From Hyphobacterium sp. CCMP332 (lineage in GTDB: Bacteria > Bacteroidota > Bacteroidia > Cytophagales > CCMP332), in assembly GCA_014323545.1 (NCBI GenBank), contig CP058647.1, positions 1,714,001 to 1,778,000 on the forward strand: a stretch of DNA of 64,000 nt. The letters run 5' to 3'. The position numbers were made by a program, and so were the translations under genes. Positions 1 through 64,000 of the stretch are shown one piece after another. A model generated the notes under the pieces. That model was given only the letters and a program-made list of their open reading frames with translations. It was not told the origin of the DNA and searched no databases. Each line of letters opens with the position of its first letter. Positions within the stretch are counted from its first letter, which is position 1.

Positions 1-2
1 GA

Positions 3-119
3 GCTGTGCTTTCAATAGGCTGGAATAAATTGAGACAAAATAGTATGAATATAAGAAATCTTAATACTGGCATGTTTGTAGGGTTTTCCAATTTATTAAA
101 AATAAAGCCATTAATTTAG
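3..119 (+). CDS. Possible C-terminal end of an upstream gene (partial)
   Basis: One frame is open from the window edge to a TAG at 117-119 and gives about 38 residues ending in NLLKIKPLI. The other two plus frames hit stops almost at once. No domain can be recognised in so short a tail. It may be the end of a gene that starts outside the window, or chance. About 150 bases of AT-rich sequence with no recognisable feature follow before the next gene. Confidence 0.3.
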   Translation, partial: AVLSIGWNKLRQNSMNIRNLNTGMFVGFSNLLKIKPLI

Positions 120-273
120 AATGTTGCAATGATGTTTGATATTTTAATAAATTGAGATGTTTGTGTTTTATATCATTACTCAACTAAGCGCAATCAATTA
201 AAATTAAAAAATCCATTTTTGAAATGAACAGCAGTACATATACTGGTGTTATTTCTCTCAGACTGGGATACTC

Positions 274-1689
274 ATGAAAATAGGTTTTTACGGAGCAACA
301 AGACAAGTGACGGGCAGCATGTTTCTATTGGAATTTGAAAATGATTTTAGATTGTTGATTGACTGTGGGCTTGATTTTGATAAAAACAGGGACAAGAATC
401 AGAACAAACGTCTTTTTGAATTTGAAGCTTCGATGATCAATGCAGTAGTTCTTACGCATGCTCATTTAGATCACAGTGGGAATTTACCAAATCTCCTTAA
501 AGAAGGATTCGAGGGCAAGATTTACAGCACTCATGCAACATTTGACCTTTGTGACATTCTATTAAGAGACAGCGCTTCATTAAACAAAAAAGCCTATGAC
601 AGATTTAAAAAAGCGCAGTTCAAGCCCAAAAAGAAAATAATTTCCCTCGACCCTTATGCTTTGTATTTTGAAAAGGATGTTGAAAGAACACTTGATCATT
701 TTCAAACAATAGACCCGGATAAAAAAATTAAAATCAACGACTCCATTTATCTAACTTTTCACACGGCAGGCCATTTGCTCGGTGCGGCTCATGTAGAAGT
801 GGAATTTGAAGAGAAAGGCCAGAAAAAAACCATGGGCTTTTCAGGGGATATAGGCAGAAAGAATTACCCATTGCTTCAGGACCCTGTCAATCTTCCCGGC
901 TCTCTGGATTATTTAGTCTGTGAATCAACTTATGGCAATAGGGAGCACAGCGACATGGAAAGCCCGGAAGAGGTTCTCAAAAAAATTATCTGCGAAACCT
1001 GTGTTGAAAAATCGGGAAGATTGGTTATCCCCGCATTTAGTATCGGCAGGACCCAGGCACTATTATATACGCTTCACAAACTTTCGGAAAGAGGTGACCT
1101 TCCTGAAATAAAAGTGTTTACTGATAGTCCTCTCGCTATGAAAAGCACAAAAATTTATGAATACTATACTTCATGGTTAAATGAAGAAGCAAGAGCATTT
1201 AAAAAAGAAAATGAATTTTTATTCGATTTTGATAATCTTATATATCTGGCGAGTACAGAAGAAAGCAGGGCTTTAAATAATCATACGGAACCCTGTATAA
1301 TTATTTCTTCATCTGGTATGATTGATGGTGGAAGAGTGACTCAACACGTTTTGGCCAATATTACCAATCCCTATTGTACTATTATGATAATTGGCTATTG
1401 TACACCGGGAACTCTGGGCTATGATCTTATCATGGGACGAAAAATGGTTTATAATAATGGCCGCTCCTATCCGGTAGAGGCAAAAATATTTGTAACTGAT
1501 GTTTTCAGTGGTCATGGCGATTTAAATGACTTAAAATCATTTGTTCAAAATCAATCGAAGGATTCTTTAAAGCAGATTTTTTTGGTTCACGGTGAACAAA
1601 AAGCCATGGATGATTTTAAAGATTCTCTTGAGGCAGCAGGCTATGACCAGGTAGTGATTCCTGAGAAATACCAAGAATTTGAAATTTAA
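274..1689 (+). CDS. MBL-fold beta-CASP metallo-hydrolase (predicted RNA-processing nuclease)
   Basis: 471 residues with the metallo-beta-lactamase signature THAHLDH at residues 61-67, followed by AGHLLGAAH, SGDIGRKN and the beta-CASP segments CESTYGNREH and IPAFSIGRTQAL. GHGD and LVHGEQ occur near the C-terminus. This is the architecture of the CPSF/Ysh1-like branch, which includes RNA exonucleases and endonucleases that use two Zn ions. The protein has no signal peptide, so it is cytoplasmic. The ATG at 274 gives a full-length family start (MKIGFYGATRQVTGS). It lies 6 bases upstream of a LON-domain gene and the two are probably co-transcribed. The exact RNA substrate cannot be inferred. Confidence 0.9.
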   Translation: MKIGFYGATRQVTGSMFLLEFENDFRLLIDCGLDFDKNRDKNQNKRLFEFEASMINAVVLTHAHLDHSGNLPNLLKEGFEGKIYSTHATFDLCDILLRDSASLNKKAYDRFKKAQFKPKKKIISLDPYALYFEKDVERTLDHFQTIDPDKKIKINDSIYLTFHTAGHLLGAAHVEVEFEEKGQKKTMGFSGDIGRKNYPLLQDPVNLPGSLDYLVCESTYGNREHSDMESPEEVLKKIICETCVEKSGRLVIPAFSIGRTQALLYTLHKLSERGDLPEIKVFTDSPLAMKSTKIYEYYTSWLNEEARAFKKENEFLFDFDNLIYLASTEESRALNNHTEPCIIISSSGMIDGGRVTQHVLANITNPYCTIMIIGYCTPGTLGYDLIMGRKMVYNNGRSYPVEAKIFVTDVFSGHGDLNDLKSFVQNQSKDSLKQIFLVHGEQKAMDDFKDSLEAAGYDQVVIPEKYQEFEI

Positions 1690-1695
1690 CTGGAT

Positions 1696-2328
1696 ATGAA
1701 TCAAGTACCAATGTTCCCCTTATCCATAGTTCCTTTTCCTGGAGAACAGGTTAACCTTCACATATTTGAGGAGCGCTACAAACAATTAATTCTGGATTGT
1801 CATACTGAAAACAAAAACTTTGGTATCATTCCATACATAAAAGACATGCTTATGGATTATGGTGTTGAAATGAATCTCACTAAAATACACAAAGTGTATC
1901 CAAATGGAGAAATGGATATTCGCAGCGAAGGCTTGAGAGTATTTCGTGTAATTGAATTTTTTAAAGAAGCCAAATCAAAATTATATCCGGGGGCGATTGT
2001 GGATTATGCAGATAATATTGAAGATGAAGACTATGGCAAAAGAATATTGTTATGGGATCTATTACAGGAATTGTTTGATGTGCTCAATGTAAGAAGGAAA
2101 TTTAACAAAAAACCCACTGATATTTCCACCTTTGAAATAGGCCATCATGTGGCTCTTCCGCTTGATGAAGAATACAAAATGCTCTTACTTGAAAAAGAAA
2201 GTGAAAGACAGGATTTCCTCATTCTACACTTGAAAAAAATAATCCCTACGCTTCAAAACCTGGAAGTTTCAAAGACTAAAATTAAGATGAACGGTCATTT
2301 CAGAAATTTAAAACCACCGCGTTTATAA
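1696..2328 (+). CDS. LON N-terminal substrate-binding domain protein
   Basis: 210 residues. The N-terminus (MFPLSIVPFPGEQVNLHIFE) is the classic LON_substr_bdg (PUA-like) opening found at the start of Lon protease, here without AAA or peptidase domains. Such stand-alone LON-domain proteins are widespread and their function is not settled; protein or ligand binding is inferred. The gene begins 6 bases after the beta-CASP nuclease, suggesting one transcript. A hairpin follows the stop codon. Confidence 0.85.
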   Translation: MNQVPMFPLSIVPFPGEQVNLHIFEERYKQLILDCHTENKNFGIIPYIKDMLMDYGVEMNLTKIHKVYPNGEMDIRSEGLRVFRVIEFFKEAKSKLYPGAIVDYADNIEDEDYGKRILLWDLLQELFDVLNVRRKFNKKPTDISTFEIGHHVALPLDEEYKMLLLEKESERQDFLILHLKKIIPTLQNLEVSKTKIKMNGHFRNLKPPRL

Positions 2329-2330
2329 AA

Positions 2331-2370
2331 AATCCCGCAAGTCCCCGTAATTAATACAGGGTGCGGGATT
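2331..2370. terminator. Hairpin after the LON-domain gene
   Basis: A perfect 9-base inverted repeat (AATCCCGCA at 2331-2339 and TGCGGGATT at 2362-2370) starts two bases after the upstream stop codon. There is no U-tract after it on the plus strand, so it may be a weak or factor-assisted terminator or a 3'-end stabilising hairpin. Confidence 0.5.
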
Positions 2371-2456
2371 GGGATAGTTCGTAACCAAATGGTAATTGAA
2401 AGGCTGTAATTAAAAATACCTCTTTAGCACAATTAAACCTAACCATTGGTGTAATA

Positions 2457-3572
2457 TTATAAGAGACCAAGACATACCTTTAATCTTAGTACTCTTTTTA
2501 TGGATTCTTCTAATTGGTTTTTAAAGGCGCTTTTTTCGGTTAGTGCCAATTGTAAATCCTTATTTAATTTTCGCTCATCCATTGGCATCAAAATCAAATC
2601 ACACCCGGCTTGCGCCGCCAATAATGGGGCATTCCCAAATTCTTTCAATGCACCCATATTCATAGCATCGGTAATAATTATTCCTTCAAATTTCATTTCA
2701 CTCCTCAAAAGATCACTTACAATATTTCTAGAACAACTCGCAGGTAATCCCCGTGTATCATATTTTTGATTGTTTTTGACAGCCAAATGAGCGACCATTA
2801 TGCTCAATGCACCGGCGTCTATAAATGGTTGGTAATTTTGTACTTCTGTCATTTCTCCATCTATAAACACTAGCTTTTCATGCGTATCTCCCTTTACATT
2901 TCCGTGACCGGGAAAATGTTTGATCGTAGACACAATTTCCATATCCTGACTCATTTCCATAAAGGCCATTGCCAGGTTAACTACTTGAAGAGGATCGCTT
3001 CCATAGCTTCTGTTTCCAATGGCCTCATTATCCTGACTGATATCAATAACCGGTGCATAATTGTGATTAATGCCAATATTTAACAATTCATTACTGATTT
3101 TTGCAGCTACTTTTCTGCTTGTTTCTACATTTGAAATGCTCGAGGTTTTGGGGACCTCCTCGGTTCCTTTAATCTTATAATTTAATAGACTGGGTTCCGC
3201 ATCTGCACTAAAAATTTGAGGTGTGAGGTTTTCCTTTTTAGAAATTTCATTGATTTGTCTTACCAGGTCTGAAAAGCCTTCTTTGGTCCCGTTTAAAAGT
3301 AATACACCTCCCACCGTCTTTTCACGAACGAGGCCAATTACCTCTTCGTGGGGTTTGCCATATTTACCTGCAGCAGTAATTATCATTTGAGATGCCTTCT
3401 CCTTATTACTCATCTCGTTGAAGAGTTTATTGACTTTTTTGTCGAGTGCAGAGGATTCAATGTAATAATCCTTTAAACTGAAGCTGCTTTGTTCTCTGCT
3501 TTGGCAGGCAGTCGAATAACTGATTAATAAGAATATAATTAGTGGAATCGTATTATTTAGAAGTTTTTTCAT
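2457..3572 (-). CDS. Glycoside hydrolase family 3 lipoprotein (beta-N-acetylhexosaminidase-like)
   Basis: From the ATG at 3572 the protein is 371 residues and starts MKKLLNNTIPLIIFLLISY, with lipobox STAC, so it is a predicted lipoprotein. An upstream in-frame start at 3614 would put 14 residues before the signal peptide and is less likely. The GH3 signature KHFPGHG (about 218-224) followed by DTH, and the nucleophile segment ITDAMNMG (Asp about 302), are both present. The KHFPGHG/DTH dyad is typical of the NagZ-type branch that removes beta-linked GlcNAc, for example in peptidoglycan recycling. A periplasmic or outer membrane location differs from cytoplasmic NagZ of enterobacteria. It is divergent from the downstream permease gene. 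Confidence 0.88.
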   Translation of the reverse strand: MKKLLNNTIPLIIFLLISYSTACQSREQSSFSLKDYYIESSALDKKVNKLFNEMSNKEKASQMIITAAGKYGKPHEEVIGLVREKTVGGVLLLNGTKEGFSDLVRQINEISKKENLTPQIFSADAEPSLLNYKIKGTEEVPKTSSISNVETSRKVAAKISNELLNIGINHNYAPVIDISQDNEAIGNRSYGSDPLQVVNLAMAFMEMSQDMEIVSTIKHFPGHGNVKGDTHEKLVFIDGEMTEVQNYQPFIDAGALSIMVAHLAVKNNQKYDTRGLPASCSRNIVSDLLRSEMKFEGIIITDAMNMGALKEFGNAPLLAAQAGCDLILMPMDERKLNKDLQLALTEKSAFKNQLEESIKRVLRLKVCLGLL

Positions 3573-3699
3573 GATCGTCAAAGATTCGAAAGCTAAAAAA
3601 AATAACTCAGACATATGTCATATTGCATAATTACCGTTTGTGTAAAAGCATTATGTTCAGGAATAATTATAACTTCAAATTAGAGTCAAATAAGGTCAA

Positions 3700-6087
3700 A
3701 TGTTAAAAAATATTCTTATAACCGCCTGGAGAAATACCATAAGAGATAAGGGTTACAGTCTACTTAATTTGCTGGGTTTATCCGTGAGTATTATCGCCAG
3801 CTTATTACTGGTACTCTATATAAATCACGAGCTCAGCTATGAAAATTTTCATGAAAAAAGAGACAGAATATTTCGAATAGTATCGCATTTTCAGGAAAGA
3901 GACGATGAGTTTTCCTGGGCCTCAACCCAGCCTCCGCTTGGAAAACAGATTAAAGCAGATTATCCGGAAATAGAAGAATATGTACGGTTAAATGGTATTG
4001 GAAATAATACCAAATTAAAAATTGGCAATAAAGTTTATAATGAAGATGATCTTATCCTTGCAGACAGCACATATTTTGACATTTTCAGCCATACTTTTTT
4101 TGAAGGTGATCCGGCTTCCTGTTTGGATGAGCCCAATTCAATTGTTTTGACCAAAAGCCTTGCTGATAAATATTTCGGGGATGAGCCTGCATTGGGGAAA
4201 ACAATAGAAGACAGCGATGGTGAATCATTAAAAGTAACAGGAGTAATTGAGGATTTGCCCCGAAATACACATATGGACTTTACAGGATTGGTTTCGCTTA
4301 ATTCAATAGAAAATCTCGGGGGTGGATGGGGCTCTTTCTATTTGAGAACATTTATTTTATTAAAAGATAATGTCAACCCTGAAACATTCAAGTCCAAACT
4401 TCCGGAAGTAATTGTCAATTACGTAGACCCAATATTTGAGCAATACGGGGTAAAAGTAGAATATGAAATGCAGGTTTTATCGAGTATACATTTGTTTTCA
4501 AATACCGATGGAGAACAAGGGGGCGGAAGCATAGGATACATTTACATATTCTCAATTGTTGTTGTATTCATGCTGGCCATAGCAGCGATTAACTATATGA
4601 ATCTTGCCACAGCAAGATCTGAACGACGAGCCAGAGAAGTCGGAATACGAAAAGTACTCGGTTCTTATAAATGGATGCTTATTCTTCAATTTATATCTGA
4701 ATCTCTAATTCTGACATTGTCCGCATTGATAATAAGTTTAGCTTCCATTAAGTTTATTTTTCTGCGGCCATTCAATGCCATGACTTCGCGTGAGTTTTAC
4801 TTTTCAGATATATTCCAAGCTGAAATTGTATTGAGCATTATTGCAATGCTATTTCTTCTGGGAATTCTTGGAGGAAGTTATCCGGCATTTTATCTTTCAG
4901 GATTTAAACCGGTAAAAGTTCTCAAGGGCCGTTTTGTCCACGGAAAAAATTCAGTTCCGCTTCGAAAAATTCTTGTTGTTGTTCAGTTTGCCATTTCTAT
5001 TGCAATGATTATTAGTACCATCATTGTGTTTGACCAGTTGTCATTTTTAAGAAATAAAGACCTTGGTTTTGCAAAAGACCAGATATTGGTTGTCCCCTTT
5101 GGAGATCAGTCTATGGCAGAAAAATACGATATTCTTAAAAATGAATTGAGTCAAAATTCCGATATTATTTCGATGTCCTGTGCCATGTCTTCGCCGGGCC
5201 GTGGTTATCCAAAAAATCTTTTGCCGATTGAATCTAAAGATGGTTTTGTTGAGAAGGGCGTAAACTTTTATAGAGTAGACCAAGACTATATCCCCACTTT
5301 AGAGATTGAATTACTACAGGGGAGAAATTTTTCAAAAGACCTGGCTTCCGATTCAAACTCAGTGATTGTGAATCAACTTTTTGTAGATAGAATGGATTGG
5401 GATGAGCCCATTGGCAAAAGAATCCGTGTGAGTAGAGATGATGATGAACAAGTTGAATATTTGTATGTCATCGGTGTAATGGAAGATTTTCACCAGTTGA
5501 GTTTATATCAGGAATTAGAGCCCCTGGCATTTTTCTATGGTGAAAATTTGCCTTTTGTCCATATAAAATTCCATCCCGATAAAGTTAAAAGTGTACAAAA
5601 AAACATCTCTGAGATTTGGGAAAAAGTATATCCCAATCAGCCTTTTGATTCTTATTTTTTAGATCAGCGTTTTTTTGAATCTTATGAAGCGGATGAAAAA
5701 CGATCCAAAGTATTTACCTTGTTTTCCGGCATTACCATCTTTATTGCTTGCATTGGCTTATTGGGATTGGCCTCTTATTCAGCAGAGCAGAAAACAAAGG
5801 AAATTGGAATAAGAAAAGTATTAGGTGCTAATGAGCGCAATATCATATTTCTTCTCACCAAAGAGTTTTTCATTTTGATATTTATTGCTCTTGGCATTGC
5901 ATCTCTCGCTTCTTATTTCCTCATGAATAATTGGTTAAATGATTCATTTGTATACCACACTACTATTCATCCCAAGTCATTTCTATATGCCGGATTGATT
6001 GCTGTTTTTTTCGTTTTGATTACTGTTGGGTTTCAGGCATTTCGCGCTGCAAATAATAACCCCGTTGACGCATTACGGACAGAATAA
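3700..6087 (+). CDS. MacB/FtsX-family ABC transporter permease
   Basis: 795 residues. It begins with MLKNILITAWRNTIRDKGYS and a first membrane segment (about 20-42), then a MacB-type periplasmic domain, an FtsX block with several membrane segments (about 280-410, including ARSERRAREVGIRKVLG), a second periplasmic domain and a second FtsX block (about 675-790, including KTKEIGIRKVLGANE). This duplicated layout is typical of the large Bacteroidota permeases. No ATPase gene is adjacent, so its partner must be encoded elsewhere. The substrate (antimicrobial, lipid or lipoprotein) is unknown. Confidence 0.9.
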   Translation: MLKNILITAWRNTIRDKGYSLLNLLGLSVSIIASLLLVLYINHELSYENFHEKRDRIFRIVSHFQERDDEFSWASTQPPLGKQIKADYPEIEEYVRLNGIGNNTKLKIGNKVYNEDDLILADSTYFDIFSHTFFEGDPASCLDEPNSIVLTKSLADKYFGDEPALGKTIEDSDGESLKVTGVIEDLPRNTHMDFTGLVSLNSIENLGGGWGSFYLRTFILLKDNVNPETFKSKLPEVIVNYVDPIFEQYGVKVEYEMQVLSSIHLFSNTDGEQGGGSIGYIYIFSIVVVFMLAIAAINYMNLATARSERRAREVGIRKVLGSYKWMLILQFISESLILTLSALIISLASIKFIFLRPFNAMTSREFYFSDIFQAEIVLSIIAMLFLLGILGGSYPAFYLSGFKPVKVLKGRFVHGKNSVPLRKILVVVQFAISIAMIISTIIVFDQLSFLRNKDLGFAKDQILVVPFGDQSMAEKYDILKNELSQNSDIISMSCAMSSPGRGYPKNLLPIESKDGFVEKGVNFYRVDQDYIPTLEIELLQGRNFSKDLASDSNSVIVNQLFVDRMDWDEPIGKRIRVSRDDDEQVEYLYVIGVMEDFHQLSLYQELEPLAFFYGENLPFVHIKFHPDKVKSVQKNISEIWEKVYPNQPFDSYFLDQRFFESYEADEKRSKVFTLFSGITIFIACIGLLGLASYSAEQKTKEIGIRKVLGANERNIIFLLTKEFFILIFIALGIASLASYFLMNNWLNDSFVYHTTIHPKSFLYAGLIAVFFVLITVGFQAFRAANNNPVDALRTE

Positions 6088-6136
6088 TTCTTTACATTGA
6101 TTAGATTTACAATTCGCATTTGCATCAATAATAGCA

Positions 6137-8077
6137 TTGGAAAAATCTAAACGTCGATTGGCCGCAATTATGTTCACCGATATGGTAGGCTATACTGCAT
6201 TGGTGCAGGAAAATGAAAAAGAGGCAAAGAAAAGAAGAGAAAGACATAGGGCAACACAAAAAAACGCTACCGAAAAATTCAACGGGAATATATTACAATA
6301 TTTTGGTGATGGTACACTCATCGTATTTGACAGCGCAGTGGATGCCGTCTTATGTGCTATTGAAATCCAAACTGAACTAAGTAAAGCACCGTCAATTCCC
6401 TTGCGGATCGGGATTCATACCGGAGATGTGGTGATTGAAGATGATGGTATTTTTGGCGATGGTGTAAATCTTGCCAGTCGGATTGAAACATTTTGCAAGC
6501 CTGGAGCAGTGTTCATTTCAAACAAAGTGCATGATGAAGTTAAAAACCAAAATGAAATACGAACCCGTTATTTGGGTCCTTTTGAATTTAAAAATGTTAA
6601 AAAACCAATAGATATTTTTGCCATTGTCGATGACAACATAACTGTGCCTGATGTTAAAGATTACATTTCAAATCGGGCCGACAAGGTTAAAAGCATTGCT
6701 GTGCTCCCCTTTGTCAATATGTCGCATGAGAAAGAAAATGAGTATTTCAGTGATGGCATATCCGAAGAAGTACTAAACGCCCTGACACGAATTAAGGGTT
6801 TAAAAGTAACATCCAGGACCTCTTCATTTGCCTTTAAAAATTCAAAAGAGGATATTAAGAGTATTGGAAAAACCCTTAATGTGAACACCATTCTTGAAGG
6901 CAGTGTCCGGCGGTCAGGAAAAAAAGTGCGAATTACCGCACAGCTGATAAATACTGAGGATGACTACCATTATTGGTCAGAAACTTTTAACAGGGAGTTG
7001 CTGGATATTTTTGAAATTCAGGATGAAATAGCTGAAAAAATAGCTTCAAAGCTTCAATCTGAAATTGACGAAGACAGAAGTCCGGGAGAAAATTCTGCGC
7101 ACGTCAAAAATATGGATTCCTATAAATCCTATCTTCAGGGAATGCACCATTTTTATAAGTTCACTCCGGAAGATGCAAAAAAAGCAATAAAGCAATTTAA
7201 GGAAGCAATTGCAATTGATCCTGAATACGGCCCATCTTATGCAGCCTATGCGAGCTGCCTTACTTATTTGGGCTCTATCGGTCAAATGAAGCCAAAAGAG
7301 GTCTTCCCACAAGCCGAATCTATGGCTGTCAAAGCCATAAAGCTTAGTCCGGAAAATTCATTGAGTTATGTTGCCATCGGAATTATTAATCTTTTTTATA
7401 AATGGAATTTTCCTAAGGCTAAAAGTTATTTTGAGCAGGCCATTGAAGTCAATCCCAGTTCTTCAGAACCCTACACTTACCTGGGTTGGTATTATTTGAT
7501 GATGGAAAACTTTACAAAGCATTTAGAGTACCAGCAAAAGGCATATGATCTTAACCCCATGTCTATTCAAAATTTGATGTATTTGGCCCAGGCCTATTTT
7601 GTTTCCAAAGACTATGAAAATGCCAGATCGCATTATCGAAAAATACTTGAAATGGAGCCCTCTACAAGGGGAGCCTATGAAGGGCTGGCCTGGATTGAAC
7701 TGGCCAATGAAAATTATGACAAAGCCATTGAGTACTTTAAAAAGTACCGATCTTTTCTTACAGACCCATTAAAAGGTTGGACTGGCTTGGGTTTTGCATA
7801 CGGCAAAGCCGGCTATACAAAAGAAGCAATTCAAGCACTGGAAAATACACATGAAAGACTGAAAAATGACGACTCCATAAGTCTGGATGTAGATTTTGCT
7901 ATTATAAATGCCGGATTAGGCAGAATGGATGAAGCCTTTAATCATCTCAAAAATGCCCTTAAAAACAGGCTTGGAGGAATTATTTTTCTTAAAATTAATC
8001 CGATATGGGAGTTTGTAAGAAAAGACAAACGATTTCATGAAATCATCAAGGAATTTAACGAAAGTGTAATAGAATAA
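6137..8077 (+). CDS. Class III adenylate/guanylate cyclase fused to TolB-like and TPR domains
   Basis: 646 residues. The N-terminal class III cyclase domain (about 8-170) carries both metal-binding Asp motifs: FTDMVGYT (Asp15) and QYFGDGT (Asp58). A TolB-like segment follows (about 183-310; SIAVLPF, DGISEEVLNAL, LEGSVRRSG), then tetratricopeptide repeats to the C-terminus (about 330-640). The start is TTG at 6137: the first in-frame ATG would remove the conserved RRLAAIMFTDM lead-in. The protein has no signal peptide or membrane segment. Whether the product is cAMP or cGMP, and what the TPR part senses, is unknown. Confidence 0.88.
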   Translation: MEKSKRRLAAIMFTDMVGYTALVQENEKEAKKRRERHRATQKNATEKFNGNILQYFGDGTLIVFDSAVDAVLCAIEIQTELSKAPSIPLRIGIHTGDVVIEDDGIFGDGVNLASRIETFCKPGAVFISNKVHDEVKNQNEIRTRYLGPFEFKNVKKPIDIFAIVDDNITVPDVKDYISNRADKVKSIAVLPFVNMSHEKENEYFSDGISEEVLNALTRIKGLKVTSRTSSFAFKNSKEDIKSIGKTLNVNTILEGSVRRSGKKVRITAQLINTEDDYHYWSETFNRELLDIFEIQDEIAEKIASKLQSEIDEDRSPGENSAHVKNMDSYKSYLQGMHHFYKFTPEDAKKAIKQFKEAIAIDPEYGPSYAAYASCLTYLGSIGQMKPKEVFPQAESMAVKAIKLSPENSLSYVAIGIINLFYKWNFPKAKSYFEQAIEVNPSSSEPYTYLGWYYLMMENFTKHLEYQQKAYDLNPMSIQNLMYLAQAYFVSKDYENARSHYRKILEMEPSTRGAYEGLAWIELANENYDKAIEYFKKYRSFLTDPLKGWTGLGFAYGKAGYTKEAIQALENTHERLKNDDSISLDVDFAIINAGLGRMDEAFNHLKNALKNRLGGIIFLKINPIWEFVRKDKRFHEIIKEFNESVIE

Positions 8078-8093
8078 TTAATAAAATTTATTT

Positions 8094-9596
8094 TTAGTCC
8101 GTCGTTTCAATAATCTCTTCTTCACTTTCACTTTTTTGCGTTTTTAGGATTTTATAAACCTCATCAAAAATCTCCGGTTTGTCAGCCAAAACAATAAGTT
8201 CATCCTCATCTTCGATAATGGTCGAGCCATTCGGAGTAATATAGCTATCCCCTCTCTTGATCATTGCTATTATTGCGCTTTTTGGAAAACCTAGTTCAAC
8301 AATTTGTTTATCAACTGAATTGTCATTTGAGGAAATTAGGATCTCTTTCATTTCAGCTTTAGGAATTTCTGTTCTCAATAAATCAGTAGCGGTAATTTTT
8401 TTAGCTTTCTCAGGTAAAGCAACATGTAGCCATTTTGCAAATAGTGAAAGGGTGGTTCCCTGAATTAATACGGAAGTAACTGAAATAAAGAATACAATAT
8501 TAAAAATCATATTTGCCTTATCAATGCCGGCCAAAAGAGGATAAGTTGCAAATACTATAGGTACAGCGCCACGCAAACCTACCCAGGATATATAAAATCT
8601 TCTTCTCATTTTCATTTTGAAGAAAACAAGACTGAGAAAAACACCTACCGGCCTTGCTATTACAATTAAAAAGATTGATATAAGGAGACCAATCCCAATG
8701 TATGGAATTATTTGTGTTGGAAAAACAAGCAATCCCAGGGTAAGGAAGAGTACAATTTGCATGAGCCATGCCAATCCATCAAACATTTTTAAAATTGTTT
8801 TTTTATGGATAAGGTCCTGATTTCCAAGATAAACTGCACATATATAAATAGCAAGGAAGCCATTTCCACCAATAAAATCAGTCGCTGAAAATGTTATGAA
8901 CATCAATGCAATTACCAGGACAGGATAAAGCCCCTCAAAATCCAATTTGATTTTGTTGATGATGATTTTGCTAATCATTCCGAATGCAAACCCAACGATT
9001 CCTCCGAATAACATTTGTTGCAGAAACAATGGAATTACAGATAAGATGCCCTGATCCTGATTAATAACAAGCGTTAAAAATGCAAGTGTAAGCACATAAG
9101 CCATTGGATCATTACTACCGCTTTCCAATTCCAAAGTAGGGCGAAGATTTGTTTTTAATGCCAGGCTTTTTGAACGAAGAATAGAAAATACTGCTGCCGC
9201 ATCTGTTGAAGAAACTATTGAGCCCAGCAGTAAGCTTTCATATATGGTAAAATCCGTAATCATCCATACGAAAAAACCAAGGGAAAGCGCCGTTAACAAA
9301 ACCCCCAAAGTAGAAAGGGCAATTCCTTCTTTAAGAATAGGTTTAACAGCAGTCCAATTGGTATCAAGCCCTCCAGAAAACAAAATAAAGTTTAGGGAAA
9401 CCACTCCAATGAATTGTGCAATTTTTGGATCATCGAATCGTATGCCACCGATACCATCCGACCCGGCCAGCATTCCAATTGCCAAGAAGAGTAATAAGGT
9501 AGGAACACCAAATTTGTAGGATGTCTTTCCGGCAAAAATACTTATCAGCAGTAATAAAGATCCAACCAGAAGAATATTTTCAATTGTTAAACTCAT
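8094..9596 (-). CDS. cvrA: K+/H+ antiporter (CvrA/NhaP2-type CPA1) with C-terminal TrkA-C domain
   Basis: 500 residues with about 12-13 hydrophobic segments. The transport core has the CPA1 hallmarks SSTDAAAVF and ESGSNDPMA, the latter with the Asn-Asp pair needed for cation/proton exchange. After about residue 390 a cytoplasmic regulatory domain follows that resembles TrkA-C (RCK_C), with DEDELIVLADKPE near the end. It exchanges K+ (or Na+) for protons at the inner membrane. It converges on the cyclase gene with a 16-base gap. A TAnnTTTG element on the minus strand lies at 9629-9622, about 26 bases before the ATG, but has no clear -33 box. Confidence 0.9.
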   Translation of the reverse strand: MSLTIENILLVGSLLLLISIFAGKTSYKFGVPTLLLFLAIGMLAGSDGIGGIRFDDPKIAQFIGVVSLNFILFSGGLDTNWTAVKPILKEGIALSTLGVLLTALSLGFFVWMITDFTIYESLLLGSIVSSTDAAAVFSILRSKSLALKTNLRPTLELESGSNDPMAYVLTLAFLTLVINQDQGILSVIPLFLQQMLFGGIVGFAFGMISKIIINKIKLDFEGLYPVLVIALMFITFSATDFIGGNGFLAIYICAVYLGNQDLIHKKTILKMFDGLAWLMQIVLFLTLGLLVFPTQIIPYIGIGLLISIFLIVIARPVGVFLSLVFFKMKMRRRFYISWVGLRGAVPIVFATYPLLAGIDKANMIFNIVFFISVTSVLIQGTTLSLFAKWLHVALPEKAKKITATDLLRTEIPKAEMKEILISSNDNSVDKQIVELGFPKSAIIAMIKRGDSYITPNGSTIIEDEDELIVLADKPEIFDEVYKILKTQKSESEEEIIETTD

Positions 9597-9793
9597 ACAG
9601 CTTGTTCAATTTTTGCTCGCACAAATGTAACGCTTCTTTAATTGGAATTAATTAATTGACTTTTGTACTTAATTAATTTTTACGATTGATATCCTTGAAG
9701 ATCCTGTCTCTTTTTTTTAACAATGCTGAATCCAAGATTCTTGATTTATAATGAGTGAAAACTGTGTCTGGTGGATTGGTTTTTCAATAAACC

Positions 9794-10474
9794 CTAGTTA
9801 GCATCAATTACATCTCCTCCCAGGTTTGACTTTTCCTTCAGGTGCGCGGGTTGACCTTTATAATAGAGTTTTCCCCCTGTTGTTGCCTGGGCATCGAGCA
9901 TGTTTTCTGTTTTTACAAAAATCTCTCCTTGTGTAGTTGCTTTGGCCTTGAAGTTTTCAGAGTTTAGCTCATAGGCCTTGAGAGATGCATTGGTGCTTGA
10001 ACTTGCATCTACAATTTTAGACTTTCCTTTTAAACTCAGACTTGCGCTGGTGCTAAGACTAATTTCTGTGTAATTATAATCGAGTTCCAAATCGCCTTTA
10101 GAAGAACTTGAAGCGTTTATTAAAAGGGCGTCTCCTTTAAGGGCTTTATCCGTTGAAACATTGCAATTGTCTTTTAATGTTAATTCCTTAAGGTTTTTGA
10201 CATATACTTCTGCATAAACCTGGCCTTTTTCGTAAATACCGGTTTCCAGTTTTATAGAAAGCTCATAGGCTGACAATTCCGTCATCACCCTTGTTTCCGG
10301 CATATCACTAACATTTAATATTACTTTGTGAGCATCAGAATTAAATATTTTTACTTTAATGCCATCGCTCACCTCAAGTTTTTCGAAGGTGTCAAATTTT
10401 CTTTCGCTTTGATATTGTGCTTCAGCGATTACAAAGAATAATATTCCCAGTAAGGTTGTCGTTATCTTTTTCAT
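9794..10474 (-). CDS. DUF2807 (GIN domain) secreted protein
   Basis: 226 residues with an N-terminal signal peptide (MKKITTTLLGILFFVIAEAQ). The rest is a serine- and threonine-rich beta-solenoid-like sequence (ASSSSKGDLELDYN, TSASLSLKGKSK) typical of DUF2807, often annotated as putative auto-transporter adhesin or head-GIN domain protein. Predicted periplasmic or surface-exposed. It is divergent from the thioredoxin lipoprotein gene. The role is unknown. Confidence 0.85.
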   Translation of the reverse strand: MKKITTTLLGILFFVIAEAQYQSERKFDTFEKLEVSDGIKVKIFNSDAHKVILNVSDMPETRVMTELSAYELSIKLETGIYEKGQVYAEVYVKNLKELTLKDNCNVSTDKALKGDALLINASSSSKGDLELDYNYTEISLSTSASLSLKGKSKIVDASSSTNASLKAYELNSENFKAKATTQGEIFVKTENMLDAQATTGGKLYYKGQPAHLKEKSNLGGDVIDAN

Positions 10475-10556
10475 ATGTGAAAATTACGAATTATTGAATA
10501 TATTGTTGCCTCAACAATCGAAGATTTCTGCCCATTTATCTTTAAAATTATATACA

Positions 10557-11681
10557 ATGAAAGGTTTATTAGGAATAATATTACTCGGTCTGGTTTTAGT
10601 TTCCTGTCAAAATAAAGGCGGGAAGGAAGCCCCCAAATTCACAATAAACGGCCTTTTATCCAGCGCTGACTCCTCGATGGTTTACCTTATGTCGCGCGGC
10701 GATTCCTGGGAAATTAATGATTCTACAATTGTAAAAGATGGCTCTTTTGAATTCGCTGGCGAAGTTTTAGAGCCTGAAATGTATTATGTCCGTATTGGAC
10801 AGAGTCGCAGAAACATGATTCCAATCTTTCTTGAGAACACTGATTTTACATTAAAAGGAGATTTCGACAGCCTTGATGAAATAAGTGTTAAAGGTGGGGC
10901 ATTGCATTCCATTTATACTGATTATCAAAAAAGCCTAAAAACCTATGATGCCAGATTGAAAGCGCTTTACGATGATTATATGCTTGCAGATTCATTGGGA
11001 GATTTGGCTAAAATGGCGAAAATTGATACAATGTGGGAAGACCTTGACGATGAAAAAATGGCAAATATTAAAAATTATGCTTTTGAAAACAATACAAATG
11101 CTTTTGGCCCTTATCTCACTGTATCTTCTGAATTAAATTATAAAATGTCTCTCCCTGAGTTTGAAGAACTGTATTTGGCTTTTGATACCATTCTTGCGGG
11201 GTCAAAATATTACATTAAACTAAAAGATAGAATTAATACTCTGAAAAGCGTGGAAGTTGGTGTACAAATGCCTTCTTTTTCTCAAGAGGATACCAGTGGC
11301 AATATGATTAGCTCAGATAAGTTTAGAGGAAAATATTTACTAATTGATTTTTGGGCAAGCTGGTGTGGCCCTTGCAGACGGGAAAACCCCAATGTAGTTG
11401 CAATGTATAATGACTTGCACGATCAGGGTCCGGGGTTTGAGATTCTTGGAGTCTCCTTGGATGAATCCAAAGAAAACTGGATTAATGCCATTGAAGCAGA
11501 TGATTTAAGCTGGCCACATGTTTCCGATCTTAAAGGCTGGTCCAATTCAGTGGCGGATCAATACGGAGTAATGAGTATTCCACATACAGTACTTGTAGAT
11601 CCGGAAGGTATTATTATAGCCCACAAACTAAGAGGCGAAGAACTGCGCAATAAACTGGAATCTTTGTTAATGGAAAGCTGA
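10557..11681 (+). CDS. TlpA-family thiol-disulfide oxidoreductase lipoprotein (DUF4369 + thioredoxin)
   Basis: The ATG at 10557 starts a clean lipoprotein signal (MKGLLGIILLGLVLVSCQ); an in-frame ATG at 10494 would add 21 residues ahead of it and is unlikely. The 374-residue protein has an N-terminal DUF4369 region (about 27-130), a helical linker, and a C-terminal thioredoxin fold with WASWCGPC (Cys270 and Cys273) and a cis-Pro segment (MSIPHTVL). It is probably anchored in the periplasm and reduces or oxidises cysteines of exported proteins, as TlpA/ResA proteins do. Its stop abuts the stop of the convergent DUF3293 gene. Confidence 0.92.
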   Translation: MKGLLGIILLGLVLVSCQNKGGKEAPKFTINGLLSSADSSMVYLMSRGDSWEINDSTIVKDGSFEFAGEVLEPEMYYVRIGQSRRNMIPIFLENTDFTLKGDFDSLDEISVKGGALHSIYTDYQKSLKTYDARLKALYDDYMLADSLGDLAKMAKIDTMWEDLDDEKMANIKNYAFENNTNAFGPYLTVSSELNYKMSLPEFEELYLAFDTILAGSKYYIKLKDRINTLKSVEVGVQMPSFSQEDTSGNMISSDKFRGKYLLIDFWASWCGPCRRENPNVVAMYNDLHDQGPGFEILGVSLDESKENWINAIEADDLSWPHVSDLKGWSNSVADQYGVMSIPHTVLVDPEGIIIAHKLRGEELRNKLESLLMES

Positions 11682-12095
11682 TTAAAATTCGCTACAGTAT
11701 AGTAATTCTGGCGCTTTGTTTATTTCAGCGTATACAATTGCATTTTGAAGGTATTTTGATCCGAGTTCAATGGCAAAATTTCTTGTAATATTAAATACAC
11801 ACCAGCTTTCCTCGGGTTTCCAAAAATTTTGCTTCGATTTTCCTAATGCCGGATAGATTACATAGTCATTCTCGACTAAATCTTTTAGAAGTCTTAGATT
11901 TTGAATAAGATTATCTTCATAAGCACTTGGTACAGACCCTGGATTCCAGGCTGTAATAATTGAGTAATTCAGCCAGGTTTGCTTTTCCATTTCATAGTCA
12001 AGGCGTGAATTTATCACCCCGATTTTTACTGTCAATTCTAAAGGAAGAATATGATAGTCTGTTTCTGTATATGCCTTGATCAATTTTGAATCCAT
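11682..12095 (-). CDS. DUF3293 domain protein
   Basis: 137 residues, no signal peptide. The ITAWNPGS motif followed by N...NLRLLKDL and the LG....W.PEESW segment match DUF3293, a small cytoplasmic family of unknown function. It is convergent with the thioredoxin lipoprotein, with no bases between the two stop codons. The 165 bases between it and the pirin gene hold no feature I can recognise. Confidence 0.8.
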   Translation of the reverse strand: MDSKLIKAYTETDYHILPLELTVKIGVINSRLDYEMEKQTWLNYSIITAWNPGSVPSAYEDNLIQNLRLLKDLVENDYVIYPALGKSKQNFWKPEESWCVFNITRNFAIELGSKYLQNAIVYAEINKAPELLYCSEF

Positions 12096-12260
12096 GATCC
12101 TATCCTGTATATCAAATTGGTTTGTGCTGTACTTATTTTACGCTAATGGATGAAATAAAGATTACAGATTTCACCTATAATGTCCTTGCATGTAAGAGAA
12201 TCATTGAAATTGTCTCATTATGCATCAATGTACGAGAATCAGAAAGTCCGCCTCTAAAGC

Positions 12261-12968
12261 TTAATTCATTGGAATTTCAATTATCAATAGCTCGGAGTCT
12301 TGCAAAAGCTGAACCCCGATTTCTTCACAATCGGCGATTGCTGCAGCATCTCTTTTAGATAATATGGCTTCGTTAATCTTGACTTCACCTTCAATAACTA
12401 ATATATAAACGCCATTTCCTCTATTATGTATGGTATAGTTCGCTGAATTTCCTTTTTCAAAATGTCCCAGGGAAAACCATGCATCCTGATTTATCCATAA
12501 AGCATCATCATTATCCGGTGCCACAACTGTTTGCCATTTGTTTACTCTTTCATTTATCGAAAATTTCTTTTGGTCATGTCGCGGTTCAATATTTTTATCT
12601 TTCGGAAGCACCCAAATTTGTAAAAAATTGACATTTTCACTTTTGGAGGCATTGTACTCAGAGTGGGTAATTCCCCTACCTGCTGACATAATTTGAACAT
12701 CTCCTGTATTGATAATTCCCTCAGTGCCCGTACTGTCACGGTGAGCAAGTGCACCTTTTAGGGGTATGGATACTATTTCCATATTATTATGAGGATGGGT
12801 TCCAAAACCTGCCCCGGCAGCAACCACATCGTCATTTAAAACCCTCAACAAGCCAAAGCCTATTTTATCAGGATTGTAATAATGTGCAAAACTAAAGCTG
12901 TGATGAGTATCCAACCATCCGTGATTGGCATGCCCCCTGCTTTCTGATTTGTGTATTTCTATATGCAT
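12261..12968 (-). CDS. Pirin family bicupin protein
   Basis: 235 residues. The N-terminal cupin carries the pirin motif FGTHPHNNMEIVS and the downstream HSEYN, which supply the metal-binding His residues; the LNDDVVAAG and GRGITHSEYN context matches the YhhW/YhaK subgroup. Some members have quercetin 2,3-dioxygenase activity in vitro; the in vivo role is usually unknown. The gene starts 3 bases after the nitroreductase stop codon, so the two are likely one transcript with a redox or stress role. Confidence 0.92.
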   Translation of the reverse strand: MHIEIHKSESRGHANHGWLDTHHSFSFAHYYNPDKIGFGLLRVLNDDVVAAGAGFGTHPHNNMEIVSIPLKGALAHRDSTGTEGIINTGDVQIMSAGRGITHSEYNASKSENVNFLQIWVLPKDKNIEPRHDQKKFSINERVNKWQTVVAPDNDDALWINQDAWFSLGHFEKGNSANYTIHNRGNGVYILVIEGEVKINEAILSKRDAAAIADCEEIGVQLLQDSELLIIEIPMN

Positions 12969-12971
12969 ACT

Positions 12972-13565
12972 TTATTGATTAAATTCTTCAAAAAATACTT
13001 TCTTTTCAAGCCTCTTCCTTCTTTGCTGTGAAAGCTCCTTTTGTTTCAAAGCCTCATCCAAGATTTCAGGATCTCCACGAAATCCGATTGCAAGAACGCT
13101 CATTACCTGATATGGGCTCTTGATTTTGAATGATTCGCCTACTTTATCAACGTCAAATCCCCCCATTTGATGAACATTTAATCCCAACCTCTCTGCTTCA
13201 AGTGATAAAAATGCCACCGATTGCCCCAAATCATATTGAGCAAATTTATTGAACTTGCCGTTGCGTTCAAGTTCTGTAATTGAAAGTGTCAATATCAAAG
13301 CGCCTGCATTTTTTGCCCAGGAAGAATTTCCACTGCTCAAAGACTCCAATATCAATTCAAAATTTTTACTCCCTTTTAAGCCTACAATAAATGCCCATGG
13401 CTGTTCATTGTAACTTGATGGTGCCCAACGTGCCGCTTCTAGTACTTGAAGAATAGTATCTTTCTCAAGTTTTTTAGCTGCAAAGGCTCTTCCGCTCCAC
13501 CTGCTGGCTATTTCATCTAATAGTTCAAAATTTAAATCCTCTTTAATCTTCATCTTTTTATTCAT
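12972..13565 (-). CDS. Nitroreductase family FMN-dependent oxidoreductase
   Basis: From the ATG at 13565 the protein is 197 residues (MNKKMKIKEDLNFELLDEI); an upstream in-frame start would add 22 residues that look like leader sequence, and an ATG at 13553 is a close alternative. Family features are RWSGRAF, the FMN/substrate loop RWAPSSYNEQPWAFIVG, and LGLNVHQMGGFD. Enzymes of this family are cytoplasmic flavoproteins that reduce nitro compounds, quinones or enones with NAD(P)H. It leads a two-gene unit with pirin. Confidence 0.88.
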   Translation of the reverse strand: MNKKMKIKEDLNFELLDEIASRWSGRAFAAKKLEKDTILQVLEAARWAPSSYNEQPWAFIVGLKGSKNFELILESLSSGNSSWAKNAGALILTLSITELERNGKFNKFAQYDLGQSVAFLSLEAERLGLNVHQMGGFDVDKVGESFKIKSPYQVMSVLAIGFRGDPEILDEALKQKELSQQRRKRLEKKVFFEEFNQ

Positions 13566-13637
13566 TGTCTTATGTATTAATGCAAAATGAGCACAAACTG
13601 TTGCATAAAGAATTAAATATGTTTTTTTCAACCATTA

Positions 13638-13669
13638 TTTTGTCAGTAACAAAAATACTATGATATTTG
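13638..13669 (+). promoter_or_regulatory. Bacteroidota-type promoter of the rpsP operon
   Basis: TTTG at 13638-13641, 20 bases, then GATATTTG at 13662-13669, which matches the -33 TTTG / -7 TAnnTTTG consensus of Bacteroidota with one mismatch. The predicted transcript starts near 13676, about 48 bases before the rpsP ATG. A hairpin (GATGGA 13686-13691 with TCCATC 13697-13702) falls in the leader. Confidence 0.6.
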
Positions 13670-13685
13670 CAGCTTGATTTTTTTA

Positions 13686-13702
13686 GATGGACGAGTTCCA
13701 TC
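13686..13702 (+). promoter_or_regulatory. Stem-loop in the rpsP leader
   Basis: A 6-base-pair perfect stem (GATGGA/TCCATC) with a 5-base loop sits 22 bases before the rpsP ATG, inside the predicted 5' untranslated region. Autoregulatory leaders are known for many ribosomal protein operons. Whether S16 binds here is inference. Confidence 0.35.
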
Positions 13703-13723
13703 ATCATGTTGAAATAAAATACA

Positions 13724-14497
13724 ATGGCAGTAAAAATTAGACTGAAAAGAAGAGGCCGTAAAAAATTGGCCATGTTTGATGTAGTAGTCGCCGACTCCCG
13801 CTCTCCAAGGGATGGAAAATTTATCGAAAGAATAGGCACCTACAATCCCAATACCAACCCCGCAACTATAGAACTCAACGAAGACAAAGCATTTGACTGG
13901 GTCATGAAAGGTGCACAACCTACAGATACAGTTAGAGCTATGTTGTCTTATAGGGGTATTCTGTTGAAAAAGCATTTGCAAATCGGTGTGTTAAAAGGCG
14001 CAATTTCTCAGGAAGATGCTGATAAAAAGTTTGATACCTGGTTGAAACAGAAAGAAAAAGCCATTGAGAATAAGAGAACAGGCCTTGCAGAAGCAGAAGA
14101 GAAAATGCGAAAAGACAGAATCGCTGCAGAGAAAAAAGTTAATGAAGCTCGTGCTGAAGCTTTAAGGAAGAAAAAAGAAGAAGCTGTAGAAGCACTTAAA
14201 GAAGAGATTTCTGAAGAGGCGGAAGAAAGTGAATTGTCAGAAGAGGCGGAAGAAGCGGTTGCACAAACTGAAGCCCCCACTGAAGCAGAACAGGAAAAAG
14301 CTGAGGAGAAAGTAAGTGAAGAGGTTAAAGCTGAAGCCCCTGCAGAAGAGGAAAAAGAAGAAACTAAAGCTGAAGCAGCAGTAGAAGAAAAGAAAGAAGA
14401 GACTGAAGCTCCGAAAGAGGAGAAGAAAGAGGAAGTTAAGGCTGAAGCTCCTGCAGAAGAGAAAAAAGAAGAAGCTCAAGAAGATAAAAAGGACTAA
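13724..14497 (+). CDS. rpsP: 30S ribosomal protein bS16 with a long Lys/Glu/Ala-rich C-terminal extension
   Basis: The first about 90 residues are a normal bS16 ([42 protein letters not shown]). The protein then continues to 257 residues, about three times the usual 80-90. The extension is helical up to about residue 155 ([22 protein letters not shown]) and then low-complexity, made of E, K, A and P, including two near copies of [12 protein letters not shown]. Bacteroidota bS16 proteins often carry such tails, but this one is long. It is the first gene of rpsP-rimM-trmD-rplS. The tail is in frame and uses codons like the core, so it looks like real coding sequence. Confidence 0.95.
14321..14472 (+). 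repeat. Imperfect tandem repeat in the rpsP extension
   Basis: Two related units of about 41 bases (14321-14361 and 14432-14472) encode [13 protein letters not shown] and [13 protein letters not shown], with further purine-rich GAAGAAAAG-type repeats in between. Slippage on such sequence is a likely source of length change in the tail. Confidence 0.7.
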
Positions 14498-14511
14498 GCT
14501 CCTAAATTGTA

Positions 14512-15051
14512 ATGGATAGCGACCAATTTTTTAAAATCGGTCATATCTCCAGAGTTCACGGAAATGACGGTAAGGTATACATTAAACTGGATGTAGATCA
14601 ACCCGAGCATTATGAAGAAATGGAATCGGTTTTTCTCGACCTGGAGAATAAGCCGGTTCCTTTTTTTATTGAATATATTAGACAGACCCCCAATGGGCCA
14701 TTAATCAAATTTGAAGATATTCATGACCGTGATGAAGCGCAGCGTTTTGTCGGGGCATCTCTTCTATTACCTATAGATGAACTTCCGGATCTCGACAATG
14801 GCCGTTTTTATTTCCACGAACTAATTGGAGCCCAATTGCTTGACAGAAAAGAGGGTGCATTAGGAACTATCCAGTTGATTTATGATCAGACCAGCCAGAT
14901 TCTTTTAGGTGTCGACAAGAACGGGGCGGAAATACTTGTTCCGCTTGTTGATGAATTTGAGCCCTACTTTCAAAGAAAAAAGAATGTCCTGGAAATGAAC
15001 TTGCCGGAAGGATTGAGTAATATTAATGCCTCGATAACAGATGCGAATTGA
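14512..15051 (+). CDS. rimM: Ribosome maturation factor RimM
   Basis: 179 residues. The N-terminal domain shows FKIGHISRVHGNDGKVYIK, matching the IG.I...HG.KG motif of RimM, and the C-terminal PRC-barrel has FYFHELIGAQL and ILVPLVDEF. RimM binds bS19 and helps mature the 30S head domain in the cytoplasm. It begins 14 bases after rpsP and overlaps the trmD start by 11 bases, so translation is probably coupled. Confidence 0.95.
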   Translation: MDSDQFFKIGHISRVHGNDGKVYIKLDVDQPEHYEEMESVFLDLENKPVPFFIEYIRQTPNGPLIKFEDIHDRDEAQRFVGASLLLPIDELPDLDNGRFYFHELIGAQLLDRKEGALGTIQLIYDQTSQILLGVDKNGAEILVPLVDEFEPYFQRKKNVLEMNLPEGLSNINASITDAN

Positions 15052-15742
15052 TATAATCACATGCTTGCCAACCATACTTGATAGTTATTTCAACCAGTCT
15101 ATCATTAAAAGAGCCAGAGAGAAAAACCATGTTGATCTACAGGTTCATGACTTGCGTGTCTATAGCAATGATAAACACAAAAAAGTAGATGATTATGCTT
15201 ATGGTTTTGGTGCGGGAATGGTGCTGCAAATCCAACCGATTGACGATTGCATTTCTAGTTTAAAATCAAAACGCAATTATGATGCAGTGATATATTTATC
15301 TCCTGATGGGAGCGTATTTAATCAGGGATTGGCCAATGAATGGTCGACAAAATTTAAAAATATAATATTGCTTTGTGGTCATTATAAAGGTGTAGATGAG
15401 CGGGTAAGAGAACACCTAGTTGATTTTGAAATAAGCATAGGTGATTATGTGCTATCCGGAGGAGAGTTGGCTGCTGCTGTTGTTTCCGATGCCCTGATTC
15501 GCCTCATTCCCGGTGTTCTTAACGATGAAACTTCGGCATTGAGTGATTCTTTTCAAGATGATCTTATTGCGCCCCCGGTATATTCCAGACCAGCAGAATA
15601 CAAAAGTTGGAAAGTCCCTGAAGTTCTAAAATCCGGCAATCAAAAAAAGGTTGAGGAATGGAATTTGAATATGGCACTGCAAAGAACCAAAGAAAGAAGA
15701 CCCGAATTATATCAAAAAATAATAAATCATAAGGATAAATAG
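15041..15742 (+). CDS. trmD: tRNA (guanine-N1)-methyltransferase TrmD
   Basis: 233 residues with SPOUT/TrmD motifs: MRIDIITCLP start, YGFGAGMVLQ, LLCGHYKGVDERV, and the trefoil-knot segment ISIGDYVLSGGELAA. It methylates G37 of tRNAs with CNN anticodons, using SAM, which prevents frameshifting. The start overlaps rimM by 11 bases in another frame. Length and motifs are normal. Confidence 0.97.
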   Translation: MRIDIITCLPTILDSYFNQSIIKRAREKNHVDLQVHDLRVYSNDKHKKVDDYAYGFGAGMVLQIQPIDDCISSLKSKRNYDAVIYLSPDGSVFNQGLANEWSTKFKNIILLCGHYKGVDERVREHLVDFEISIGDYVLSGGELAAAVVSDALIRLIPGVLNDETSALSDSFQDDLIAPPVYSRPAEYKSWKVPEVLKSGNQKKVEEWNLNMALQRTKERRPELYQKIINHKDK

Positions 15743-15763
15743 TTCTTTAAAAGTTAAATTTTC

Positions 15764-15771
15764 TATATTTG
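15764..15771 (+). promoter_or_regulatory. -7 element (TATATTTG) upstream of rplS
   Basis: TATATTTG is an exact match to TAnnTTTG and lies 36 bases before the rplS ATG, after trmD has ended. A clear TTG box 19-21 bases upstream is not present (TTCTTT instead). It suggests that rplS can be transcribed alone as well as from the rpsP promoter. Confidence 0.5.
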
Positions 15772-15807
15772 CAGTCCGTTTTTGGAAATGGCCACAATAC
15801 GTCAGTT

Positions 15808-16167
15808 ATGAACGAAATAATAAAACTTGTAGAGAAAGAATTAACACCTGATACCAGGGAGAATTTCCCAAAATTTTCAGCCGGTGATACTATCAATGTT
15901 CACGTGAAAATTAAAGAGGGAAACAAGGAAAGAATTCAGCAATTCAAAGGAACTGTAATTCAAAGAAAAGGCGAAGGCAGCAATAGCGAAACTTTTACTG
16001 TTAGAAAAGTGTCAAATGGTGTTGGAGTAGAAAGAATTTTTCCTGTTTTGTCACCGGCAATTGATAAAATTGAATTGGTAAGAAAAGGAAAAGTAAGAAA
16101 ATCCAGAATTTACTACATGAGAGGAAGAGCAGGTAAGGCGGCACGAATTAGAGAGAAAAGAGGATAA
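15808..16167 (+). CDS. rplS: 50S ribosomal protein bL19
   Basis: From the ATG at 15808 the protein is 119 residues ([15 protein letters not shown]), the normal bL19 length. The open frame reaches back to a TTG at 15769, but that overlaps the promoter element and is not conserved. Motifs: [39 protein letters not shown] and the basic C-terminus. bL19 sits at the 30S-50S interface. It is the last gene of the operon, followed by a strong terminator. Confidence 0.96.
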
Positions 16168-16186
16168 TATCCTCAGTATAATATTA

Positions 16187-16218
16187 AAACCCCGGCCAAC
16201 ACCGGGGTTTATTTTTTT
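16187..16218. terminator. Rho-independent terminator after rplS
   Basis: A perfect 9-base stem AAACCCCGG (16187-16195) / CCGGGGTTT (16202-16210) with a 6-base loop is followed by ATTTTTTT. The stem overlaps the stop codon of the convergent multicopper oxidase gene and has A residues on the other side, so it may serve both strands. Confidence 0.92.
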
Positions 16219-17399
16219 ACCAGCTTTCTAAGTACTGGCTCTTTTCCATTTTCAAATAGTTTTATAATGTAAATGCCACTTGTCAGGTCTTCAAGATTAA
16301 TAATTTCTTCTCTCGAGACCTCCTTTTTAAGTAGGCGTTTGCCGTTCAGGTCGAAAATTTCAACTGTGCCTCCTCCTATTTCACCCTGATAGTTTAATAC
16401 CTCAGCAAAAGGGTTAGGGTAAAAATAGTTTATCTGCTCTTTTTCAATTTCCAATGGAGATAAACGGTTTACCACTATTGGCACATACTCTTTTCCCCAG
16501 ATCTTATCCTGATACATAGATAAATACTGTATTTCGATACTATCGTTTAGTATTTGAGTGGCTTCGAAAAGAACGCCGTAGCGCTCACCAGGGAAAATCC
16601 TAAGAGTGTCGTTGATTATAACATTAGGCAACGCTCTACCATCAGAAGTAATTTGGGAAGTTGTGATTCCCTGAGGAAATAGGTATTGGTTAATTCCATA
16701 ACCAACGTTCATCAATCTAAGAAGGATTTTTTCTCCTACATAAGCATTGTAAATTGAAGTTGAAGAATCTGCCTTTATGTCCTGTTTCGATTTGCCATTA
16801 ACATGGAAGTAATCCGGTTCATAACTTGTAAAAGCACCGATAGAAGTATAGTCGTCGTGCCAGGATTTATCAACTTCAATATTTAGCCATTCAAAATCGC
16901 GATCATATGTTGGGCCTCCCGGATAAACCTCTTTAATATTATTTGCCAATCTCACTATTACTGCTCCGTACATGCCAAGTTGTAAATGCAATACGGTTCC
17001 TACATGACAGTGATATAAATAATTGCCCGATTGCGTCGCTCTGAAAGAATAGGTCCCTGTTTGGTTCGGTTGTATAAAAAATGAAGTAGATGGAACCCCG
17101 TCATTAGCCTGATCTACGTCCAAGCCGTGTAAATGAATTGTGTGTGCTTCAAAACTTGGATTAGTCATGTTAATAATGACCGAATCGCCCACGTTACAAT
17201 AGATTGTGGGGCCGGGAAGAATTGCTTCTGTTGTGGTAGTATCATTTAGGTCTCTAAAACCCCAAAAATTCAGGGTGTCTCCAGTCCAAAGAAGTGAAAT
17301 GCCGTCCATGCGTGATTCAAAATCATATTGAACGATACTTTGAGTTTGAGCAGCACTGAATACTGTTGTGAAAAGCAATATAGTTAATAGATACCTCAT
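16209..17399 (-). CDS. Multicopper oxidase subunit with type 1 copper site and T9SS sorting domain
   Basis: 396 residues with a signal peptide (MRYLLTILLFTTVFSAAQ). The first cupredoxin domain has HTIHLHG (His86, His89, His91) and YHCHVGTVLHLQLGM (HCH at 130-132, His138, Met143), a full type 1 copper site plus two of the four HxH motifs of a trinuclear cluster. A second cupredoxin domain follows (PGERYGVLFEA). The last about 75 residues (FYPNPFAEVLNYQGE ... KLVKK) are a type A T9SS sorting domain, so it is exported to the surface. It overlaps the preceding gene by 4 bases (ATGA), and that gene carries the two missing HxH motifs. Confidence 0.88.
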   Translation of the reverse strand: MRYLLTILLFTTVFSAAQTQSIVQYDFESRMDGISLLWTGDTLNFWGFRDLNDTTTTEAILPGPTIYCNVGDSVIINMTNPSFEAHTIHLHGLDVDQANDGVPSTSFFIQPNQTGTYSFRATQSGNYLYHCHVGTVLHLQLGMYGAVIVRLANNIKEVYPGGPTYDRDFEWLNIEVDKSWHDDYTSIGAFTSYEPDYFHVNGKSKQDIKADSSTSIYNAYVGEKILLRLMNVGYGINQYLFPQGITTSQITSDGRALPNVIINDTLRIFPGERYGVLFEATQILNDSIEIQYLSMYQDKIWGKEYVPIVVNRLSPLEIEKEQINYFYPNPFAEVLNYQGEIGGGTVEIFDLNGKRLLKKEVSREEIINLEDLTSGIYIIKLFENGKEPVLRKLVKK

Positions 17400-18259
17400 G
17401 GGTCTATATCCATCATCACCATCATGCCATTTGGATAATTCCCTCCGCCTGTAGTAGCTACCAGATTGTGATCGTGAACCGGGTATTTACCTTCCTGGTG
17501 TGGTATTAATAAATAGACCTGATATTCGGCAGATTTTATCGGAATGGAATCTTTCTTTCGTCCTACCAATTCAGGGCTTTTACTTGATTGCAAAATGTCC
17601 ACATGATAACCATGAAAATGAATTGCATGGTACATAAAGCCGGAATTAATTACAAAAATATAAATTGTGTCTCCTACATTGCCTACGACTTTTGCTAAAC
17701 TATCCTGTGAGATTTTTGGATGTGTCTGATCATTTATAGTGAAATAATCAGGATTAAAACTGTCGATATCGACACCTAGCCCATTCCCAATTGCAAGGTT
17801 GAAGTCGCTTTGCAATTCATTGAGATTCCAGATAAAATAATTTGTAGGATCATCCCACACCTTAATGAATGATTTGAGGCCAAGAAGCCGGTGTTTTTCC
17901 TGACTATCAAAAAAAGTAATTATCCTATTTGTGTCAGACTGTATGCTGAGTACCACTGAATCGAATGCTTGAATAATTCCGGTACTTAGAGATAATCCAT
18001 CAATAACAATATTGTGTTGAGCAGTATCCTGGTTCAGAATTGTGAGTTCAAGTGTGTCTTCGGGCAATAATTCTATGAAATCGTTTTTGGGAGAAAAGGT
18101 GTCCGAGCTATTAAATGCCAGAAAAGAGAATGCGTTAAAACCCAAAGGGTGAAAGGAGATTTCACCTCGGTTTATATATAATTTGCTGCTTTTAACTTCG
18201 GCCTCAGCTTTAAATAAAAGCAAGGTAAATACCAATAAATACCAATACCTCTTTGACAT
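17396..18259 (-). CDS. Multicopper oxidase-like partner with HFH and HDH motifs
   Basis: 287 residues with a signal peptide (MSKRYWYLLVFTLLLFKAEA). The first cupredoxin-like half has no recognisable copper ligands. The second half has YHAIHFHGYHV (His211, His214, His216) and YPVHDHNLVATTGGGNYPNGM (His262, His264). The HDH replaces the HCH of a type 1 site, so this protein could supply trinuclear-cluster ligands but not type 1 copper. It overlaps the start of the downstream oxidase gene by 4 bases, implying coupled translation and likely a complex. It has no T9SS domain of its own. Confidence 0.82.
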   Translation of the reverse strand: MSKRYWYLLVFTLLLFKAEAEVKSSKLYINRGEISFHPLGFNAFSFLAFNSSDTFSPKNDFIELLPEDTLELTILNQDTAQHNIVIDGLSLSTGIIQAFDSVVLSIQSDTNRIITFFDSQEKHRLLGLKSFIKVWDDPTNYFIWNLNELQSDFNLAIGNGLGVDIDSFNPDYFTINDQTHPKISQDSLAKVVGNVGDTIYIFVINSGFMYHAIHFHGYHVDILQSSKSPELVGRKKDSIPIKSAEYQVYLLIPHQEGKYPVHDHNLVATTGGGNYPNGMMVMMDIDP

Positions 18260-18299
18260 TTGGTGTAAATTTACATCTGCGATATTAAATAGACCAATA

Positions 18300-20264
18300 A
18301 TGTATCAGAATAAACATTCATCTATGCCATTGGTTTTGTTGCTGGCGATTTCAATGATAATTAATGCATCAGTTGTGTATGCAAAAAGTCCGGAATATGG
18401 CCTGAATTTTAACAATGATAAAATTCATGCGGCTGTATGGTCTCCTGATGCAGAGGTTATATATATCAATGTGTATAGAGATTGTGAAAGTCAAAGCTCG
18501 CTGTTTTCCAAAGCGCTTATAAAACTTCCTTATGGGAATTGGTCCGTTTCGCTTGACGATAGCCTGATAGGCTACACCTATTCATTTTCGATTCAAAGAA
18601 ATGGTCAGAATTCACGAGAAGTAGTGGACCCATTCGTAAAAAGTACCTGTGCCAATGGCAATCGCGGTACTTTTTTAAGAACCGATGCTATCATTCCGGA
18701 AGGATGGGAAAAAGACAAGTTTATTGAGCGAAAGAAATACGACCCGCTAATCTTATATGAATTGCATGTTCGCGATTTTTCTATTGACCCAAAATCTGGC
18801 ATGTCAAATAAAGGTAAATATCTCGCCTTCAGTGAAAAATACAGCAATAATGCAATGGGCAAACCAAGCGGTATAAATTATATTAAAGATTTGGGTGTTA
18901 CTCACCTTCATTTACTTCCCGTATTTGATTTTGCAAGCATCGATGAGCTTTCTGACAAGCCAAAATACAATTGGGGCTATGACCCTCAGAATTTTTTTGT
19001 GCCCGAAGGAAGCTATTCATCGATTCCAAATAACCCGAAATCCAGAATATTAGAGTTTAAAGAAATGGTTAAGTCTATTCATGAAAGTGGATTGGGCGTA
19101 ATAATGGATGTTGTTTATAATCACACTTATTATTTAGAAAATTCAAATTATCAGGTCTGGGCGCCAGGATATTACTACAGACAAAACGAAGATGGTACAT
19201 ATTCAAATGCTTCCGCCTGCGGAAATGAACTGGCAACAGAAAGAGAAAAAGTAAGAGAACTAATTATTGAATCCTTAAAGTTTTGGATGAATGAATACCA
19301 TATAGATGGCTTTCGTTTTGATTTAATGGGCATAATGGATATTCCAGGAATGAAATTAATCACAGAAGAACTTGAAAAAATAAATCCCGGTGTTGTGCTA
19401 TACGGGGAAGGCTGGTTAGCAGGATCCAGCCCTTTAGCGGATTCGCTCAGAGCAATGAAAGCCAATATGAAAAAGATTCCCGGTATTTCTGCATTCAGTG
19501 ATGAAATTCGAGATGGATTAAAGGGGCATTGGTCCGAAGAGAAGGATAAAGGCTTCGTTTCCGGTAAGCCAGGAATGAAAGCTAGTGTTAAGTTTGGCAT
19601 TGCCGGCGCCAGCGAACACCCTCAAATTGATTACTCAAAAGTAAATAATTCGGATTTTGCCTGGGCAGAGAACCCATGGCAGTGTATCAATTACGTATCC
19701 TGTCACGACAATCACACACTTATTGATAAACTAAAAATCTCTGCCGGTAATTACGATGAAGCACTTTTAAAAAAAATGCATCTTCTGGCGCAAAGTGTGG
19801 TGCTCAGCGCACAGGGAATTCCCTTTCTTCATGCAGGCACTGAGTTTTTTAGGACCAAATACGGAGATCACAATAGTTTTGAGTCGCCCGATAGTATTAA
19901 TATGATCGATTGGTCTTTAGTTTCTGAGAATCAGGAGTCGATTGATTATTTAAAAGCACTTATTCAATTTCGAAAAACGAATGATGCTTTTTGGTCAGTT
20001 TCAAAAAACGAAGTCAATAGAAAACTTAAATTTCTTGATGGTGATGATTCAGAATTGATTGTTTTTTCATTAAAATCTGATGATGATGAAAGGGGATTTA
20101 ATGAGGCTTTGTTTCTTTTTGCTGGTGTTGGAACAGAAGAGAGTTTTATTTTGCCCGATGGCCAATGGTCATTACAGTTTACAGGGTTTGCAAAAGCTGA
20201 AAATAAAATGCTTGAGGGAAAAATTACCATTCAAGGACCCGAAGCTATTATCCTGACTCGCTAG
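18300..20264 (+). CDS. pulA: Secreted type I pullulanase (GH13)
   Basis: From the ATG at 18300 the protein is 654 residues with a hydrophobic N-terminal signal (MPLVLLLAISMIINASVVYA within the first 35). An in-frame start at 18183 would run inside the divergent gene and is unlikely. An N-terminal CBM48-like part is followed by the pullulanase signature YNWGYDP and the four GH13 regions: DVVYNHT, GFRFDLMG (nucleophile Asp), LYGEGW (acid/base Glu) and SCHDNHTL. It hydrolyses alpha-1,6 bonds in pullulan, glycogen or starch, here probably in the periplasm. The C-terminus overlaps the end of the convergent regulator gene by 17 bases. Confidence 0.92.
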   Translation: MYQNKHSSMPLVLLLAISMIINASVVYAKSPEYGLNFNNDKIHAAVWSPDAEVIYINVYRDCESQSSLFSKALIKLPYGNWSVSLDDSLIGYTYSFSIQRNGQNSREVVDPFVKSTCANGNRGTFLRTDAIIPEGWEKDKFIERKKYDPLILYELHVRDFSIDPKSGMSNKGKYLAFSEKYSNNAMGKPSGINYIKDLGVTHLHLLPVFDFASIDELSDKPKYNWGYDPQNFFVPEGSYSSIPNNPKSRILEFKEMVKSIHESGLGVIMDVVYNHTYYLENSNYQVWAPGYYYRQNEDGTYSNASACGNELATEREKVRELIIESLKFWMNEYHIDGFRFDLMGIMDIPGMKLITEELEKINPGVVLYGEGWLAGSSPLADSLRAMKANMKKIPGISAFSDEIRDGLKGHWSEEKDKGFVSGKPGMKASVKFGIAGASEHPQIDYSKVNNSDFAWAENPWQCINYVSCHDNHTLIDKLKISAGNYDEALLKKMHLLAQSVVLSAQGIPFLHAGTEFFRTKYGDHNSFESPDSINMIDWSLVSENQESIDYLKALIQFRKTNDAFWSVSKNEVNRKLKFLDGDDSELIVFSLKSDDDERGFNEALFLFAGVGTEESFILPDGQWSLQFTGFAKAENKMLEGKITIQGPEAIILTR

Positions 20265-20550
20265 TATCTTCAATGATCTTTTTAATGTTTGCTACATATT
20301 CTTCAAAAGCATTATGCCCTTTTGTGGTGATTTTACAATCGGTTCTCGGGTAGTTATTGGCAAAGCCTTTTTTTACTTTAATGTATCCGGCCTCTTTCAA
20401 TTTGTTTATTTGGACGCTTAGGTTGCCGGCGGTGGCCCCGGTTTTACCTTTGATAAAAGTGAACTCTGCTTCTTTAACAGAAATCAGAATTGAAATTACC
20501 TTAAGCCTTAGTTCTGAGTGTAATACAGGGTCTAGTTTTGGAAGACTCAT
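20248..20550 (-). CDS. Winged-helix transcriptional regulator
   Basis: 100 residues. LHSELRLKVISIL, GATAGNLSVQINKLKEAGYIKVKKG and ITTKGHNAFEEYV make a winged helix-turn-helix of the MarR/ArsR-like HTH_34 type, with recognition helix and wing visible. It overlaps the upstream membrane-protein gene by 4 bases. Small regulators of this kind are often encoded with an integral membrane protein whose expression they control; that role is inferred. Confidence 0.85.
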   Translation of the reverse strand: MSLPKLDPVLHSELRLKVISILISVKEAEFTFIKGKTGATAGNLSVQINKLKEAGYIKVKKGFANNYPRTDCKITTKGHNAFEEYVANIKKIIEDTSESG

Positions 20551-21119
20551 TTGCCAAATTTAGCTCTTAACATATAGCCGGGAATAATATAACTTAACAA
20601 AATAGCCAGAGCCAACAATAATAATTGATACTGAAAGGGCTGAAAAAGGCATATGGCCGCAATTATCCAATTGGAGAATGCACCGTATATAAATGGCTTA
20701 AAAGCGATGATATAACCTGTAGCAAAAATTGCCATGGCATAAAGCATTATAAAAATCGGATACACATTGGATGGGCCGATGGCATACATCGCGAGCAATA
20801 ACAAAAAGATAGAGATTATAAATGCTATCCAAACTCCCGCCAAAGCAGTATCAGAATAGCTTTTTGTGCCACCTGTATTTTCATATTTCCAAGAATAAAT
20901 AAAATGCACAATTCCACCTACAAACATTAATGACCAGGCGATATAGGGATGTTCATAATGCATAATATACATGAGCACATAATGTGATAAACTGGCTACA
21001 AGTACTAACCAGCCCCAGAGTAAATAAGCAAAGCTTGTTCCCGACAAATTCGACTTGGTACTATTGATCATTTCTTCGATCAATTCAATTCTTGATTGTA
21101 ATTCCTGATCCTTATTCAT
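20547..21119 (-). CDS. Integral membrane protein in regulator operon
   Basis: 190 residues. After a charged N-terminal helix (MNKDQELQSRIELIEEMI), about five or six hydrophobic segments follow (around 28-50, 58-75, 92-112, 116-135, 145-180). No transporter or enzyme motif is visible. It overlaps the genes on both sides: the regulator by 4 bases and the DUF1579-like gene by 8. Function unknown; perhaps the target or sensor of the adjacent winged-helix protein. Confidence 0.8.
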   Translation of the reverse strand: MNKDQELQSRIELIEEMINSTKSNLSGTSFAYLLWGWLVLVASLSHYVLMYIMHYEHPYIAWSLMFVGGIVHFIYSWKYENTGGTKSYSDTALAGVWIAFIISIFLLLLAMYAIGPSNVYPIFIMLYAMAIFATGYIIAFKPFIYGAFSNWIIAAICLFQPFQYQLLLLALAILLSYIIPGYMLRAKFGK

Positions 21120-21660
21120 TTTCTTGTGATTTATTTTTTGTTAATGTCATTTCAAAAAATTGTGTTAATTCCTCGTCGCCTTTCTTTCTCTCCCCAATTT
21201 CAAACCATTGGCCTTTTTCATTAAGGGTAATTGTGTAAACCATTGTTCCTGCATAAGGATTTTCAATCTTCCAAATGAATGTATCTTGTTTTACCATCGC
21301 ATCATAACTGCCGTGATACCCTTGCATTACATGGGAGTCGAATTTGTACTTCTTTTCACGCACATCAAAGTAAACTATAGCAAGTGCGTCGTGGGTAATG
21401 GCATTTGATTCCGTGTCTTTGCCCTGACCTTCAATAAGTAAGGTTGTTCCGTCTGTTTTAAAGCGAACTCGTTCTGTTTGCAGAAATTCTTCTCTTTGTT
21501 CCTGCCCCATCGATACCCAACCCTTTCCTTCCCAGTCACCTGTTAGGAATTCAAGTTTTTTCATGGCTGCTTTTTGTGCCTCTTTGACCGTATTTTCCTG
21601 GGCATGTATTTTGAATACCAAGCATAATGATATAGCAAGAGTTAACAATACATTTTTCAT
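21112..21660 (-). CDS. DUF1579-like secreted protein
   Basis: From the ATG at 21660 it is 182 residues with a signal peptide (MKNVLLTLAISLCLVFKIHAQ). The open frame extends to a TTG at 21687, but that falls inside the predicted promoter element. The mature part starts with LEFLTGDWEGKGW and shows TEGT-like beta strands (FKTDGTTLLIEGQG, YDAMVKQDTFIW), matching DUF1579 and related lipocalin-like beta-barrels. Likely periplasmic. First gene of a three-gene overlapping operon. Confidence 0.75.
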   Translation of the reverse strand: MKNVLLTLAISLCLVFKIHAQENTVKEAQKAAMKKLEFLTGDWEGKGWVSMGQEQREEFLQTERVRFKTDGTTLLIEGQGKDTESNAITHDALAIVYFDVREKKYKFDSHVMQGYHGSYDAMVKQDTFIWKIENPYAGTMVYTITLNEKGQWFEIGERKKGDEELTQFFEMTLTKNKSQENE

Positions 21661-21684
21661 AATAAAGTAGTTTATAATATAAAC

Positions 21685-21692
21685 CAAATTTA
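21685..21692 (-). promoter_or_regulatory. -7 element (TAAATTTG) of the DUF1579-wHTH operon
   Basis: On the minus strand TAAATTTG matches TAnnTTTG exactly and lies 24 bases before the chosen ATG at 21660. No well-placed TTG box is visible upstream. Confidence 0.35.
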
Positions 21693-21702
21693 TAAAAAAT
21701 AT

Positions 21703-22476
21703 TTAGAATCTAAAATTCAAGGCATTTTGAATGCTATAAGTAAGGTTTGGAATACCGGGGTCGGATACAGGAAAAGAATCATAAAGAAGGTTTGATAGTA
21801 ACATCCAGTTTATTTTATCATTAATTGAAACACTGAAATCTATACTCGTTGAAATACGAAAATCGTTTAATTGATCTACTCTGGGCTGATAATAAGTAAC
21901 AGAATTGGCGCTTAGATTTTTACCTAGTTTTATTTTATAGAATAGATAGATGCTCGCCCTGACATCACTGTGAACTATTGCTGTATCCAGTTCTTTTTCA
22001 TATTCGTACATGAGCATGGTCCCAAACATAAGAGAATTTACACCGTAGGGCTGAACATTAAACCTAGGCCCTCCACCCAGCAGAAACCTTTGTTGTATTC
22101 TTAAAACAGGGTTGGTTTGAATTTGGGAGAAAAGGGCTCCTGTATATTTGTAATTAAAGTCATAAGTATATCTAAGGTGTTGATACCCCTGATTAACTGC
22201 TGCGTTCTCAGCATCATCAATATTCAAAAGAGCGTTGTATTTATTTATTGAAATAAGCCGGTTTTTTTTCCAGGAGTAATACATTTCTGACCCAATACCC
22301 CCGGAAAGTGATTTTGTGGTGTTTGAATTGAAATTAAAATTTAAATCCACATTGCCACTAAAACCGCTGGCAGTATCTGTGAGTTGTCGCGCTTCTACTA
22401 CAATAATTTGCGCTATTATTTTATTTTGACCGTTAAACAAAATGGCAAAAAGACTTAAAAAAAGTAGTCGTTTCAA
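21703..22476 (-). CDS. DUF481 family outer membrane protein
   Basis: 257 residues with a signal peptide (MKRLLFLSLFAILFNGQNKIIAQ). Alternating hydrophobic beta strands (GNVDLNFNFNSNTTKSL, HLRYTYDFNYKYTGALFSQ, QQRFLLGGGPRFNV) and a C-terminal aromatic residue (ALNFRF) fit a DUF481-type salt-induced outer membrane barrel. It ends 43 bases before the DUF1579 gene starts, in the same direction. Function unknown. Confidence 0.8.
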   Translation of the reverse strand: MKRLLFLSLFAILFNGQNKIIAQIIVVEARQLTDTASGFSGNVDLNFNFNSNTTKSLSGGIGSEMYYSWKKNRLISINKYNALLNIDDAENAAVNQGYQHLRYTYDFNYKYTGALFSQIQTNPVLRIQQRFLLGGGPRFNVQPYGVNSLMFGTMLMYEYEKELDTAIVHSDVRASIYLFYKIKLGKNLSANSVTYYQPRVDQLNDFRISTSIDFSVSINDKINWMLLSNLLYDSFPVSDPGIPNLTYSIQNALNFRF

Positions 22477-22606
22477 ATTATGAAATAGGATAAATTCAGG
22501 CCTGCAAAGAATGGGAGAAAATTAGATTGAACAAATTTAAAATGATTTTAATACTCAATAAACTTATTTCTAACTTAAAGCTTTATTATAGTATAAATTA
22601 ATATTA

Positions 22607-24067
22607 ATGAACGAAGAAATTAGAAGTCTTGAACCTAAGCCATTGTGGAATTATTTCTCTGATTTAAATGCTGTTCCCAGGCCATCAAAAAAAGAAGAAA
22701 GAGTAATTAAGTTTATGAAGTCTTTTGGAGAAAGCCTTGGCTTAAAAACAATAGTCGACGATATAGGAAATGTCATAATCAAAAAACCCGCTTCATCCGG
22801 TATGGAAGACCGGCAAACTGTTGTTCTACAAAGTCACCTCGACATGGTCCATCAAAAAAATGCGGATACGGACTTTGAATTTGAAAAAGAAGGTATAAAA
22901 ATGTTGGTTGAAGATGACTGGGTAAAAGCAAAAGGCACAACCCTTGGTGCAGATAATGGCATCGGTGTTGCGTCAATTATGGCATTGCTCGCATCAAAAG
23001 ACATACAGCACCCTGCAATTGAAGCACTTTTTACTATCGATGAAGAAACAGGAATGACTGGTGCTCAGGAATTAAAACCCGGCTATCTCGATGGCAAATT
23101 GCTTTTAAATCTGGATACAGAAGATGACAGGGAATTAACAATTGGCTGTGCTGGAGGAATTGATATCAGCGTTTCTGGCGGTTATCAAAGTGTCGGTTTA
23201 GGCTCAAACTATTCATACTTTTCCTTAACTGTTAAAGGTTTAACCGGTGGACATTCCGGAATGGACATTCATTTGGGCAGAGGCAATGCCAACAAAATTA
23301 TGAACCGCATTTTAATGGAGTGTACTGGCAAACACGATCTAAAAGTTTGCGAAGTAGATGGTGGCGGTCTTCGAAATGCTATTCCGCGTGAATCAAAGGC
23401 TATTATTGCAATAGAGAACTCAAATCATGATGCATTTGAAAAAGACCTTGAAGCTTTAAAGAAAATTATCAAAAATGAAAATAAGGTAACTGATCCCTCT
23501 TTGGATATTTTACTTAACAAGATCTCCAATGAACATAAAGCATTAAACGAAGAGTTTCAATTTAAAATTTTAAGAAGTATTGGCGCTTGCCCCAATGGAA
23601 TTTTCAGAATGAGTCCAAACATACCCGGTCTTGTTCAGACATCGAATAATCTGGCCAGAGTATTAATAAAAGATAATTCATATTCAATACTTTGTCTGAC
23701 CAGAAGTGCTGTAGATTCTGAGAAAATGGAGCTGGCCTATAATATCAAAGGCGCATTTGAATTAGCCGGTGCCAATGTGAGCCTGGATGGATCATACCCC
23801 GGTTGGGCGCCCAATCCCAATTCTAAAATTGTGGATGTTATGGCCGACCTATATCGAAAAATGCACAATGAAGAGCCTGATGTAAATGCATGCCATGCAG
23901 GCCTGGAATGCGGTATTATTGGATCACATTATCCAGAAATGGACATGGTTTCCTTTGGCCCAAACATTCGCGGCGCACATTCCCCGGATGAAAAAGTTCA
24001 GATCAGCTCTGTTCAAAAGTTTTGGGAGTATTTGCTTGAGACATTGAAGCTCGTTCCAAAAAAATAA
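22607..24067 (+). CDS. pepD: Aminoacyl-histidine dipeptidase (M20 family, PepD)
   Basis: 486 residues, cytoplasmic. M20 metal ligands can be seen in LQSHLDMVHQ, GADNGIG, TIDEETGMTGAQEL and LNLDTED, and the C-terminal catalytic half has ACHAGLECG and SFGPNIRGAHSPDE. The NAVPRPSKKEERV N-terminus is typical of PepD. It cleaves Xaa-His and other dipeptides using two Zn ions. It is followed 24 bases later by a DUF4399 lipoprotein. Confidence 0.95.
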   Translation: MNEEIRSLEPKPLWNYFSDLNAVPRPSKKEERVIKFMKSFGESLGLKTIVDDIGNVIIKKPASSGMEDRQTVVLQSHLDMVHQKNADTDFEFEKEGIKMLVEDDWVKAKGTTLGADNGIGVASIMALLASKDIQHPAIEALFTIDEETGMTGAQELKPGYLDGKLLLNLDTEDDRELTIGCAGGIDISVSGGYQSVGLGSNYSYFSLTVKGLTGGHSGMDIHLGRGNANKIMNRILMECTGKHDLKVCEVDGGGLRNAIPRESKAIIAIENSNHDAFEKDLEALKKIIKNENKVTDPSLDILLNKISNEHKALNEEFQFKILRSIGACPNGIFRMSPNIPGLVQTSNNLARVLIKDNSYSILCLTRSAVDSEKMELAYNIKGAFELAGANVSLDGSYPGWAPNPNSKIVDVMADLYRKMHNEEPDVNACHAGLECGIIGSHYPEMDMVSFGPNIRGAHSPDEKVQISSVQKFWEYLLETLKLVPKK

Positions 24068-24091
24068 TAATTTTAACAAAAACACATAATT

Positions 24092-24589
24092 ATGAATTTG
24101 AAATATCTAAGTATAATAATCATTTCTGCATTTCTGATTTCTTGTAGCACCGGCGAAAAAGCGGAAAGTGAAAACAAAAATGAAGAAGTTGTTGAAGAAA
24201 GCACTGCACAGGAAGAGGAAATTGAGTTAATTGGGGCAGCAGCTGAACTAAGCGCTGATCAGTCTGTATATTTCGCGAGCCCGGAAGACGGGGCTGAACT
24301 TAATTCTCCTGTAATTGTAGAATTTGGCGTAGAAGGAATGGAAGTGGAGCCTGCCGGTGCCTTATCCAAAAACAAAGGACATCATCATATCATCATTAAT
24401 GGAAGTTTTGTTCCGAAAGGTGAGGTAGTGCCGGCTGATGATACGCATATTCATTATGGCGCCGGGCAACTTAGGGACACTCTGGAACTGGAACCGGGAG
24501 AATATACATTGACCATGCAATTTGCCGACGGACTTCACAATTCTTATGGAGAGCAAATGAGTGCCACAATAAACGTCACTGTAAACTAA
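24092..24589 (+). CDS. DUF4399 domain lipoprotein
   Basis: 165 residues. The signal ends in a lipobox (ISAFLISCS) and is followed by an acidic, low-complexity linker rich in E. The conserved block FASPEDGAELNSPVIVEFGVEGM, the His-rich KGHHHIIING and DDTHIHYGAGQ, and the C-terminal FADGLHNSYG are typical of DUF4399. The His cluster suggests metal binding (inference). Probably co-transcribed with pepD; ends at a strong terminator. Confidence 0.88.
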   Translation: MNLKYLSIIIISAFLISCSTGEKAESENKNEEVVEESTAQEEEIELIGAAAELSADQSVYFASPEDGAELNSPVIVEFGVEGMEVEPAGALSKNKGHHHIIINGSFVPKGEVVPADDTHIHYGAGQLRDTLELEPGEYTLTMQFADGLHNSYGEQMSATINVTVN

Positions 24590-24597
24590 AAATAGAG

Positions 24598-24618
24598 AGC
24601 GGCTCCGGCCGCTTTTTT
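24598..24618. terminator. Rho-independent terminator between DUF4399 and dapF-like genes
   Basis: AGCGGC (24598-24603), TCCG loop, GCCGCT (24608-24613), then a T-rich tract. It lies between the ends of two convergent genes. The T-tract is on the plus side, so it mainly serves the DUF4399 transcript. Confidence 0.9.
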
Positions 24619-25453
24619 ATTTTTCTAAATTACCATATACTCCATCATATATATGCTGAACGTTACCCTTCATTAAAATATCTCCATTATCCAATATTGA
24701 AATATAAATTTCTCCTCCCGGCATTTTTACTTTTATATCACTTTTAGTTTTTTTTAAAAAATTTGAGACATATGCTGCCGCACATGAGCTTGAACCCGAA
24801 GCCAATGTATAACCGGCGCCCCTCTCCCAAATGCTTATTTCTATTTCATTCTTGCTTAGAACTCTAACCATTTGAACGTTCGTCCTTCTAGGAAACAATT
24901 TGTTTTTTTCAATTTCAGGACCAAGGGTGTGAATCAAGTTTTCATTCCAGTCTTCAGGAAAAAAGACAGCATGAGGATTTCCTACACTTAAAGCCGTAAG
25001 ATTGATATCTCCAAGACTTGTTTTAAAAGCCTTATCAATCCATTTCTTTTCTGCGTCTATTGGGATGTCTTTTGGACTGTAACTGGCTTTGCCCATATTG
25101 ATGCTAATTAAGCTGGCTTCACTGTTTTCAATTTTAACATCAACCAGACCTGAAACTGTTCTAATTTTAAATTCTTTTTGGTCAACATGGCCTTTTATAA
25201 AAAGGTGATGTGCAAAAATCCTTAGGCCATTACCGCTTTTTTCTGCCTCGCTTCCGTCCGGGTTAAATATCCTTAATTCAGGCCAGCCTCCATTCAGAAT
25301 TGAACCATAGAGAATACCGTCTGAGCCGGCGCCATAGTGCCGGTCACATATTCTTTTTACACTTTCTTCATTAGGTGAAAATGCTTTCTCTACGGATTCA
25401 ATTACAAGGTAATCGTTTCCAAGTGCCTGATATTTAGTGAACTCGAAGGACAA
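24617..25453 (-). CDS. dapF: DapF-family protein lacking both catalytic cysteines
   Basis: 278 residues, the normal diaminopimelate epimerase length, with the DapF scaffold: LGNDYLVIE, GAGSDGIL, FNPDGSEAEKSGNG, SVGNPHAVFF, RRTNVQMV and WERGAGYTLASGSSSC. In standard DapF the catalytic cysteines sit in NGxRCF and TLACGSGAC. Here they are Ile79 (NGLRIF) and Ser219 (TLASGS). The other binding residues (Asn, Glu, Arg) remain. So the fold is DapF, but the two-base epimerase mechanism cannot work as usual. It may be a different isomerase or dehydratase, or a subfamily using another mechanism. It is monocistronic, convergent with the DUF4399 gene. Confidence 0.88.
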   Translation of the reverse strand: MSFEFTKYQALGNDYLVIESVEKAFSPNEESVKRICDRHYGAGSDGILYGSILNGGWPELRIFNPDGSEAEKSGNGLRIFAHHLFIKGHVDQKEFKIRTVSGLVDVKIENSEASLISINMGKASYSPKDIPIDAEKKWIDKAFKTSLGDINLTALSVGNPHAVFFPEDWNENLIHTLGPEIEKNKLFPRRTNVQMVRVLSKNEIEISIWERGAGYTLASGSSSCAAAYVSNFLKKTKSDIKVKMPGGEIYISILDNGDILMKGNVQHIYDGVYGNLEK

Positions 25454-25497
25454 TGAAGAAAATTTCTTAAATTAAACTTTAAGTTAATGATTCAAAT

Positions 25498-26052
25498 ATG
25501 ATCAAAAAGATTCTAATAGGACTCGGAATTCTTGTAATACTTTTAGCCGCATTTATCCTTTCTTATTTTTTTTATTTCACCCGTCTTGCAAGTCCGGAAG
25601 CAAATCTACACTTTGAAAATCAAGAGGTTCAATTGGATATCAATTATTGCCAGCCAGGCAAAAAGAGCAGGTTGATATTTGGCAATGAGGGTGAAGGTGC
25701 GCTTGTTCCATTTGGGAAATACTGGAGATTAGGCGCAAACCAGGCCACTGAAATTGAATTTAAGCAAGCCGTTTTATTTAATGATGTCAAAGTAGAAGCC
25801 GGAAAGTATAGAATGTACGCTATTCCTAATAAAGATTTTTGGATCATTCGTCTTAATTCTCAATTGGGTGAATGGGGTGCCATTGAACCCGATTATTCAT
25901 TGGATGTGGCCGAGACAAAAGTTCCAACAATTAGCACGGAAGAAACAGAGCTTTTTACAATGACTATAAAAGAAAAGCAGAATGGTGCTTTATTAATTAT
26001 GAAATGGGACCGAACATCGGTCGAAATTCCTCTTCAGTCAATTATTAAATAA
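25498..26052 (+). CDS. DUF2911 domain membrane-anchored protein
   Basis: 184 residues. An N-terminal membrane anchor (IKKILIGLGILVILLAAFIL) is followed by a DUF2911 beta domain: FGNEGEGALVPFGKYWRLGANQATEIEF, KVEAGKYRMYAIP, WGAIEPDYS. The family is periplasmic and of unknown function. It starts 44 bases from the divergent dapF-like gene and is followed 6 bases later by the bTHX gene. Confidence 0.85.
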   Translation: MIKKILIGLGILVILLAAFILSYFFYFTRLASPEANLHFENQEVQLDINYCQPGKKSRLIFGNEGEGALVPFGKYWRLGANQATEIEFKQAVLFNDVKVEAGKYRMYAIPNKDFWIIRLNSQLGEWGAIEPDYSLDVAETKVPTISTEETELFTMTIKEKQNGALLIMKWDRTSVEIPLQSIIK

Positions 26053-26058
26053 TATAAT

Positions 26059-26196
26059 ATGGGAAAAGGAGATAGAAAAAGTAAAAAAGGAAAATTATGG
26101 CGTGGTTCGTACGGTAATCGCAGACCAAGGCCAGCTAAGTCTTTGGTTGTTTCCAAATCTGCTAAAAGCAAAAAGGCTAAGTCGAAAACGTCTTAA
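26059..26196 (+). CDS. Ribosomal protein bTHX (Thx family)
   Basis: A 45-codon frame starting MGKGDRKSKKGKLWRGSYGN and ending in a Lys/Ser-rich tail. The MGKGD.K...GK..RGSYG pattern is the signature of the small basic 30S protein Thx (TIGR04560-type), which binds at the top of the 30S head. It lies 6 bases after the DUF2911 stop and its last 20 bases overlap the end of the convergent symporter gene. Confidence 0.88.
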   Translation: MGKGDRKSKKGKLWRGSYGNRRPRPAKSLVVSKSAKSKKAKSKTS

Positions 26197-27919
26197 TTTT
26201 ATTGTTCCACAACCACCAGGTAAAATAAGCAAAGCTCAAGGCCAGTGCTAAAGTAAGGCTGAAATTTAACCAGTCTTTATATAAGCCGTAACCAATGCAA
26301 AGCAATATTGCATAAACACAAATACAGGAAACAAACATGGCTACTAGTTTGATTTTCATTCCCTGATACAATGCCTTTTCATCCAGATTTAGTTTATTCA
26401 GAAAACTCTTCCAGTCTTTTTCTTTATTCATGCCAAAATATCTTGCCACGACTAGCCAGATTAAGGTTGTCGCTCCAACACTTAAACTCAGTTTTTGCCA
26501 TGATAATAAGGTTTCGCCAAAAAACATCGAGTGCATATATTCAGCATACAATGCGAAAATAAAAGATACCACCATTGCTGTGATTTCCGCTACAGGGTGG
26601 ATATGTTTCCAAAACCACCTGAGTATATAAATTAACCCGGTTCCGGCCCCAAGCAATAATAGCAAATCAAAGGCCTGCTTCGCATTTTGCAGATATAATG
26701 CAATGATTGCAGAAACCACCATTAAAACTAAGGTGCTTGTTTTCCCGACTAGTAAAAGCTCCTTGTCTTTTGCCTCAGGTTTGACAAATCTTTTATAAAA
26801 ATCAAGAGTAATATAGGAAGAGCCCCAATTCAAATGCGTTGAAATCGTTGACATATATGCAGCGATTAATGAGGTTAAAACCAGGCCCAGAATTCCGGTT
26901 GGAAGAAAACTCAGCATCGCCGGATAGGCAAGGTCATGACCCATTGTGCTTTGTGCAATAGTGGGGAAGGCTCTTTGAATATCACTGAGTTCGGGAAATA
27001 CCAAAAGAGAACAAAGAGCAACAATTATCCAGGGCCAGGGCCTTAGGGCATAATGAGCCAGGTTGAATAGAAATACAGCCCCCATTGCATTGTTTTCATT
27101 TTTGGCGGATAACATTCGCTGAGCTATATAGCCTCCGCCTCCGGGTTCCGCTCCAGGATACCAGGTGCTCCACCATTGGATTGCAAATGGAATAAGAACC
27201 AGAGGAACCCAAACAGATGGATCACTAAAATCCGGGACAATCAAAAGCTTATCTGATAAATCAGGATTGGCCACAAGCTTTTCCAACCCGCCAACCGATG
27301 GGTGCTTTAAGGAATACCATGCTGCAAGAAATGCTCCGGCTATCGAAAGTATAAATTGAAGGAAGTCTGTGATCAAAACGCTTCTCAAACCTCCCAAACC
27401 GGAATATATTACAGTAATTCCTCCGGCAATTAGTACTGTATGCAAAGGCGACAAGCCCAGTAAAATTCCTGATATTTTTATAGCTGCCAGGCTAACGGTA
27501 GCCATAATAAAAACATTGATTAAAAACCCTAGATACAAGGCTCTAAAACCGCGAAGAAAAGATGCCGGTTTGCCCGAATATCGGATTTCATAAAACTCCA
27601 GGTCAGTATTGAGGCCCGCTTTTCTCCATAATCTTGAAAAGATAAATACAGTGAGCATTCCTGTTAGCAACATTACCCACCAAACCCAGTTGCCATACAC
27701 ACCATCGGATCTTACAATATCTGTCACTAGGTTAGGCGTGTCAGCGGAAAAAGTGGTGGCCACCATTGATATTCCCAAAATCCACCAGGGCATATTTCTA
27801 CCGGATAAAAAATATTGCTGGACTGATTTACCCGCCTTCCCGGCTGTTATTATACCTATGGCAAGCGAAATCACAAAATACCCGATTATTATTGTTGTAT
27901 CCAGAAATTCAATCTTCAT
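26177..27919 (-). CDS. Sodium:solute symporter (SSS family)
   Basis: 580 residues with about 13-14 membrane segments. SSS features: QYFLSGRNMPWWILGISMVA near the N-terminus, GLGGLRSVLITDFLQ (Na+ site region) and ISTHLNWGSSYITLDFY. It cotransports a solute with Na+ through the inner membrane; the substrate (sugar, amino acid or other) cannot be deduced. It is monocistronic. The 3' end overlaps the bTHX gene by 20 bases on the opposite strand. Confidence 0.9.
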   Translation of the reverse strand: MKIEFLDTTIIIGYFVISLAIGIITAGKAGKSVQQYFLSGRNMPWWILGISMVATTFSADTPNLVTDIVRSDGVYGNWVWWVMLLTGMLTVFIFSRLWRKAGLNTDLEFYEIRYSGKPASFLRGFRALYLGFLINVFIMATVSLAAIKISGILLGLSPLHTVLIAGGITVIYSGLGGLRSVLITDFLQFILSIAGAFLAAWYSLKHPSVGGLEKLVANPDLSDKLLIVPDFSDPSVWVPLVLIPFAIQWWSTWYPGAEPGGGGYIAQRMLSAKNENNAMGAVFLFNLAHYALRPWPWIIVALCSLLVFPELSDIQRAFPTIAQSTMGHDLAYPAMLSFLPTGILGLVLTSLIAAYMSTISTHLNWGSSYITLDFYKRFVKPEAKDKELLLVGKTSTLVLMVVSAIIALYLQNAKQAFDLLLLLGAGTGLIYILRWFWKHIHPVAEITAMVVSFIFALYAEYMHSMFFGETLLSWQKLSLSVGATTLIWLVVARYFGMNKEKDWKSFLNKLNLDEKALYQGMKIKLVAMFVSCICVYAILLCIGYGLYKDWLNFSLTLALALSFAYFTWWLWNNKIKTFST

Positions 27920-27985
27920 GCTTGAATATCAATTGGCTATTATGCCTCAATGTTACATTCATTATTTGAATTCAGTGCATATGCA

Positions 27986-28014
27986 TTGAAAATATTACAT
28001 GACAAATACATTTG
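27986..28014 (+). promoter_or_regulatory. Bacteroidota-type promoter for the candidate small RNA
   Basis: TTG at 27986-27988, 18 bases, then TACATTTG at 28007-28014, an exact TAnnTTTG. The expected start is about 28019-28021, just where the first hairpin of the downstream non-coding segment begins. Confidence 0.5.
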
Positions 28015-28019
28015 AGCAA

Positions 28020-28150
28020 AATCAACATTTTTGATACTATATAGTCTGTAGTTTGGAACTCCAAAACAAAATATTAAAGGTTTTAGGAAAGGAAGCCTAA
28101 TTACTAACACACACCAGAAAATCGGTCCCATTCGGAGCCGATTTTTTTTT
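28020..28150 (+). ncRNA. Candidate small RNA or leader with own promoter and terminator
   Basis: About 130 bases without an open frame. It starts at the predicted TSS and ends in a strong terminator. Four local hairpins can be drawn: ATCAA/TTGAT (28021-28035), TTTGG-AACT-CCAAA (28052-28065), TTAGG/CCTAA with the purine-rich loop AAAGGAAG (28083-28100), and the terminator. I cannot match it to a known RNA family; the GGAA-containing loop recalls SRP RNA, but no long hairpin forms. It could be a trans-acting sRNA, or an attenuator in front of the 47-codon gene. Confidence 0.45.
28120..28150 (+). terminator. Rho-independent terminator of the candidate small RNA
   Basis: AATCGG (28120-28125) pairs with CCGATT (28138-28143); inner TCC/GGA pairs with one bulged G extend the stem, with loop CATTC. 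Nine T residues run from 28142 to 28150. No protein gene ends just upstream on this strand. Confidence 0.88.
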
Positions 28151-28181
28151 GTGATCCTTGCAATAACTATTTTTGCGATCT

Positions 28182-28325
28182 ATGAATGTCAAAAAGAAGG
28201 TGTTTATAATTGTTTCGGTTCTTTTCATTGCTCTCATGGTTTACTTTGCTTACGATTTAATGTCAAGAACAACTGCCCCTTGGGAAAAAAAAGAAGAAAT
28301 TATTAAGAAATACAAAGTTGACTAA
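28182..28325 (+). CDS. 47-residue single-pass membrane protein
   Basis: Starts MNVKKKVFIIVSVLFIALMV and ends KKYKVD. There is one hydrophobic segment (about 8-25) with a positive N-terminus, followed by YDLMSRTTAPWEKKEE, a short charged tail. The gene is too short for most gene finders. A TATTTTTG element at 28168-28175 lies too close to the ATG to be its normal promoter, so it may be read through from the small RNA unit. I do not recognise a function. Confidence 0.7.
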   Translation: MNVKKKVFIIVSVLFIALMVYFAYDLMSRTTAPWEKKEEIIKKYKVD

Positions 28326-28392
28326 AAACAAAATAGGTCATTCTTTCACAATTAATGCGTTATTTTACCACAAAACAAATGCTTTTCAATAA

Positions 28393-28713
28393 ATGGAATT
28401 ACTAGACTACCAGGAATTTTTAGCATATCTTTTTCTATACGGCGCTTCTGCTGATTTGATTATAAAAGAAAACGAAGTTGAAATGATTCTAGAAAGAGTT
28501 GGAAAAGAAAAATATGAACGGGCCAGAAAATTATTCGAAGGAAAATCCGACTATGAAAGGTTGCAGTTTATATTGGCGCATAAAAGCGTTCACTTTCCAA
28601 ACGAGGAAGATAAAAACAAATTGATGGCTCAATTAAAAGAAATCTTTCTGATAGACAAGGATTATTCAATTATGGAACAAAATATATTCAGAATACTTCA
28701 AAAAATATTATGA
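28393..28713 (+). CDS. Hypothetical helical protein (possibly TerB-like)
   Basis: 106 residues, no signal peptide, all-helical in appearance (YQEFLAYLFLYGASADLIIKENEVEMILERVG). Features resemble small TerB-type or EF-hand-like acidic helical proteins, but no metal motif is convincing. Its stop overlaps the start of the M49-like peptidase gene (ATGA at 28710-28713), so the two are translationally coupled. Confidence 0.7.
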   Translation: MELLDYQEFLAYLFLYGASADLIIKENEVEMILERVGKEKYERARKLFEGKSDYERLQFILAHKSVHFPNEEDKNKLMAQLKEIFLIDKDYSIMEQNIFRILQKIL

Positions 28714-30362
28714 GAACGATTTTAGCGTTTTTTGCCGCTGCATTATTATTGGCTTGTACCGGCGAAAAAAAAGAAACTGCGAAAAACCCAGCTATTCAAT
28801 ATACACCTTCAAAAAATATTTCTGATGTGTTGAATGATTATAAGGAAGTAGAGTTAAATGCGGATTTATCAAAGTTGAGTTCTGATCAGAAAAACCTTAT
28901 CGCAATATTAATAGAGGCATCAGAAATAATGGACGAGCTTTTCTGGTTACAAACTTATGGGGATAAAAGTGAGCTACTTGACAATATTTCGGATTCTGCA
29001 TGCAGGGCCTATGCGGAAATTAATTATGGCCCATGGGATCGTTTAAATGCAGACCTGTCCTTTATTAATGAAATAGGTGAAAAGCCAAAAGGAGCCAATT
29101 TTTATCCGAAGGATATGACTGAGGGAGAATTTAACGCACTAGAAGATTCGTCCAAAACAGGTCTTTATACATTAATTAAAAGAGATGATTCAGGAGAACT
29201 TTACTCTGTTCCCTATCATGAAGCATACCTGGAGAAACTAAGTCAGGCTTCTGACTTACTAAAAAAAGGAGCAGAAATTGCCGCAGATACCGGATTAAAA
29301 AACTATTTGAATTTGAGGGCTGAAGCATTGCTAAATGATGAATATTTTGAAAGTGATATTGCCTGGATGGATATGAAATCCAATAACATCGATGTGGTAA
29401 TTGGCCCGATCGAAAACTATGAAGATCAGCTTTACAATTACAAAACAGCCTACGAAGCTTATGTGCTTGTAAAAGATGTAGAGTGGAGCAATAAACTGAT
29501 GCGTTTTATTGCCTTTCTTCCAGATTTACAAAAATCACTTCCGGTAGATCAAAAATATAAAAATGAAGCCCCGGGTACAGATTCTGATTTAAATGCTTAC
29601 GATGTTGTTTACTATGCGGGTAATTGTAATTCAGGTGGTAAAACCATTGCTATAAATCTGCCAAATGATGAAAGGGTTCAGTTGGAAAAAGGAACCAGAA
29701 GACTGCAACTAAAAAATGCAATGAGGGCAAAATTTGATGAAATAATGCTTCCAATTTCTACCATTTTAATTGACCCCGAACAACGGCAAAATGTCACATT
29801 TGACGCATTTTTTGCAAATACGATGTTTCATGAAGTTGCACATGGGCTAGGAATAAAGAATACAATTAATGATTTAGGTCCTGTAAGAAGAGCATTAAAG
29901 GAAAAAGCATCGGCAATTGAAGAAGGGAAAGCTGATGTTCTCGGTGTATATATGATATCTAAATTACATGAAATGGGCGAACTCCCGGATACTGATTTAA
30001 TGGATTACTATGTGACATTTATGGCAGGTATCTTCAGGTCCATTCGTTTTGGAAGCACAAGTGCTCATGGGATGGCGAATATGATTCGTTTTAATTTTTT
30101 TAAGGAAATGAATGCATTTGAACAGGATAAAGAAAGTGGTTATTACAAAGTAAATCGCGAAAATTTTGAATCAGCGATAAATGCCCTTTCCAATAAAATT
30201 CTTGTATTACAGGGTGATGGAGATTATGAAGCTGCCAACGATTTATTTGATCAATATGGAAATGTTGGGCCGGAGCTTCAGGAAGATCTTGGAAGAGTTA
30301 ATAATGCAGGCATTCCAAAAGACATTGTCTTCAAACAAGGAAAACAAATTCTCGGCCTATAA
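28710..30362 (+). CDS. M49-like zinc peptidase lipoprotein (dipeptidyl peptidase III family)
   Basis: 550 residues with a lipoprotein signal (FFAAALLLACTG). The metal site is FHEVAHGLG (HEVAH at 374-378) and EEGKAD (404-409). Other family features are GPIENYED (about 232) and GNCNSGGKTIAINLPND. Classical DPP III has HELLGH, a hexapeptide with an inserted residue; this protein has the shorter HExxH form, as in some bacterial M49 enzymes. Likely acts as an envelope metallopeptidase. Overlaps the preceding small gene by 4 bases and converges with the TPR gene. Confidence 0.85.
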   Translation: MRTILAFFAAALLLACTGEKKETAKNPAIQYTPSKNISDVLNDYKEVELNADLSKLSSDQKNLIAILIEASEIMDELFWLQTYGDKSELLDNISDSACRAYAEINYGPWDRLNADLSFINEIGEKPKGANFYPKDMTEGEFNALEDSSKTGLYTLIKRDDSGELYSVPYHEAYLEKLSQASDLLKKGAEIAADTGLKNYLNLRAEALLNDEYFESDIAWMDMKSNNIDVVIGPIENYEDQLYNYKTAYEAYVLVKDVEWSNKLMRFIAFLPDLQKSLPVDQKYKNEAPGTDSDLNAYDVVYYAGNCNSGGKTIAINLPNDERVQLEKGTRRLQLKNAMRAKFDEIMLPISTILIDPEQRQNVTFDAFFANTMFHEVAHGLGIKNTINDLGPVRRALKEKASAIEEGKADVLGVYMISKLHEMGELPDTDLMDYYVTFMAGIFRSIRFGSTSAHGMANMIRFNFFKEMNAFEQDKESGYYKVNRENFESAINALSNKILVLQGDGDYEAANDLFDQYGNVGPELQEDLGRVNNAGIPKDIVFKQGKQILGL

Positions 30363-32186
30363 TTACTGGTAATCGCCTCGTAAAGACCTGAATCGCTTTC
30401 TGGCTTCAGCATTGTAAATGCTTCCGGGAAACTCGAATAAAATTTCCTTATAGATTTCCATGGCCTCTTCTTCCCTGTCAAGGTATTTCTCAAATAATTC
30501 CGCTTTAAGGAATAAGGCATCATCACCATAAATATCGTCCATATATAAATTGAGTATATTATCCAGGTTGTCCAGGGCATCAGAAATATTGCCAATTCGA
30601 ATATTTATCTGAGCCATATTCCAAAATATTTCATCGCTTAAACTGTGATTGGGAAACTCCAATAATAAGGTCTGATAATTATAAATCGCAGAGTCAAACT
30701 TTTTTTGAAACGTTAAAAGGTCAATTTTTGCAAACTTAAACAGTGCTTCTCCCGACGTGTCCAGGGCGAGGTTATCCTGAATTAAAAGACTGAGATCCAT
30801 TGCATCATTTGCTATTACTCTTGAGGTGGCAAGTTTTAATATGTCAAGATTGCTTTGCGCTAATTCAAAATTGCCCTTGTAGTAATACATTTTTGCCAAT
30901 TTCAGTTTTGCCTCATGGCCAATAGCCTGGTCTTTATATGCTTTGTCTACTTGTGAATACAATAAAATAGATTCCCAGGGCTCATTTTTAAGTAAATAAA
31001 TATCACCCAAACTCAACTTGCAGGAGCCTACAAACGAATAAGAGGTTCTCGGAATTTTAATCGCTTCGGAAAGAATGCTAATCGCTGTATCGTGGTCTTC
31101 AATATAAAATGCATAAAGCAGTGCCATTTTTCTCATCGCCTCTGCTGTGTTTCTCCTTAATCCCAGTTCTTCAACCAGGTCGGAATATTCATTTATAAGT
31201 GTTTTAATTTGGCTAAGATCTACTGGAAAGGTGTTCTTAACTATTTCTTCACGTGTTTCAATTAATTTTTGCTTGGCAAAAGCGTAATTGACACTTTTTG
31301 GATACTTATCGATTATATATTCATATATTTTTACTGCTGTTTCATAGTCTTTATTCTTAAAAGCAATTTGGCCAAGGTTCAGAAGTTCAGATCCCATTAA
31401 ATCGAAACGCTTATCCAAGGCGCGTGCCTGGATAAATGCCTTATCGAACTGTTTAATTTGTACATACAACCAAACTAGCATTTCGTTAAAGGTCCCCTGG
31501 TTGTCTTTTTGCATCAATCGAATAAGCTCGGTCTCCAGTTCCTGGTAGTTTTCAATACTTATAAATGATTGTAAAATATTCTGAGCATAATTTATATTCT
31601 GAGGATTTAATTTGAGAAGGTTGAGGCTTTCCCGAACCACACCTTTTTCATTACCCGAGGATCTGTAAACTGTTAGCAGGTCCTGAACATAGGCAAATTC
31701 GTTTTTTTTGTTTTTCCGGGCCACCATAAAAAACTTCTCGGCCATTTGATATTCTCTTTTTCTGAGAAGTATGTTAGACACCACGCGAAGATTGTTATTT
31801 CTCTTGGTGTAATTGTCAATAAATTGATCAAACTCCTCCTCAAATTTCCTTTGATCACCAAAATTGCGTTCCAGAAAAATTTCATCTACCTGATAACTGA
31901 CATTGTCAGGAAATCGCTTAGTCAGTTTTCTTAGCAATTGTCGCGCCTCCTTTTCTTTATTCAGTTTTAAAAGCGATTCAAGATACTTGTCATAAACTAA
32001 TGGAATATTTTTGTCCGTTTTGATGAGCTCCTCAAAATATTCAACTGCCTTGGCATATTCGCCTTTGTTATAATATTCAATTGATAATTGAACACTATTA
32101 TTTTGGGCCATTAAGGCATTGGTTAAAAGGATCAAGATCGTCATAAGACAAAATCTTTGAAGTACGATGGACGCGTTTGTTAACAC
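30363..32186 (-). CDS. Secreted tetratricopeptide repeat protein
   Basis: 607 residues. A GTG at 32186 starts a plausible signal peptide (SIVLQRFCLMTILILLTNALMA); the ATG at 32144 would leave it without a positive charge, so the GTG is preferred. The mature protein is almost entirely TPR helices (YYNKGEYAKAVEYFEELIK, FDSAIYNYQTLLLEFPNHSLSDEIFWNMAQI, MEIYKEILFEFPGSIYNAEARKRF). Likely a periplasmic scaffold. It ends one base from the stop of the convergent peptidase gene. The AT-rich 364-base gap lies upstream. Confidence 0.88.
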   Translation of the reverse strand: MLTNASIVLQRFCLMTILILLTNALMAQNNSVQLSIEYYNKGEYAKAVEYFEELIKTDKNIPLVYDKYLESLLKLNKEKEARQLLRKLTKRFPDNVSYQVDEIFLERNFGDQRKFEEEFDQFIDNYTKRNNNLRVVSNILLRKREYQMAEKFFMVARKNKKNEFAYVQDLLTVYRSSGNEKGVVRESLNLLKLNPQNINYAQNILQSFISIENYQELETELIRLMQKDNQGTFNEMLVWLYVQIKQFDKAFIQARALDKRFDLMGSELLNLGQIAFKNKDYETAVKIYEYIIDKYPKSVNYAFAKQKLIETREEIVKNTFPVDLSQIKTLINEYSDLVEELGLRRNTAEAMRKMALLYAFYIEDHDTAISILSEAIKIPRTSYSFVGSCKLSLGDIYLLKNEPWESILLYSQVDKAYKDQAIGHEAKLKLAKMYYYKGNFELAQSNLDILKLATSRVIANDAMDLSLLIQDNLALDTSGEALFKFAKIDLLTFQKKFDSAIYNYQTLLLEFPNHSLSDEIFWNMAQINIRIGNISDALDNLDNILNLYMDDIYGDDALFLKAELFEKYLDREEEAMEIYKEILFEFPGSIYNAEARKRFRSLRGDYQ

Positions 32187-32550
32187 CTTAATTATTATTA
32201 TTATTTATTATATAAATATTGTTATTGTTATTGTACGGTGGATATGTAGATAAATTGTGAAAATTTAATTTGTTATTTATAAATGTTTTTAATGTTGAAT
32301 TAACTTGTTATTATCCACAAGGTTTTTAAATTTAAGTGTTTGATATACAATAAGTTATTTGTTATTAACATTGTCTTAAAAACAGGCTTGTTTGTAACTT
32401 ATTTTTCCTTGCATTGTTCATATCAGTAATCTAAGTTAGACTTATTACTAAATACCGCTTGTGATTTAAGACATTATTAGTGATTTAACGAAATTGTAAT
32501 TGATAGTGTTCATAAGTGCTTTTATATTAACAAGTTTTTACACAGATATT
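32187..32550. other. AT-rich intergenic region with DnaA box (candidate origin region)
   Basis: The longest non-coding gap in the window. It holds ATT repeats at 32191-32202, five copies of TTGTTATT (32219, 32225, 32270, 32305, 32359), a perfect DnaA box TTATCCACA (32311-32319) and a one-off TTTTACACA match (32536-32544). A weaker box on the other strand is at 32256-32264. It is the 5' flank of the TPR gene and the 3' flank of the Ig-like lipoprotein gene, so it could also hold a promoter. Confidence 0.45.
32311..32319 (+). promoter_or_regulatory. Perfect DnaA box (TTATCCACA)
   Basis: Exact match to the high-affinity DnaA binding consensus, inside the AT-rich gap two genes downstream of mnmG. 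A single nine-base match can occur by chance in 64 kb, but its position in the only long AT-rich gap makes it worth noting. Confidence 0.5.
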
Positions 32551-34137
32551 TCATTTTATTGTTAATATCTTATCCTGAACAATCCAATTGGCTTTGATTA
32601 AAATATCTTCTTTAAATATTACTACTTTCTCAGGTTGAATGTATTTATAATGATCTCCCTTATCCCAAATACCATTATTATTTTCATCGTGTATAAGCCT
32701 GAGCCGATATGTTCCGGGGTCCAGATAGCGAATCGAAAAAGCTCCTGGTTCTACTAAAAGTTCTCTTTTGGTATTTCCCTTTAAATCTGTGACTTGTAGA
32801 ATTAGATTGTCATAATCTGATCTTACTTCACCATCTATCTGTCCAAATTTCTCTTCTCGTGGTAGATTGTAAAACATTTTAACATTTCTTATCGTGTCAT
32901 TATATATAGATGTAATGTCGTTTTTAATTATTTTGATTATAGTATTTTTAGATTTTGGCTTAGGATTGATAATGAAATAGGATTGTTCACCTATTTTACC
33001 ATAGTCTAATTTGTCAATGATAATGCTATCTTTTTGCTCTGTAACAATAAGTGTGGAGTCAAGCTGAAAAGTATTAAGTCTCAGATTGAAGCTTAGGCGG
33101 ATTGTATCCGGAATAGATTCAACATCTCCATTTTTTGGTTCTATCTCAATTGAAAATTCAGGTTTAAGGGTGTCTGATAGTAAGTCATTCTTTATATAAA
33201 GAGTTGAATCAAAATTATAAGTACTTGAATCTGTCACATTAATATTTATTGCTAAGGAATCAGTTATTAGAAAAGGGTGAAATAAATTCAGGCTCTTTGT
33301 CTTACTTGATAAATATGAAAAAATACTGTCCTCCTCCAATTGATATTCAAAAATTCCTTTATTAAATGAAAAGGTGGTATAATTATAATGATGTCTTGTA
33401 GATAATAATCTAAAGGGCCTTGTATCCTGAGCACTTAAAAACAATTGATAGACCGTATCGTTGTAGGACGGTAAAATACTATCGGAATACAAAGCTATTT
33501 TCTCTTTACCGATATTGTAAATAAGATTGCCATTGTCATCCTTAATAGCATACAAGCGGAAATAATTCTTAGGTAAATTGTTAATTGTAAAATTACCCTC
33601 CTCGTCTACTCGCGATAAATAAGCAGGTCTGTGTTTCTGTATATCGATTGTGTCGTTTATAGGTTGTAAAACCGCAATGACATCCTTTAGCGGTTCTTGA
33701 GTAAACATATCTATGGCTTTGCCTTTAATAAATGCGGTATCAATGTCGGGGCCGGTAGAAAAAGCAATAACCGCATTTTGACTTGGGTTTCTCTCAGTGA
33801 TATCTACTATACTGTTTCCAAAATTTAAATTATAGGTTGTATTTTGACGAAGGGTATCTTTAAGACGTATGGTCAATGATTTCTTTTTTGGCGTTTCTTT
33901 AATTTGAATATTATCATCGGGAGTAATTATCAGCTCATTGATTAGACCTTTTGTTTCTATTTGTTCATCAAAAAACAAGGTTATTTCATCACTCGCGAAA
34001 TTTGTGCTATTGTGTTCAGGAATTGACTTTAGCAAGATGGGAGGATCCAAATCTTTCTCACCACCGGTCGGAGGTTTAATGTTGGCACATGAAAGTGTAA
34101 AAAACACTGACAAGAAACATAAGTGTTTGAATTTCAA
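32551..34137 (-). CDS. Ig-like (Big_5) domain lipoprotein
   Basis: 528 residues. Lipoprotein signal (CFLSVFFTLSCANI) followed by the conserved KPPTGGEKDLDPPILLKSIPE, which opens a Big_5 Ig-like domain (FFDEQIETKGL, LNFGNSIVDITERN). A carboxypeptidase-regulatory-like middle part and a C-terminal RLIHDENNNGIWDKGD block follow. This type of gene is common in Bacteroidota and often next to mnmG. It starts 4 bases after the mnmG stop, so it is in the same operon. Surface or envelope role; function unknown. Confidence 0.85.
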   Translation of the reverse strand: MKFKHLCFLSVFFTLSCANIKPPTGGEKDLDPPILLKSIPEHNSTNFASDEITLFFDEQIETKGLINELIITPDDNIQIKETPKKKSLTIRLKDTLRQNTTYNLNFGNSIVDITERNPSQNAVIAFSTGPDIDTAFIKGKAIDMFTQEPLKDVIAVLQPINDTIDIQKHRPAYLSRVDEEGNFTINNLPKNYFRLYAIKDDNGNLIYNIGKEKIALYSDSILPSYNDTVYQLFLSAQDTRPFRLLSTRHHYNYTTFSFNKGIFEYQLEEDSIFSYLSSKTKSLNLFHPFLITDSLAININVTDSSTYNFDSTLYIKNDLLSDTLKPEFSIEIEPKNGDVESIPDTIRLSFNLRLNTFQLDSTLIVTEQKDSIIIDKLDYGKIGEQSYFIINPKPKSKNTIIKIIKNDITSIYNDTIRNVKMFYNLPREEKFGQIDGEVRSDYDNLILQVTDLKGNTKRELLVEPGAFSIRYLDPGTYRLRLIHDENNNGIWDKGDHYKYIQPEKVVIFKEDILIKANWIVQDKILTIK

Positions 34138-34141
34138 TTAG

Positions 34142-36004
34142 TTATTTTTTTAAATGAACCAATAGAACAGAAATATCAGCTGGAGATACTCCAGATATTC
34201 GACTTGCCTGGCCCAAAGTTTCGGGCAGCTGTTGGCTTAGTTTTTCTCTTGATTCAGCAGACATGGCAGATAGTTTTCTGTAATTGAATTTATCCGGGAT
34301 TCTTAAATTATCCATTTCTTTTAATTTGTCTGCCAGTGTTCTTTCCTTTTCGAGATAATGGTCGTATTTGATTAATATTTCAGATTGTTCTATGACTTCT
34401 ATCGGGTAGGTATTAATAAGACGGTTGACAGAATTATTTTTTTCACCAAGACTATTCAAATCAATATTTGGTCTTTTAACTAGTTTTTCCAGATTGGTCT
34501 TTTCTTTGATTTCAGCAGAACTTAAATCTTTTAGTACCTGATTAATTTCATTAGGACTCAGTTTCGTATTTTTAATCTCCGCCAATAACTCCTCTACCCA
34601 TTTATTTTTGTCTTCTACGTTTTTCATTCTTATTTTGTCGGCGAGACCTAGCTGATATCCAATGGGTGTAAGTCTTATGTCGGCATTGTCCTGTCTTAGT
34701 AAAAGACGATATTCGGCTCTTGAGGTAAACATTCTATAGGGTTCCTCGGTCCCTTTATTAATTAGGTCATCAATAAGAACTCCCATATAAGCTTCTGATC
34801 GGCTTAATGTGAACGCTTCCTTGTTATTTAATTTCAAATGAGCATTGACCCCGGCTATTAAGCCCTGACAGGCCGCCTCTTCATACCCGGTGGTACCATT
34901 AATTTGTCCTGCAAAAAAGAGGTTATTAATTATTTTTGTTTCCAGGGTGGATTTAAGTTGTGTAGGCTGAAAAAAATCGTATTCTATAGCATAGCCGGGC
35001 CTGAACATTTTTGCTTTTTCAAAACCGGGTATCATGCTGATTGATCTAAATTGTACATCTTCCGGCAAAGAAGTTGAAAATCCATTGACATAAACTTCTA
35101 CTGTCTTCCATCCTTCCGGCTCTACAAATATTTGATGTCGATCCCTTTCAGAAAAACGATTTATTTTATCCTCAATCGATGGACAATACCTTGGGCCTAT
35201 ACCTTTAATTCTACCATTAAACATAGGTGACTTCTCAAAACCTTCGCTCAATATTTCGTGTACTTCAGGATTAGTATAAGTTATATGACATGAGCGCTGT
35301 TCGGATAAAGGTTTTGTGTCTGAATAGGAAAATTTTGAAGGTGCCAAATCACCCTTTTGTTCTTCCATTTTGGAGTAATCCAGGCTGCGGCCATCAACGC
35401 GGGGCGGAGTACCCGTCTTCATACGTCCGGCTGAAAAGCCTAATTCCACAAGTTCTTCTGTAATTCCTCTCGAGGCTCTTTCTCCAGCTCGTCCCCCACC
35501 AAATTGTTTTTCACCAATATGAATCACACCATTTAAAAAAGTGCCACTGGTAACAATAACTGTTTTAGATCGAATTTCCAGACCCATGCCGGTCTTTACA
35601 CCCTTGACCTCTTCTCCTTTTATAATAAAACCCGAAACCATTTCCTGCCACATATCTATGTTAGGGTTATTTTCTAAGGCTAGTCGCCAATGTTCCGCAA
35701 ACTTCATTCTATCATTTTGGGTTCGGGGTGACCACATGGCAGGACCCTTTGATTTGTTCAACATCCTAAACTGAATCATGGATAAATCAGAAATAATCCC
35801 GGACATTCCACCCAGGGCATCAATTTCTCGTACAATTTGTCCTTTTGCCACTCCCCCCATAGCTGGGTTACAAGACATATGAGCAATGGTATTCATGTTC
35901 ATTGTTATAAGCATGACCTTCGAACCCATTTTCGCCGCTGCATGCGCCGCCTCACAACCCGCATGCCCGGCCCCCACTACAATTACATCATATTCTTGAA
36001 ACAT
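34142..36004 (-). CDS. mnmG: tRNA uridine-5-carboxymethylaminomethyl modification enzyme MnmG (GidA)
   Basis: From the ATG at 36004 (MFQEYDVIVVGAGHAGCEAA) it is 620 residues, the normal length. The open frame extends 5 codons upstream towards the parS-like site. FAD-binding GAGHAG, CNPAMGGVAKGQ, GTFLNGVIHIG, PRYCPSIEDK and AGQINGTTGYEEAACQG are MnmG hallmarks. With MnmE it modifies U34 of tRNAs reading two-codon boxes. Two parS-like sites lie in the 68 bases between it and ybeY. Confidence 0.97.
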   Translation of the reverse strand: MFQEYDVIVVGAGHAGCEAAHAAAKMGSKVMLITMNMNTIAHMSCNPAMGGVAKGQIVREIDALGGMSGIISDLSMIQFRMLNKSKGPAMWSPRTQNDRMKFAEHWRLALENNPNIDMWQEMVSGFIIKGEEVKGVKTGMGLEIRSKTVIVTSGTFLNGVIHIGEKQFGGGRAGERASRGITEELVELGFSAGRMKTGTPPRVDGRSLDYSKMEEQKGDLAPSKFSYSDTKPLSEQRSCHITYTNPEVHEILSEGFEKSPMFNGRIKGIGPRYCPSIEDKINRFSERDRHQIFVEPEGWKTVEVYVNGFSTSLPEDVQFRSISMIPGFEKAKMFRPGYAIEYDFFQPTQLKSTLETKIINNLFFAGQINGTTGYEEAACQGLIAGVNAHLKLNNKEAFTLSRSEAYMGVLIDDLINKGTEEPYRMFTSRAEYRLLLRQDNADIRLTPIGYQLGLADKIRMKNVEDKNKWVEELLAEIKNTKLSPNEINQVLKDLSSAEIKEKTNLEKLVKRPNIDLNSLGEKNNSVNRLINTYPIEVIEQSEILIKYDHYLEKERTLADKLKEMDNLRIPDKFNYRKLSAMSAESREKLSQQLPETLGQASRISGVSPADISVLLVHLKK

Positions 36005-36021
36005 CAGATATATACTCATTA

Positions 36022-36037
36022 TGTTTCACATGAAACA
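36022..36037. promoter_or_regulatory. parS-like site 1 (ParB binding)
   Basis: TGTTTCACATGAAACA differs at one central base from the bacterial parS consensus TGTTTCACGTGAAACA. It is 18 bases before the mnmG ATG. Confidence 0.7.
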
Positions 36038-36055
36038 ATTCTTAACGGACAGTAT

Positions 36056-36071
36056 TGTTCCACGTGGAACG
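36056..36071. promoter_or_regulatory. parS-like site 2 (ParB binding)
   Basis: TGTTCCACGTGGAACG contains a perfect 14-base palindrome (36057-36070) and matches parS variants of the form TGTTNCACGTGNAACA except at the last base. It lies 34 bases from site 1 (start to start), next to the 3' end of ybeY. Confidence 0.75.
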
Positions 36072-36072
36072 C

Positions 36073-36507
36073 TTAAAAATCACGCAAAGATAAACAGCTA
36101 TCCTCTTTTTTCCTCATCTCCTGTTTCTCATCCTTGCTGCTGTCATTATAACCTAAAAGGTGTAATATACCGTGAACAAGAACTCTGTGAAATTCGTTTG
36201 AAAACTCTTTTTCTAAAGACGCTGCATTTTCCCTAACTCTGTCAACGCTGATAAAAATGTCGGCTTCCATAGGCTCCGGAAGTTCAGAACAAGGAAAAGT
36301 AATAATATCGGTGTAATAGTCGTGGTTTAGATAACGGCGGTTTATTTCCAATAAGTAATTATCCGAACATATAATATAATTGATATTCCCTGCAGAGGCG
36401 TTTTCCTTATCAAGGACTTCCAAAAGCCAGGTTTTAATTCGCTTAGTATTTTGGACTCTAAACGAACAGTCTTCATAAAAAAAGTGAATTGGAATATTAT
36501 TCGTCAA
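36073..36507 (-). CDS. ybeY: rRNA maturation RNase YbeY
   Basis: 144 residues. The family motif is HGILHLLGYND (112-122), with His112 and His116 as Zn ligands. In most YbeY proteins the third ligand is His at the last position (HGxLHLxGYDH); here it is Asp122, a change seen in other Bacteroidota. YbeY matures the 3' end of 16S rRNA and helps ribosome quality control. It overlaps the HATPase gene by 11 bases and ends one base before the second parS-like site. Confidence 0.92.
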   Translation of the reverse strand: MTNNIPIHFFYEDCSFRVQNTKRIKTWLLEVLDKENASAGNINYIICSDNYLLEINRRYLNHDYYTDIITFPCSELPEPMEADIFISVDRVRENAASLEKEFSNEFHRVLVHGILHLLGYNDSSKDEKQEMRKKEDSCLSLRDF

Positions 36508-36901
36508 AATAGAAAACCATTTCTACCTCATTTCCTTCAGTAGAGAAGTTAACTTCATCACAGAGGTGCTTCATCAAGAAAATTCCTCTGCCGCTGACCT
36601 TTTCAATATTTTCAGGATTGGTAGGATCAGGAATGTGATGATAATCAAATCCATGACCTTCGTCCTTTACTTTAAACTTCAAAAGACTATCATCGTAGTC
36701 CAGTGATAGCACTACTTTTTTGTTTTTGTCAAGATTATTACCGTGAACTATGGCATTATTAACAGACTCCGTTACAGAAACCATAATGTTACCATAAATG
36801 TCATCGTTAAAATTTAGCTTCAGTTTTGCATTATCAATGAAACTTTCAACGATTCTTATGTTATCGATAATTGATGGGAATTCGATAGACATAGAGTTCA
36901 T
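36497..36901 (-). CDS. RsbW-type ATP-binding protein (HATPase_c)
   Basis: 134 residues comprising a single GHKL ATPase domain with N box (ESVNNAIVHGN), G1 box (DEGHGFD) and G2 box (GRGIFLMKHL). This layout is that of anti-sigma factors or small serine kinases of the RsbW/SpoIIAB kind; no partner anti-anti-sigma gene is nearby. Its target is unknown. It overlaps ybeY and follows DUF4175 by 33 bases. Confidence 0.88.
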   Translation of the reverse strand: MNSMSIEFPSIIDNIRIVESFIDNAKLKLNFNDDIYGNIMVSVTESVNNAIVHGNNLDKNKKVVLSLDYDDSLLKFKVKDEGHGFDYHHIPDPTNPENIEKVSGRGIFLMKHLCDEVNFSTEGNEVEMVFYFDE

Positions 36902-36934
36902 TTTACACCTGTTAAATAATTTATCAATATAAAG

Positions 36935-39900
36935 CTATTCATATATTTTTTCAAAATATTCATTTACCTGCTCTCTGTAGTAGGAGTTAAGAAATGGTGA
37001 AATAGTCTTTAATAATTCTGTTTGTTTTTCTTTTTCTCTAAAGTATTTTTCCAAATCCGGCGGCCTTACTAATTCCTTCTCTTCAGCTGTTTGCGACTCC
37101 CTGGTTGGGTCTAGTTGTTGTTCTCTTTGTGCTTTTTCAGACTCCAGAAGTCGTGTAAGAATATCTTCCTGTCTTTGCAGTAATTCCTGTGTTAATCTTT
37201 TATGTACTAAATCTTTTTCAGATTCTTCCATAATCTTTTCAAGATCTTTGAGTTTCTTTTGCGCATTTTCGTCCAATTGTGTTTCACCACTGCCCATTCC
37301 TTCAAGCATTTGCCTGAGTTCTTCCTGTTCTCGTGCCAGTTCTGCAAGACTTTCAGAGAGTTCTCTGCCTTGTTTTCCGCTTTGTTTTAACTCTCTAATT
37401 TTCTGATTTAGAGACTGTTGAAGCATTGACATCGAAGGTTTACCCCCTTTTTTAGGTTTATTGCACATTTGTTCTCCCGACATTTGCGAAGCCATTTGTT
37501 CTTGCATCTGCTTCAACACATCATTGAGCATTAGAGCAAGATTATTAATAGATGTCATAGCGAACTGCTGTTTGCCGGCAGCAAGGCCATTTTTTCGATC
37601 TTTAATTGCTTCGAGAGCATCTTCCATATTTTCATTCATTTCATTGACCTCTCTGGTTACAAAAGACTCAATTTGAAATACCCTTTTTGCAAGAGCAAGC
37701 AGACTATCTTCTATTACTATTGCATCGTCTTTCAATTTTAACTGTTCCTGTCCTAGTTCTACGTATCTGGGGTCAGATTGGTTAACCTTTTTAAACTCAT
37801 TCATTAAATCTTCCTGTTCAAACGAAAGGGTAATTAGGTTTTCTAGAATTTGACGTAAATTATTCATGTCTTCCATCAAAGACTGTGAAGACATATTCAT
37901 CATAAATTCTGACATCTTTTTGGCCAGACCATCCATTTTCTGAGATGATTTTTTCTGAGTTTCACTGGCTTTGGAGTTTTTGTTTTTATCCAATTGTTCC
38001 GAGCTCTCCTTCAGCGACTCTTCAATATCGTTTTGTTCGCTTTCTGTGTCTTCCATGTTATTGGGACTTTCCATACTTTCATCGAGCTTTTTAATATCAT
38101 TCAGCTCTTCTTTTAATTTTTCAAATTCTTTATTGATCTTTTCTTGTTGTTTTTGTAGCTCACTGTTTTTCAGCGATTTATCTTCTGTCTTCTCGGCTAA
38201 ATCTTTCTGTTCTTCAGATAATTCCTCAAGCTTTTCTATGGCGCTGTTCATTCTGTCTTCAAACTGCAGCTGTTTGAATAGCTCAATGGCTCGATCCAAC
38301 TCTTTCTCCAGATTGTAACTTTTGTTTTCCAAATCCTCCAATTTATTTTGAATCTGCTGATTATCACCTTTTTCTTCTAAAAGTTTTTGTAGCTCTTTAA
38401 GCAAGTCTTTGGTTTCTTCGTCCAGGATTTCATTCATCAAGTCTTTTAAGGATTCGGTTTTTTTCTGAATATTTTCATTGCTATCTTCAAAACGTTTTTT
38501 GGTTTTTGTGTTTTTATCGAGTTGACTATTGAGTTTTTCTAATTCCTTTTTTAGGGCTTCATGTTTTTTTAATGCCTGATCGATCTTGTTTTTATCTTTC
38601 CACTCAAGTGATTTTTTAGATTTTGTTTCATCCATTATTTCTTTGAGCTCTTTATTTAATTTTTTAGCTTCCTCTTGAATAGCGGACATCTCACCTTGAA
38701 GTGATTTTGAGTTTTCTCGCAATTCATTTTTTATATCATCTTCAGAAGGCACATTTATTAAAAATGTTTTGGAATTGGTCTTTTTAGGACCACTAAAGCC
38801 ATCGTTATCAACAACTTGCAAAAAATATTCTAGTCGATGTCCGCTTTTAAGATCGATGTTTTTTAAATCCCAGTTATATAAAAAGTTCTGTTTCTTGAGC
38901 TTTGCACTTAATTCAATTGGAATTGAACCCTGGTTTAGTATGCTTCGATTTTGATCAAACACATTGTAATATATCTTCAAATTGCTAATACCATAATCAT
39001 CAAAAACATTGCCACCTACAGCGACAAAATTAAAGAGTGTGCTGTCATAAACCTGACTGGCAGTAATTCCCGGATAAGCATCGGGTATTGCTTCAACTTT
39101 ATATCCTAATATTTCTCTTTTCAAACCTTGTTCACTCTCAAGAGAGATGGTGTAGTCAAAAGAACTTTTTACTAATTTTTCATAGGACCATTGATTTTTA
39201 AGAATTGGAACACCTTTAACTTCTAAATCATTATTTACCTGAAAATCAATAGTTTTAGATTCTTGTGTCTGCAGTAACCATTTAATAGTAGTCCCTTCGG
39301 GAACACTTAGGTCACCTATGTTTTTTAAACTTTGATTAACAAGGCCTGTATGTTTTGGATATTTAATTAAAAGCTCAAATGAAGCGAGCTCGGGCCTTGC
39401 TAAAACTATAATTGTGAATGTTTCACTTAAAAATCCACCGGCAGAAATTTGGAAGGGTTCATTGCTTTGTATTTTTCTCCATGTATAACCAAATGAGCCG
39501 TCCGGGTTTTTCTTCATCCTTGTCCTTCTATTGCCATTGCTAATAAAGGATGATTCGGGTATTAAATTGCCACTAAAGGCTATTTTCAATTCAAAGTCTT
39601 CGTTTTTGAATGATTTTAAATCTTCATTTAATATTTCAATTTCATAAGGTGCCGTAGGAACATACTCTTTATTATAATTGATTAATCGCTCTGTGCTTTC
39701 ACTGAATAGCTCGGGAATAAAAAATGCTATTATTCCCAAAAACATAACCGGAACCAAAAAATATTTTAAAAAGCGTTTATTTTCAGAAAATTTGATTGCC
39801 CTGGGAAACTTATACCATTTTAACTCTTCTGTCCTTTGAGCAATACTTGCTAGAATTAAATCGCTGTTTGATGTGTTTAATTCATGTAATTGTAAGGCAT

Positions 39901-40237
39901 TGAGTAGTTTATCCTGAATTTCCGGAAAGGCCTGTCCTATTTGTTTAGCAGCCTGCTCATCTGAAAGCCCTTTTGAAGTATAAATTAATTTCCAAAGAGG
40001 GAAACCTACCATTTGAATTAATGCACCAAAAACTGTTGCAATAAAAAGAAAGAGAAAGACTCCTCTTAGCAAGGTTGAAAAATGGCCGAAATACTCTAAG
40101 CTGGTGATAAAAAGGAAGAGCAAAATAGAAAAGCCAGAAAAAAGAAGCGAGCCACGTATGAGGGCATTGAGAAAGTATTTTCTTTTGTACTCTCTGAGTT
40201 GTGCACTAATTCTATTAAAACCTCCCTTGCTTGACAT
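36935..40237 (-). CDS. DUF4175 family large coiled-coil membrane protein
   Basis: 1100 residues. Two hydrophobic segments near the N-terminus (about 32-78) and one near 155-172, then an extracytoplasmic beta-rich part (about 190-500), then about 550 residues of highly charged coiled coil rich in E, K, Q and L (ELEKLNSQLDKNTKTKKR, GMGSGETQLDENAQKKLKD). This is the DUF4175 architecture. It is the second gene of a six-gene minus operon. Function unknown, probably structural in the envelope. Confidence 0.88.
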   Translation of the reverse strand: MSSKGGFNRISAQLREYKRKYFLNALIRGSLLFSGFSILLFLFITSLEYFGHFSTLLRGVFLFLFIATVFGALIQMVGFPLWKLIYTSKGLSDEQAAKQIGQAFPEIQDKLLNALQLHELNTSNSDLILASIAQRTEELKWYKFPRAIKFSENKRFLKYFLVPVMFLGIIAFFIPELFSESTERLINYNKEYVPTAPYEIEILNEDLKSFKNEDFELKIAFSGNLIPESSFISNGNRRTRMKKNPDGSFGYTWRKIQSNEPFQISAGGFLSETFTIIVLARPELASFELLIKYPKHTGLVNQSLKNIGDLSVPEGTTIKWLLQTQESKTIDFQVNNDLEVKGVPILKNQWSYEKLVKSSFDYTISLESEQGLKREILGYKVEAIPDAYPGITASQVYDSTLFNFVAVGGNVFDDYGISNLKIYYNVFDQNRSILNQGSIPIELSAKLKKQNFLYNWDLKNIDLKSGHRLEYFLQVVDNDGFSGPKKTNSKTFLINVPSEDDIKNELRENSKSLQGEMSAIQEEAKKLNKELKEIMDETKSKKSLEWKDKNKIDQALKKHEALKKELEKLNSQLDKNTKTKKRFEDSNENIQKKTESLKDLMNEILDEETKDLLKELQKLLEEKGDNQQIQNKLEDLENKSYNLEKELDRAIELFKQLQFEDRMNSAIEKLEELSEEQKDLAEKTEDKSLKNSELQKQQEKINKEFEKLKEELNDIKKLDESMESPNNMEDTESEQNDIEESLKESSEQLDKNKNSKASETQKKSSQKMDGLAKKMSEFMMNMSSQSLMEDMNNLRQILENLITLSFEQEDLMNEFKKVNQSDPRYVELGQEQLKLKDDAIVIEDSLLALAKRVFQIESFVTREVNEMNENMEDALEAIKDRKNGLAAGKQQFAMTSINNLALMLNDVLKQMQEQMASQMSGEQMCNKPKKGGKPSMSMLQQSLNQKIRELKQSGKQGRELSESLAELAREQEELRQMLEGMGSGETQLDENAQKKLKDLEKIMEESEKDLVHKRLTQELLQRQEDILTRLLESEKAQREQQLDPTRESQTAEEKELVRPPDLEKYFREKEKQTELLKTISPFLNSYYREQVNEYFEKIYE

Positions 40238-40257
40238 AATTGCCCTTTAAACTAAAA

Positions 40258-42012
40258 TTACAATTTAGATCTCTCTAAAGTTTCAGGTTTTACAAAATAA
40301 ACTTCGCTGAAGTTACGATATTGCATTGGGTTGTTGGGAAAGTTTTTTATGTATGGCTGTAAAAGCCTATACCCTTCATCGTACCACAATACAATCACAG
40401 GACACGATTGTATGATTATTCTTTCTGCACTTAAAAACAATTCATTGGCATTTTTTAAGTCAACACTTTGTGAAGCCAATTCATACAACTGGTCAAAAGC
40501 TTTGTTTTCATATCTTATAAAATTTGGATAGACCCCATCCTCTTTTAAATGTTTACCATAAAAAAGGGTCAGAAAGCTTTTAGGACTTGGAAAATCCGCT
40601 AACCACGCAATTTTATAAAAGCCAGCCGTCCCGTCAATTATTTTTTCCTGCAAAACAGCCAGAGGAACGATTTCCAGTTTTAGCTCGATGTTCAAAACTT
40701 TTTTTAACTGATTTTTTATTGCAACAGCAATGTGAGTATTTCTGGAGCCATCCGAATTTAGCCAAAGAGTAATGGGTTTTGAAGTTAAAACATCTTTAAA
40801 GCCCGATTTATTAAAATAATATTGGGCTGAATCCTTATTAAATTTATAGCCTCTAAGCGTTTCATTTTTGTAGTTTTCAAAACAAGGAGGTGTAATTCCA
40901 AAATTGCCCGGAGCATAAGCCTCGCCTTGCAAAGCCAAATCCAATATGTCTTCCCTGTTTACTGCAAATGAAATTGCTTTTCTTAAATCCTGATTTTTAT
41001 AAATTTCATTTTTGTTATTAAAACCAAGAAAATGAGTCATCATTTCCGGACTTTGTTGCAATTGATATTTCGAAAAATCTCCCCCACTTATTTCATACCG
41101 GTCTTCTAATATTTCTTTGAAATAATCTTTGTTAAGTCGATAAACCATATCAAGATTGCCGTCTAGAAATAATTGCAATTCACTTTTTTTATTTTGAATG
41201 AAACTGATCTCTACTTGGTTTAAAAAGGGCAATTTATTATCATAAACATCTTTACCGTGATATTTAGGGTTTTTACTAAAGACAATAGAAGAGCCTTCAT
41301 TGACCTTAGTCAAATAAAAAGCACCTGTCCCCACGATGTGTTTGGAAAGGTCTAATCCGTATTTGTGAAAAGCCTCCGGGGGATAAATAAATAGTTCCTG
41401 CCGGGCTAATTTCTGAAGAAATAATACATCCGGTTTTTCAAGTGTAATTTGAAAATGCAGGTCATCAAAAACCTTAAAACCCTCTAGCACCCCACTAAAA
41501 TCTTGATTATCAGAGTTTTGAAAAAAATCGTCGGAGCCTTTGATGGTTCCCAGTAATATGCTTGATCCAGTGTTATATGAGCTTTTCGTTAATAAGTTTT
41601 CTAAACAAAAACGTATATCTTCAGAGTTTAACACCCGTCCAACCCCATTTTCAAAGACAGGGTCATCATGAAAATAGACACTGTCTTTTAGAACAAATGA
41701 ATACACTCTTCCAGTGCTGTCTATGTTATAGTCACTTACAAGGCATGGTTCGATTTCTAAATTGGATTGGTTAAATTTAAATAACCCCTCATAAGCCAGA
41801 GAAGCAACCCTGGCCGAAACAACATCTTTGATACTAGGCGGATATAATGATTTTACATATTCAGTTTCGTTCAGATTGAATACGCCTCCATAAAACCGGC
41901 CACCTTTAGTCTGGATTAATTGATTATCAGAAACTTCTTCAGTTTCGTTTTTCGTAGAGTCACATGCCCACAAAAATAAGATAAGAAAAAGGGCAATAGC
42001 ACTTGGCTTCAT
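40258..42012 (-). CDS. Peptide-type ABC transporter substrate-binding lipoprotein (SBP_bac_5)
   Basis: 584 residues with a lipobox (FLILFLWACDS). The family segment VSARVASLAYEGLFKFN and the middle part DLRKAISFAVNREDILDLALQG and FNKDSAQYYFNKSGF are typical of OppA/DppA family 5 binding proteins. No permease or ATPase genes follow, so it may serve a transporter encoded elsewhere, or act alone. First gene of the operon through DUF4175, HATPase, ybeY, mnmG and the Ig-like lipoprotein. Confidence 0.88.
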   Translation of the reverse strand: MKPSAIALFLILFLWACDSTKNETEEVSDNQLIQTKGGRFYGGVFNLNETEYVKSLYPPSIKDVVSARVASLAYEGLFKFNQSNLEIEPCLVSDYNIDSTGRVYSFVLKDSVYFHDDPVFENGVGRVLNSEDIRFCLENLLTKSSYNTGSSILLGTIKGSDDFFQNSDNQDFSGVLEGFKVFDDLHFQITLEKPDVLFLQKLARQELFIYPPEAFHKYGLDLSKHIVGTGAFYLTKVNEGSSIVFSKNPKYHGKDVYDNKLPFLNQVEISFIQNKKSELQLFLDGNLDMVYRLNKDYFKEILEDRYEISGGDFSKYQLQQSPEMMTHFLGFNNKNEIYKNQDLRKAISFAVNREDILDLALQGEAYAPGNFGITPPCFENYKNETLRGYKFNKDSAQYYFNKSGFKDVLTSKPITLWLNSDGSRNTHIAVAIKNQLKKVLNIELKLEIVPLAVLQEKIIDGTAGFYKIAWLADFPSPKSFLTLFYGKHLKEDGVYPNFIRYENKAFDQLYELASQSVDLKNANELFLSAERIIIQSCPVIVLWYDEGYRLLQPYIKNFPNNPMQYRNFSEVYFVKPETLERSKL

Positions 42013-42062
42013 ATATAATTAGTTTACCCGAAATGTAATCAGCAATATCAAAAGTATGAGAT

Positions 42063-42830
42063 TTAGTTGAGTTCTAAAAGTACCGGACAGTGATCAGAGT
42101 GCATGGCCTTACTTAAAATAGCAGCATTCTTCAAGCGAGCCTTCATTTGTGAGGACGCCATGTTATAGTCTATTCTCCAGCCGAGGTTTTTGCTTCGCGC
42201 ATTCGCTCTGTAGCTCCACCAGGAATAATTATGCGGTTCTTTATTAAAAAAACGAAAACTATCAATAAATCCCAGTCCAAGAAAATCACTAAGCCACTGC
42301 CTTTCTTCAGGTAAAAAGCCTGAACTTCTGGCATTTGCTTTTGGGTTATGAATGTCTATTTCAGTGTGACAGATATTGAAGTCACCACAAATAAGCAGAT
42401 GTGGAATTTCATCTTTTAAGGATTTGGCATATTTCAAAAACTCGGCCAGCCAATACATTTTATAATCCTGTCTTTCATTACCGCTGCTCCCGGATGGAAT
42501 ATAAAGCGACATAACGGAAACATTATCAAAATCGGCTCTAATGACCCGACCCTCCTGGTCATAGTCCCCAATACCACATCCAATTTCTACATGATTTGGC
42601 TTTATTTTCGAAAGAATGGCAACTCCTGAATAACCCTTTTTTTCAGCTTCATGCCAATAAATGTGATATCCAAGATTTTCAAAAAGGCTGAGTTCTCCCT
42701 GAACCTGTGCTTTATGCGCTTTGACTTCCTGCAAACATAAAACATCCGGATCCGCAGACTTAAGCCATGATAAAAAGCCTTTTTTTAGAGCGGCTCTAAT
42801 TCCGTTTACATTATATGTGATGATTTTCAT
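42063..42830 (-). CDS. xth: Exodeoxyribonuclease III (AP endonuclease)
   Basis: 255 residues with all Xth/ExoA motifs: MKIITYNVNGIRAA, DVLCLQEVKAH, SLYIPSG, LICGDFNICHTEIDI, WWSYRANARSKNLGWRIDY and SDHCPVLLEL. It removes 3'-blocking groups and cuts at abasic sites during base excision repair. Its ATG overlaps the stop of the upstream hypothetical gene by 4 bases. Confidence 0.96.
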   Translation of the reverse strand: MKIITYNVNGIRAALKKGFLSWLKSADPDVLCLQEVKAHKAQVQGELSLFENLGYHIYWHEAEKKGYSGVAILSKIKPNHVEIGCGIGDYDQEGRVIRADFDNVSVMSLYIPSGSSGNERQDYKMYWLAEFLKYAKSLKDEIPHLLICGDFNICHTEIDIHNPKANARSSGFLPEERQWLSDFLGLGFIDSFRFFNKEPHNYSWWSYRANARSKNLGWRIDYNMASSQMKARLKNAAILSKAMHSDHCPVLLELN

Positions 42831-43165
42831 TTAAAATATTCTTTGAAATAAAGTATTGCATTTTGTTTTAGAAGCAATTCCTGCTCCTTAACAGTAAATC
42901 GTGGTATTGACCCTGCTTTTTCCCAATGTGGCCAGCCATCATCATCAATACCGGTTAATATATAATAGTTATTTAAGCTCAATAGTTTGCATGTTGCAAT
43001 ATGTAATAGGTCTTGTTTCTGTTCCTTGCTAAAATTTAACGGGCCTTTCCCAAGTTCCTGAACTCCGATTAAAAAGAGAACAGCATTTAAGTCAGCAGGC
43101 TTTTTTCCAATAATAGATTCAATCCTTTTGATTAATAAATTCCATTCTTTTTCCAATTCATCCAT
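42827..43165 (-). CDS. Conserved hypothetical protein upstream of xth
   Basis: 112 residues from the ATG at 43165 (MDELEKEWNLLIKRIESI); an in-frame TTG two codons upstream is less likely. Cytoplasmic and soluble. Features such as ADLNAVLFLIGVQELGKG and GWPHWEKAGSIPRF look conserved, but I cannot assign a family. It is translationally coupled to exonuclease III (4-base overlap) and divergent from comF. Confidence 0.78.
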   Translation of the reverse strand: MDELEKEWNLLIKRIESIIGKKPADLNAVLFLIGVQELGKGPLNFSKEQKQDLLHIATCKLLSLNNYYILTGIDDDGWPHWEKAGSIPRFTVKEQELLLKQNAILYFKEYFK

Positions 43166-43243
43166 TAGCAAATGTGTAAAGAGCCATTGCGAATATATAA
43201 ACAGTAAGACAAGAAATTGAGGAATTGCAGAAATTAGCCCACC

Positions 43244-43948
43244 ATGAAATTATTGGAGTCTTTCACAAGCTATTACGAAGGGTTTTTGGATGTTGTTTAT
43301 CCGAGAAACTGCACTATATGCCAGACGGCATTGCATAAGAGCGAATACCAACTGTGTATTAAATGTCAACTGTTATTACCCATAATAAACCGGAAAGGAC
43401 CGGAGATCAATGAGTTCAAATCACGATTTTGGGGAAGAGTAAAGGTTAAGCAATGTTATGCCTACTTGCGTTATGATAAATCATTTAGTATAAAAAAAAT
43501 ACTAATGGAGATTAAATACAAGAGGAATAAAGAATTAGCAGAATTTTTCGGAAAATGCATGGGTGAATGCTTTTTAGAAAATTATTCGGTCTCTTTTGAC
43601 TCTATCATTCCGGTACCCCTGCACCCTAAAAAAGAAAAATTAAGAGGATTTAACCAGAGTGAAATAATTGCGAAAGGATTTTCGGAAAGTATTGGAGTAA
43701 ACCTTGATACACAATCGGTAATTCGAGTAAAAAACACTAAAACCCAAACTAAAATGGATCGAAAAGAGCGCTGGGAAAATGTAAAAACGATCTTTTCGGT
43801 TGTAGATCAGGAACAAATTAAAGATAAAAAGATAGTCCTTTTGGATGACGTTGTGACAACAGGCTCTACCCTGGAGTCCCTTTCTGAAACTGTTTTAATG
43901 GCAGGAGCGTCTGAAATAAACTTTGCTGTTTTGGCCATTGCTATTTGA
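43244..43948 (+). CDS. ComF family phosphoribosyltransferase-like protein
   Basis: 234 residues. An N-terminal double zinc-ribbon (CTICQTAL, CIKCQLLLP) and a C-terminal PRTase fold with the motif IVLLDDVVTTGST. The PVPLHPKKEKLRGFNQSEIIAKG stretch is typical of ComF/GntX. In transformable bacteria ComF helps DNA uptake; in others the role is unclear. It ends 8 bases past the end of the convergent ferredoxin gene. Confidence 0.93.
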   Translation: MKLLESFTSYYEGFLDVVYPRNCTICQTALHKSEYQLCIKCQLLLPIINRKGPEINEFKSRFWGRVKVKQCYAYLRYDKSFSIKKILMEIKYKRNKELAEFFGKCMGECFLENYSVSFDSIIPVPLHPKKEKLRGFNQSEIIAKGFSESIGVNLDTQSVIRVKNTKTQTKMDRKERWENVKTIFSVVDQEQIKDKKIVLLDDVVTTGSTLESLSETVLMAGASEINFAVLAIAI

Positions 43949-45740
43949 CCGCAACTTCAGCTCGATCCATGCCAATCAAAATTGGTTCATTGTATCTACC
44001 TTCTTCATCCTTAAGCTCCAGGTTTAAAACACCTCTTGGACAGACGGAAGAGCAAACACCACAACCGACACAAGAAGAGCGGATAATATTTTGACCGCGT
44101 TGTGCGTACCATCGCACATCGATTCCCATTTCACAATAAGTGCTGCAATTGCCGCAGGAAATACATTGTCCGCCATTCGTTGTTATTCTGAACCGCGATT
44201 TGAATTTCTGAACAATACCGAGGTAGGCCGCCAGGGGACAACCAAATCGACACCAAACCCGGTTACCCATAAGAGGATAAAACCCGGTTCCAACTACTCC
44301 GGCAAAGCCTGCACCAATCCAGGCACCATAGGTTTCTCTGATAGAATATGAATTAAATCCCAGAAGCTCTGATTCACCGGTAAAAAAAGTATAAAGTACT
44401 GCCGCAGTCATTATTACAGCAAAAACCAATACCCCATGAATCATATAACGTTCAATTTGCCATGAACGAAGTGATTTATCTGAAAGCTGTCTGTATGGAT
44501 CCCCAAGAGTTTCTGCTAATCCACCGCATCCGCAAACCCAGGAACAATACCATCTTTTGCCAAAAAAGAAAACAAAAACGGGAACAGCGATTATGATTAA
44601 TGCAATGCCCCAAAAAAGCATGAATAGACCTAAAGCACCACTTTCAATCAATACATTTAACTCATTGCCAAAGAAAAAGTCATAATCTAAAGGCCATATA
44701 TTCTTAAAATCAAAATACGGTTTGTTTAATCGCAAAAGAATTTCCGGAATAAGAAAAGCAAATGCAGTTTGAAAAAACATCACAGAGATAGTTCTAATTA
44801 TTTGGTACCTGCTGTGCCGGTATTTTATGATCATTCTAATACCCATTATCAAAATACACAGGGTATAGATAAATCCATAGAGAAAAAACCTGCCCGCATC
44901 AGCGTTTTTAATAAACTGACTGATTGGGTCAACCATAATAATCCATGAAGTCATATATTCGGGAAAGTAATAAAGGAAGATATAAAACAGGATTAAAAAG
45001 GAGCCGGTTAATACGCCTAACCAGCCAACATTGCTCATCGCCCGGTGAAAAATGTGATTATTTTTTATGCCGGGATGGGAGTCTAATTTAGGCAATATGT
45101 ATAAAACTGCACCTATGATGCACAAACCATAAGTTAGAATTATAAATAGTAGAGGACTAGAGCTTACAGGCCCATTGTTGGAAGCTTTACTTAAAGAATA
45201 TAATAAACTTTTTCTGCTGTACTTATCAATGCCATATTCTTTTGTGACCTTGTATTTTTCAATATTTTGAATGACACCTTCAATGTCCTCTTTAAGTTTG
45301 CCGATATTTGAATACTCTCTTTGATCTAACCAGGAACCATATTCTCTGAAGCTTTCTTTTTTGTATTCTTTTTCAGGATCATTTTCCAATGCGAGATCAA
45401 GACTTTTTTGAAGACTAAAAACTATTTTTTCATTGTTTTTATAAGGCGATATTAGTTTTTCCAGCTGATCTTTATTGAAACCAAATTTTAAAAGAATTTC
45501 ATTATTTGATTTTTCAATAGATGATGAAAGTTTTGATACAAATTGAAAAGGGGAAGTTATTTTTTGGTTGAGAAAATTCTTGCTTGAATTAAGCATGGCT
45601 TCCAGTGCAGGTTTAGAAGGCGCATTATCAATTATTATATTTTTATCAATTTTATAATAACCTAGAAAAAAGCTGCTTAAGAAAAGGGAAAACCCTATTA
45701 AGAACAATACAAGCCCGCTTATTTTTATCGCTTTTATCAT
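43941..45740 (-). CDS. NosR/NapH-like membrane 4Fe-4S protein
   Basis: 599 residues. After one N-terminal membrane segment (about 8-28) comes an approximately 170-residue helical extracytoplasmic domain, then several membrane segments, a cytoplasmic CxxxC motif (WYCSWVCGCGG), WCRFGCP, and a C-terminal pair of ferredoxin clusters (CISCGNCSTYCEMG and CVGCGVCSSVCPRG). This is the NosR/NapH/MauN-like polyferredoxin type. Its start directly follows the stop of the FAD oxidoreductase gene, so the two are likely partners. Direction and electron acceptor are unknown. Confidence 0.85.
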   Translation of the reverse strand: MIKAIKISGLVLFLIGFSLFLSSFFLGYYKIDKNIIIDNAPSKPALEAMLNSSKNFLNQKITSPFQFVSKLSSSIEKSNNEILLKFGFNKDQLEKLISPYKNNEKIVFSLQKSLDLALENDPEKEYKKESFREYGSWLDQREYSNIGKLKEDIEGVIQNIEKYKVTKEYGIDKYSRKSLLYSLSKASNNGPVSSSPLLFIILTYGLCIIGAVLYILPKLDSHPGIKNNHIFHRAMSNVGWLGVLTGSFLILFYIFLYYFPEYMTSWIIMVDPISQFIKNADAGRFFLYGFIYTLCILIMGIRMIIKYRHSRYQIIRTISVMFFQTAFAFLIPEILLRLNKPYFDFKNIWPLDYDFFFGNELNVLIESGALGLFMLFWGIALIIIAVPVFVFFFGKRWYCSWVCGCGGLAETLGDPYRQLSDKSLRSWQIERYMIHGVLVFAVIMTAAVLYTFFTGESELLGFNSYSIRETYGAWIGAGFAGVVGTGFYPLMGNRVWCRFGCPLAAYLGIVQKFKSRFRITTNGGQCISCGNCSTYCEMGIDVRWYAQRGQNIIRSSCVGCGVCSSVCPRGVLNLELKDEEGRYNEPILIGMDRAEVAVK

Positions 45741-47075
45741 TTAAAATCCGATTTTTTCCAGAAAGCGCTTTTTGCGTTTGATTTCCACACGATGCTTGGA
45801 ATATGTTTTGTTAAACACATCTACCAGTTCTGTTTCGTATGCATTGAAAAACTCGGGATCAAAGTTTGCGCTTTGTATGTTTTCAAGAACATATCGTACA
45901 GTCTTATGCTCCCTTAGCCATTTATCCCATACTTCATGTCGGTGACGGATGCCAAAAATATTGAAACCTTTTACGACCAAGGAATTTTTGTCAAACACCA
46001 AATGCATGCATTTTGTGCCGTCTTCATGTTCCCAATAAATACCCTTTTCATTTTCGTCATAGTCAGGCAAAACCATTCCATAAGTTTGGTATTCGACATC
46101 AAAAAATTTTGCGGAATTAAACCAGGGCCCCGGCTGATAGGGTTTTTTTATATTACATATGTTCATGGCCAAAGTTTCACCATGCATTCTTCCTGTGTAC
46201 CATACCTGCTCTATGGGCCTTCTTCCCTTTGGAGGTTCAATAAACTGAGCGCAATCTCCAACAGCGTAAACCTCTTCAATATTTGTCTGGAAATAATTAT
46301 CGACAAGAATACCTTTGTCGGTACTTAGATCCGTGTTTTTTAAGAAATCAATATTCGGGGATACACCAGCCGTGAGCCCAACAAAGCCACATTCTATTAT
46401 TTCACCTTTATCTGTTTTAACGGCTTTGCATTTTCCCTTTTCATCTGGAATTATTTTAGTAAGATTTGTATTTAGGCGAAGGTCAATTCCATGATGTATA
46501 ATATGGCGATTAATCATCGCCGACTCAGCAGCAGGCAAGACGTTGTTCCAAAAGCTTTCTTCTCTTACGAGGAAGCAAACATCAATATTTCTTGTTTTGA
46601 ACATCTCTGCCATTTCAATTCCTATTAATCCACCACCCACAATAACCGCTTTATTTAAACCTTTGGAGTAGTACTCCATGGATTCAAGATCCTGATAACT
46701 GTATAAACCCTGAACCCCCTTCAGATCTTGTCCGGGCCAACCAAACTTATTCGGCTTACTGCCTAAAGCAAGCACCAACTTATCATACTTGATCTGTGAA
46801 TTATTTCTTAGACTAAGACTTTTCTCTTCAAAATTGATTTGGTCAACATGTGAGTAGATAAGGTCTATTCGATTTTTAGACCAAAACCAGTCCTCATAGG
46901 GTTTGGTGTTTTCAAATTTCATATGACCCATATAAATATACATGAGGGCCGTTCTGGAAAAAAAATGTTCCGTTTCCGAAGAAATTATTGTGATTTTTTT
47001 ATCGCTATGTTTTCGAATAAACCTTGCTGTAGTTACACCAGCTATTCCATTGCCTATAATTACAACATGCTCCAT
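45741..47075 (-). CDS. NAD(P)/FAD-dependent oxidoreductase
   Basis: 444 residues. FAD-binding GNGIAGVTTARFIRKH at the N-terminus, NAD(P)-binding VIVGGGLIGIEMAEMF in the middle (about 148-165), and VYAVGDCAQF for the flavin. This matches the nitrite/rubredoxin reductase-like branch of pyridine nucleotide-disulfide oxidoreductases, but lacks a redox-active CxxC in the usual place. A 90-residue C-terminal extension follows. The stop codon is directly adjacent to the start of the ferredoxin gene; both probably pass electrons from NAD(P)H to the membrane. Confidence 0.88.
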   Translation of the reverse strand: MEHVVIIGNGIAGVTTARFIRKHSDKKITIISSETEHFFSRTALMYIYMGHMKFENTKPYEDWFWSKNRIDLIYSHVDQINFEEKSLSLRNNSQIKYDKLVLALGSKPNKFGWPGQDLKGVQGLYSYQDLESMEYYSKGLNKAVIVGGGLIGIEMAEMFKTRNIDVCFLVREESFWNNVLPAAESAMINRHIIHHGIDLRLNTNLTKIIPDEKGKCKAVKTDKGEIIECGFVGLTAGVSPNIDFLKNTDLSTDKGILVDNYFQTNIEEVYAVGDCAQFIEPPKGRRPIEQVWYTGRMHGETLAMNICNIKKPYQPGPWFNSAKFFDVEYQTYGMVLPDYDENEKGIYWEHEDGTKCMHLVFDKNSLVVKGFNIFGIRHRHEVWDKWLREHKTVRYVLENIQSANFDPEFFNAYETELVDVFNKTYSKHRVEIKRKKRFLEKIGF

Positions 47076-47180
47076 TCTTTTAGCTTTGTATTAACAATTA
47101 TATTTCTATTGTAATTTAGATATTGTCAAAGTTTAGACAAATCATCAGTAGATCATATTTGAATTTAGTTTGGATAATCG

Positions 47181-47672
47181 GTGGAAGAGCTTAGAAATAA
47201 AAATATTGTTCAGTTAAAAACTCTACTTCATCATATCAATTTTCTAAGTGAAAATGAATATTCTCAAAGCCTGGAAATATTGTCTAGTGCTTCAATTGGG
47301 CAACATTTTAGACACATAATAGAATTTTATCAGATACTAAAAGCAAAGGCGGACTCTAAAAAGGTTAATTACGACAAGAGAAAGCGCCAAAAAAGCCTGG
47401 AAGTAAACTTGCCTGAAGCAAACAATGCGACACAGGAAATAATTGATTGGCTGAATAGTAATTTAGAAGACATTGAATTGGTAGTAGAACAATTCAATTC
47501 TAAAACAGCATTTAAATCTTCTTTAAAAAGAGAATTGCAATATGTTTATGAACATACGACTCACCATATGGCAATTGTTAAAATTGGAATAAAGGTTTTA
47601 AATCCCGAACTAATAATTCCCGGGAATTTTGGTGTCTCAAACTCTACGCTTAATTACAGAACAATAATATAA
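47181..47672 (+). CDS. DinB-like superfamily protein
   Basis: 163 residues from a GTG start (no in-frame ATG fits). A four-helix protein with His in SIGQHFRHIIEFY and in YEHTTHHMAIVKIG, the spacing seen in DinB/YfiT metal-binding proteins. A cytoplasmic role in thiol or stress chemistry is possible but not shown. It is divergent from the FAD oxidoreductase. Confidence 0.78.
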   Translation: MEELRNKNIVQLKTLLHHINFLSENEYSQSLEILSSASIGQHFRHIIEFYQILKAKADSKKVNYDKRKRQKSLEVNLPEANNATQEIIDWLNSNLEDIELVVEQFNSKTAFKSSLKRELQYVYEHTTHHMAIVKIGIKVLNPELIIPGNFGVSNSTLNYRTII

Positions 47673-47714
47673 ACTTATATTAATCTACTATTTTAGTATC
47701 TCATTTATGGAATT

Positions 47715-49031
47715 ATGAAACAATACATAAAACTATTTTCAATCTTGTTCGTGTTTGCCGTATTTGTTACCCACAACTCAAATGCCCAGCTTTTGACCAT
47801 AACGAATACAACCATTCCCTCCAACGCAACATCTTGTACGAATAGCGATATCATTGCATTTGTACAAGTCAATTGCATTAATTTTCCATTCGACAGCATT
47901 ACATCCAGTATAAATGGAAATGTAATTGACGTCAATGTCTATTATCAAGAATTAATAATTTGCCTACCTGCAATTAATTTCACTTCCCATACTGCCAATT
48001 TGGGTAATGTGCCTGCAGGGTCATATACAGTGAATGTGACAGGGTACTTGAATATGGGAAACGTTACAAATCAGATGAATACAGTTTCTGGTAATATGAC
48101 AGTGATTTCCTGCTGTAATGCGGTACCGGGAATGTCATATTCAGGAAACGTGTGTGAAAAAGACTCTGTATTATTTACAAGCACCAGCATCGGTGCTCAA
48201 ACATTGTCCTGGTATATTGATAATCAATTTGTTTCTTCAGATTCAACGTTCAATCAGGTTTTTGATTCAGCCGGTTCTTACGAAGTCAAAATTGTAGTAA
48301 ACGGCACTTCTTGCTCTGATTCGCTCACACAAACAGTAATCGTAAACAGTTTGCCAGACTTGGACATTGGGCCAGATGTCGAGTTTTGTGAAGGAGATAG
48401 TGTGATGTTTGATGCCGGCCCCGGGTGGGTGAATGTTTTATGGTCTGATGGGAGTACAGGGCAATCCATTTATTATGGAAATGACGGAAATTTAACTGCA
48501 ACGGTCACAGATCAAAACACTTGTCAAAATAGCGATACTGTTTTCCTTATTGAAAGACCAAAACCTTTATTGGAGTTTGGCAATGAAGACACTTTAATTT
48601 GCAATGATCAGTTTCCGATAACATTTTCAGCCACAGGCCCCGGATATTCTTATCTATGGCATAATGGAAGTACCGATTCAATATTTGTATTAAATGGCTC
48701 AGGTTGGGCAGCCTGTACAGTAACCGACACCAATGGTTGCGCAAATTATGATTCTATTTTTGTTATAATGCTTATTTGTGATGGCTTGGACACAGAAGAC
48801 GAAAATTATTTGTTGATTTACCCAAACCCCACAAAAGAATCACTTAGCATTTTGGGATATGATATTAATTTATCGTACAAGATATATAATGAACAAGGTG
48901 TTGAAGTACAAAATGGAATTTTAATAGAGGGGGAATCAAAAATACAGCTGAGCAATCTAAAAAGAGGGCTGTATTTTCTTCAAACAGAAAGCAATATGGG
49001 GTCGGTTAGAAAGGCATTTATCATACATTAA
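47715..49031 (+). CDS. T9SS-secreted protein with Ig/PKD-like domains
   Basis: 438 residues. Signal peptide (LFSILFVFAVFVTHNSNAQ), then repeated Ig/PKD-like modules (PDLDIGPDVEFCEGDSVMF, LEFGNEDTLICNDQFPITF, each with paired cysteines), and a C-terminal type A sorting domain (YLLIYPNPTKESLSILG ... RKAFIIH). Likely exported by the type IX system and attached to or released from the surface. It ends at a terminator shared with the fadE transcript. Confidence 0.88.
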   Translation: MKQYIKLFSILFVFAVFVTHNSNAQLLTITNTTIPSNATSCTNSDIIAFVQVNCINFPFDSITSSINGNVIDVNVYYQELIICLPAINFTSHTANLGNVPAGSYTVNVTGYLNMGNVTNQMNTVSGNMTVISCCNAVPGMSYSGNVCEKDSVLFTSTSIGAQTLSWYIDNQFVSSDSTFNQVFDSAGSYEVKIVVNGTSCSDSLTQTVIVNSLPDLDIGPDVEFCEGDSVMFDAGPGWVNVLWSDGSTGQSIYYGNDGNLTATVTDQNTCQNSDTVFLIERPKPLLEFGNEDTLICNDQFPITFSATGPGYSYLWHNGSTDSIFVLNGSGWAACTVTDTNGCANYDSIFVIMLICDGLDTEDENYLLIYPNPTKESLSILGYDINLSYKIYNEQGVEVQNGILIEGESKIQLSNLKRGLYFLQTESNMGSVRKAFIIH

Positions 49032-49033
49032 AA

Positions 49034-49053
49034 AGCCCCTTTCGGGGCTAGTT
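49034..49053. terminator. Bidirectional terminator between T9SS cargo gene and fad operon
   Basis: AGCCCC (49034-49039), loop TTTC, GGGGCT (49044-49049). On the minus strand the stem is followed by a T-run, so it is strong for the fad operon; on the plus strand a shorter GTTTT follows. Confidence 0.88.
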
Positions 49054-50847
49054 TTAATCTAGTTTATAGGTGTTTTCTTTAATTAGAAAATCTGCTATTC
49101 GTCTGCGGGCTTCTATAGAATTGAAAGGCGGTGTTTTTGTAAACCTTTTCAATCCCAGAAGCATCATTCTTAACATATCACCTTCGGCAAATGCATTAAT
49201 TACGGTTTTACCGGCCCGGTTGATTTCATCCATGGCATCATAGAGGCATACTTTGGCGAGGTCTGTTCGTAACTGACCTTTTTCTTCACCGTGAATTCCC
49301 ACATATTTTTCTGCTCTTAAAATTGCAGACTCCGCTTCATAGATTTTTATAACCATATCGGCTAAAGCCATTAAAATTTCTTGCTCATCAGCCAATTTTT
49401 GCATGTACTTTTGTGCAGCAGAGCCAGCACACATCAAACCTGCTTTTTTTGCGTTAGCTATTAGCTTCTTTTCTTCAGAAAACAAACTTTGCTCTTCATC
49501 GCCAAAATCGGGAATTTCCATTAACTCCTTTTGAACATTTGAAGCAGGAGTCATTAAATCCAACTGGCCTTTCATTGCCCTTTTTAAATACATATCGATA
49601 ATCAACATTCTGTTGATTTCATTTGTGCCTTCAAAAATCCTGTTAATTCTTGCGTCTCGATATGCGCGATCCATTACGTATTCGGCAGAAAACCCATAGC
49701 CGCCAAATGTTTGCACACCCTCATCTACCACATAATCCAAGGTTTCAGATCCCATTACTTTTAGTATTGCACATTCTATGGCAAACTCTTCTGCTGCCCC
49801 GAGTAAGGCTTCACTTGGTGTTTTACCTTTTTCTAATAAGGCATTTTCAGTTTTTTCTATGTCCATTCCCGCTCTATAAAGGGCAGACTCTGTAGCAAAA
49901 ATTTTAATTGCCTGCTCGGCTATCTTATGCTTAATAGCACCAAAACTTGAAATAGGTCTTTGAAATTGATGACGCTCATTTGCATACATAATTGTATGAT
50001 GAGCTGCGGACTTAGAACCTCCCAATACGGCTGCGCCAAGTTTAATTCTTCCAATATTTAAAATATTGAAAGCGATAATGTGTCCTTTCCCAACTTCACC
50101 CAAAATATTTTCTTTGGGTATTTTACAGTCTTCAAAAAACACTTGCCTAGTTGAAGAGCCTTTAATCCCCATTTTATGTTCTTCGTTGCCCAAACTCAGT
50201 CCCGGGGTTCCTTTTTCAACGACAAAACCAGTGAATTTCTCGCCATCTATTTTTGCGAATACAATAAATAAGTCGGCAAAACCGGCATTGGTAATCCACA
50301 TTTTCTGGCCGTTGAGCACATAATGCTTGCCGTCTTTAGTCAATTCGGCTTTAGTTTTAGCCGCAAGCGCATCCGAACCAGAACCGGGTTCAGTAAGGCA
50401 ATAACTGGCTTTGAATTCACCACTTGCCAATTTAGGTAAGTACTTCTTTTTTTGTTCTTCCGTTCCAAAGTAGAGAATAGGCAAGGTTCCGATTCCTGTA
50501 TGTGCAGATAAGGCTACCGCAAAAGAATGACCCGCGCCCGTCCTTTCGGCAATCAATAAAGAATCGTTAAATCCTTTTCCAAAACCTTCATACGCTTCGG
50601 GAATGGCTGTGGCCAATAAACCAAGCTCTCCGGCTTTATCCATTAATTGAGGCATTAAACCTTCCTCCAGCGCATCAATTCTATCCAGGTTTGGAAGCAC
50701 TTCACTTGCTAAAAAGTCATCACACATTTGTGCGATCATTTTTTGTTCTTCATTCCATTCCTCCGGAATAAAAACATCGGAAGAATCAGTTTCCTTGATA
50801 AGAAATTCTCCCCCTTTGATATTCATTTTTTTATCTACTGTTTCCAT
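49054..50847 (-). CDS. fadE: Acyl-CoA dehydrogenase
   Basis: 597 residues. Acyl-CoA dehydrogenase features: YCLTEPGSGSDALAAKT, NGQKMWITNAGFADLF, GIKGSSTRQVFFEDC, the central helical part QRPISSFGAIKHKIAEQA, and the catalytic region VQTFGGYGFSAEYVMDRAYRDARINRIFEGTNEI (as separate motifs GGYGFSAEY and FEGTNEI). It is about 200 residues longer than the short-chain forms, as in B. subtilis FadE-type enzymes. It does the first step of fatty acid beta-oxidation with FAD. Last gene of the operon. Confidence 0.94.
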   Translation of the reverse strand: METVDKKMNIKGGEFLIKETDSSDVFIPEEWNEEQKMIAQMCDDFLASEVLPNLDRIDALEEGLMPQLMDKAGELGLLATAIPEAYEGFGKGFNDSLLIAERTGAGHSFAVALSAHTGIGTLPILYFGTEEQKKKYLPKLASGEFKASYCLTEPGSGSDALAAKTKAELTKDGKHYVLNGQKMWITNAGFADLFIVFAKIDGEKFTGFVVEKGTPGLSLGNEEHKMGIKGSSTRQVFFEDCKIPKENILGEVGKGHIIAFNILNIGRIKLGAAVLGGSKSAAHHTIMYANERHQFQRPISSFGAIKHKIAEQAIKIFATESALYRAGMDIEKTENALLEKGKTPSEALLGAAEEFAIECAILKVMGSETLDYVVDEGVQTFGGYGFSAEYVMDRAYRDARINRIFEGTNEINRMLIIDMYLKRAMKGQLDLMTPASNVQKELMEIPDFGDEEQSLFSEEKKLIANAKKAGLMCAGSAAQKYMQKLADEQEILMALADMVIKIYEAESAILRAEKYVGIHGEEKGQLRTDLAKVCLYDAMDEINRAGKTVINAFAEGDMLRMMLLGLKRFTKTPPFNSIEARRRIADFLIKENTYKLD

Positions 50848-50856
50848 TTTAGTATT

Positions 50857-52029
50857 TTATAAGAGTTCATAAATTCCGGCAACGCCTTGTCCACCTCCAA
50901 CACATGCAGTCACCATTCCGTATTTTTGTTTTCTTCTTCGCATTTCATTGAAAAGCTGAATTGACAATTTGGCCCCGCTACAACCCAATGGATGACCAAG
51001 GGCAATTGCACCACCATTAACATTTACTTTATTTATATCGATATCCAGCTCTCTTAAAACTGCAATTGATTGCGCAGCAAATGCTTCATTCAATTCAATT
51101 TGATCTATATCCTTTAATTTTTTCCCGGCTTTTTCCAATGCCTTTGGTATCGCATTTACCGGGCCAATTCCCATTATTCTAGGTTCTACGCCTGCAACAG
51201 AATAAGATAGCATTCTTGCAATGGGCTTTAGATTCAGTTGATTGACCATTTTTTCTGACATCACCATTACAAAAGCTGCACCATCCGATGTCTGGGAAGA
51301 ATTACCGGCAGTAACGGTTCCTCCATTTGCGAAAACAGGCCTTAATTTTGCAAGAACTTCTTTAGAAGTATCTTTTCTCGGGCCCTCATCGGTGTCAACG
51401 ACATACTCTCTGGACTTTTTCTTGCCGGAAGCATCTAAATAAGTTTCCTGCACGGTAACAGGGACAATTTCATCTTTAAATTTTCCAGATTCTATGGCAT
51501 CAATTGCATTCATATGTGAACGAAAGGCAAACTCATCTTGATCTTCCCGGCTCACGTTGTATTGCTCAGATACTTGTTCAGCGGTAAGTCCCATACTTGT
51601 ATAATAAGTAGGGTGTTCTTTTGCAATTTTATAATTGAGTACGGTTTTGGTCCCCATTACCGGCACCAATGACATGGACTCAGTACCACCAGCGATAATA
51701 ATATCTGCCATGCCTGCATTAATTCTTTGAGAAGCAATCGCAATTGCTTCAAGACCGGAACCGCAATATCTATTAACGATCATTCCCGGCACTTCCATTG
51801 GCAATGACAAAAGGGAAATCATTCTTCCCATTTGCATTCCAGCTTCTGCTTCAGGCACGGCGTTTCCAACGATTAAATCGTCAACTTGCTTAGGGTCCAG
51901 GCCTTCTACTTTGGAAACAAGATGTTTTATTACCTCAGCGGCCAGGTCATCTGGTCTAGTAAATCTAAAGCCACCCCTGTTGGCTTTTCCAACAGCGGTT
52001 CTGTATCCTGCTACTATATATGCGTCCAT
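50857..52029 (-). CDS. fadA: Acetyl-CoA acyltransferase (thiolase)
   Basis: 390 residues. Catalytic Cys in NRYCGSGLEAI, His in GGAIALGHPLGCSGA, and second Cys in VTACVGGGQGVAGIY. Thiolase I type; it cleaves 3-ketoacyl-CoA to acetyl-CoA in the last step of beta-oxidation. It starts 35 bases after the stop of the FadN-like gene and ends 9 bases before the acyl-CoA dehydrogenase. Confidence 0.95.
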   Translation of the reverse strand: MDAYIVAGYRTAVGKANRGGFRFTRPDDLAAEVIKHLVSKVEGLDPKQVDDLIVGNAVPEAEAGMQMGRMISLLSLPMEVPGMIVNRYCGSGLEAIAIASQRINAGMADIIIAGGTESMSLVPVMGTKTVLNYKIAKEHPTYYTSMGLTAEQVSEQYNVSREDQDEFAFRSHMNAIDAIESGKFKDEIVPVTVQETYLDASGKKKSREYVVDTDEGPRKDTSKEVLAKLRPVFANGGTVTAGNSSQTSDGAAFVMVMSEKMVNQLNLKPIARMLSYSVAGVEPRIMGIGPVNAIPKALEKAGKKLKDIDQIELNEAFAAQSIAVLRELDIDINKVNVNGGAIALGHPLGCSGAKLSIQLFNEMRRRKQKYGMVTACVGGGQGVAGIYELL

Positions 52030-52064
52030 AATTATCTTTTTATAAGAACTGTTTTTTTAAAATC

Positions 52065-54467
52065 TTAATTCCGGATTGGCCTGCCTGTCTTAATTACGGC
52101 TTGAATCCTTTCTAGTGTTTTCTTTTCTCCGGTCAGAGAAACAAAAGCTTCTCTTTCCAAATCCAATAGGTATTGCTCAGAAACTTCCTGTGGATATGAT
52201 AAATCTCCACCTGCCATTACATATGCGAGTTTCCTTGCCACTTTCGCATCGTGTTCTGAAATATATCGCCCCATGAGCATTCCGTTTATTCCAGCTTCAA
52301 ACAGGGCAATTAATTTTTTGCCTTGTACCTTTATATCTTTTCTATGTACCGGTTGAACATATCCCTGTTCTATTATTGAAATTACAGCTTGTTTGGCATC
52401 TGCTAATTGCCTGTTTTTATTTACAGAAATATTATCCCCGTCGTGAAGTATATGCATATCAAAAGCCTCATACGCAGATGTTGCCACTTTCGCCTGAGCA
52501 ATATCCATAAATGCATTTTGCATATTGTTCAATTCAGCATCTCCTTCCTCAAAAGTATCCGAGACCCGCAAAACCATTTCTTTGGTTCCACCACCACCGG
52601 GTATAACACCTATGCCCATTTCAACGAGACCAATGTATGTTTCCGCAGCAGCCTGAACTTTGTCTGCGTGCATGGTCATTTCACATCCACCTCCCAGAGT
52701 TAATCCATGAGGGGCAACTACCACAGGAATGGATGAATAGCGAACACGCATCATGGTATTTTGAAACTGCCTAACCATGAAGTCGATTTCATCAAATTCC
52801 TGCTCGATGGCAAACATAAATATCATACCCACATTTGCTCCTGCAGAAAAATTGGCACCCTGATTTCCAATGACCAGCCCTTCGTATTCCTTTTCTGCAA
52901 GATCAATGGCTTTATTTATGCCTTGAATGACTTCACTTCCCAGGGTGTTCATTTTGGTGTGAAACTCAATATTTAAAATTCCATCACCTATATCGAAAAT
53001 AGTAGCTCCTTCATTGGACCATACTTTTTTGTTTTCCCTTAAATTATCGAGCACAATGAATTCATCGGTACCTGGAAGTGCTTCGTATGCATCATTTTTG
53101 ATGTTGTAATACTTTTTAACCCCTCCTTCAACTTTATAAAATGAAGTTTTGCCTTTTTTGAGCATATCTTTTACCCATGACCCGACTTTAAATCCGGCCT
53201 CTTCCATTTTTTTAATGGTGTCTTCCAAGCCAACAGAATCCCAGGTTTCAAAAGGGCCAACTTCCCAACCAAAGCCGGAACAAACGGCCTGATCTATTTG
53301 ATATAAATGATCAGCAATTTCAGGTATTCTGAAACTCACGTATTGAAATAGGCCATAAAATGAATCTCTATAAAATTCTCCGGCTTTATCTTTTCCATTC
53401 AGTAATGTTTTAAACCGGTTTATAACTTTATCAATGGACTTTGTTTCTTCAAGAGTGGCAAACTTTACTTTTTCTTTTGGTTTGTATTCAAAAGAGTCTA
53501 AATCAAGTGTTAATATTTGACTTTTCCCTTCTTCGTCTTTAACCTTTTTATAAAAACCCTGTTTTGTTTTATCGCCAAACCATTTGTTTTTTTCCATTTT
53601 CCTGACCTCTTCAGGTAATTTGAACATTTCTCTGGATTCATCCTTGGTCAGGCCCTGATAAAGATTATCCGATACTTTTATTAGTGTATCTAGCCCTACC
53701 ACATCAGAAGTTCTAAATGTCGCTGACTTGGGTCTTCCTATAACCGGGCCGGTAAGTTTATCAACTTCATCAATATTGAGGCCTAGCTTCATCATTGAAT
53801 CCACTACTTTTAAAATGGCATAAATCCCTACGCGGTTAGCAATGAATGCCGGCGTATCTTTACACAGTACTGTGGTTTTTCCAAGAAACTTGCTCCCAAA
53901 TGACATGAGAAAATCAACAACCTCAGGATCAGACTGCGGTCCGGGAATAATTTCCAGAAGCTGAAGGTATCTCGGAGGGTTAAAAAAATGTGTGCCGGCA
54001 AAATTTTTCTGAAAATCCTCGGTTCTCCCCTCACACATTAAATGCATGGGAATTCCACTGGTGTTTGATGTAATCAAAGTGCCTTTTGCTCGAAATTTTT
54101 CAACACTTTCAAAAATCTTTTTCTTTATCTCTAGGTTTTCAACCACAACCTCAATGACCCAATCAGATTTCTCAATTTTTGACATGTCATCGTCGAAATT
54201 TCCTGTTTCAATTCGCGAGGCGAAATCCTTATGATAAATTGGTGAGGGATTTGATTTTAATGCAGTAATAAGAGAATCGTTTACAATTCTGTTTCTAACG
54301 TTTTTGTTCTCTAAATCAAGGCCCGCTTTTTTTTCTTTATCATTTAACTCTCTAGGAACCATGTCCAGGAGAAGGACTTGTACACCGATGTTAGCAAAAT
54401 GACATGCAATTCTGGACCCCATAACACCAGATCCTAAAATGGCGACTTTCTTAATAATTCTTTTCAT
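52065..54467 (-). CDS. fadN: 3-hydroxyacyl-CoA dehydrogenase / enoyl-CoA hydratase fusion (FadN-like)
   Basis: 800 residues. N-terminal 3HCDH with NAD-binding VAILGSGVMGSRIACHFANIG (as LGSGVMGSR), NTSGIPM and HFFNPPRYLQLLEIIPG; then a C-terminal enoyl-CoA hydratase/isomerase domain (about 490-720) with FSAGANVGM and GLTLGGGCEMTMHADK, plus VEMGIGVIPGGGGTKE. The order dehydrogenase first, hydratase second is that of B. subtilis FadN, reversed from E. coli FadB. It catalyses the two middle steps of beta-oxidation. It lies 5 bases after the MarR gene. Confidence 0.93.
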   Translation of the reverse strand: MKRIIKKVAILGSGVMGSRIACHFANIGVQVLLLDMVPRELNDKEKKAGLDLENKNVRNRIVNDSLITALKSNPSPIYHKDFASRIETGNFDDDMSKIEKSDWVIEVVVENLEIKKKIFESVEKFRAKGTLITSNTSGIPMHLMCEGRTEDFQKNFAGTHFFNPPRYLQLLEIIPGPQSDPEVVDFLMSFGSKFLGKTTVLCKDTPAFIANRVGIYAILKVVDSMMKLGLNIDEVDKLTGPVIGRPKSATFRTSDVVGLDTLIKVSDNLYQGLTKDESREMFKLPEEVRKMEKNKWFGDKTKQGFYKKVKDEEGKSQILTLDLDSFEYKPKEKVKFATLEETKSIDKVINRFKTLLNGKDKAGEFYRDSFYGLFQYVSFRIPEIADHLYQIDQAVCSGFGWEVGPFETWDSVGLEDTIKKMEEAGFKVGSWVKDMLKKGKTSFYKVEGGVKKYYNIKNDAYEALPGTDEFIVLDNLRENKKVWSNEGATIFDIGDGILNIEFHTKMNTLGSEVIQGINKAIDLAEKEYEGLVIGNQGANFSAGANVGMIFMFAIEQEFDEIDFMVRQFQNTMMRVRYSSIPVVVAPHGLTLGGGCEMTMHADKVQAAAETYIGLVEMGIGVIPGGGGTKEMVLRVSDTFEEGDAELNNMQNAFMDIAQAKVATSAYEAFDMHILHDGDNISVNKNRQLADAKQAVISIIEQGYVQPVHRKDIKVQGKKLIALFEAGINGMLMGRYISEHDAKVARKLAYVMAGGDLSYPQEVSEQYLLDLEREAFVSLTGEKKTLERIQAVIKTGRPIRN

Positions 54468-54472
54468 AATAT

Positions 54473-54916
54473 TTATTGATCACGAAAAATATGATTGTTA
54501 TCTATCAAATGGTTTATATTGTCTATGACTTCAAAAAAGGTGTCCAGCTTCTCTTTCGGAACAACTTCCTGTACAGCATGATTAAATTTTCTTATTGTTT
54601 TTTTGGAAATTTCTCGCTTTTCCTTTCCTAATTCAGTTAAGAATATTCGGGTTACGCGCCCATCTTCTTTATCGGCCATTCTTAAAATTAATCCGCGCTC
54701 TTCCATATTTTTAATCATTCGTGAAAGACTGTGAATCTCCATCCCGATCATCGGACCTATTTTAGTAGCAGGAGTACCATTTTCATCATCGATATTAATC
54801 AAAACATAACCCATCGAAGTAGTTATTTCATGTTTTGAAGCCTCATTATTGTACATTCTGAAGATGGCATGCCAGGCAGTTTTTATATTGAAGTCTACGG
54901 TTTCCTTTGCTTTCAT
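54473..54916 (-). CDS. MarR family transcriptional regulator of the fad operon
   Basis: 147 residues. The helix-turn-helix and wing are seen in TKIGPMIGMEIHSLSRMIKNMEERGLILRM and DGRVTRIFLTELGKEKR. It is encoded first in the fad operon, five bases before fadN. By analogy with other MarR-type regulators of acyl-CoA metabolism it may respond to acyl-CoA; that is inference. An 18-base palindrome 28 bases upstream of its ATG may be its operator. Confidence 0.9.
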   Translation of the reverse strand: MKAKETVDFNIKTAWHAIFRMYNNEASKHEITTSMGYVLINIDDENGTPATKIGPMIGMEIHSLSRMIKNMEERGLILRMADKEDGRVTRIFLTELGKEKREISKKTIRKFNHAVQEVVPKEKLDTFFEVIDNINHLIDNNHIFRDQ

Positions 54917-54943
54917 AGGTCAGAGAACGAAAATAAAAAATTA

Positions 54944-54961
54944 TATTATGCATGCATAATA
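54944..54961. promoter_or_regulatory. 18-base perfect palindrome upstream of marR-fad operon
   Basis: TATTATGCATGCATAATA is a perfect 18-base palindrome, centred 36-37 bases upstream of the marR ATG, in the promoter area. MarR dimers bind palindromes of this size, so it is a candidate autoregulatory operator. Confidence 0.6.
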
Positions 54962-55071
54962 AATTGATGTTTTTTTTTAGTTTATAGGTTTACTTGTATT
55001 TCCTTATTTTATTATTTGAGGAATAGACTTAAAAAGTGCATTCCTTTAATAATAATTGATATTTTTGGCCA

Positions 55072-57660
55072 ATGAAGGGAATTCTCCTTGTTTTCTGTTT
55101 ATTAACCTATAATCCCTCGGATGCGCAATTCAACAAAAAAATTGAAAAGGAGGTAGGTTATTTTATCCACCACAAGGACTACAAGGAAGCATTAAGAATT
55201 TTAAACCAAGCTGCTGTAAAAAGCCCCGAAAACCCCAAATGGAATTATTTAAAGGCGAAAGTTTATTTTGAACTCGCAAATTATGATTCTGCATTTGTTT
55301 ATTTTTTAAAAACAGAACAACTCGGTGATGAGTCACCGGAAAACAATTACTATTTGGCTAATCTCTATCATCAGAGAGACAGCTTTGCAATGGCCAAAGA
55401 GCATTATTTCCGGTTTTTAAAAGTATTTTCTGAAACTGATAAAGACTCCCATCCTCTTGCCAACAAAAAGGATATCCGAAAAAGAATTGATGAATGCAAT
55501 AATGGAATTGAGTTTAAACAAAACCAAAGAAACATAGAAATTATCAATCTTGGAGGAGCAATAAATTCTAGTTATCCTGATTACGCTCCTGTGATTTCAG
55601 CTGATGAACAGACACTTTTTTTTACTTCCAGGAGACCTAATAGCACGGGAGGTTTAGTTGATGCAAGAGATGGCTGGAATATGGAAGACATTTATATATG
55701 TGTAAAGGACAGCAACAATGCATGGTCAAAACCGGAGCAACTTCCCGGATATATTAACTCCAACGGACACGATGCAAATATTGGCCTTTCGCCAGATGGT
55801 CAATCTCTTTTTATTTATCGCGATGATGCTTCTCAATCCGGATTGTCTGGAAATATTTATGAATCGGTTTGGAAATTTCGTCGCTGGTCAACGCCATTTC
55901 TTTTACCGGAACCTATAAATACTGAGTTTTGGGAAACAGGGGTTAGCACCACTCCGGATGAACAAACCCTTTATTTTTCTTCAAACAGACCAGGAGGATA
56001 TGGAGGCCTTGATATTTACAAAGTTAGAATGCTTCCGAACGGATCCTGGGCCTTGCCGGAAAACCTGGGACCAAGCATCAATACAGAATATAATGAAGAG
56101 TCTCCCTTTATTCATCCCGATGCTAAAACACTCTATTTTTCATCTCAAGGGCATAGCAGTATGGGAGGTTTCGATATATTCTATTCAAGCTTGGAAGACA
56201 GCATCTGGACCGAGCCCGAAAATATGGGTTATCCACTCAATACGGCCCAAAACGAATTGTATTTCGTGCTATCTGCAGATGCGAGAAGAGGGTATTTTTC
56301 GGGAATTAGAAGTGAAACTTATGGAGACAAAGATTTATACATAGCCAATTTGCCAGAAAAACCCATTCAAATTATTCTGTTAAAAGGGAGAGTGGTTGAC
56401 AAAGAAACCGAAAAGCCGCTTGCTACGCTGATAAAGGTATTTGACAATGCAACTAAAGAGTTGATCTATGTATTAAACTCTAATGGTGTTAATGGGCGTT
56501 TTTCATCTGTTTTACCTCCGCATAAAAATTACAATGTGCAGGTAGAAGTAGAACAACCAGGATATGCGCATTACTCTGTTAATATTCATATTCCCGATCA
56601 AAAAGAGTTTGTTGAAATTGATACAATTATCAGATTGCAAAGAGATGATACACTCCATACCATTACCCTTTTGCCTAATATATTTTTCAAATTAAATCTT
56701 GCAGAACTGGATTCAACTTCTGAGCTGGAATTGGATGCCCTCGCCAAAAGAATGTTTGACAATCCGGAAATGAACCTGGAGATCGCTGTTCATACCTTTT
56801 CACAAAATAGTAATTCTAAAAATCTCAATTTATCCCAGAGAAGAGCAGATGCAATAAAGCAAGCACTTATTTCAAGGGGAGTCGCTGGTAACAGGATTTT
56901 CCCGGTGGGCTATGGAGATAAATACCCCAGAGAAGAAGAAAAAGGGCCCTGGGAAAATAAAGGTATAAGGCCGGATGACAGAGTTGAAGCAATCATCATT
57001 CCATCATACAATGAAAAAATGAAGCCGGCAGATGATGGTTACTATTATATCAACGCCTATAAGCCTTTCGTCCTTAGGATTAATCCGGAAGAAGCTGATA
57101 TGTACACTGAAAATACAACAATTGAAAGCGAAAAAGATTCTTTACCATCAGGTTTATCTGAAAAGCTCATTGACACAACTTACAATGCATCTGTAAAGGA
57201 TGATTCTGAGCTAATCACAAAAATTGAAATCAAAGACAAAGCAATAGAAAAAGACAGCTCAATTGAAAACTTAAAAGAGAAAAAAGATCAAACAGTAGAA
57301 ACAGAACAAGAGATTCCAAATCTGTCTGACCTAAAAGTATATTTTGTAGTAAATAAAATTTATTTCAGAACCGACCCGGATACAGTGCTCAATGAAATAT
57401 TAGGCATTTTGGATATGCGGCCGGATTTAAATATAGTAATTCACAGTTATACAGATACCGTAGGTCACCCTGATTACAATAAGTTTTTATCAAAGATCAG
57501 AGCTGATAATGTAAAAAAAGCTCTTGTTAAAAAAGGAGCAGACCCTCAAAGAATAATTACAAAAGGAAACGGCCAGATCAATCCGATAGCTTCCAATGCC
57601 ACTCGACAAGGAAGGATGAAAAACAGAAGAGCTGAATTTGAAGCAATAAAAAGAAACTAA
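55072..57660 (+). CDS. TPR-PD40-double OmpA envelope protein
   Basis: 862 residues with a signal peptide (MKGILLVFCLLTYNPSDA). TPR helices (about 25-130), a PD40/WD40-like propeller (about 140-430; LFFTSRRPNSTGG, LYFSSNRPGGYGGLDIYK), a carboxypeptidase-regulatory-like domain (about 440-525; GRVVDKETEKPLATLIK), then two OmpA domains: one about 535-645 (LSQRRADAIKQALISRGV, VGYGDKYP) and one about 755-862 (SYTDTVGHPDYNKFLSKIRADNV, GNGQINPIASN). OmpA domains bind peptidoglycan. The second copy is unusual and may let it bridge more than one site. Predicted outer membrane or periplasmic. Confidence 0.9.
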   Translation: MKGILLVFCLLTYNPSDAQFNKKIEKEVGYFIHHKDYKEALRILNQAAVKSPENPKWNYLKAKVYFELANYDSAFVYFLKTEQLGDESPENNYYLANLYHQRDSFAMAKEHYFRFLKVFSETDKDSHPLANKKDIRKRIDECNNGIEFKQNQRNIEIINLGGAINSSYPDYAPVISADEQTLFFTSRRPNSTGGLVDARDGWNMEDIYICVKDSNNAWSKPEQLPGYINSNGHDANIGLSPDGQSLFIYRDDASQSGLSGNIYESVWKFRRWSTPFLLPEPINTEFWETGVSTTPDEQTLYFSSNRPGGYGGLDIYKVRMLPNGSWALPENLGPSINTEYNEESPFIHPDAKTLYFSSQGHSSMGGFDIFYSSLEDSIWTEPENMGYPLNTAQNELYFVLSADARRGYFSGIRSETYGDKDLYIANLPEKPIQIILLKGRVVDKETEKPLATLIKVFDNATKELIYVLNSNGVNGRFSSVLPPHKNYNVQVEVEQPGYAHYSVNIHIPDQKEFVEIDTIIRLQRDDTLHTITLLPNIFFKLNLAELDSTSELELDALAKRMFDNPEMNLEIAVHTFSQNSNSKNLNLSQRRADAIKQALISRGVAGNRIFPVGYGDKYPREEEKGPWENKGIRPDDRVEAIIIPSYNEKMKPADDGYYYINAYKPFVLRINPEEADMYTENTTIESEKDSLPSGLSEKLIDTTYNASVKDDSELITKIEIKDKAIEKDSSIENLKEKKDQTVETEQEIPNLSDLKVYFVVNKIYFRTDPDTVLNEILGILDMRPDLNIVIHSYTDTVGHPDYNKFLSKIRADNVKKALVKKGADPQRIITKGNGQINPIASNATRQGRMKNRRAEFEAIKRN

Positions 57661-60224
57661 ACATCACGTCTTAATACCTCTAGGGGACTTCGGTCGAAAA
57701 TACCTCTCGTATTTAGCCATCCGATCAGTACACATAATGCAGTGATGGATCCCCAAATTACCAAGATACTCAGAATGTCCGGCACGAAAACCATTTCAAA
57801 AAAATAAATGGACAAGGCAAAACTAGCACCAAGTGCTAATATTGAACCGGTTATACCTGAAAGAAGTCCCAGATAAGCATACTCCACCAGGCTGATTTGA
57901 ACAATTTGATTTTTTGAAGCCCCTAAAGTTCTCAACAATACATTCTCCTTCAACCTAACAAATTTACCGTTGGTAACAGCTCCGGCCAATACTATCAAGC
58001 CTGTGACAACTGAAAACAAAGCCATAAACCGGATGACAAAAGAGACCTTACTTAAAATATCATCAACATTCCTGAGGATCATGCTTAAGTCAAGAACCGA
58101 CACATTCGGAAATGCCCTAACAATATCTTTTTGTATTTGAGAAGACTCCATTTTGTTTTCGGCGCGGGTAAGTAAAACATAAAATTGCGGAGCATCTTCG
58201 AAGATACCCTTGGGAAATAGAACGGTAAAATTGGTTTGGAACCGTTGCCAATCTACTTTTCGAACACTTCCTATATAGCTTTTAACAGGCACACCCTGGA
58301 CATCCCAGACTACTTCATCACCTATTTGTGCGTCAATGCGTTTTAACATCCGTTCACTTACCGATACATAAAGTGAGTCGTCTCCCGGTTTAAACTCATT
58401 GATATAATGACCTTCCACAATTTCTTCAGAGTCAATCAGACTGTCTCGGTAGGTCACTCGATATTCCATGGTCAATGCCCAATTCGGGATTTCATCGGTA
58501 GTATCTTTTCTAATTTCATCTGAGGATTTACCATTGATACTGTCAATTCTTATAGTTACAACCGGCACCATTTGATTGATAGGATAATTATTCTTTTCCA
58601 CATAAGCCAGCAGATCATCTTTCTGATAATCTTGAATATCAACCAATATTAGATTAGACCTGCTTTTATCTCCGCTGAATTCAAGTTGAGATAGGAGGCT
58701 ATTTTGAATCAATGAAAGGGTGACAATCATAAATGCACCCAGGCCAATAACAATTGTCAATACGGAGGTTTGATTGTTTGGGCGAAATAAATTTGCCAAA
58801 CCCTGTCGCCATACAAAAGACCAGTTCTTTGGGAAATTCTTTCTTATTAAGCGAATTAATAAATATGAAACAGCTGCTAATGCAGCTATGGTAATCAGCA
58901 TGATGGCATAAAAAGCTGTACCAAAAATCAATTCACCAGTCTGATAGACCGCAAAGACCCATGGCAATACAAGAATCAAGAGAAATAATATTTTTTGAAG
59001 TAAAGGGCTTTTCATCAATTCAGCGGCAGATGTTCTCAACACCGCAAGTGGGGAAACATATTTTACCCTAATCAAAGGTAAAGCGGCAAATAATAATGAA
59101 ATAATTAAGCCAATACCAAGTCCGGTGAATGAAGCCTGTGGCGAAAAATTTAAATTGAGCTCTATTGGAATAAAATCCTGTAAAACATAAGGAATTGCAA
59201 ATTGCACCAGGTTTCCCAATAATACGCCTATAATACTCCCAATGGCACCAATACCGCTGGCTTGGATAAAAAATATCCAGAATGATTGCCAACCTGTAGC
59301 ACCCATACACCTAAGTACTGCAACGGAAGGAATTTTTTCCTGAACATATATATGGACCGAACTCGCAACACCAATACAGCCCAAAATCAAAGCGATAAAA
59401 CCGAGCAATTGAAAAAAGCGATACATATTATCCAATGCAGAGCCAACCCGTTCCTTTCTGTCATCTACCGTTTCATTTCCATAGCCTAAACTTTTGGTTG
59501 TTTTTTTGATAGGACCAAACAACTCCTCAGCATTTTCTCCCTTTTCCGCTTTAAAATACAGCCGGTAATTAACCCGACTTCCGTACTGAATAAGATTTGT
59601 AGAATCCAAAAAAGCATAGGGGATATAGACAGAGGGAGATAAAGAAGACATTATACCGGCACTTCCGGGAATAGAAGAAACCAGGCCAATAATAGGAAGA
59701 GTCAGACTTCCTGTTTTCACCGAATCACCAATTTCTACCTCGAGTTGCAAGGCCAGCGTTTCGTCAATCAAGGCCCCTTGACCGGACTTCAGTTTTTCTA
59801 AAGATTTTCTTGGTATTGTTTCAACCAAACCGTAAAAAGGATATCCACCTTCAAGGGCAACCAATTGAACCAATCTCGTTTTATTATTTTTTGGGAAAAT
59901 AGCCATAGATGCCATTCTTGCACTTTTTCCTTTTTCACGCTCGAAAGTGTCAACCATATTTATGAATAAAGTATCAAATGGCTGATTGGAATAAATTACC
60001 AGGTCGGCAGCAAGTAGTTCTTTGGCTTGCCGGTCTATATCGTTTTTTAAATTATAATTAAAAGAATTTATGGCGACCAATGCACCGATACCAACAGAAA
60101 CAGATACGATAAAAAGAAATAACCGGTCAAAGTGTTTTTTGGCATCTTTCCATGCAAGTTTCCAAATCCATGAATCCCTTAAAAGATTAGTCCCCCTACG
60201 TTTTACAGATATCTTTTTATCCAT
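57657..60224 (-). CDS. FtsX-family ABC permease (YbbP-like)
   Basis: 855 residues. One N-terminal membrane segment (about 32-55), an extracytoplasmic domain, FtsX block (about 265-400), further membrane segments (about 410-460), a second extracytoplasmic domain and final FtsX block (about 750-850). The layout is that of E. coli YbbP. The start codon overlaps the stop of the ATPase gene by 1 base, so they form one transporter, probably for lipids or lipoprotein-like substrates. Its 3' end overlaps the OmpA gene by 4 bases. Confidence 0.9.
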   Translation of the reverse strand: MDKKISVKRRGTNLLRDSWIWKLAWKDAKKHFDRLFLFIVSVSVGIGALVAINSFNYNLKNDIDRQAKELLAADLVIYSNQPFDTLFINMVDTFEREKGKSARMASMAIFPKNNKTRLVQLVALEGGYPFYGLVETIPRKSLEKLKSGQGALIDETLALQLEVEIGDSVKTGSLTLPIIGLVSSIPGSAGIMSSLSPSVYIPYAFLDSTNLIQYGSRVNYRLYFKAEKGENAEELFGPIKKTTKSLGYGNETVDDRKERVGSALDNMYRFFQLLGFIALILGCIGVASSVHIYVQEKIPSVAVLRCMGATGWQSFWIFFIQASGIGAIGSIIGVLLGNLVQFAIPYVLQDFIPIELNLNFSPQASFTGLGIGLIISLLFAALPLIRVKYVSPLAVLRTSAAELMKSPLLQKILFLLILVLPWVFAVYQTGELIFGTAFYAIMLITIAALAAVSYLLIRLIRKNFPKNWSFVWRQGLANLFRPNNQTSVLTIVIGLGAFMIVTLSLIQNSLLSQLEFSGDKSRSNLILVDIQDYQKDDLLAYVEKNNYPINQMVPVVTIRIDSINGKSSDEIRKDTTDEIPNWALTMEYRVTYRDSLIDSEEIVEGHYINEFKPGDDSLYVSVSERMLKRIDAQIGDEVVWDVQGVPVKSYIGSVRKVDWQRFQTNFTVLFPKGIFEDAPQFYVLLTRAENKMESSQIQKDIVRAFPNVSVLDLSMILRNVDDILSKVSFVIRFMALFSVVTGLIVLAGAVTNGKFVRLKENVLLRTLGASKNQIVQISLVEYAYLGLLSGITGSILALGASFALSIYFFEMVFVPDILSILVIWGSITALCVLIGWLNTRGIFDRSPLEVLRRDV

Positions 60225-60910
60225 TATGCCTTTTTAAGCTTATCCGAAACAAGGTCACCACCTTTTAATTGCAAAATCCGATTGGTGAAATTTGCCAGGC
60301 CAATATTATGCGTTACCATGACAAGAGTAGTCCCTATTTCCTTATTCAAATTAAAAAGCAGGTCGGTAATTATAGCGGCAGTTTCTTCATCCAGGTTTCC
60401 CGTTGGCTCATCTGCAAATAAAATATCAGGATTGGCCATAAATGCCCTTGCAATAGCCACACGCTGTTGTTCACCACCTGAAAGTTGATTGGGATAATGG
60501 TGTAGGCGCTCCTCTAATCCCACGCGAGATAACAATTCAATGGCACGGGGTTCAGTATTTTTTTCACCCCGAAGCTCAAGAGGAATGCTTACGTTTTCAA
60601 GTGCACTCAAAGTAGGTAAGAGCTGGAAATTTTGAAATACAAAACCAACATGCTGATTTCGCACGTATGCCCTGTCGTCTTCACTTAAATCATTAAGTTT
60701 AATTCCCGCTAAACTTACTGAACCGGTACTCGGCGTGTCGAGACCGGCACATAAACCAAGAAGGGTTGTTTTTCCACTTCCTGATGGTCCAACGATCGAC
60801 ATTGTATCTCCTTTTTTGATTTCAAAATTTATTGAGTTCAGTACTGTTAGACTTTGGCCTCCGGTTTGATACGTTTTACTGAGGTCTTTGACCTCCAGGA
60901 TTTCTGTCAT
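60224..60910 (-). CDS. ABC transporter ATP-binding protein (YbbA/LolD-like)
   Basis: 228 residues. Walker A GPSGSGKTT, Q-loop VFQNFQLLPT, signature LSGGEQQRVAIARA, Walker B ILFADEP and H-loop VTHN are all present. The LolD/MacB-type helical region matches FtsX-family partners. It is the first gene of the pair, transcribed leftwards, with the esterase gene divergent. Confidence 0.95.
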   Translation of the reverse strand: MTEILEVKDLSKTYQTGGQSLTVLNSINFEIKKGDTMSIVGPSGSGKTTLLGLCAGLDTPSTGSVSLAGIKLNDLSEDDRAYVRNQHVGFVFQNFQLLPTLSALENVSIPLELRGEKNTEPRAIELLSRVGLEERLHHYPNQLSGGEQQRVAIARAFMANPDILFADEPTGNLDEETAAIITDLLFNLNKEIGTTLVMVTHNIGLANFTNRILQLKGGDLVSDKLKKA

Positions 60911-60957
60911 TTTTATTTATAAGTTTAACTCCTGATATAATCATAAAATTGCCGCTA

Positions 60958-61614
60958 ATGTTCAATATTATTATCACTTTTAAAAAAACAGTGATGAACG
61001 GAAAAATTCACAGTATAAATTTGGCTGTACTTATTATCCTCATGTCAACGCAGGTCTTTGCGCAGGAAAAAACGATTCTTTGCTTTGGTAATTCCTTGAC
61101 AGCAGGATACGGTCTGGCAAAAGAAGAAGCATGGCCAATGTTGATTCAGGAAAAGATTTCTCAGGCTGAATTAAAATACAAAGTGATACAATCGGGTTTA
61201 AGTGGGGAAACTTCGGCAGGCGGATTATCGCGAATTAAATGGGTCTTAAAGGACCCCATTGATGTTTTTATACTTGAATTAGGGCCAAATGACGGATTGC
61301 GGGGATTGCCTTTATCTCAAACGGAGAAGAACCTTCAGCAAATAATTGATTATGTAAAATCGAAAAACCCGGAAGTGAAAATTATATTGGCTGGAATGCG
61401 TGTGCCACCGAATATGGGTCCTGAATATTCAAATGCGTTTCAAACGCTTTTTGAAAAACTGGCTATTAATAACAAGGCAACACTTATCCCATTCTTTTTA
61501 GAGGGGGTAGCCGGAAACAAAGAATTAAACTTAAACGACGGAATTCATCCAAATAAAAAAGGGCAAAAAATCGTGGCAAATACTGTTTGGAAATATTTAA
61601 AACCAGTATTATAA
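60958..61614 (+). CDS. tesA: TesA-like arylesterase / lysophospholipase (SGNH hydrolase)
   Basis: 218 residues from the ATG at 60958; an ATG at 60994 (MNGKIHSINLAVLIILMSTQ) gives a cleaner signal peptide and is an equally good start. SGNH blocks: ILCFGNSLTAGYG (Ser nucleophile of GNSLT), SGLSGETSAGG, LELGPNDGLRG and the catalytic DGIHPNKKG (Asp-His). A secreted periplasmic esterase. Divergent from ybbA, a gene arrangement also known in E. coli (tesA-ybbA-ybbP). Its 3' end overlaps the next gene by 6 bases. Confidence 0.9.
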   Translation: MFNIIITFKKTVMNGKIHSINLAVLIILMSTQVFAQEKTILCFGNSLTAGYGLAKEEAWPMLIQEKISQAELKYKVIQSGLSGETSAGGLSRIKWVLKDPIDVFILELGPNDGLRGLPLSQTEKNLQQIIDYVKSKNPEVKIILAGMRVPPNMGPEYSNAFQTLFEKLAINNKATLIPFFLEGVAGNKELNLNDGIHPNKKGQKIVANTVWKYLKPVL

Positions 61615-63705
61615 ATCCACTACCATAAACTCGACTCTTCGGTTGAGTAATTCGGGTTTATCGGTTTCAATCACAGGATCAAGGTCGCCTTTCCATGTTC
61701 CCTTTAATCTCGACTCTTCAATTCCCTTTTGCAAAATATAGTCTTTTACAGTTACCTCTCTCTCATGTGAAATTTTTTCGTTGTATTCAGTACTTCCCGT
61801 GTGGTCGGCATGCCCGATGATCTGTATATTCAATTCGGGATGTTCCTTCATTATTTCTACCACCTGATCAATTTGTCTTTTTGAATAGTCCGTGATTTCC
61901 TTGGATACATTTAGTATAAAATGGACTTTGGGTTTCAGGACATCGCCCGCATAATATTTTTTGCCTTTAATTTCAATAGACTGACCTGTCTTTATCACCG
62001 GTTTTTTACTTTCGTAGCTGACTGATGATGTGCTCAGGGTTTTCTTTTCTTCTTTAACATCTTCATCTTCTTCAACAAATATTGGAGTTCCGTCCTCTTT
62101 AAGAGTGATTTCTTTGTTTTGATAGGCAACCAGGTCACTACCTCTTCTCAGACTCATCGATTCTACGTATTTCCAATATCCCGGAGATTCTATTCTCAAC
62201 ATGTACATATCATTTTCTTTGGCGAGAAACACGGTAAGTCCGCGATCAATTTCCACATTCATTTTATCAATCATCTCACCGCTTTTCATATGCTCAAGTG
62301 AAACCGTAAAATTTTCTAATGGCTCAAGTCCGTTCTCTGTTTCTTTCTTTACAAACACGTTTAGAGATATTTGATTAAAGTCCATGTAATAAATATCGGT
62401 TGCACCTTTGGTTCCCATCCGGTGCGAAGAAAAATAGGCTCTTCTGCCATCTGCTGTCCAGGTAAAATAAATATCATCATAAGCAGAATTAATTGGCATT
62501 GCCAGATTTTCAGGTGATGTCCAATTACCTTCTTCCAATGTAGACTTGAACACATCGTAGCCACCGACATCTTTGTGGCCTCGCGAACTAAAGTAAATAG
62601 TAGGCTCATCATAAAGCACAAAGGGAGCATCTTCATCAAAAGCAGTATTGATCACGGGCCCCAGGTTCTCGGGTTCGGACCATTTTCCTTTATCGTCCTT
62701 TTTGGAGAGGTATAAATCAAGGCCTCCATATCCACCGGGTCTGTTACTGGAAAAGATTAATGTATTTTTATCAGGAAACATCGAAGCACTTGGCTCCCAA
62801 TATTTAGAATTTATGCTTTTGGGAAAGCTTTTTCCAATCTCCCATTTGCCATTTACTTTTTCAACAACAAAGATGTCCCCATTATTTGATCTCGAATCGT
62901 AGATCAATCCCAAATCATTGGAAGGCGCAATGTATAATGGAGCCACGTCTGCAAAAATGTCTTCGGTAATTACAATTTCAACAGGTTTTGACCATACATC
63001 TTGCTCGATCATCCTGGAATGGAAAAGCCTTTCCGCAAATTCGCCTTCTTCTACTTCTATTTTTGAAGAAAAATATAGTTCATCACCGGCCGCGTTGATT
63101 ACAGGGGCGTATTCAGGCCTTTCAGAGTTGATAACCTCACCGGCATTTTCCAAAGCAACTCTATTTGGGTTTCGTGACAATTGAATACCGTATTCGCATG
63201 AGGCAATTAACTTTTTAATGGCATCCTCAATACTTATTGGTTCCTCAAGTGTAGCTGCAGAACCACCATAAATTGCAGGAAGCACGACCTCCGCCTCTAA
63301 AGTCCTGTCAAAATTATCGAGACTGGCTTTATAGGTATCTATGTACGACTGATAATTTATAATGGCTTTTCCAAAAGTATGATCCAGATGATAGGCCCTG
63401 GCAAGATAAAATATCCGGTGCAGGTTTTCTGAAGGATCTTCAAGGCTACCCACCTGTACAATTAATCTAAGCGCTTCTTCTTCTTCCTGTGTAAATAAAT
63501 AGCATAAGGCTAATCTGTACTTATAAAAATCATTCTCCATTTCAGAATAATAAAGATCGTGAAAGCTTTTTTTAGCATCTTCAAAATAACCTTCTTCAAA
63601 TAATCTTTCAGCCTCTTCTAAATTCTGAGATTTTGCAGATTGGAGAAAAAGGAATTGAATAAACAGGGCTAATACAATTGGGATATTTAACGAAAGCGAC
63701 TTCAT
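61609..63705 (-). CDS. TPR-PD40-OmpA envelope protein
   Basis: 698 residues from the ATG at 63705 (MKSLSLNIPIVLALFIQFLF); a TTG three codons upstream is unlikely. Signal peptide, TPR helices (about 30-120), PD40 propeller (about 185-430; LYFSSKIEVEEGEFAER, LIFSSNRPGGYGGLDLYLSKK, IYFSSRGHKDVGGYDVFKS), a regulatory-like beta domain, an acidic linker, and one C-terminal OmpA domain (LNIQIIGHADHTGSTEYN, LLNRRVEFMVV). Same architecture as the gene at 55072 but with a single OmpA domain. Probably anchors envelope machinery to peptidoglycan. Confidence 0.9.
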   Translation of the reverse strand: MKSLSLNIPIVLALFIQFLFLQSAKSQNLEEAERLFEEGYFEDAKKSFHDLYYSEMENDFYKYRLALCYLFTQEEEEALRLIVQVGSLEDPSENLHRIFYLARAYHLDHTFGKAIINYQSYIDTYKASLDNFDRTLEAEVVLPAIYGGSAATLEEPISIEDAIKKLIASCEYGIQLSRNPNRVALENAGEVINSERPEYAPVINAAGDELYFSSKIEVEEGEFAERLFHSRMIEQDVWSKPVEIVITEDIFADVAPLYIAPSNDLGLIYDSRSNNGDIFVVEKVNGKWEIGKSFPKSINSKYWEPSASMFPDKNTLIFSSNRPGGYGGLDLYLSKKDDKGKWSEPENLGPVINTAFDEDAPFVLYDEPTIYFSSRGHKDVGGYDVFKSTLEEGNWTSPENLAMPINSAYDDIYFTWTADGRRAYFSSHRMGTKGATDIYYMDFNQISLNVFVKKETENGLEPLENFTVSLEHMKSGEMIDKMNVEIDRGLTVFLAKENDMYMLRIESPGYWKYVESMSLRRGSDLVAYQNKEITLKEDGTPIFVEEDEDVKEEKKTLSTSSVSYESKKPVIKTGQSIEIKGKKYYAGDVLKPKVHFILNVSKEITDYSKRQIDQVVEIMKEHPELNIQIIGHADHTGSTEYNEKISHEREVTVKDYILQKGIEESRLKGTWKGDLDPVIETDKPELLNRRVEFMVVDL

Positions 63706-63804
63706 TACACACAATGAGTTTACCGATAATTCAACATGAATATATGAAGATTTTCATCTTATCGCAATTATACTAGATTACTTAACCAGTTGCTTTGCAC
63801 TATT

Positions 63805-64000
63805 TCATGATGGCATTGCCAAAATAAAACTGAGCTCTATTAACTCTTTCAGACTTCGATTTAAAGAAATAATATTATCGGATAAGTCTTTTTTCAAATT
63901 GAATGAAGCATAATCTGTATTCCAGTATTGATTCAAATAAACATGTTTTCTTCTGATTGAAAGCGATATGGGTTTCGAGGATGCAGACTTTATTTTGGCA
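63805..64000 (-). CDS. C-terminal part of a gene cut by the window edge
   Basis: On the minus strand one frame is open from the edge to a TGA at 63807-63805, about 64 residues, including KPISLSIRRKHVYLNQYW and ending SFILAMPS. The composition looks coding and the other frames contain early stops. I do not recognise the family. The stretch 63706-63804 between it and the OmpA gene holds nothing I can identify. Confidence 0.5.
   Translation of the reverse strand, partial: AKIKSASSKPISLSIRRKHVYLNQYWNTDYASFNLKKDLSDNIISLNRSLKELIELSFILAMPS

Follow-up and report, generated by a model that had tools for sequence, protein, structure and literature searches.

Can the trinuclear copper site of a multicopper oxidase be divided between the products of two genes? 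To our knowledge, this site lies in one chain in multicopper oxidases or is common to identical chains. The window, that is, the whole 64,000-nucleotide stretch of Hyphobacterium sp. CCMP332 DNA that was analysed, raises the question through two overlapping genes, A and B, which a preliminary description had read as the two parts of an obligate heteromeric oxidase. The open reading frames, their 4-base overlap and all the residue numbers of that description were borne out by the sequence, and the two frames are not joined in the window. The pair is laid out as follows:

17396..18259, reverse strand: gene A, 287 aa, predicted exported two-domain cupredoxin protein with the domain-2 half of a trinuclear copper site; type 1 copper and T9SS tail absent
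17396..17399, reverse strand: ATGA overlap of the A stop and the B start; overlaps of 1-8 bases are also found in most homologous pairs
16209..17399, reverse strand: gene B, 396 aa, predicted exported protein of two cupredoxin domains, bearing the domain-1 half of a trinuclear site, a type 1 copper site and a T9SS tail

The 3.33-Mb genome encodes no PF07731/PF07732 proteins other than A and B, and the domain matches of the two differ. The sole Pfam-type match of window A is Cu-oxidase_2, in domain 2; across the A family PF07731 likewise falls in domain 2, with an additional PF07732 or Cupredoxin_1 match in 19 of 24 members. Window B matches Cu-oxidase_3 (PF07732) and Cu-oxidase (PF00394), with a T9SS type A sorting domain at its C-terminus. 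As previously described, A has HFH at 214-216 and HDH at 262-264 without a type 1 Cys, and B contains HLH at 89-91, HCH at 130-132, Cys131, His138 and Met143. To this we add His86 of B and the absence of any ligand from domain 1 of A. Hydrophobic N-terminal signals are present on each protein, consistently with the proposed export of both, and the T9SS sorting domain was confirmed on B alone (TIGR04183/PF18962, residues 327-396); as T9SS cargo, window B scored 48.9 bits against a cut-off of 23 and window A had no match. The individual features are:

18200..18259, reverse strand: predicted signal peptide of A, MSKRYWYLLVFTLLLFKAEA, from N-terminal hydropathy, with a putative cleavage site
17612..17620, reverse strand: A HFH (His214, His216), trinuclear-site ligands, aligned with HTH 203-205 of 3g5w
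17468..17476, reverse strand: A HDH (His262, His264), trinuclear-site ligands, aligned with HDH 251-253 of 3g5w
17142..17144, reverse strand: B His86, the first of the type 1 copper His residues; its counterpart in 3g5w is the initial His of HTIHWHG
17127..17135, reverse strand: B HLH (His89, His91), trinuclear-site ligands, conserved in the 3g5w alignment
17004..17012, reverse strand: B HCH, with His130 and His132 as trinuclear ligands and Cys131 as type 1 ligand, conserved in the 3g5w alignment
16971..16988, reverse strand: B His138 to Met143, the rest of the type 1 copper ligands, conserved in 23 of 24 B proteins
16554..16826, reverse strand: second cupredoxin domain of B (PF00394, residues 192-282), trinuclear ligands all lost; HxH at the ligand positions in 0 of 24 B proteins
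16212..16421, reverse strand: T9SS type A sorting domain of B, residues 327-396 (TIGR04183 E 4.9e-13, PF18962 E 1.6e-10)

The preliminary description had missed the kinship of A and B, which have diverged from each other within a single two-domain family (A against B, hhalign E 3e-16). With profiles of 24 sequences each, A and B independently picked out 3g5w and 2zwn, both type C two-domain oxidases, as their best solved relatives, with alignments spanning both domains (3.2e-18 for A, profile A8; 1.7e-41 for B, profile A7). In these profile alignments, His86, His89, His91, His130, Cys131, His132 and His138 of B correspond to the domain-1 ligands of 3g5w (HTIHWHG, HCHVNVNEH) and His214, His216, His262 and His264 of A to its domain-2 ligands; conversely, domain 1 of A has HNIVIDG in place of the type C HTIHWHG, and domain 2 of B has GINQYLFPQG in place of VHAIHTHGH. 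In type C oxidases it is the N-terminal domain that contains the type 1 site (PMC13151041), the Nitrosomonas europaea enzyme (BCO) is a trimer of such two-domain proteins (PMC3918160), and the active site of two-domain laccases is formed between two monomers (PMC3192119). The B half site and the A half site thus correspond exactly to the two sides of one such interface.

Like type C oxidases, A and B each have two cupredoxin domains per chain, and type 1 copper is confined to the N-terminal domain (the full B set in 23 of 24 pairs, none in A). They depart from that class in the placement of the four HxH motifs, which every intact pair distributes over both chains, two in domain 2 of A and two in domain 1 of B, instead of placing them on one polypeptide, two per domain; a homotrimer of A or of B alone would hold no complete trinuclear site. 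The eight trinuclear His and the type 1 Cys-His-His of multicopper oxidases in general are present in the pair and in neither chain alone. Membership of other copper oxidase families was rejected on family cut-offs, both for CueO/CopA copper-resistance oxidases (window B, NF008205 47.6 bits against 525 and TIGR01480 76.3 against 478.95) and for three-domain laccases. AlphaFold2 monomer models built from shallow four-sequence alignments were of low confidence (pTM 0.59 for A, 0.35 for B), and a Foldseek comparison of the A model with the PDB gave no meaningful match; our structural claims rest on none of these models.

To see whether the division recurs, we collected 24 A-B pairs from Bacteroidota, sampling relatives at the levels of order, family and class, with genomes drawn from the phylum, class and order. 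The two genes were adjacent with A upstream of B in all 24, and most overlapped by 1-8 bases. The eight trinuclear His were kept on the same chains, together with B His86, Cys131, His138 and Met143, in 23 of the 24 pairs, and this invariance held at about 30-50% overall identity; no A protein had domain-1 ligands and no B protein a domain-2 HxH. The division of the motifs is therefore more than chance, since the same eight His recur on the same chains. A fixed set of 395 class genomes contained strong, full-length A matches (E below 1e-60) and full-length B matches in an identical 16 genomes, a co-distribution with a hypergeometric probability of 1e-26 that applies to related and hence non-independent genomes. 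One genome, G550, holds four pairs, none of them split up.

The exceptions behave as natural knock-outs. The only one of the 24 pairs to deviate in its ligands, locus L040 of G550, is broken in both subunits: in A, HDH has become HNQ with loss of His264; in B, HLH has become HLY with loss of His91, and His138 has changed to Asn. Its B, moreover, is alone among the 24 in having no recognisable T9SS tail. Two genomes of the class set, G887 and G153, had a B-type match without A. The G887 match was discarded as a true orphan, being merely a C-terminal fragment. The nearly full-length G153 orphan (L114:3228-4169, G153:C1) provides a natural test of the dependence of B on A, and it has lost the type 1 Cys along with all of the trinuclear His (HTIHLHG to VSLYCKE, YHCH to YYSP). 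In L040 and G153, the copper site was thus not kept where it could not be completed.

Maximum-likelihood analysis of the two-domain region placed A, B and the single-chain type C proteins in three well-supported groups, the deep order among them being unrooted and some branches long; the G153 orphan sits inside the B clade. The A and B subtrees mirrored each other, with a distance correlation of 0.80 and shared groupings of the window with L087, L025 and L026, of L027 with L090, of L089, L091, L092 and L093 together, of L039 with L042, and of L038 with L040. Three distinct groups and mirrored subtrees fit one old duplication, followed by complementary loss and then inheritance as a cassette.

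We therefore consider it very probable that A and B together form a single multicopper oxidase, as subunits that arose by duplication and complementary loss, with a complete site at the A-B contact only. The case for such a heteromer consists of the ligand split, the homology, the pairing and the coupled decay. The earlier proposal of an obligate heteromeric oxidase accordingly gains strong support from adjacency in 24 of 24 pairs, presence in the same 16 of 16 genomes and mirrored trees, and further from ligand loss on both chains of one paralogous pair and loss of the site in an orphan B. A point against it is that any functional coupling of adjacent genes, and not metal-site sharing alone, would give shared distribution and decay.

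In the best of the alternatives, B would be a lone type 1 copper electron-transfer protein and A a separate copper-binding or delivery protein, both expressed from a common operon with no common metal site. The type 1 site of B is indeed complete by itself and each protein has its own signal peptide, but in 23 of 24 pairs B keeps four trinuclear His for which a type 1 carrier has no need and A holds exactly the missing four, L040 shows damage to both half sites at once, and the orphan B is without its site; we regard such a division of labour as improbable. Even less credible is a reading of the two proteins as degenerate, non-catalytic paralogues that serve in structure or adhesion at the cell surface and whose His residues are relics. 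Half of the canonical ligands are missing from each protein, and the L040 pair and the G153 orphan really are dead, but relics would not keep eight His and a type 1 set unchanged through 23 of 24 pairs whose overall identity is about 30-50%. A heteromeric enzyme resembling copper nitrite reductase, with a type 2 centre replacing the trinuclear site, is just as hard to credit: TIGR02376 does match B domain 1 and some A proteins, but all scores are far under the cut-off (52.9 against 296.3 bits for window B, which was rejected as NirK), the two HxH of B include HCH where nitrite reductases have HCA and make eight His with the two HxH of A, and the best relatives of A and B are oxidases.

The split architecture is not confined to Bacteroidota. 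A protein search of plasmids found it in the alphaproteobacterium Indioceanicola profundi, where A (3.7e-29 against the A profile) has HIH and HCH in domain 2 and a domain 1 without ligands, and B, starting 20 bases after A (3.5e-40 against the B profile), has HWH, HCH and the type 1 site in domain 1 and a domain 2 without ligands. This B has neither a T9SS tail nor an N-terminal hydrophobic segment and its A has a Tat-like signal, and the signal-less B may be carried by A.

We also looked for fused homologues, and found a near-fusion in place of an intact single chain. On a plasmid of Arthrobacter sp. FW305-BF8 (L121:2689-5036) the A frame continues via a linker into the start of B, with a frame break inside B; the record annotates two overlapping genes, and the two look like one chain with a frame break. 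Intact A-B fusions probably exist in related actinobacteria. Two candidate fusions were rejected. A single 689-aa A-B frame at L081 results from a change of frame at eight consecutive G, A would be expected to end in the other frame, and the B signal peptide is still present internally. The 1092-aa protein at L080:4797-8075 is an A-type protein with an N-terminal extension that appears by eye to be beta-propeller-like with further repeats and has no Pfam match.

As for homologues that work alone, complete single-chain oxidases do exist (L028, L029), but in a separate type C clade; within the family, the one orphan B is dead with respect to copper, and a possible exception comes from the Paenarthrobacter plasmid pTC1, where an A-type gene with its ligands stands beside a B-type fragment only. 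This search covered the plasmid, and pTC1 is the one observation that fits poorly with obligate pairing. The actinobacterial versions (L120 and L121, on the Paenarthrobacter and Arthrobacter plasmids) adjoin Nramp/mntH manganese transporters, in L121 together with a metal-dependent regulator, and a regulator of the iron-dependent-repressor family lies near one Bacteroidota pair (L038:4522-5226). Such neighbours suggest a metal-oxidase role (Mn or Fe).

The T9SS type A tail was detected at E 0.01 in 23 of 24 B proteins, some near or below the curated cut-off, and in none of 24 A proteins; the source genome has 116 matches to this tail. Carriage of the untagged A to the surface by B through T9SS, the piggyback of the preliminary description, is plausible, and reasonable given that T9SS transports folded proteins (PMC9251779). 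Alternatively, A could remain in the periplasm, leaving B incomplete.

Several neighbouring genes deserve mention. Six loci encode, upstream of A and either adjacent to it or one gene off, a small protein that has a T9SS tail, an invariant W and two Cys spaced as C-x4-C (L084:3941-4711, L094:3960-4655, L085:5484-6158, L086:3958-4692, L088:5357-6073 and L038:3681-4436). A Pfam scan of the scanned members gave nothing informative besides the tail; the protein is a possible third component or copper-handling factor. At L086:869-1849, the gene immediately following the A-B pair encodes a protein of the copper-related MbnP family that matches the T9SS tail weakly. Elsewhere in the window, the head gene of a rimM-trmD-rplS-like order (13724-14497, 257 aa) is presumably rpsP, encoding ribosomal protein S16, with a long, charged, Glu/Ala/Lys-rich C-terminal tail.

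From the ligand split and the coupled decay we infer a physical A-B complex, its loading with copper and its activity, and we propose the following mechanism. The ancestor would have been a homotrimeric type C two-domain oxidase with each trinuclear site between domain 1 of one subunit and domain 2 of its neighbour. After duplication, B would have lost the domain-2 ligands and A the domain-1 ligands and the type 1 site, and a complete trinuclear site would arise from the A-B contact alone. The assembly must differ from the type C trimer, because A and B cannot take turns around a three-membered ring; candidates would be a 1:1 dimer, a 2:1 trimer containing a single site, or a ring of more than three subunits. 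Both subunits would reach the periplasm via their own signal peptides, and T9SS-tailed B would probably take A over the outer membrane as a folded complex. There, a surface substrate would most likely reduce the type 1 copper of B (His86, Cys131, His138, Met143), and electrons would pass via Cys131, flanked by His130 and His132, to a trinuclear site made up of B His89, His91, His130 and His132 and A His214, His216, His262 and His264, in a geometry suggested by homology. At this shared site, O2 would be reduced to water.

If true, the exactly complementary half sites on two genes are a clear natural case of subfunctionalisation by complementary loss in which assembly is forced before activity, and the pair offers a natural test of T9SS carrying an untagged partner. 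Scoring annotation chain by chain misses that A and B belong together. Two-domain laccases have been stated to be absent from Bacteroidetes (PMC3192119), a gap that the A-B pair fills. We think it likely, with somewhat less assurance than for the shared site itself, that the architecture is previously undescribed: an obligate hetero-oligomer, derived by duplication with complementary loss, to which one subunit contributes the type 1 copper plus one half of the trinuclear site and its partner the second half only, found across Bacteroidota families with a related form in Alphaproteobacteria and Actinomycetota, and exported by one subunit carrying the other (T9SS in Bacteroidota, perhaps Tat in Indioceanicola). 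Our literature search on heteromeric or split multicopper oxidases returned fungal heterodimers and Mnx only, with thin coverage of subscription journals, and an earlier description is possible.

Among known systems, MnxEFG of Bacillus is a manganese oxidase, with a multicopper oxidase (MnxG) in a multi-subunit complex with MnxE and MnxF, proteins of about 12 kDa without known homologues (PMC5622069). It resembles the proposed A-B enzyme as a multi-subunit multicopper oxidase and differs in that MnxG is the oxidase and its partners are small. As far as is known, the trinuclear site of MnxEFG is on MnxG alone. Heterodimeric fungal laccases of the POXA3 type likewise show laccase activity in a two-protein complex (PMC3129051). 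In contrast to A and B, one of their subunits is a complete laccase and the partner a small protein. Their copper site is not known to be common to both subunits. Copper nitrite reductases, two-domain trimers with an inter-subunit metal site, a domain-1 type 1 site and a type 2 centre with three His, share with the pair the two-domain chain, the domain-1 type 1 site and the proposed inter-subunit location of the metal site, but A and B score under the family cut-off. The closest likeness is to the type C oxidases (N. europaea BCO, 3g5w; a metagenomic laccase, 2zwn), which have two cupredoxin domains, an N-terminal type 1 site and four HxH motifs that follow in the same order and at similar distances. 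In these homotrimers one chain carries both half sites, whereas each gene product of the pair carries one half site and has lost the other, and the T9SS tail is a feature of the Bacteroidota B. The single-chain type C-like oxidases L028 and L029 also come from Bacteroidota and have the same motifs in both domains, but with eight His on one chain and in a clade of their own; neither A nor B is such a protein.
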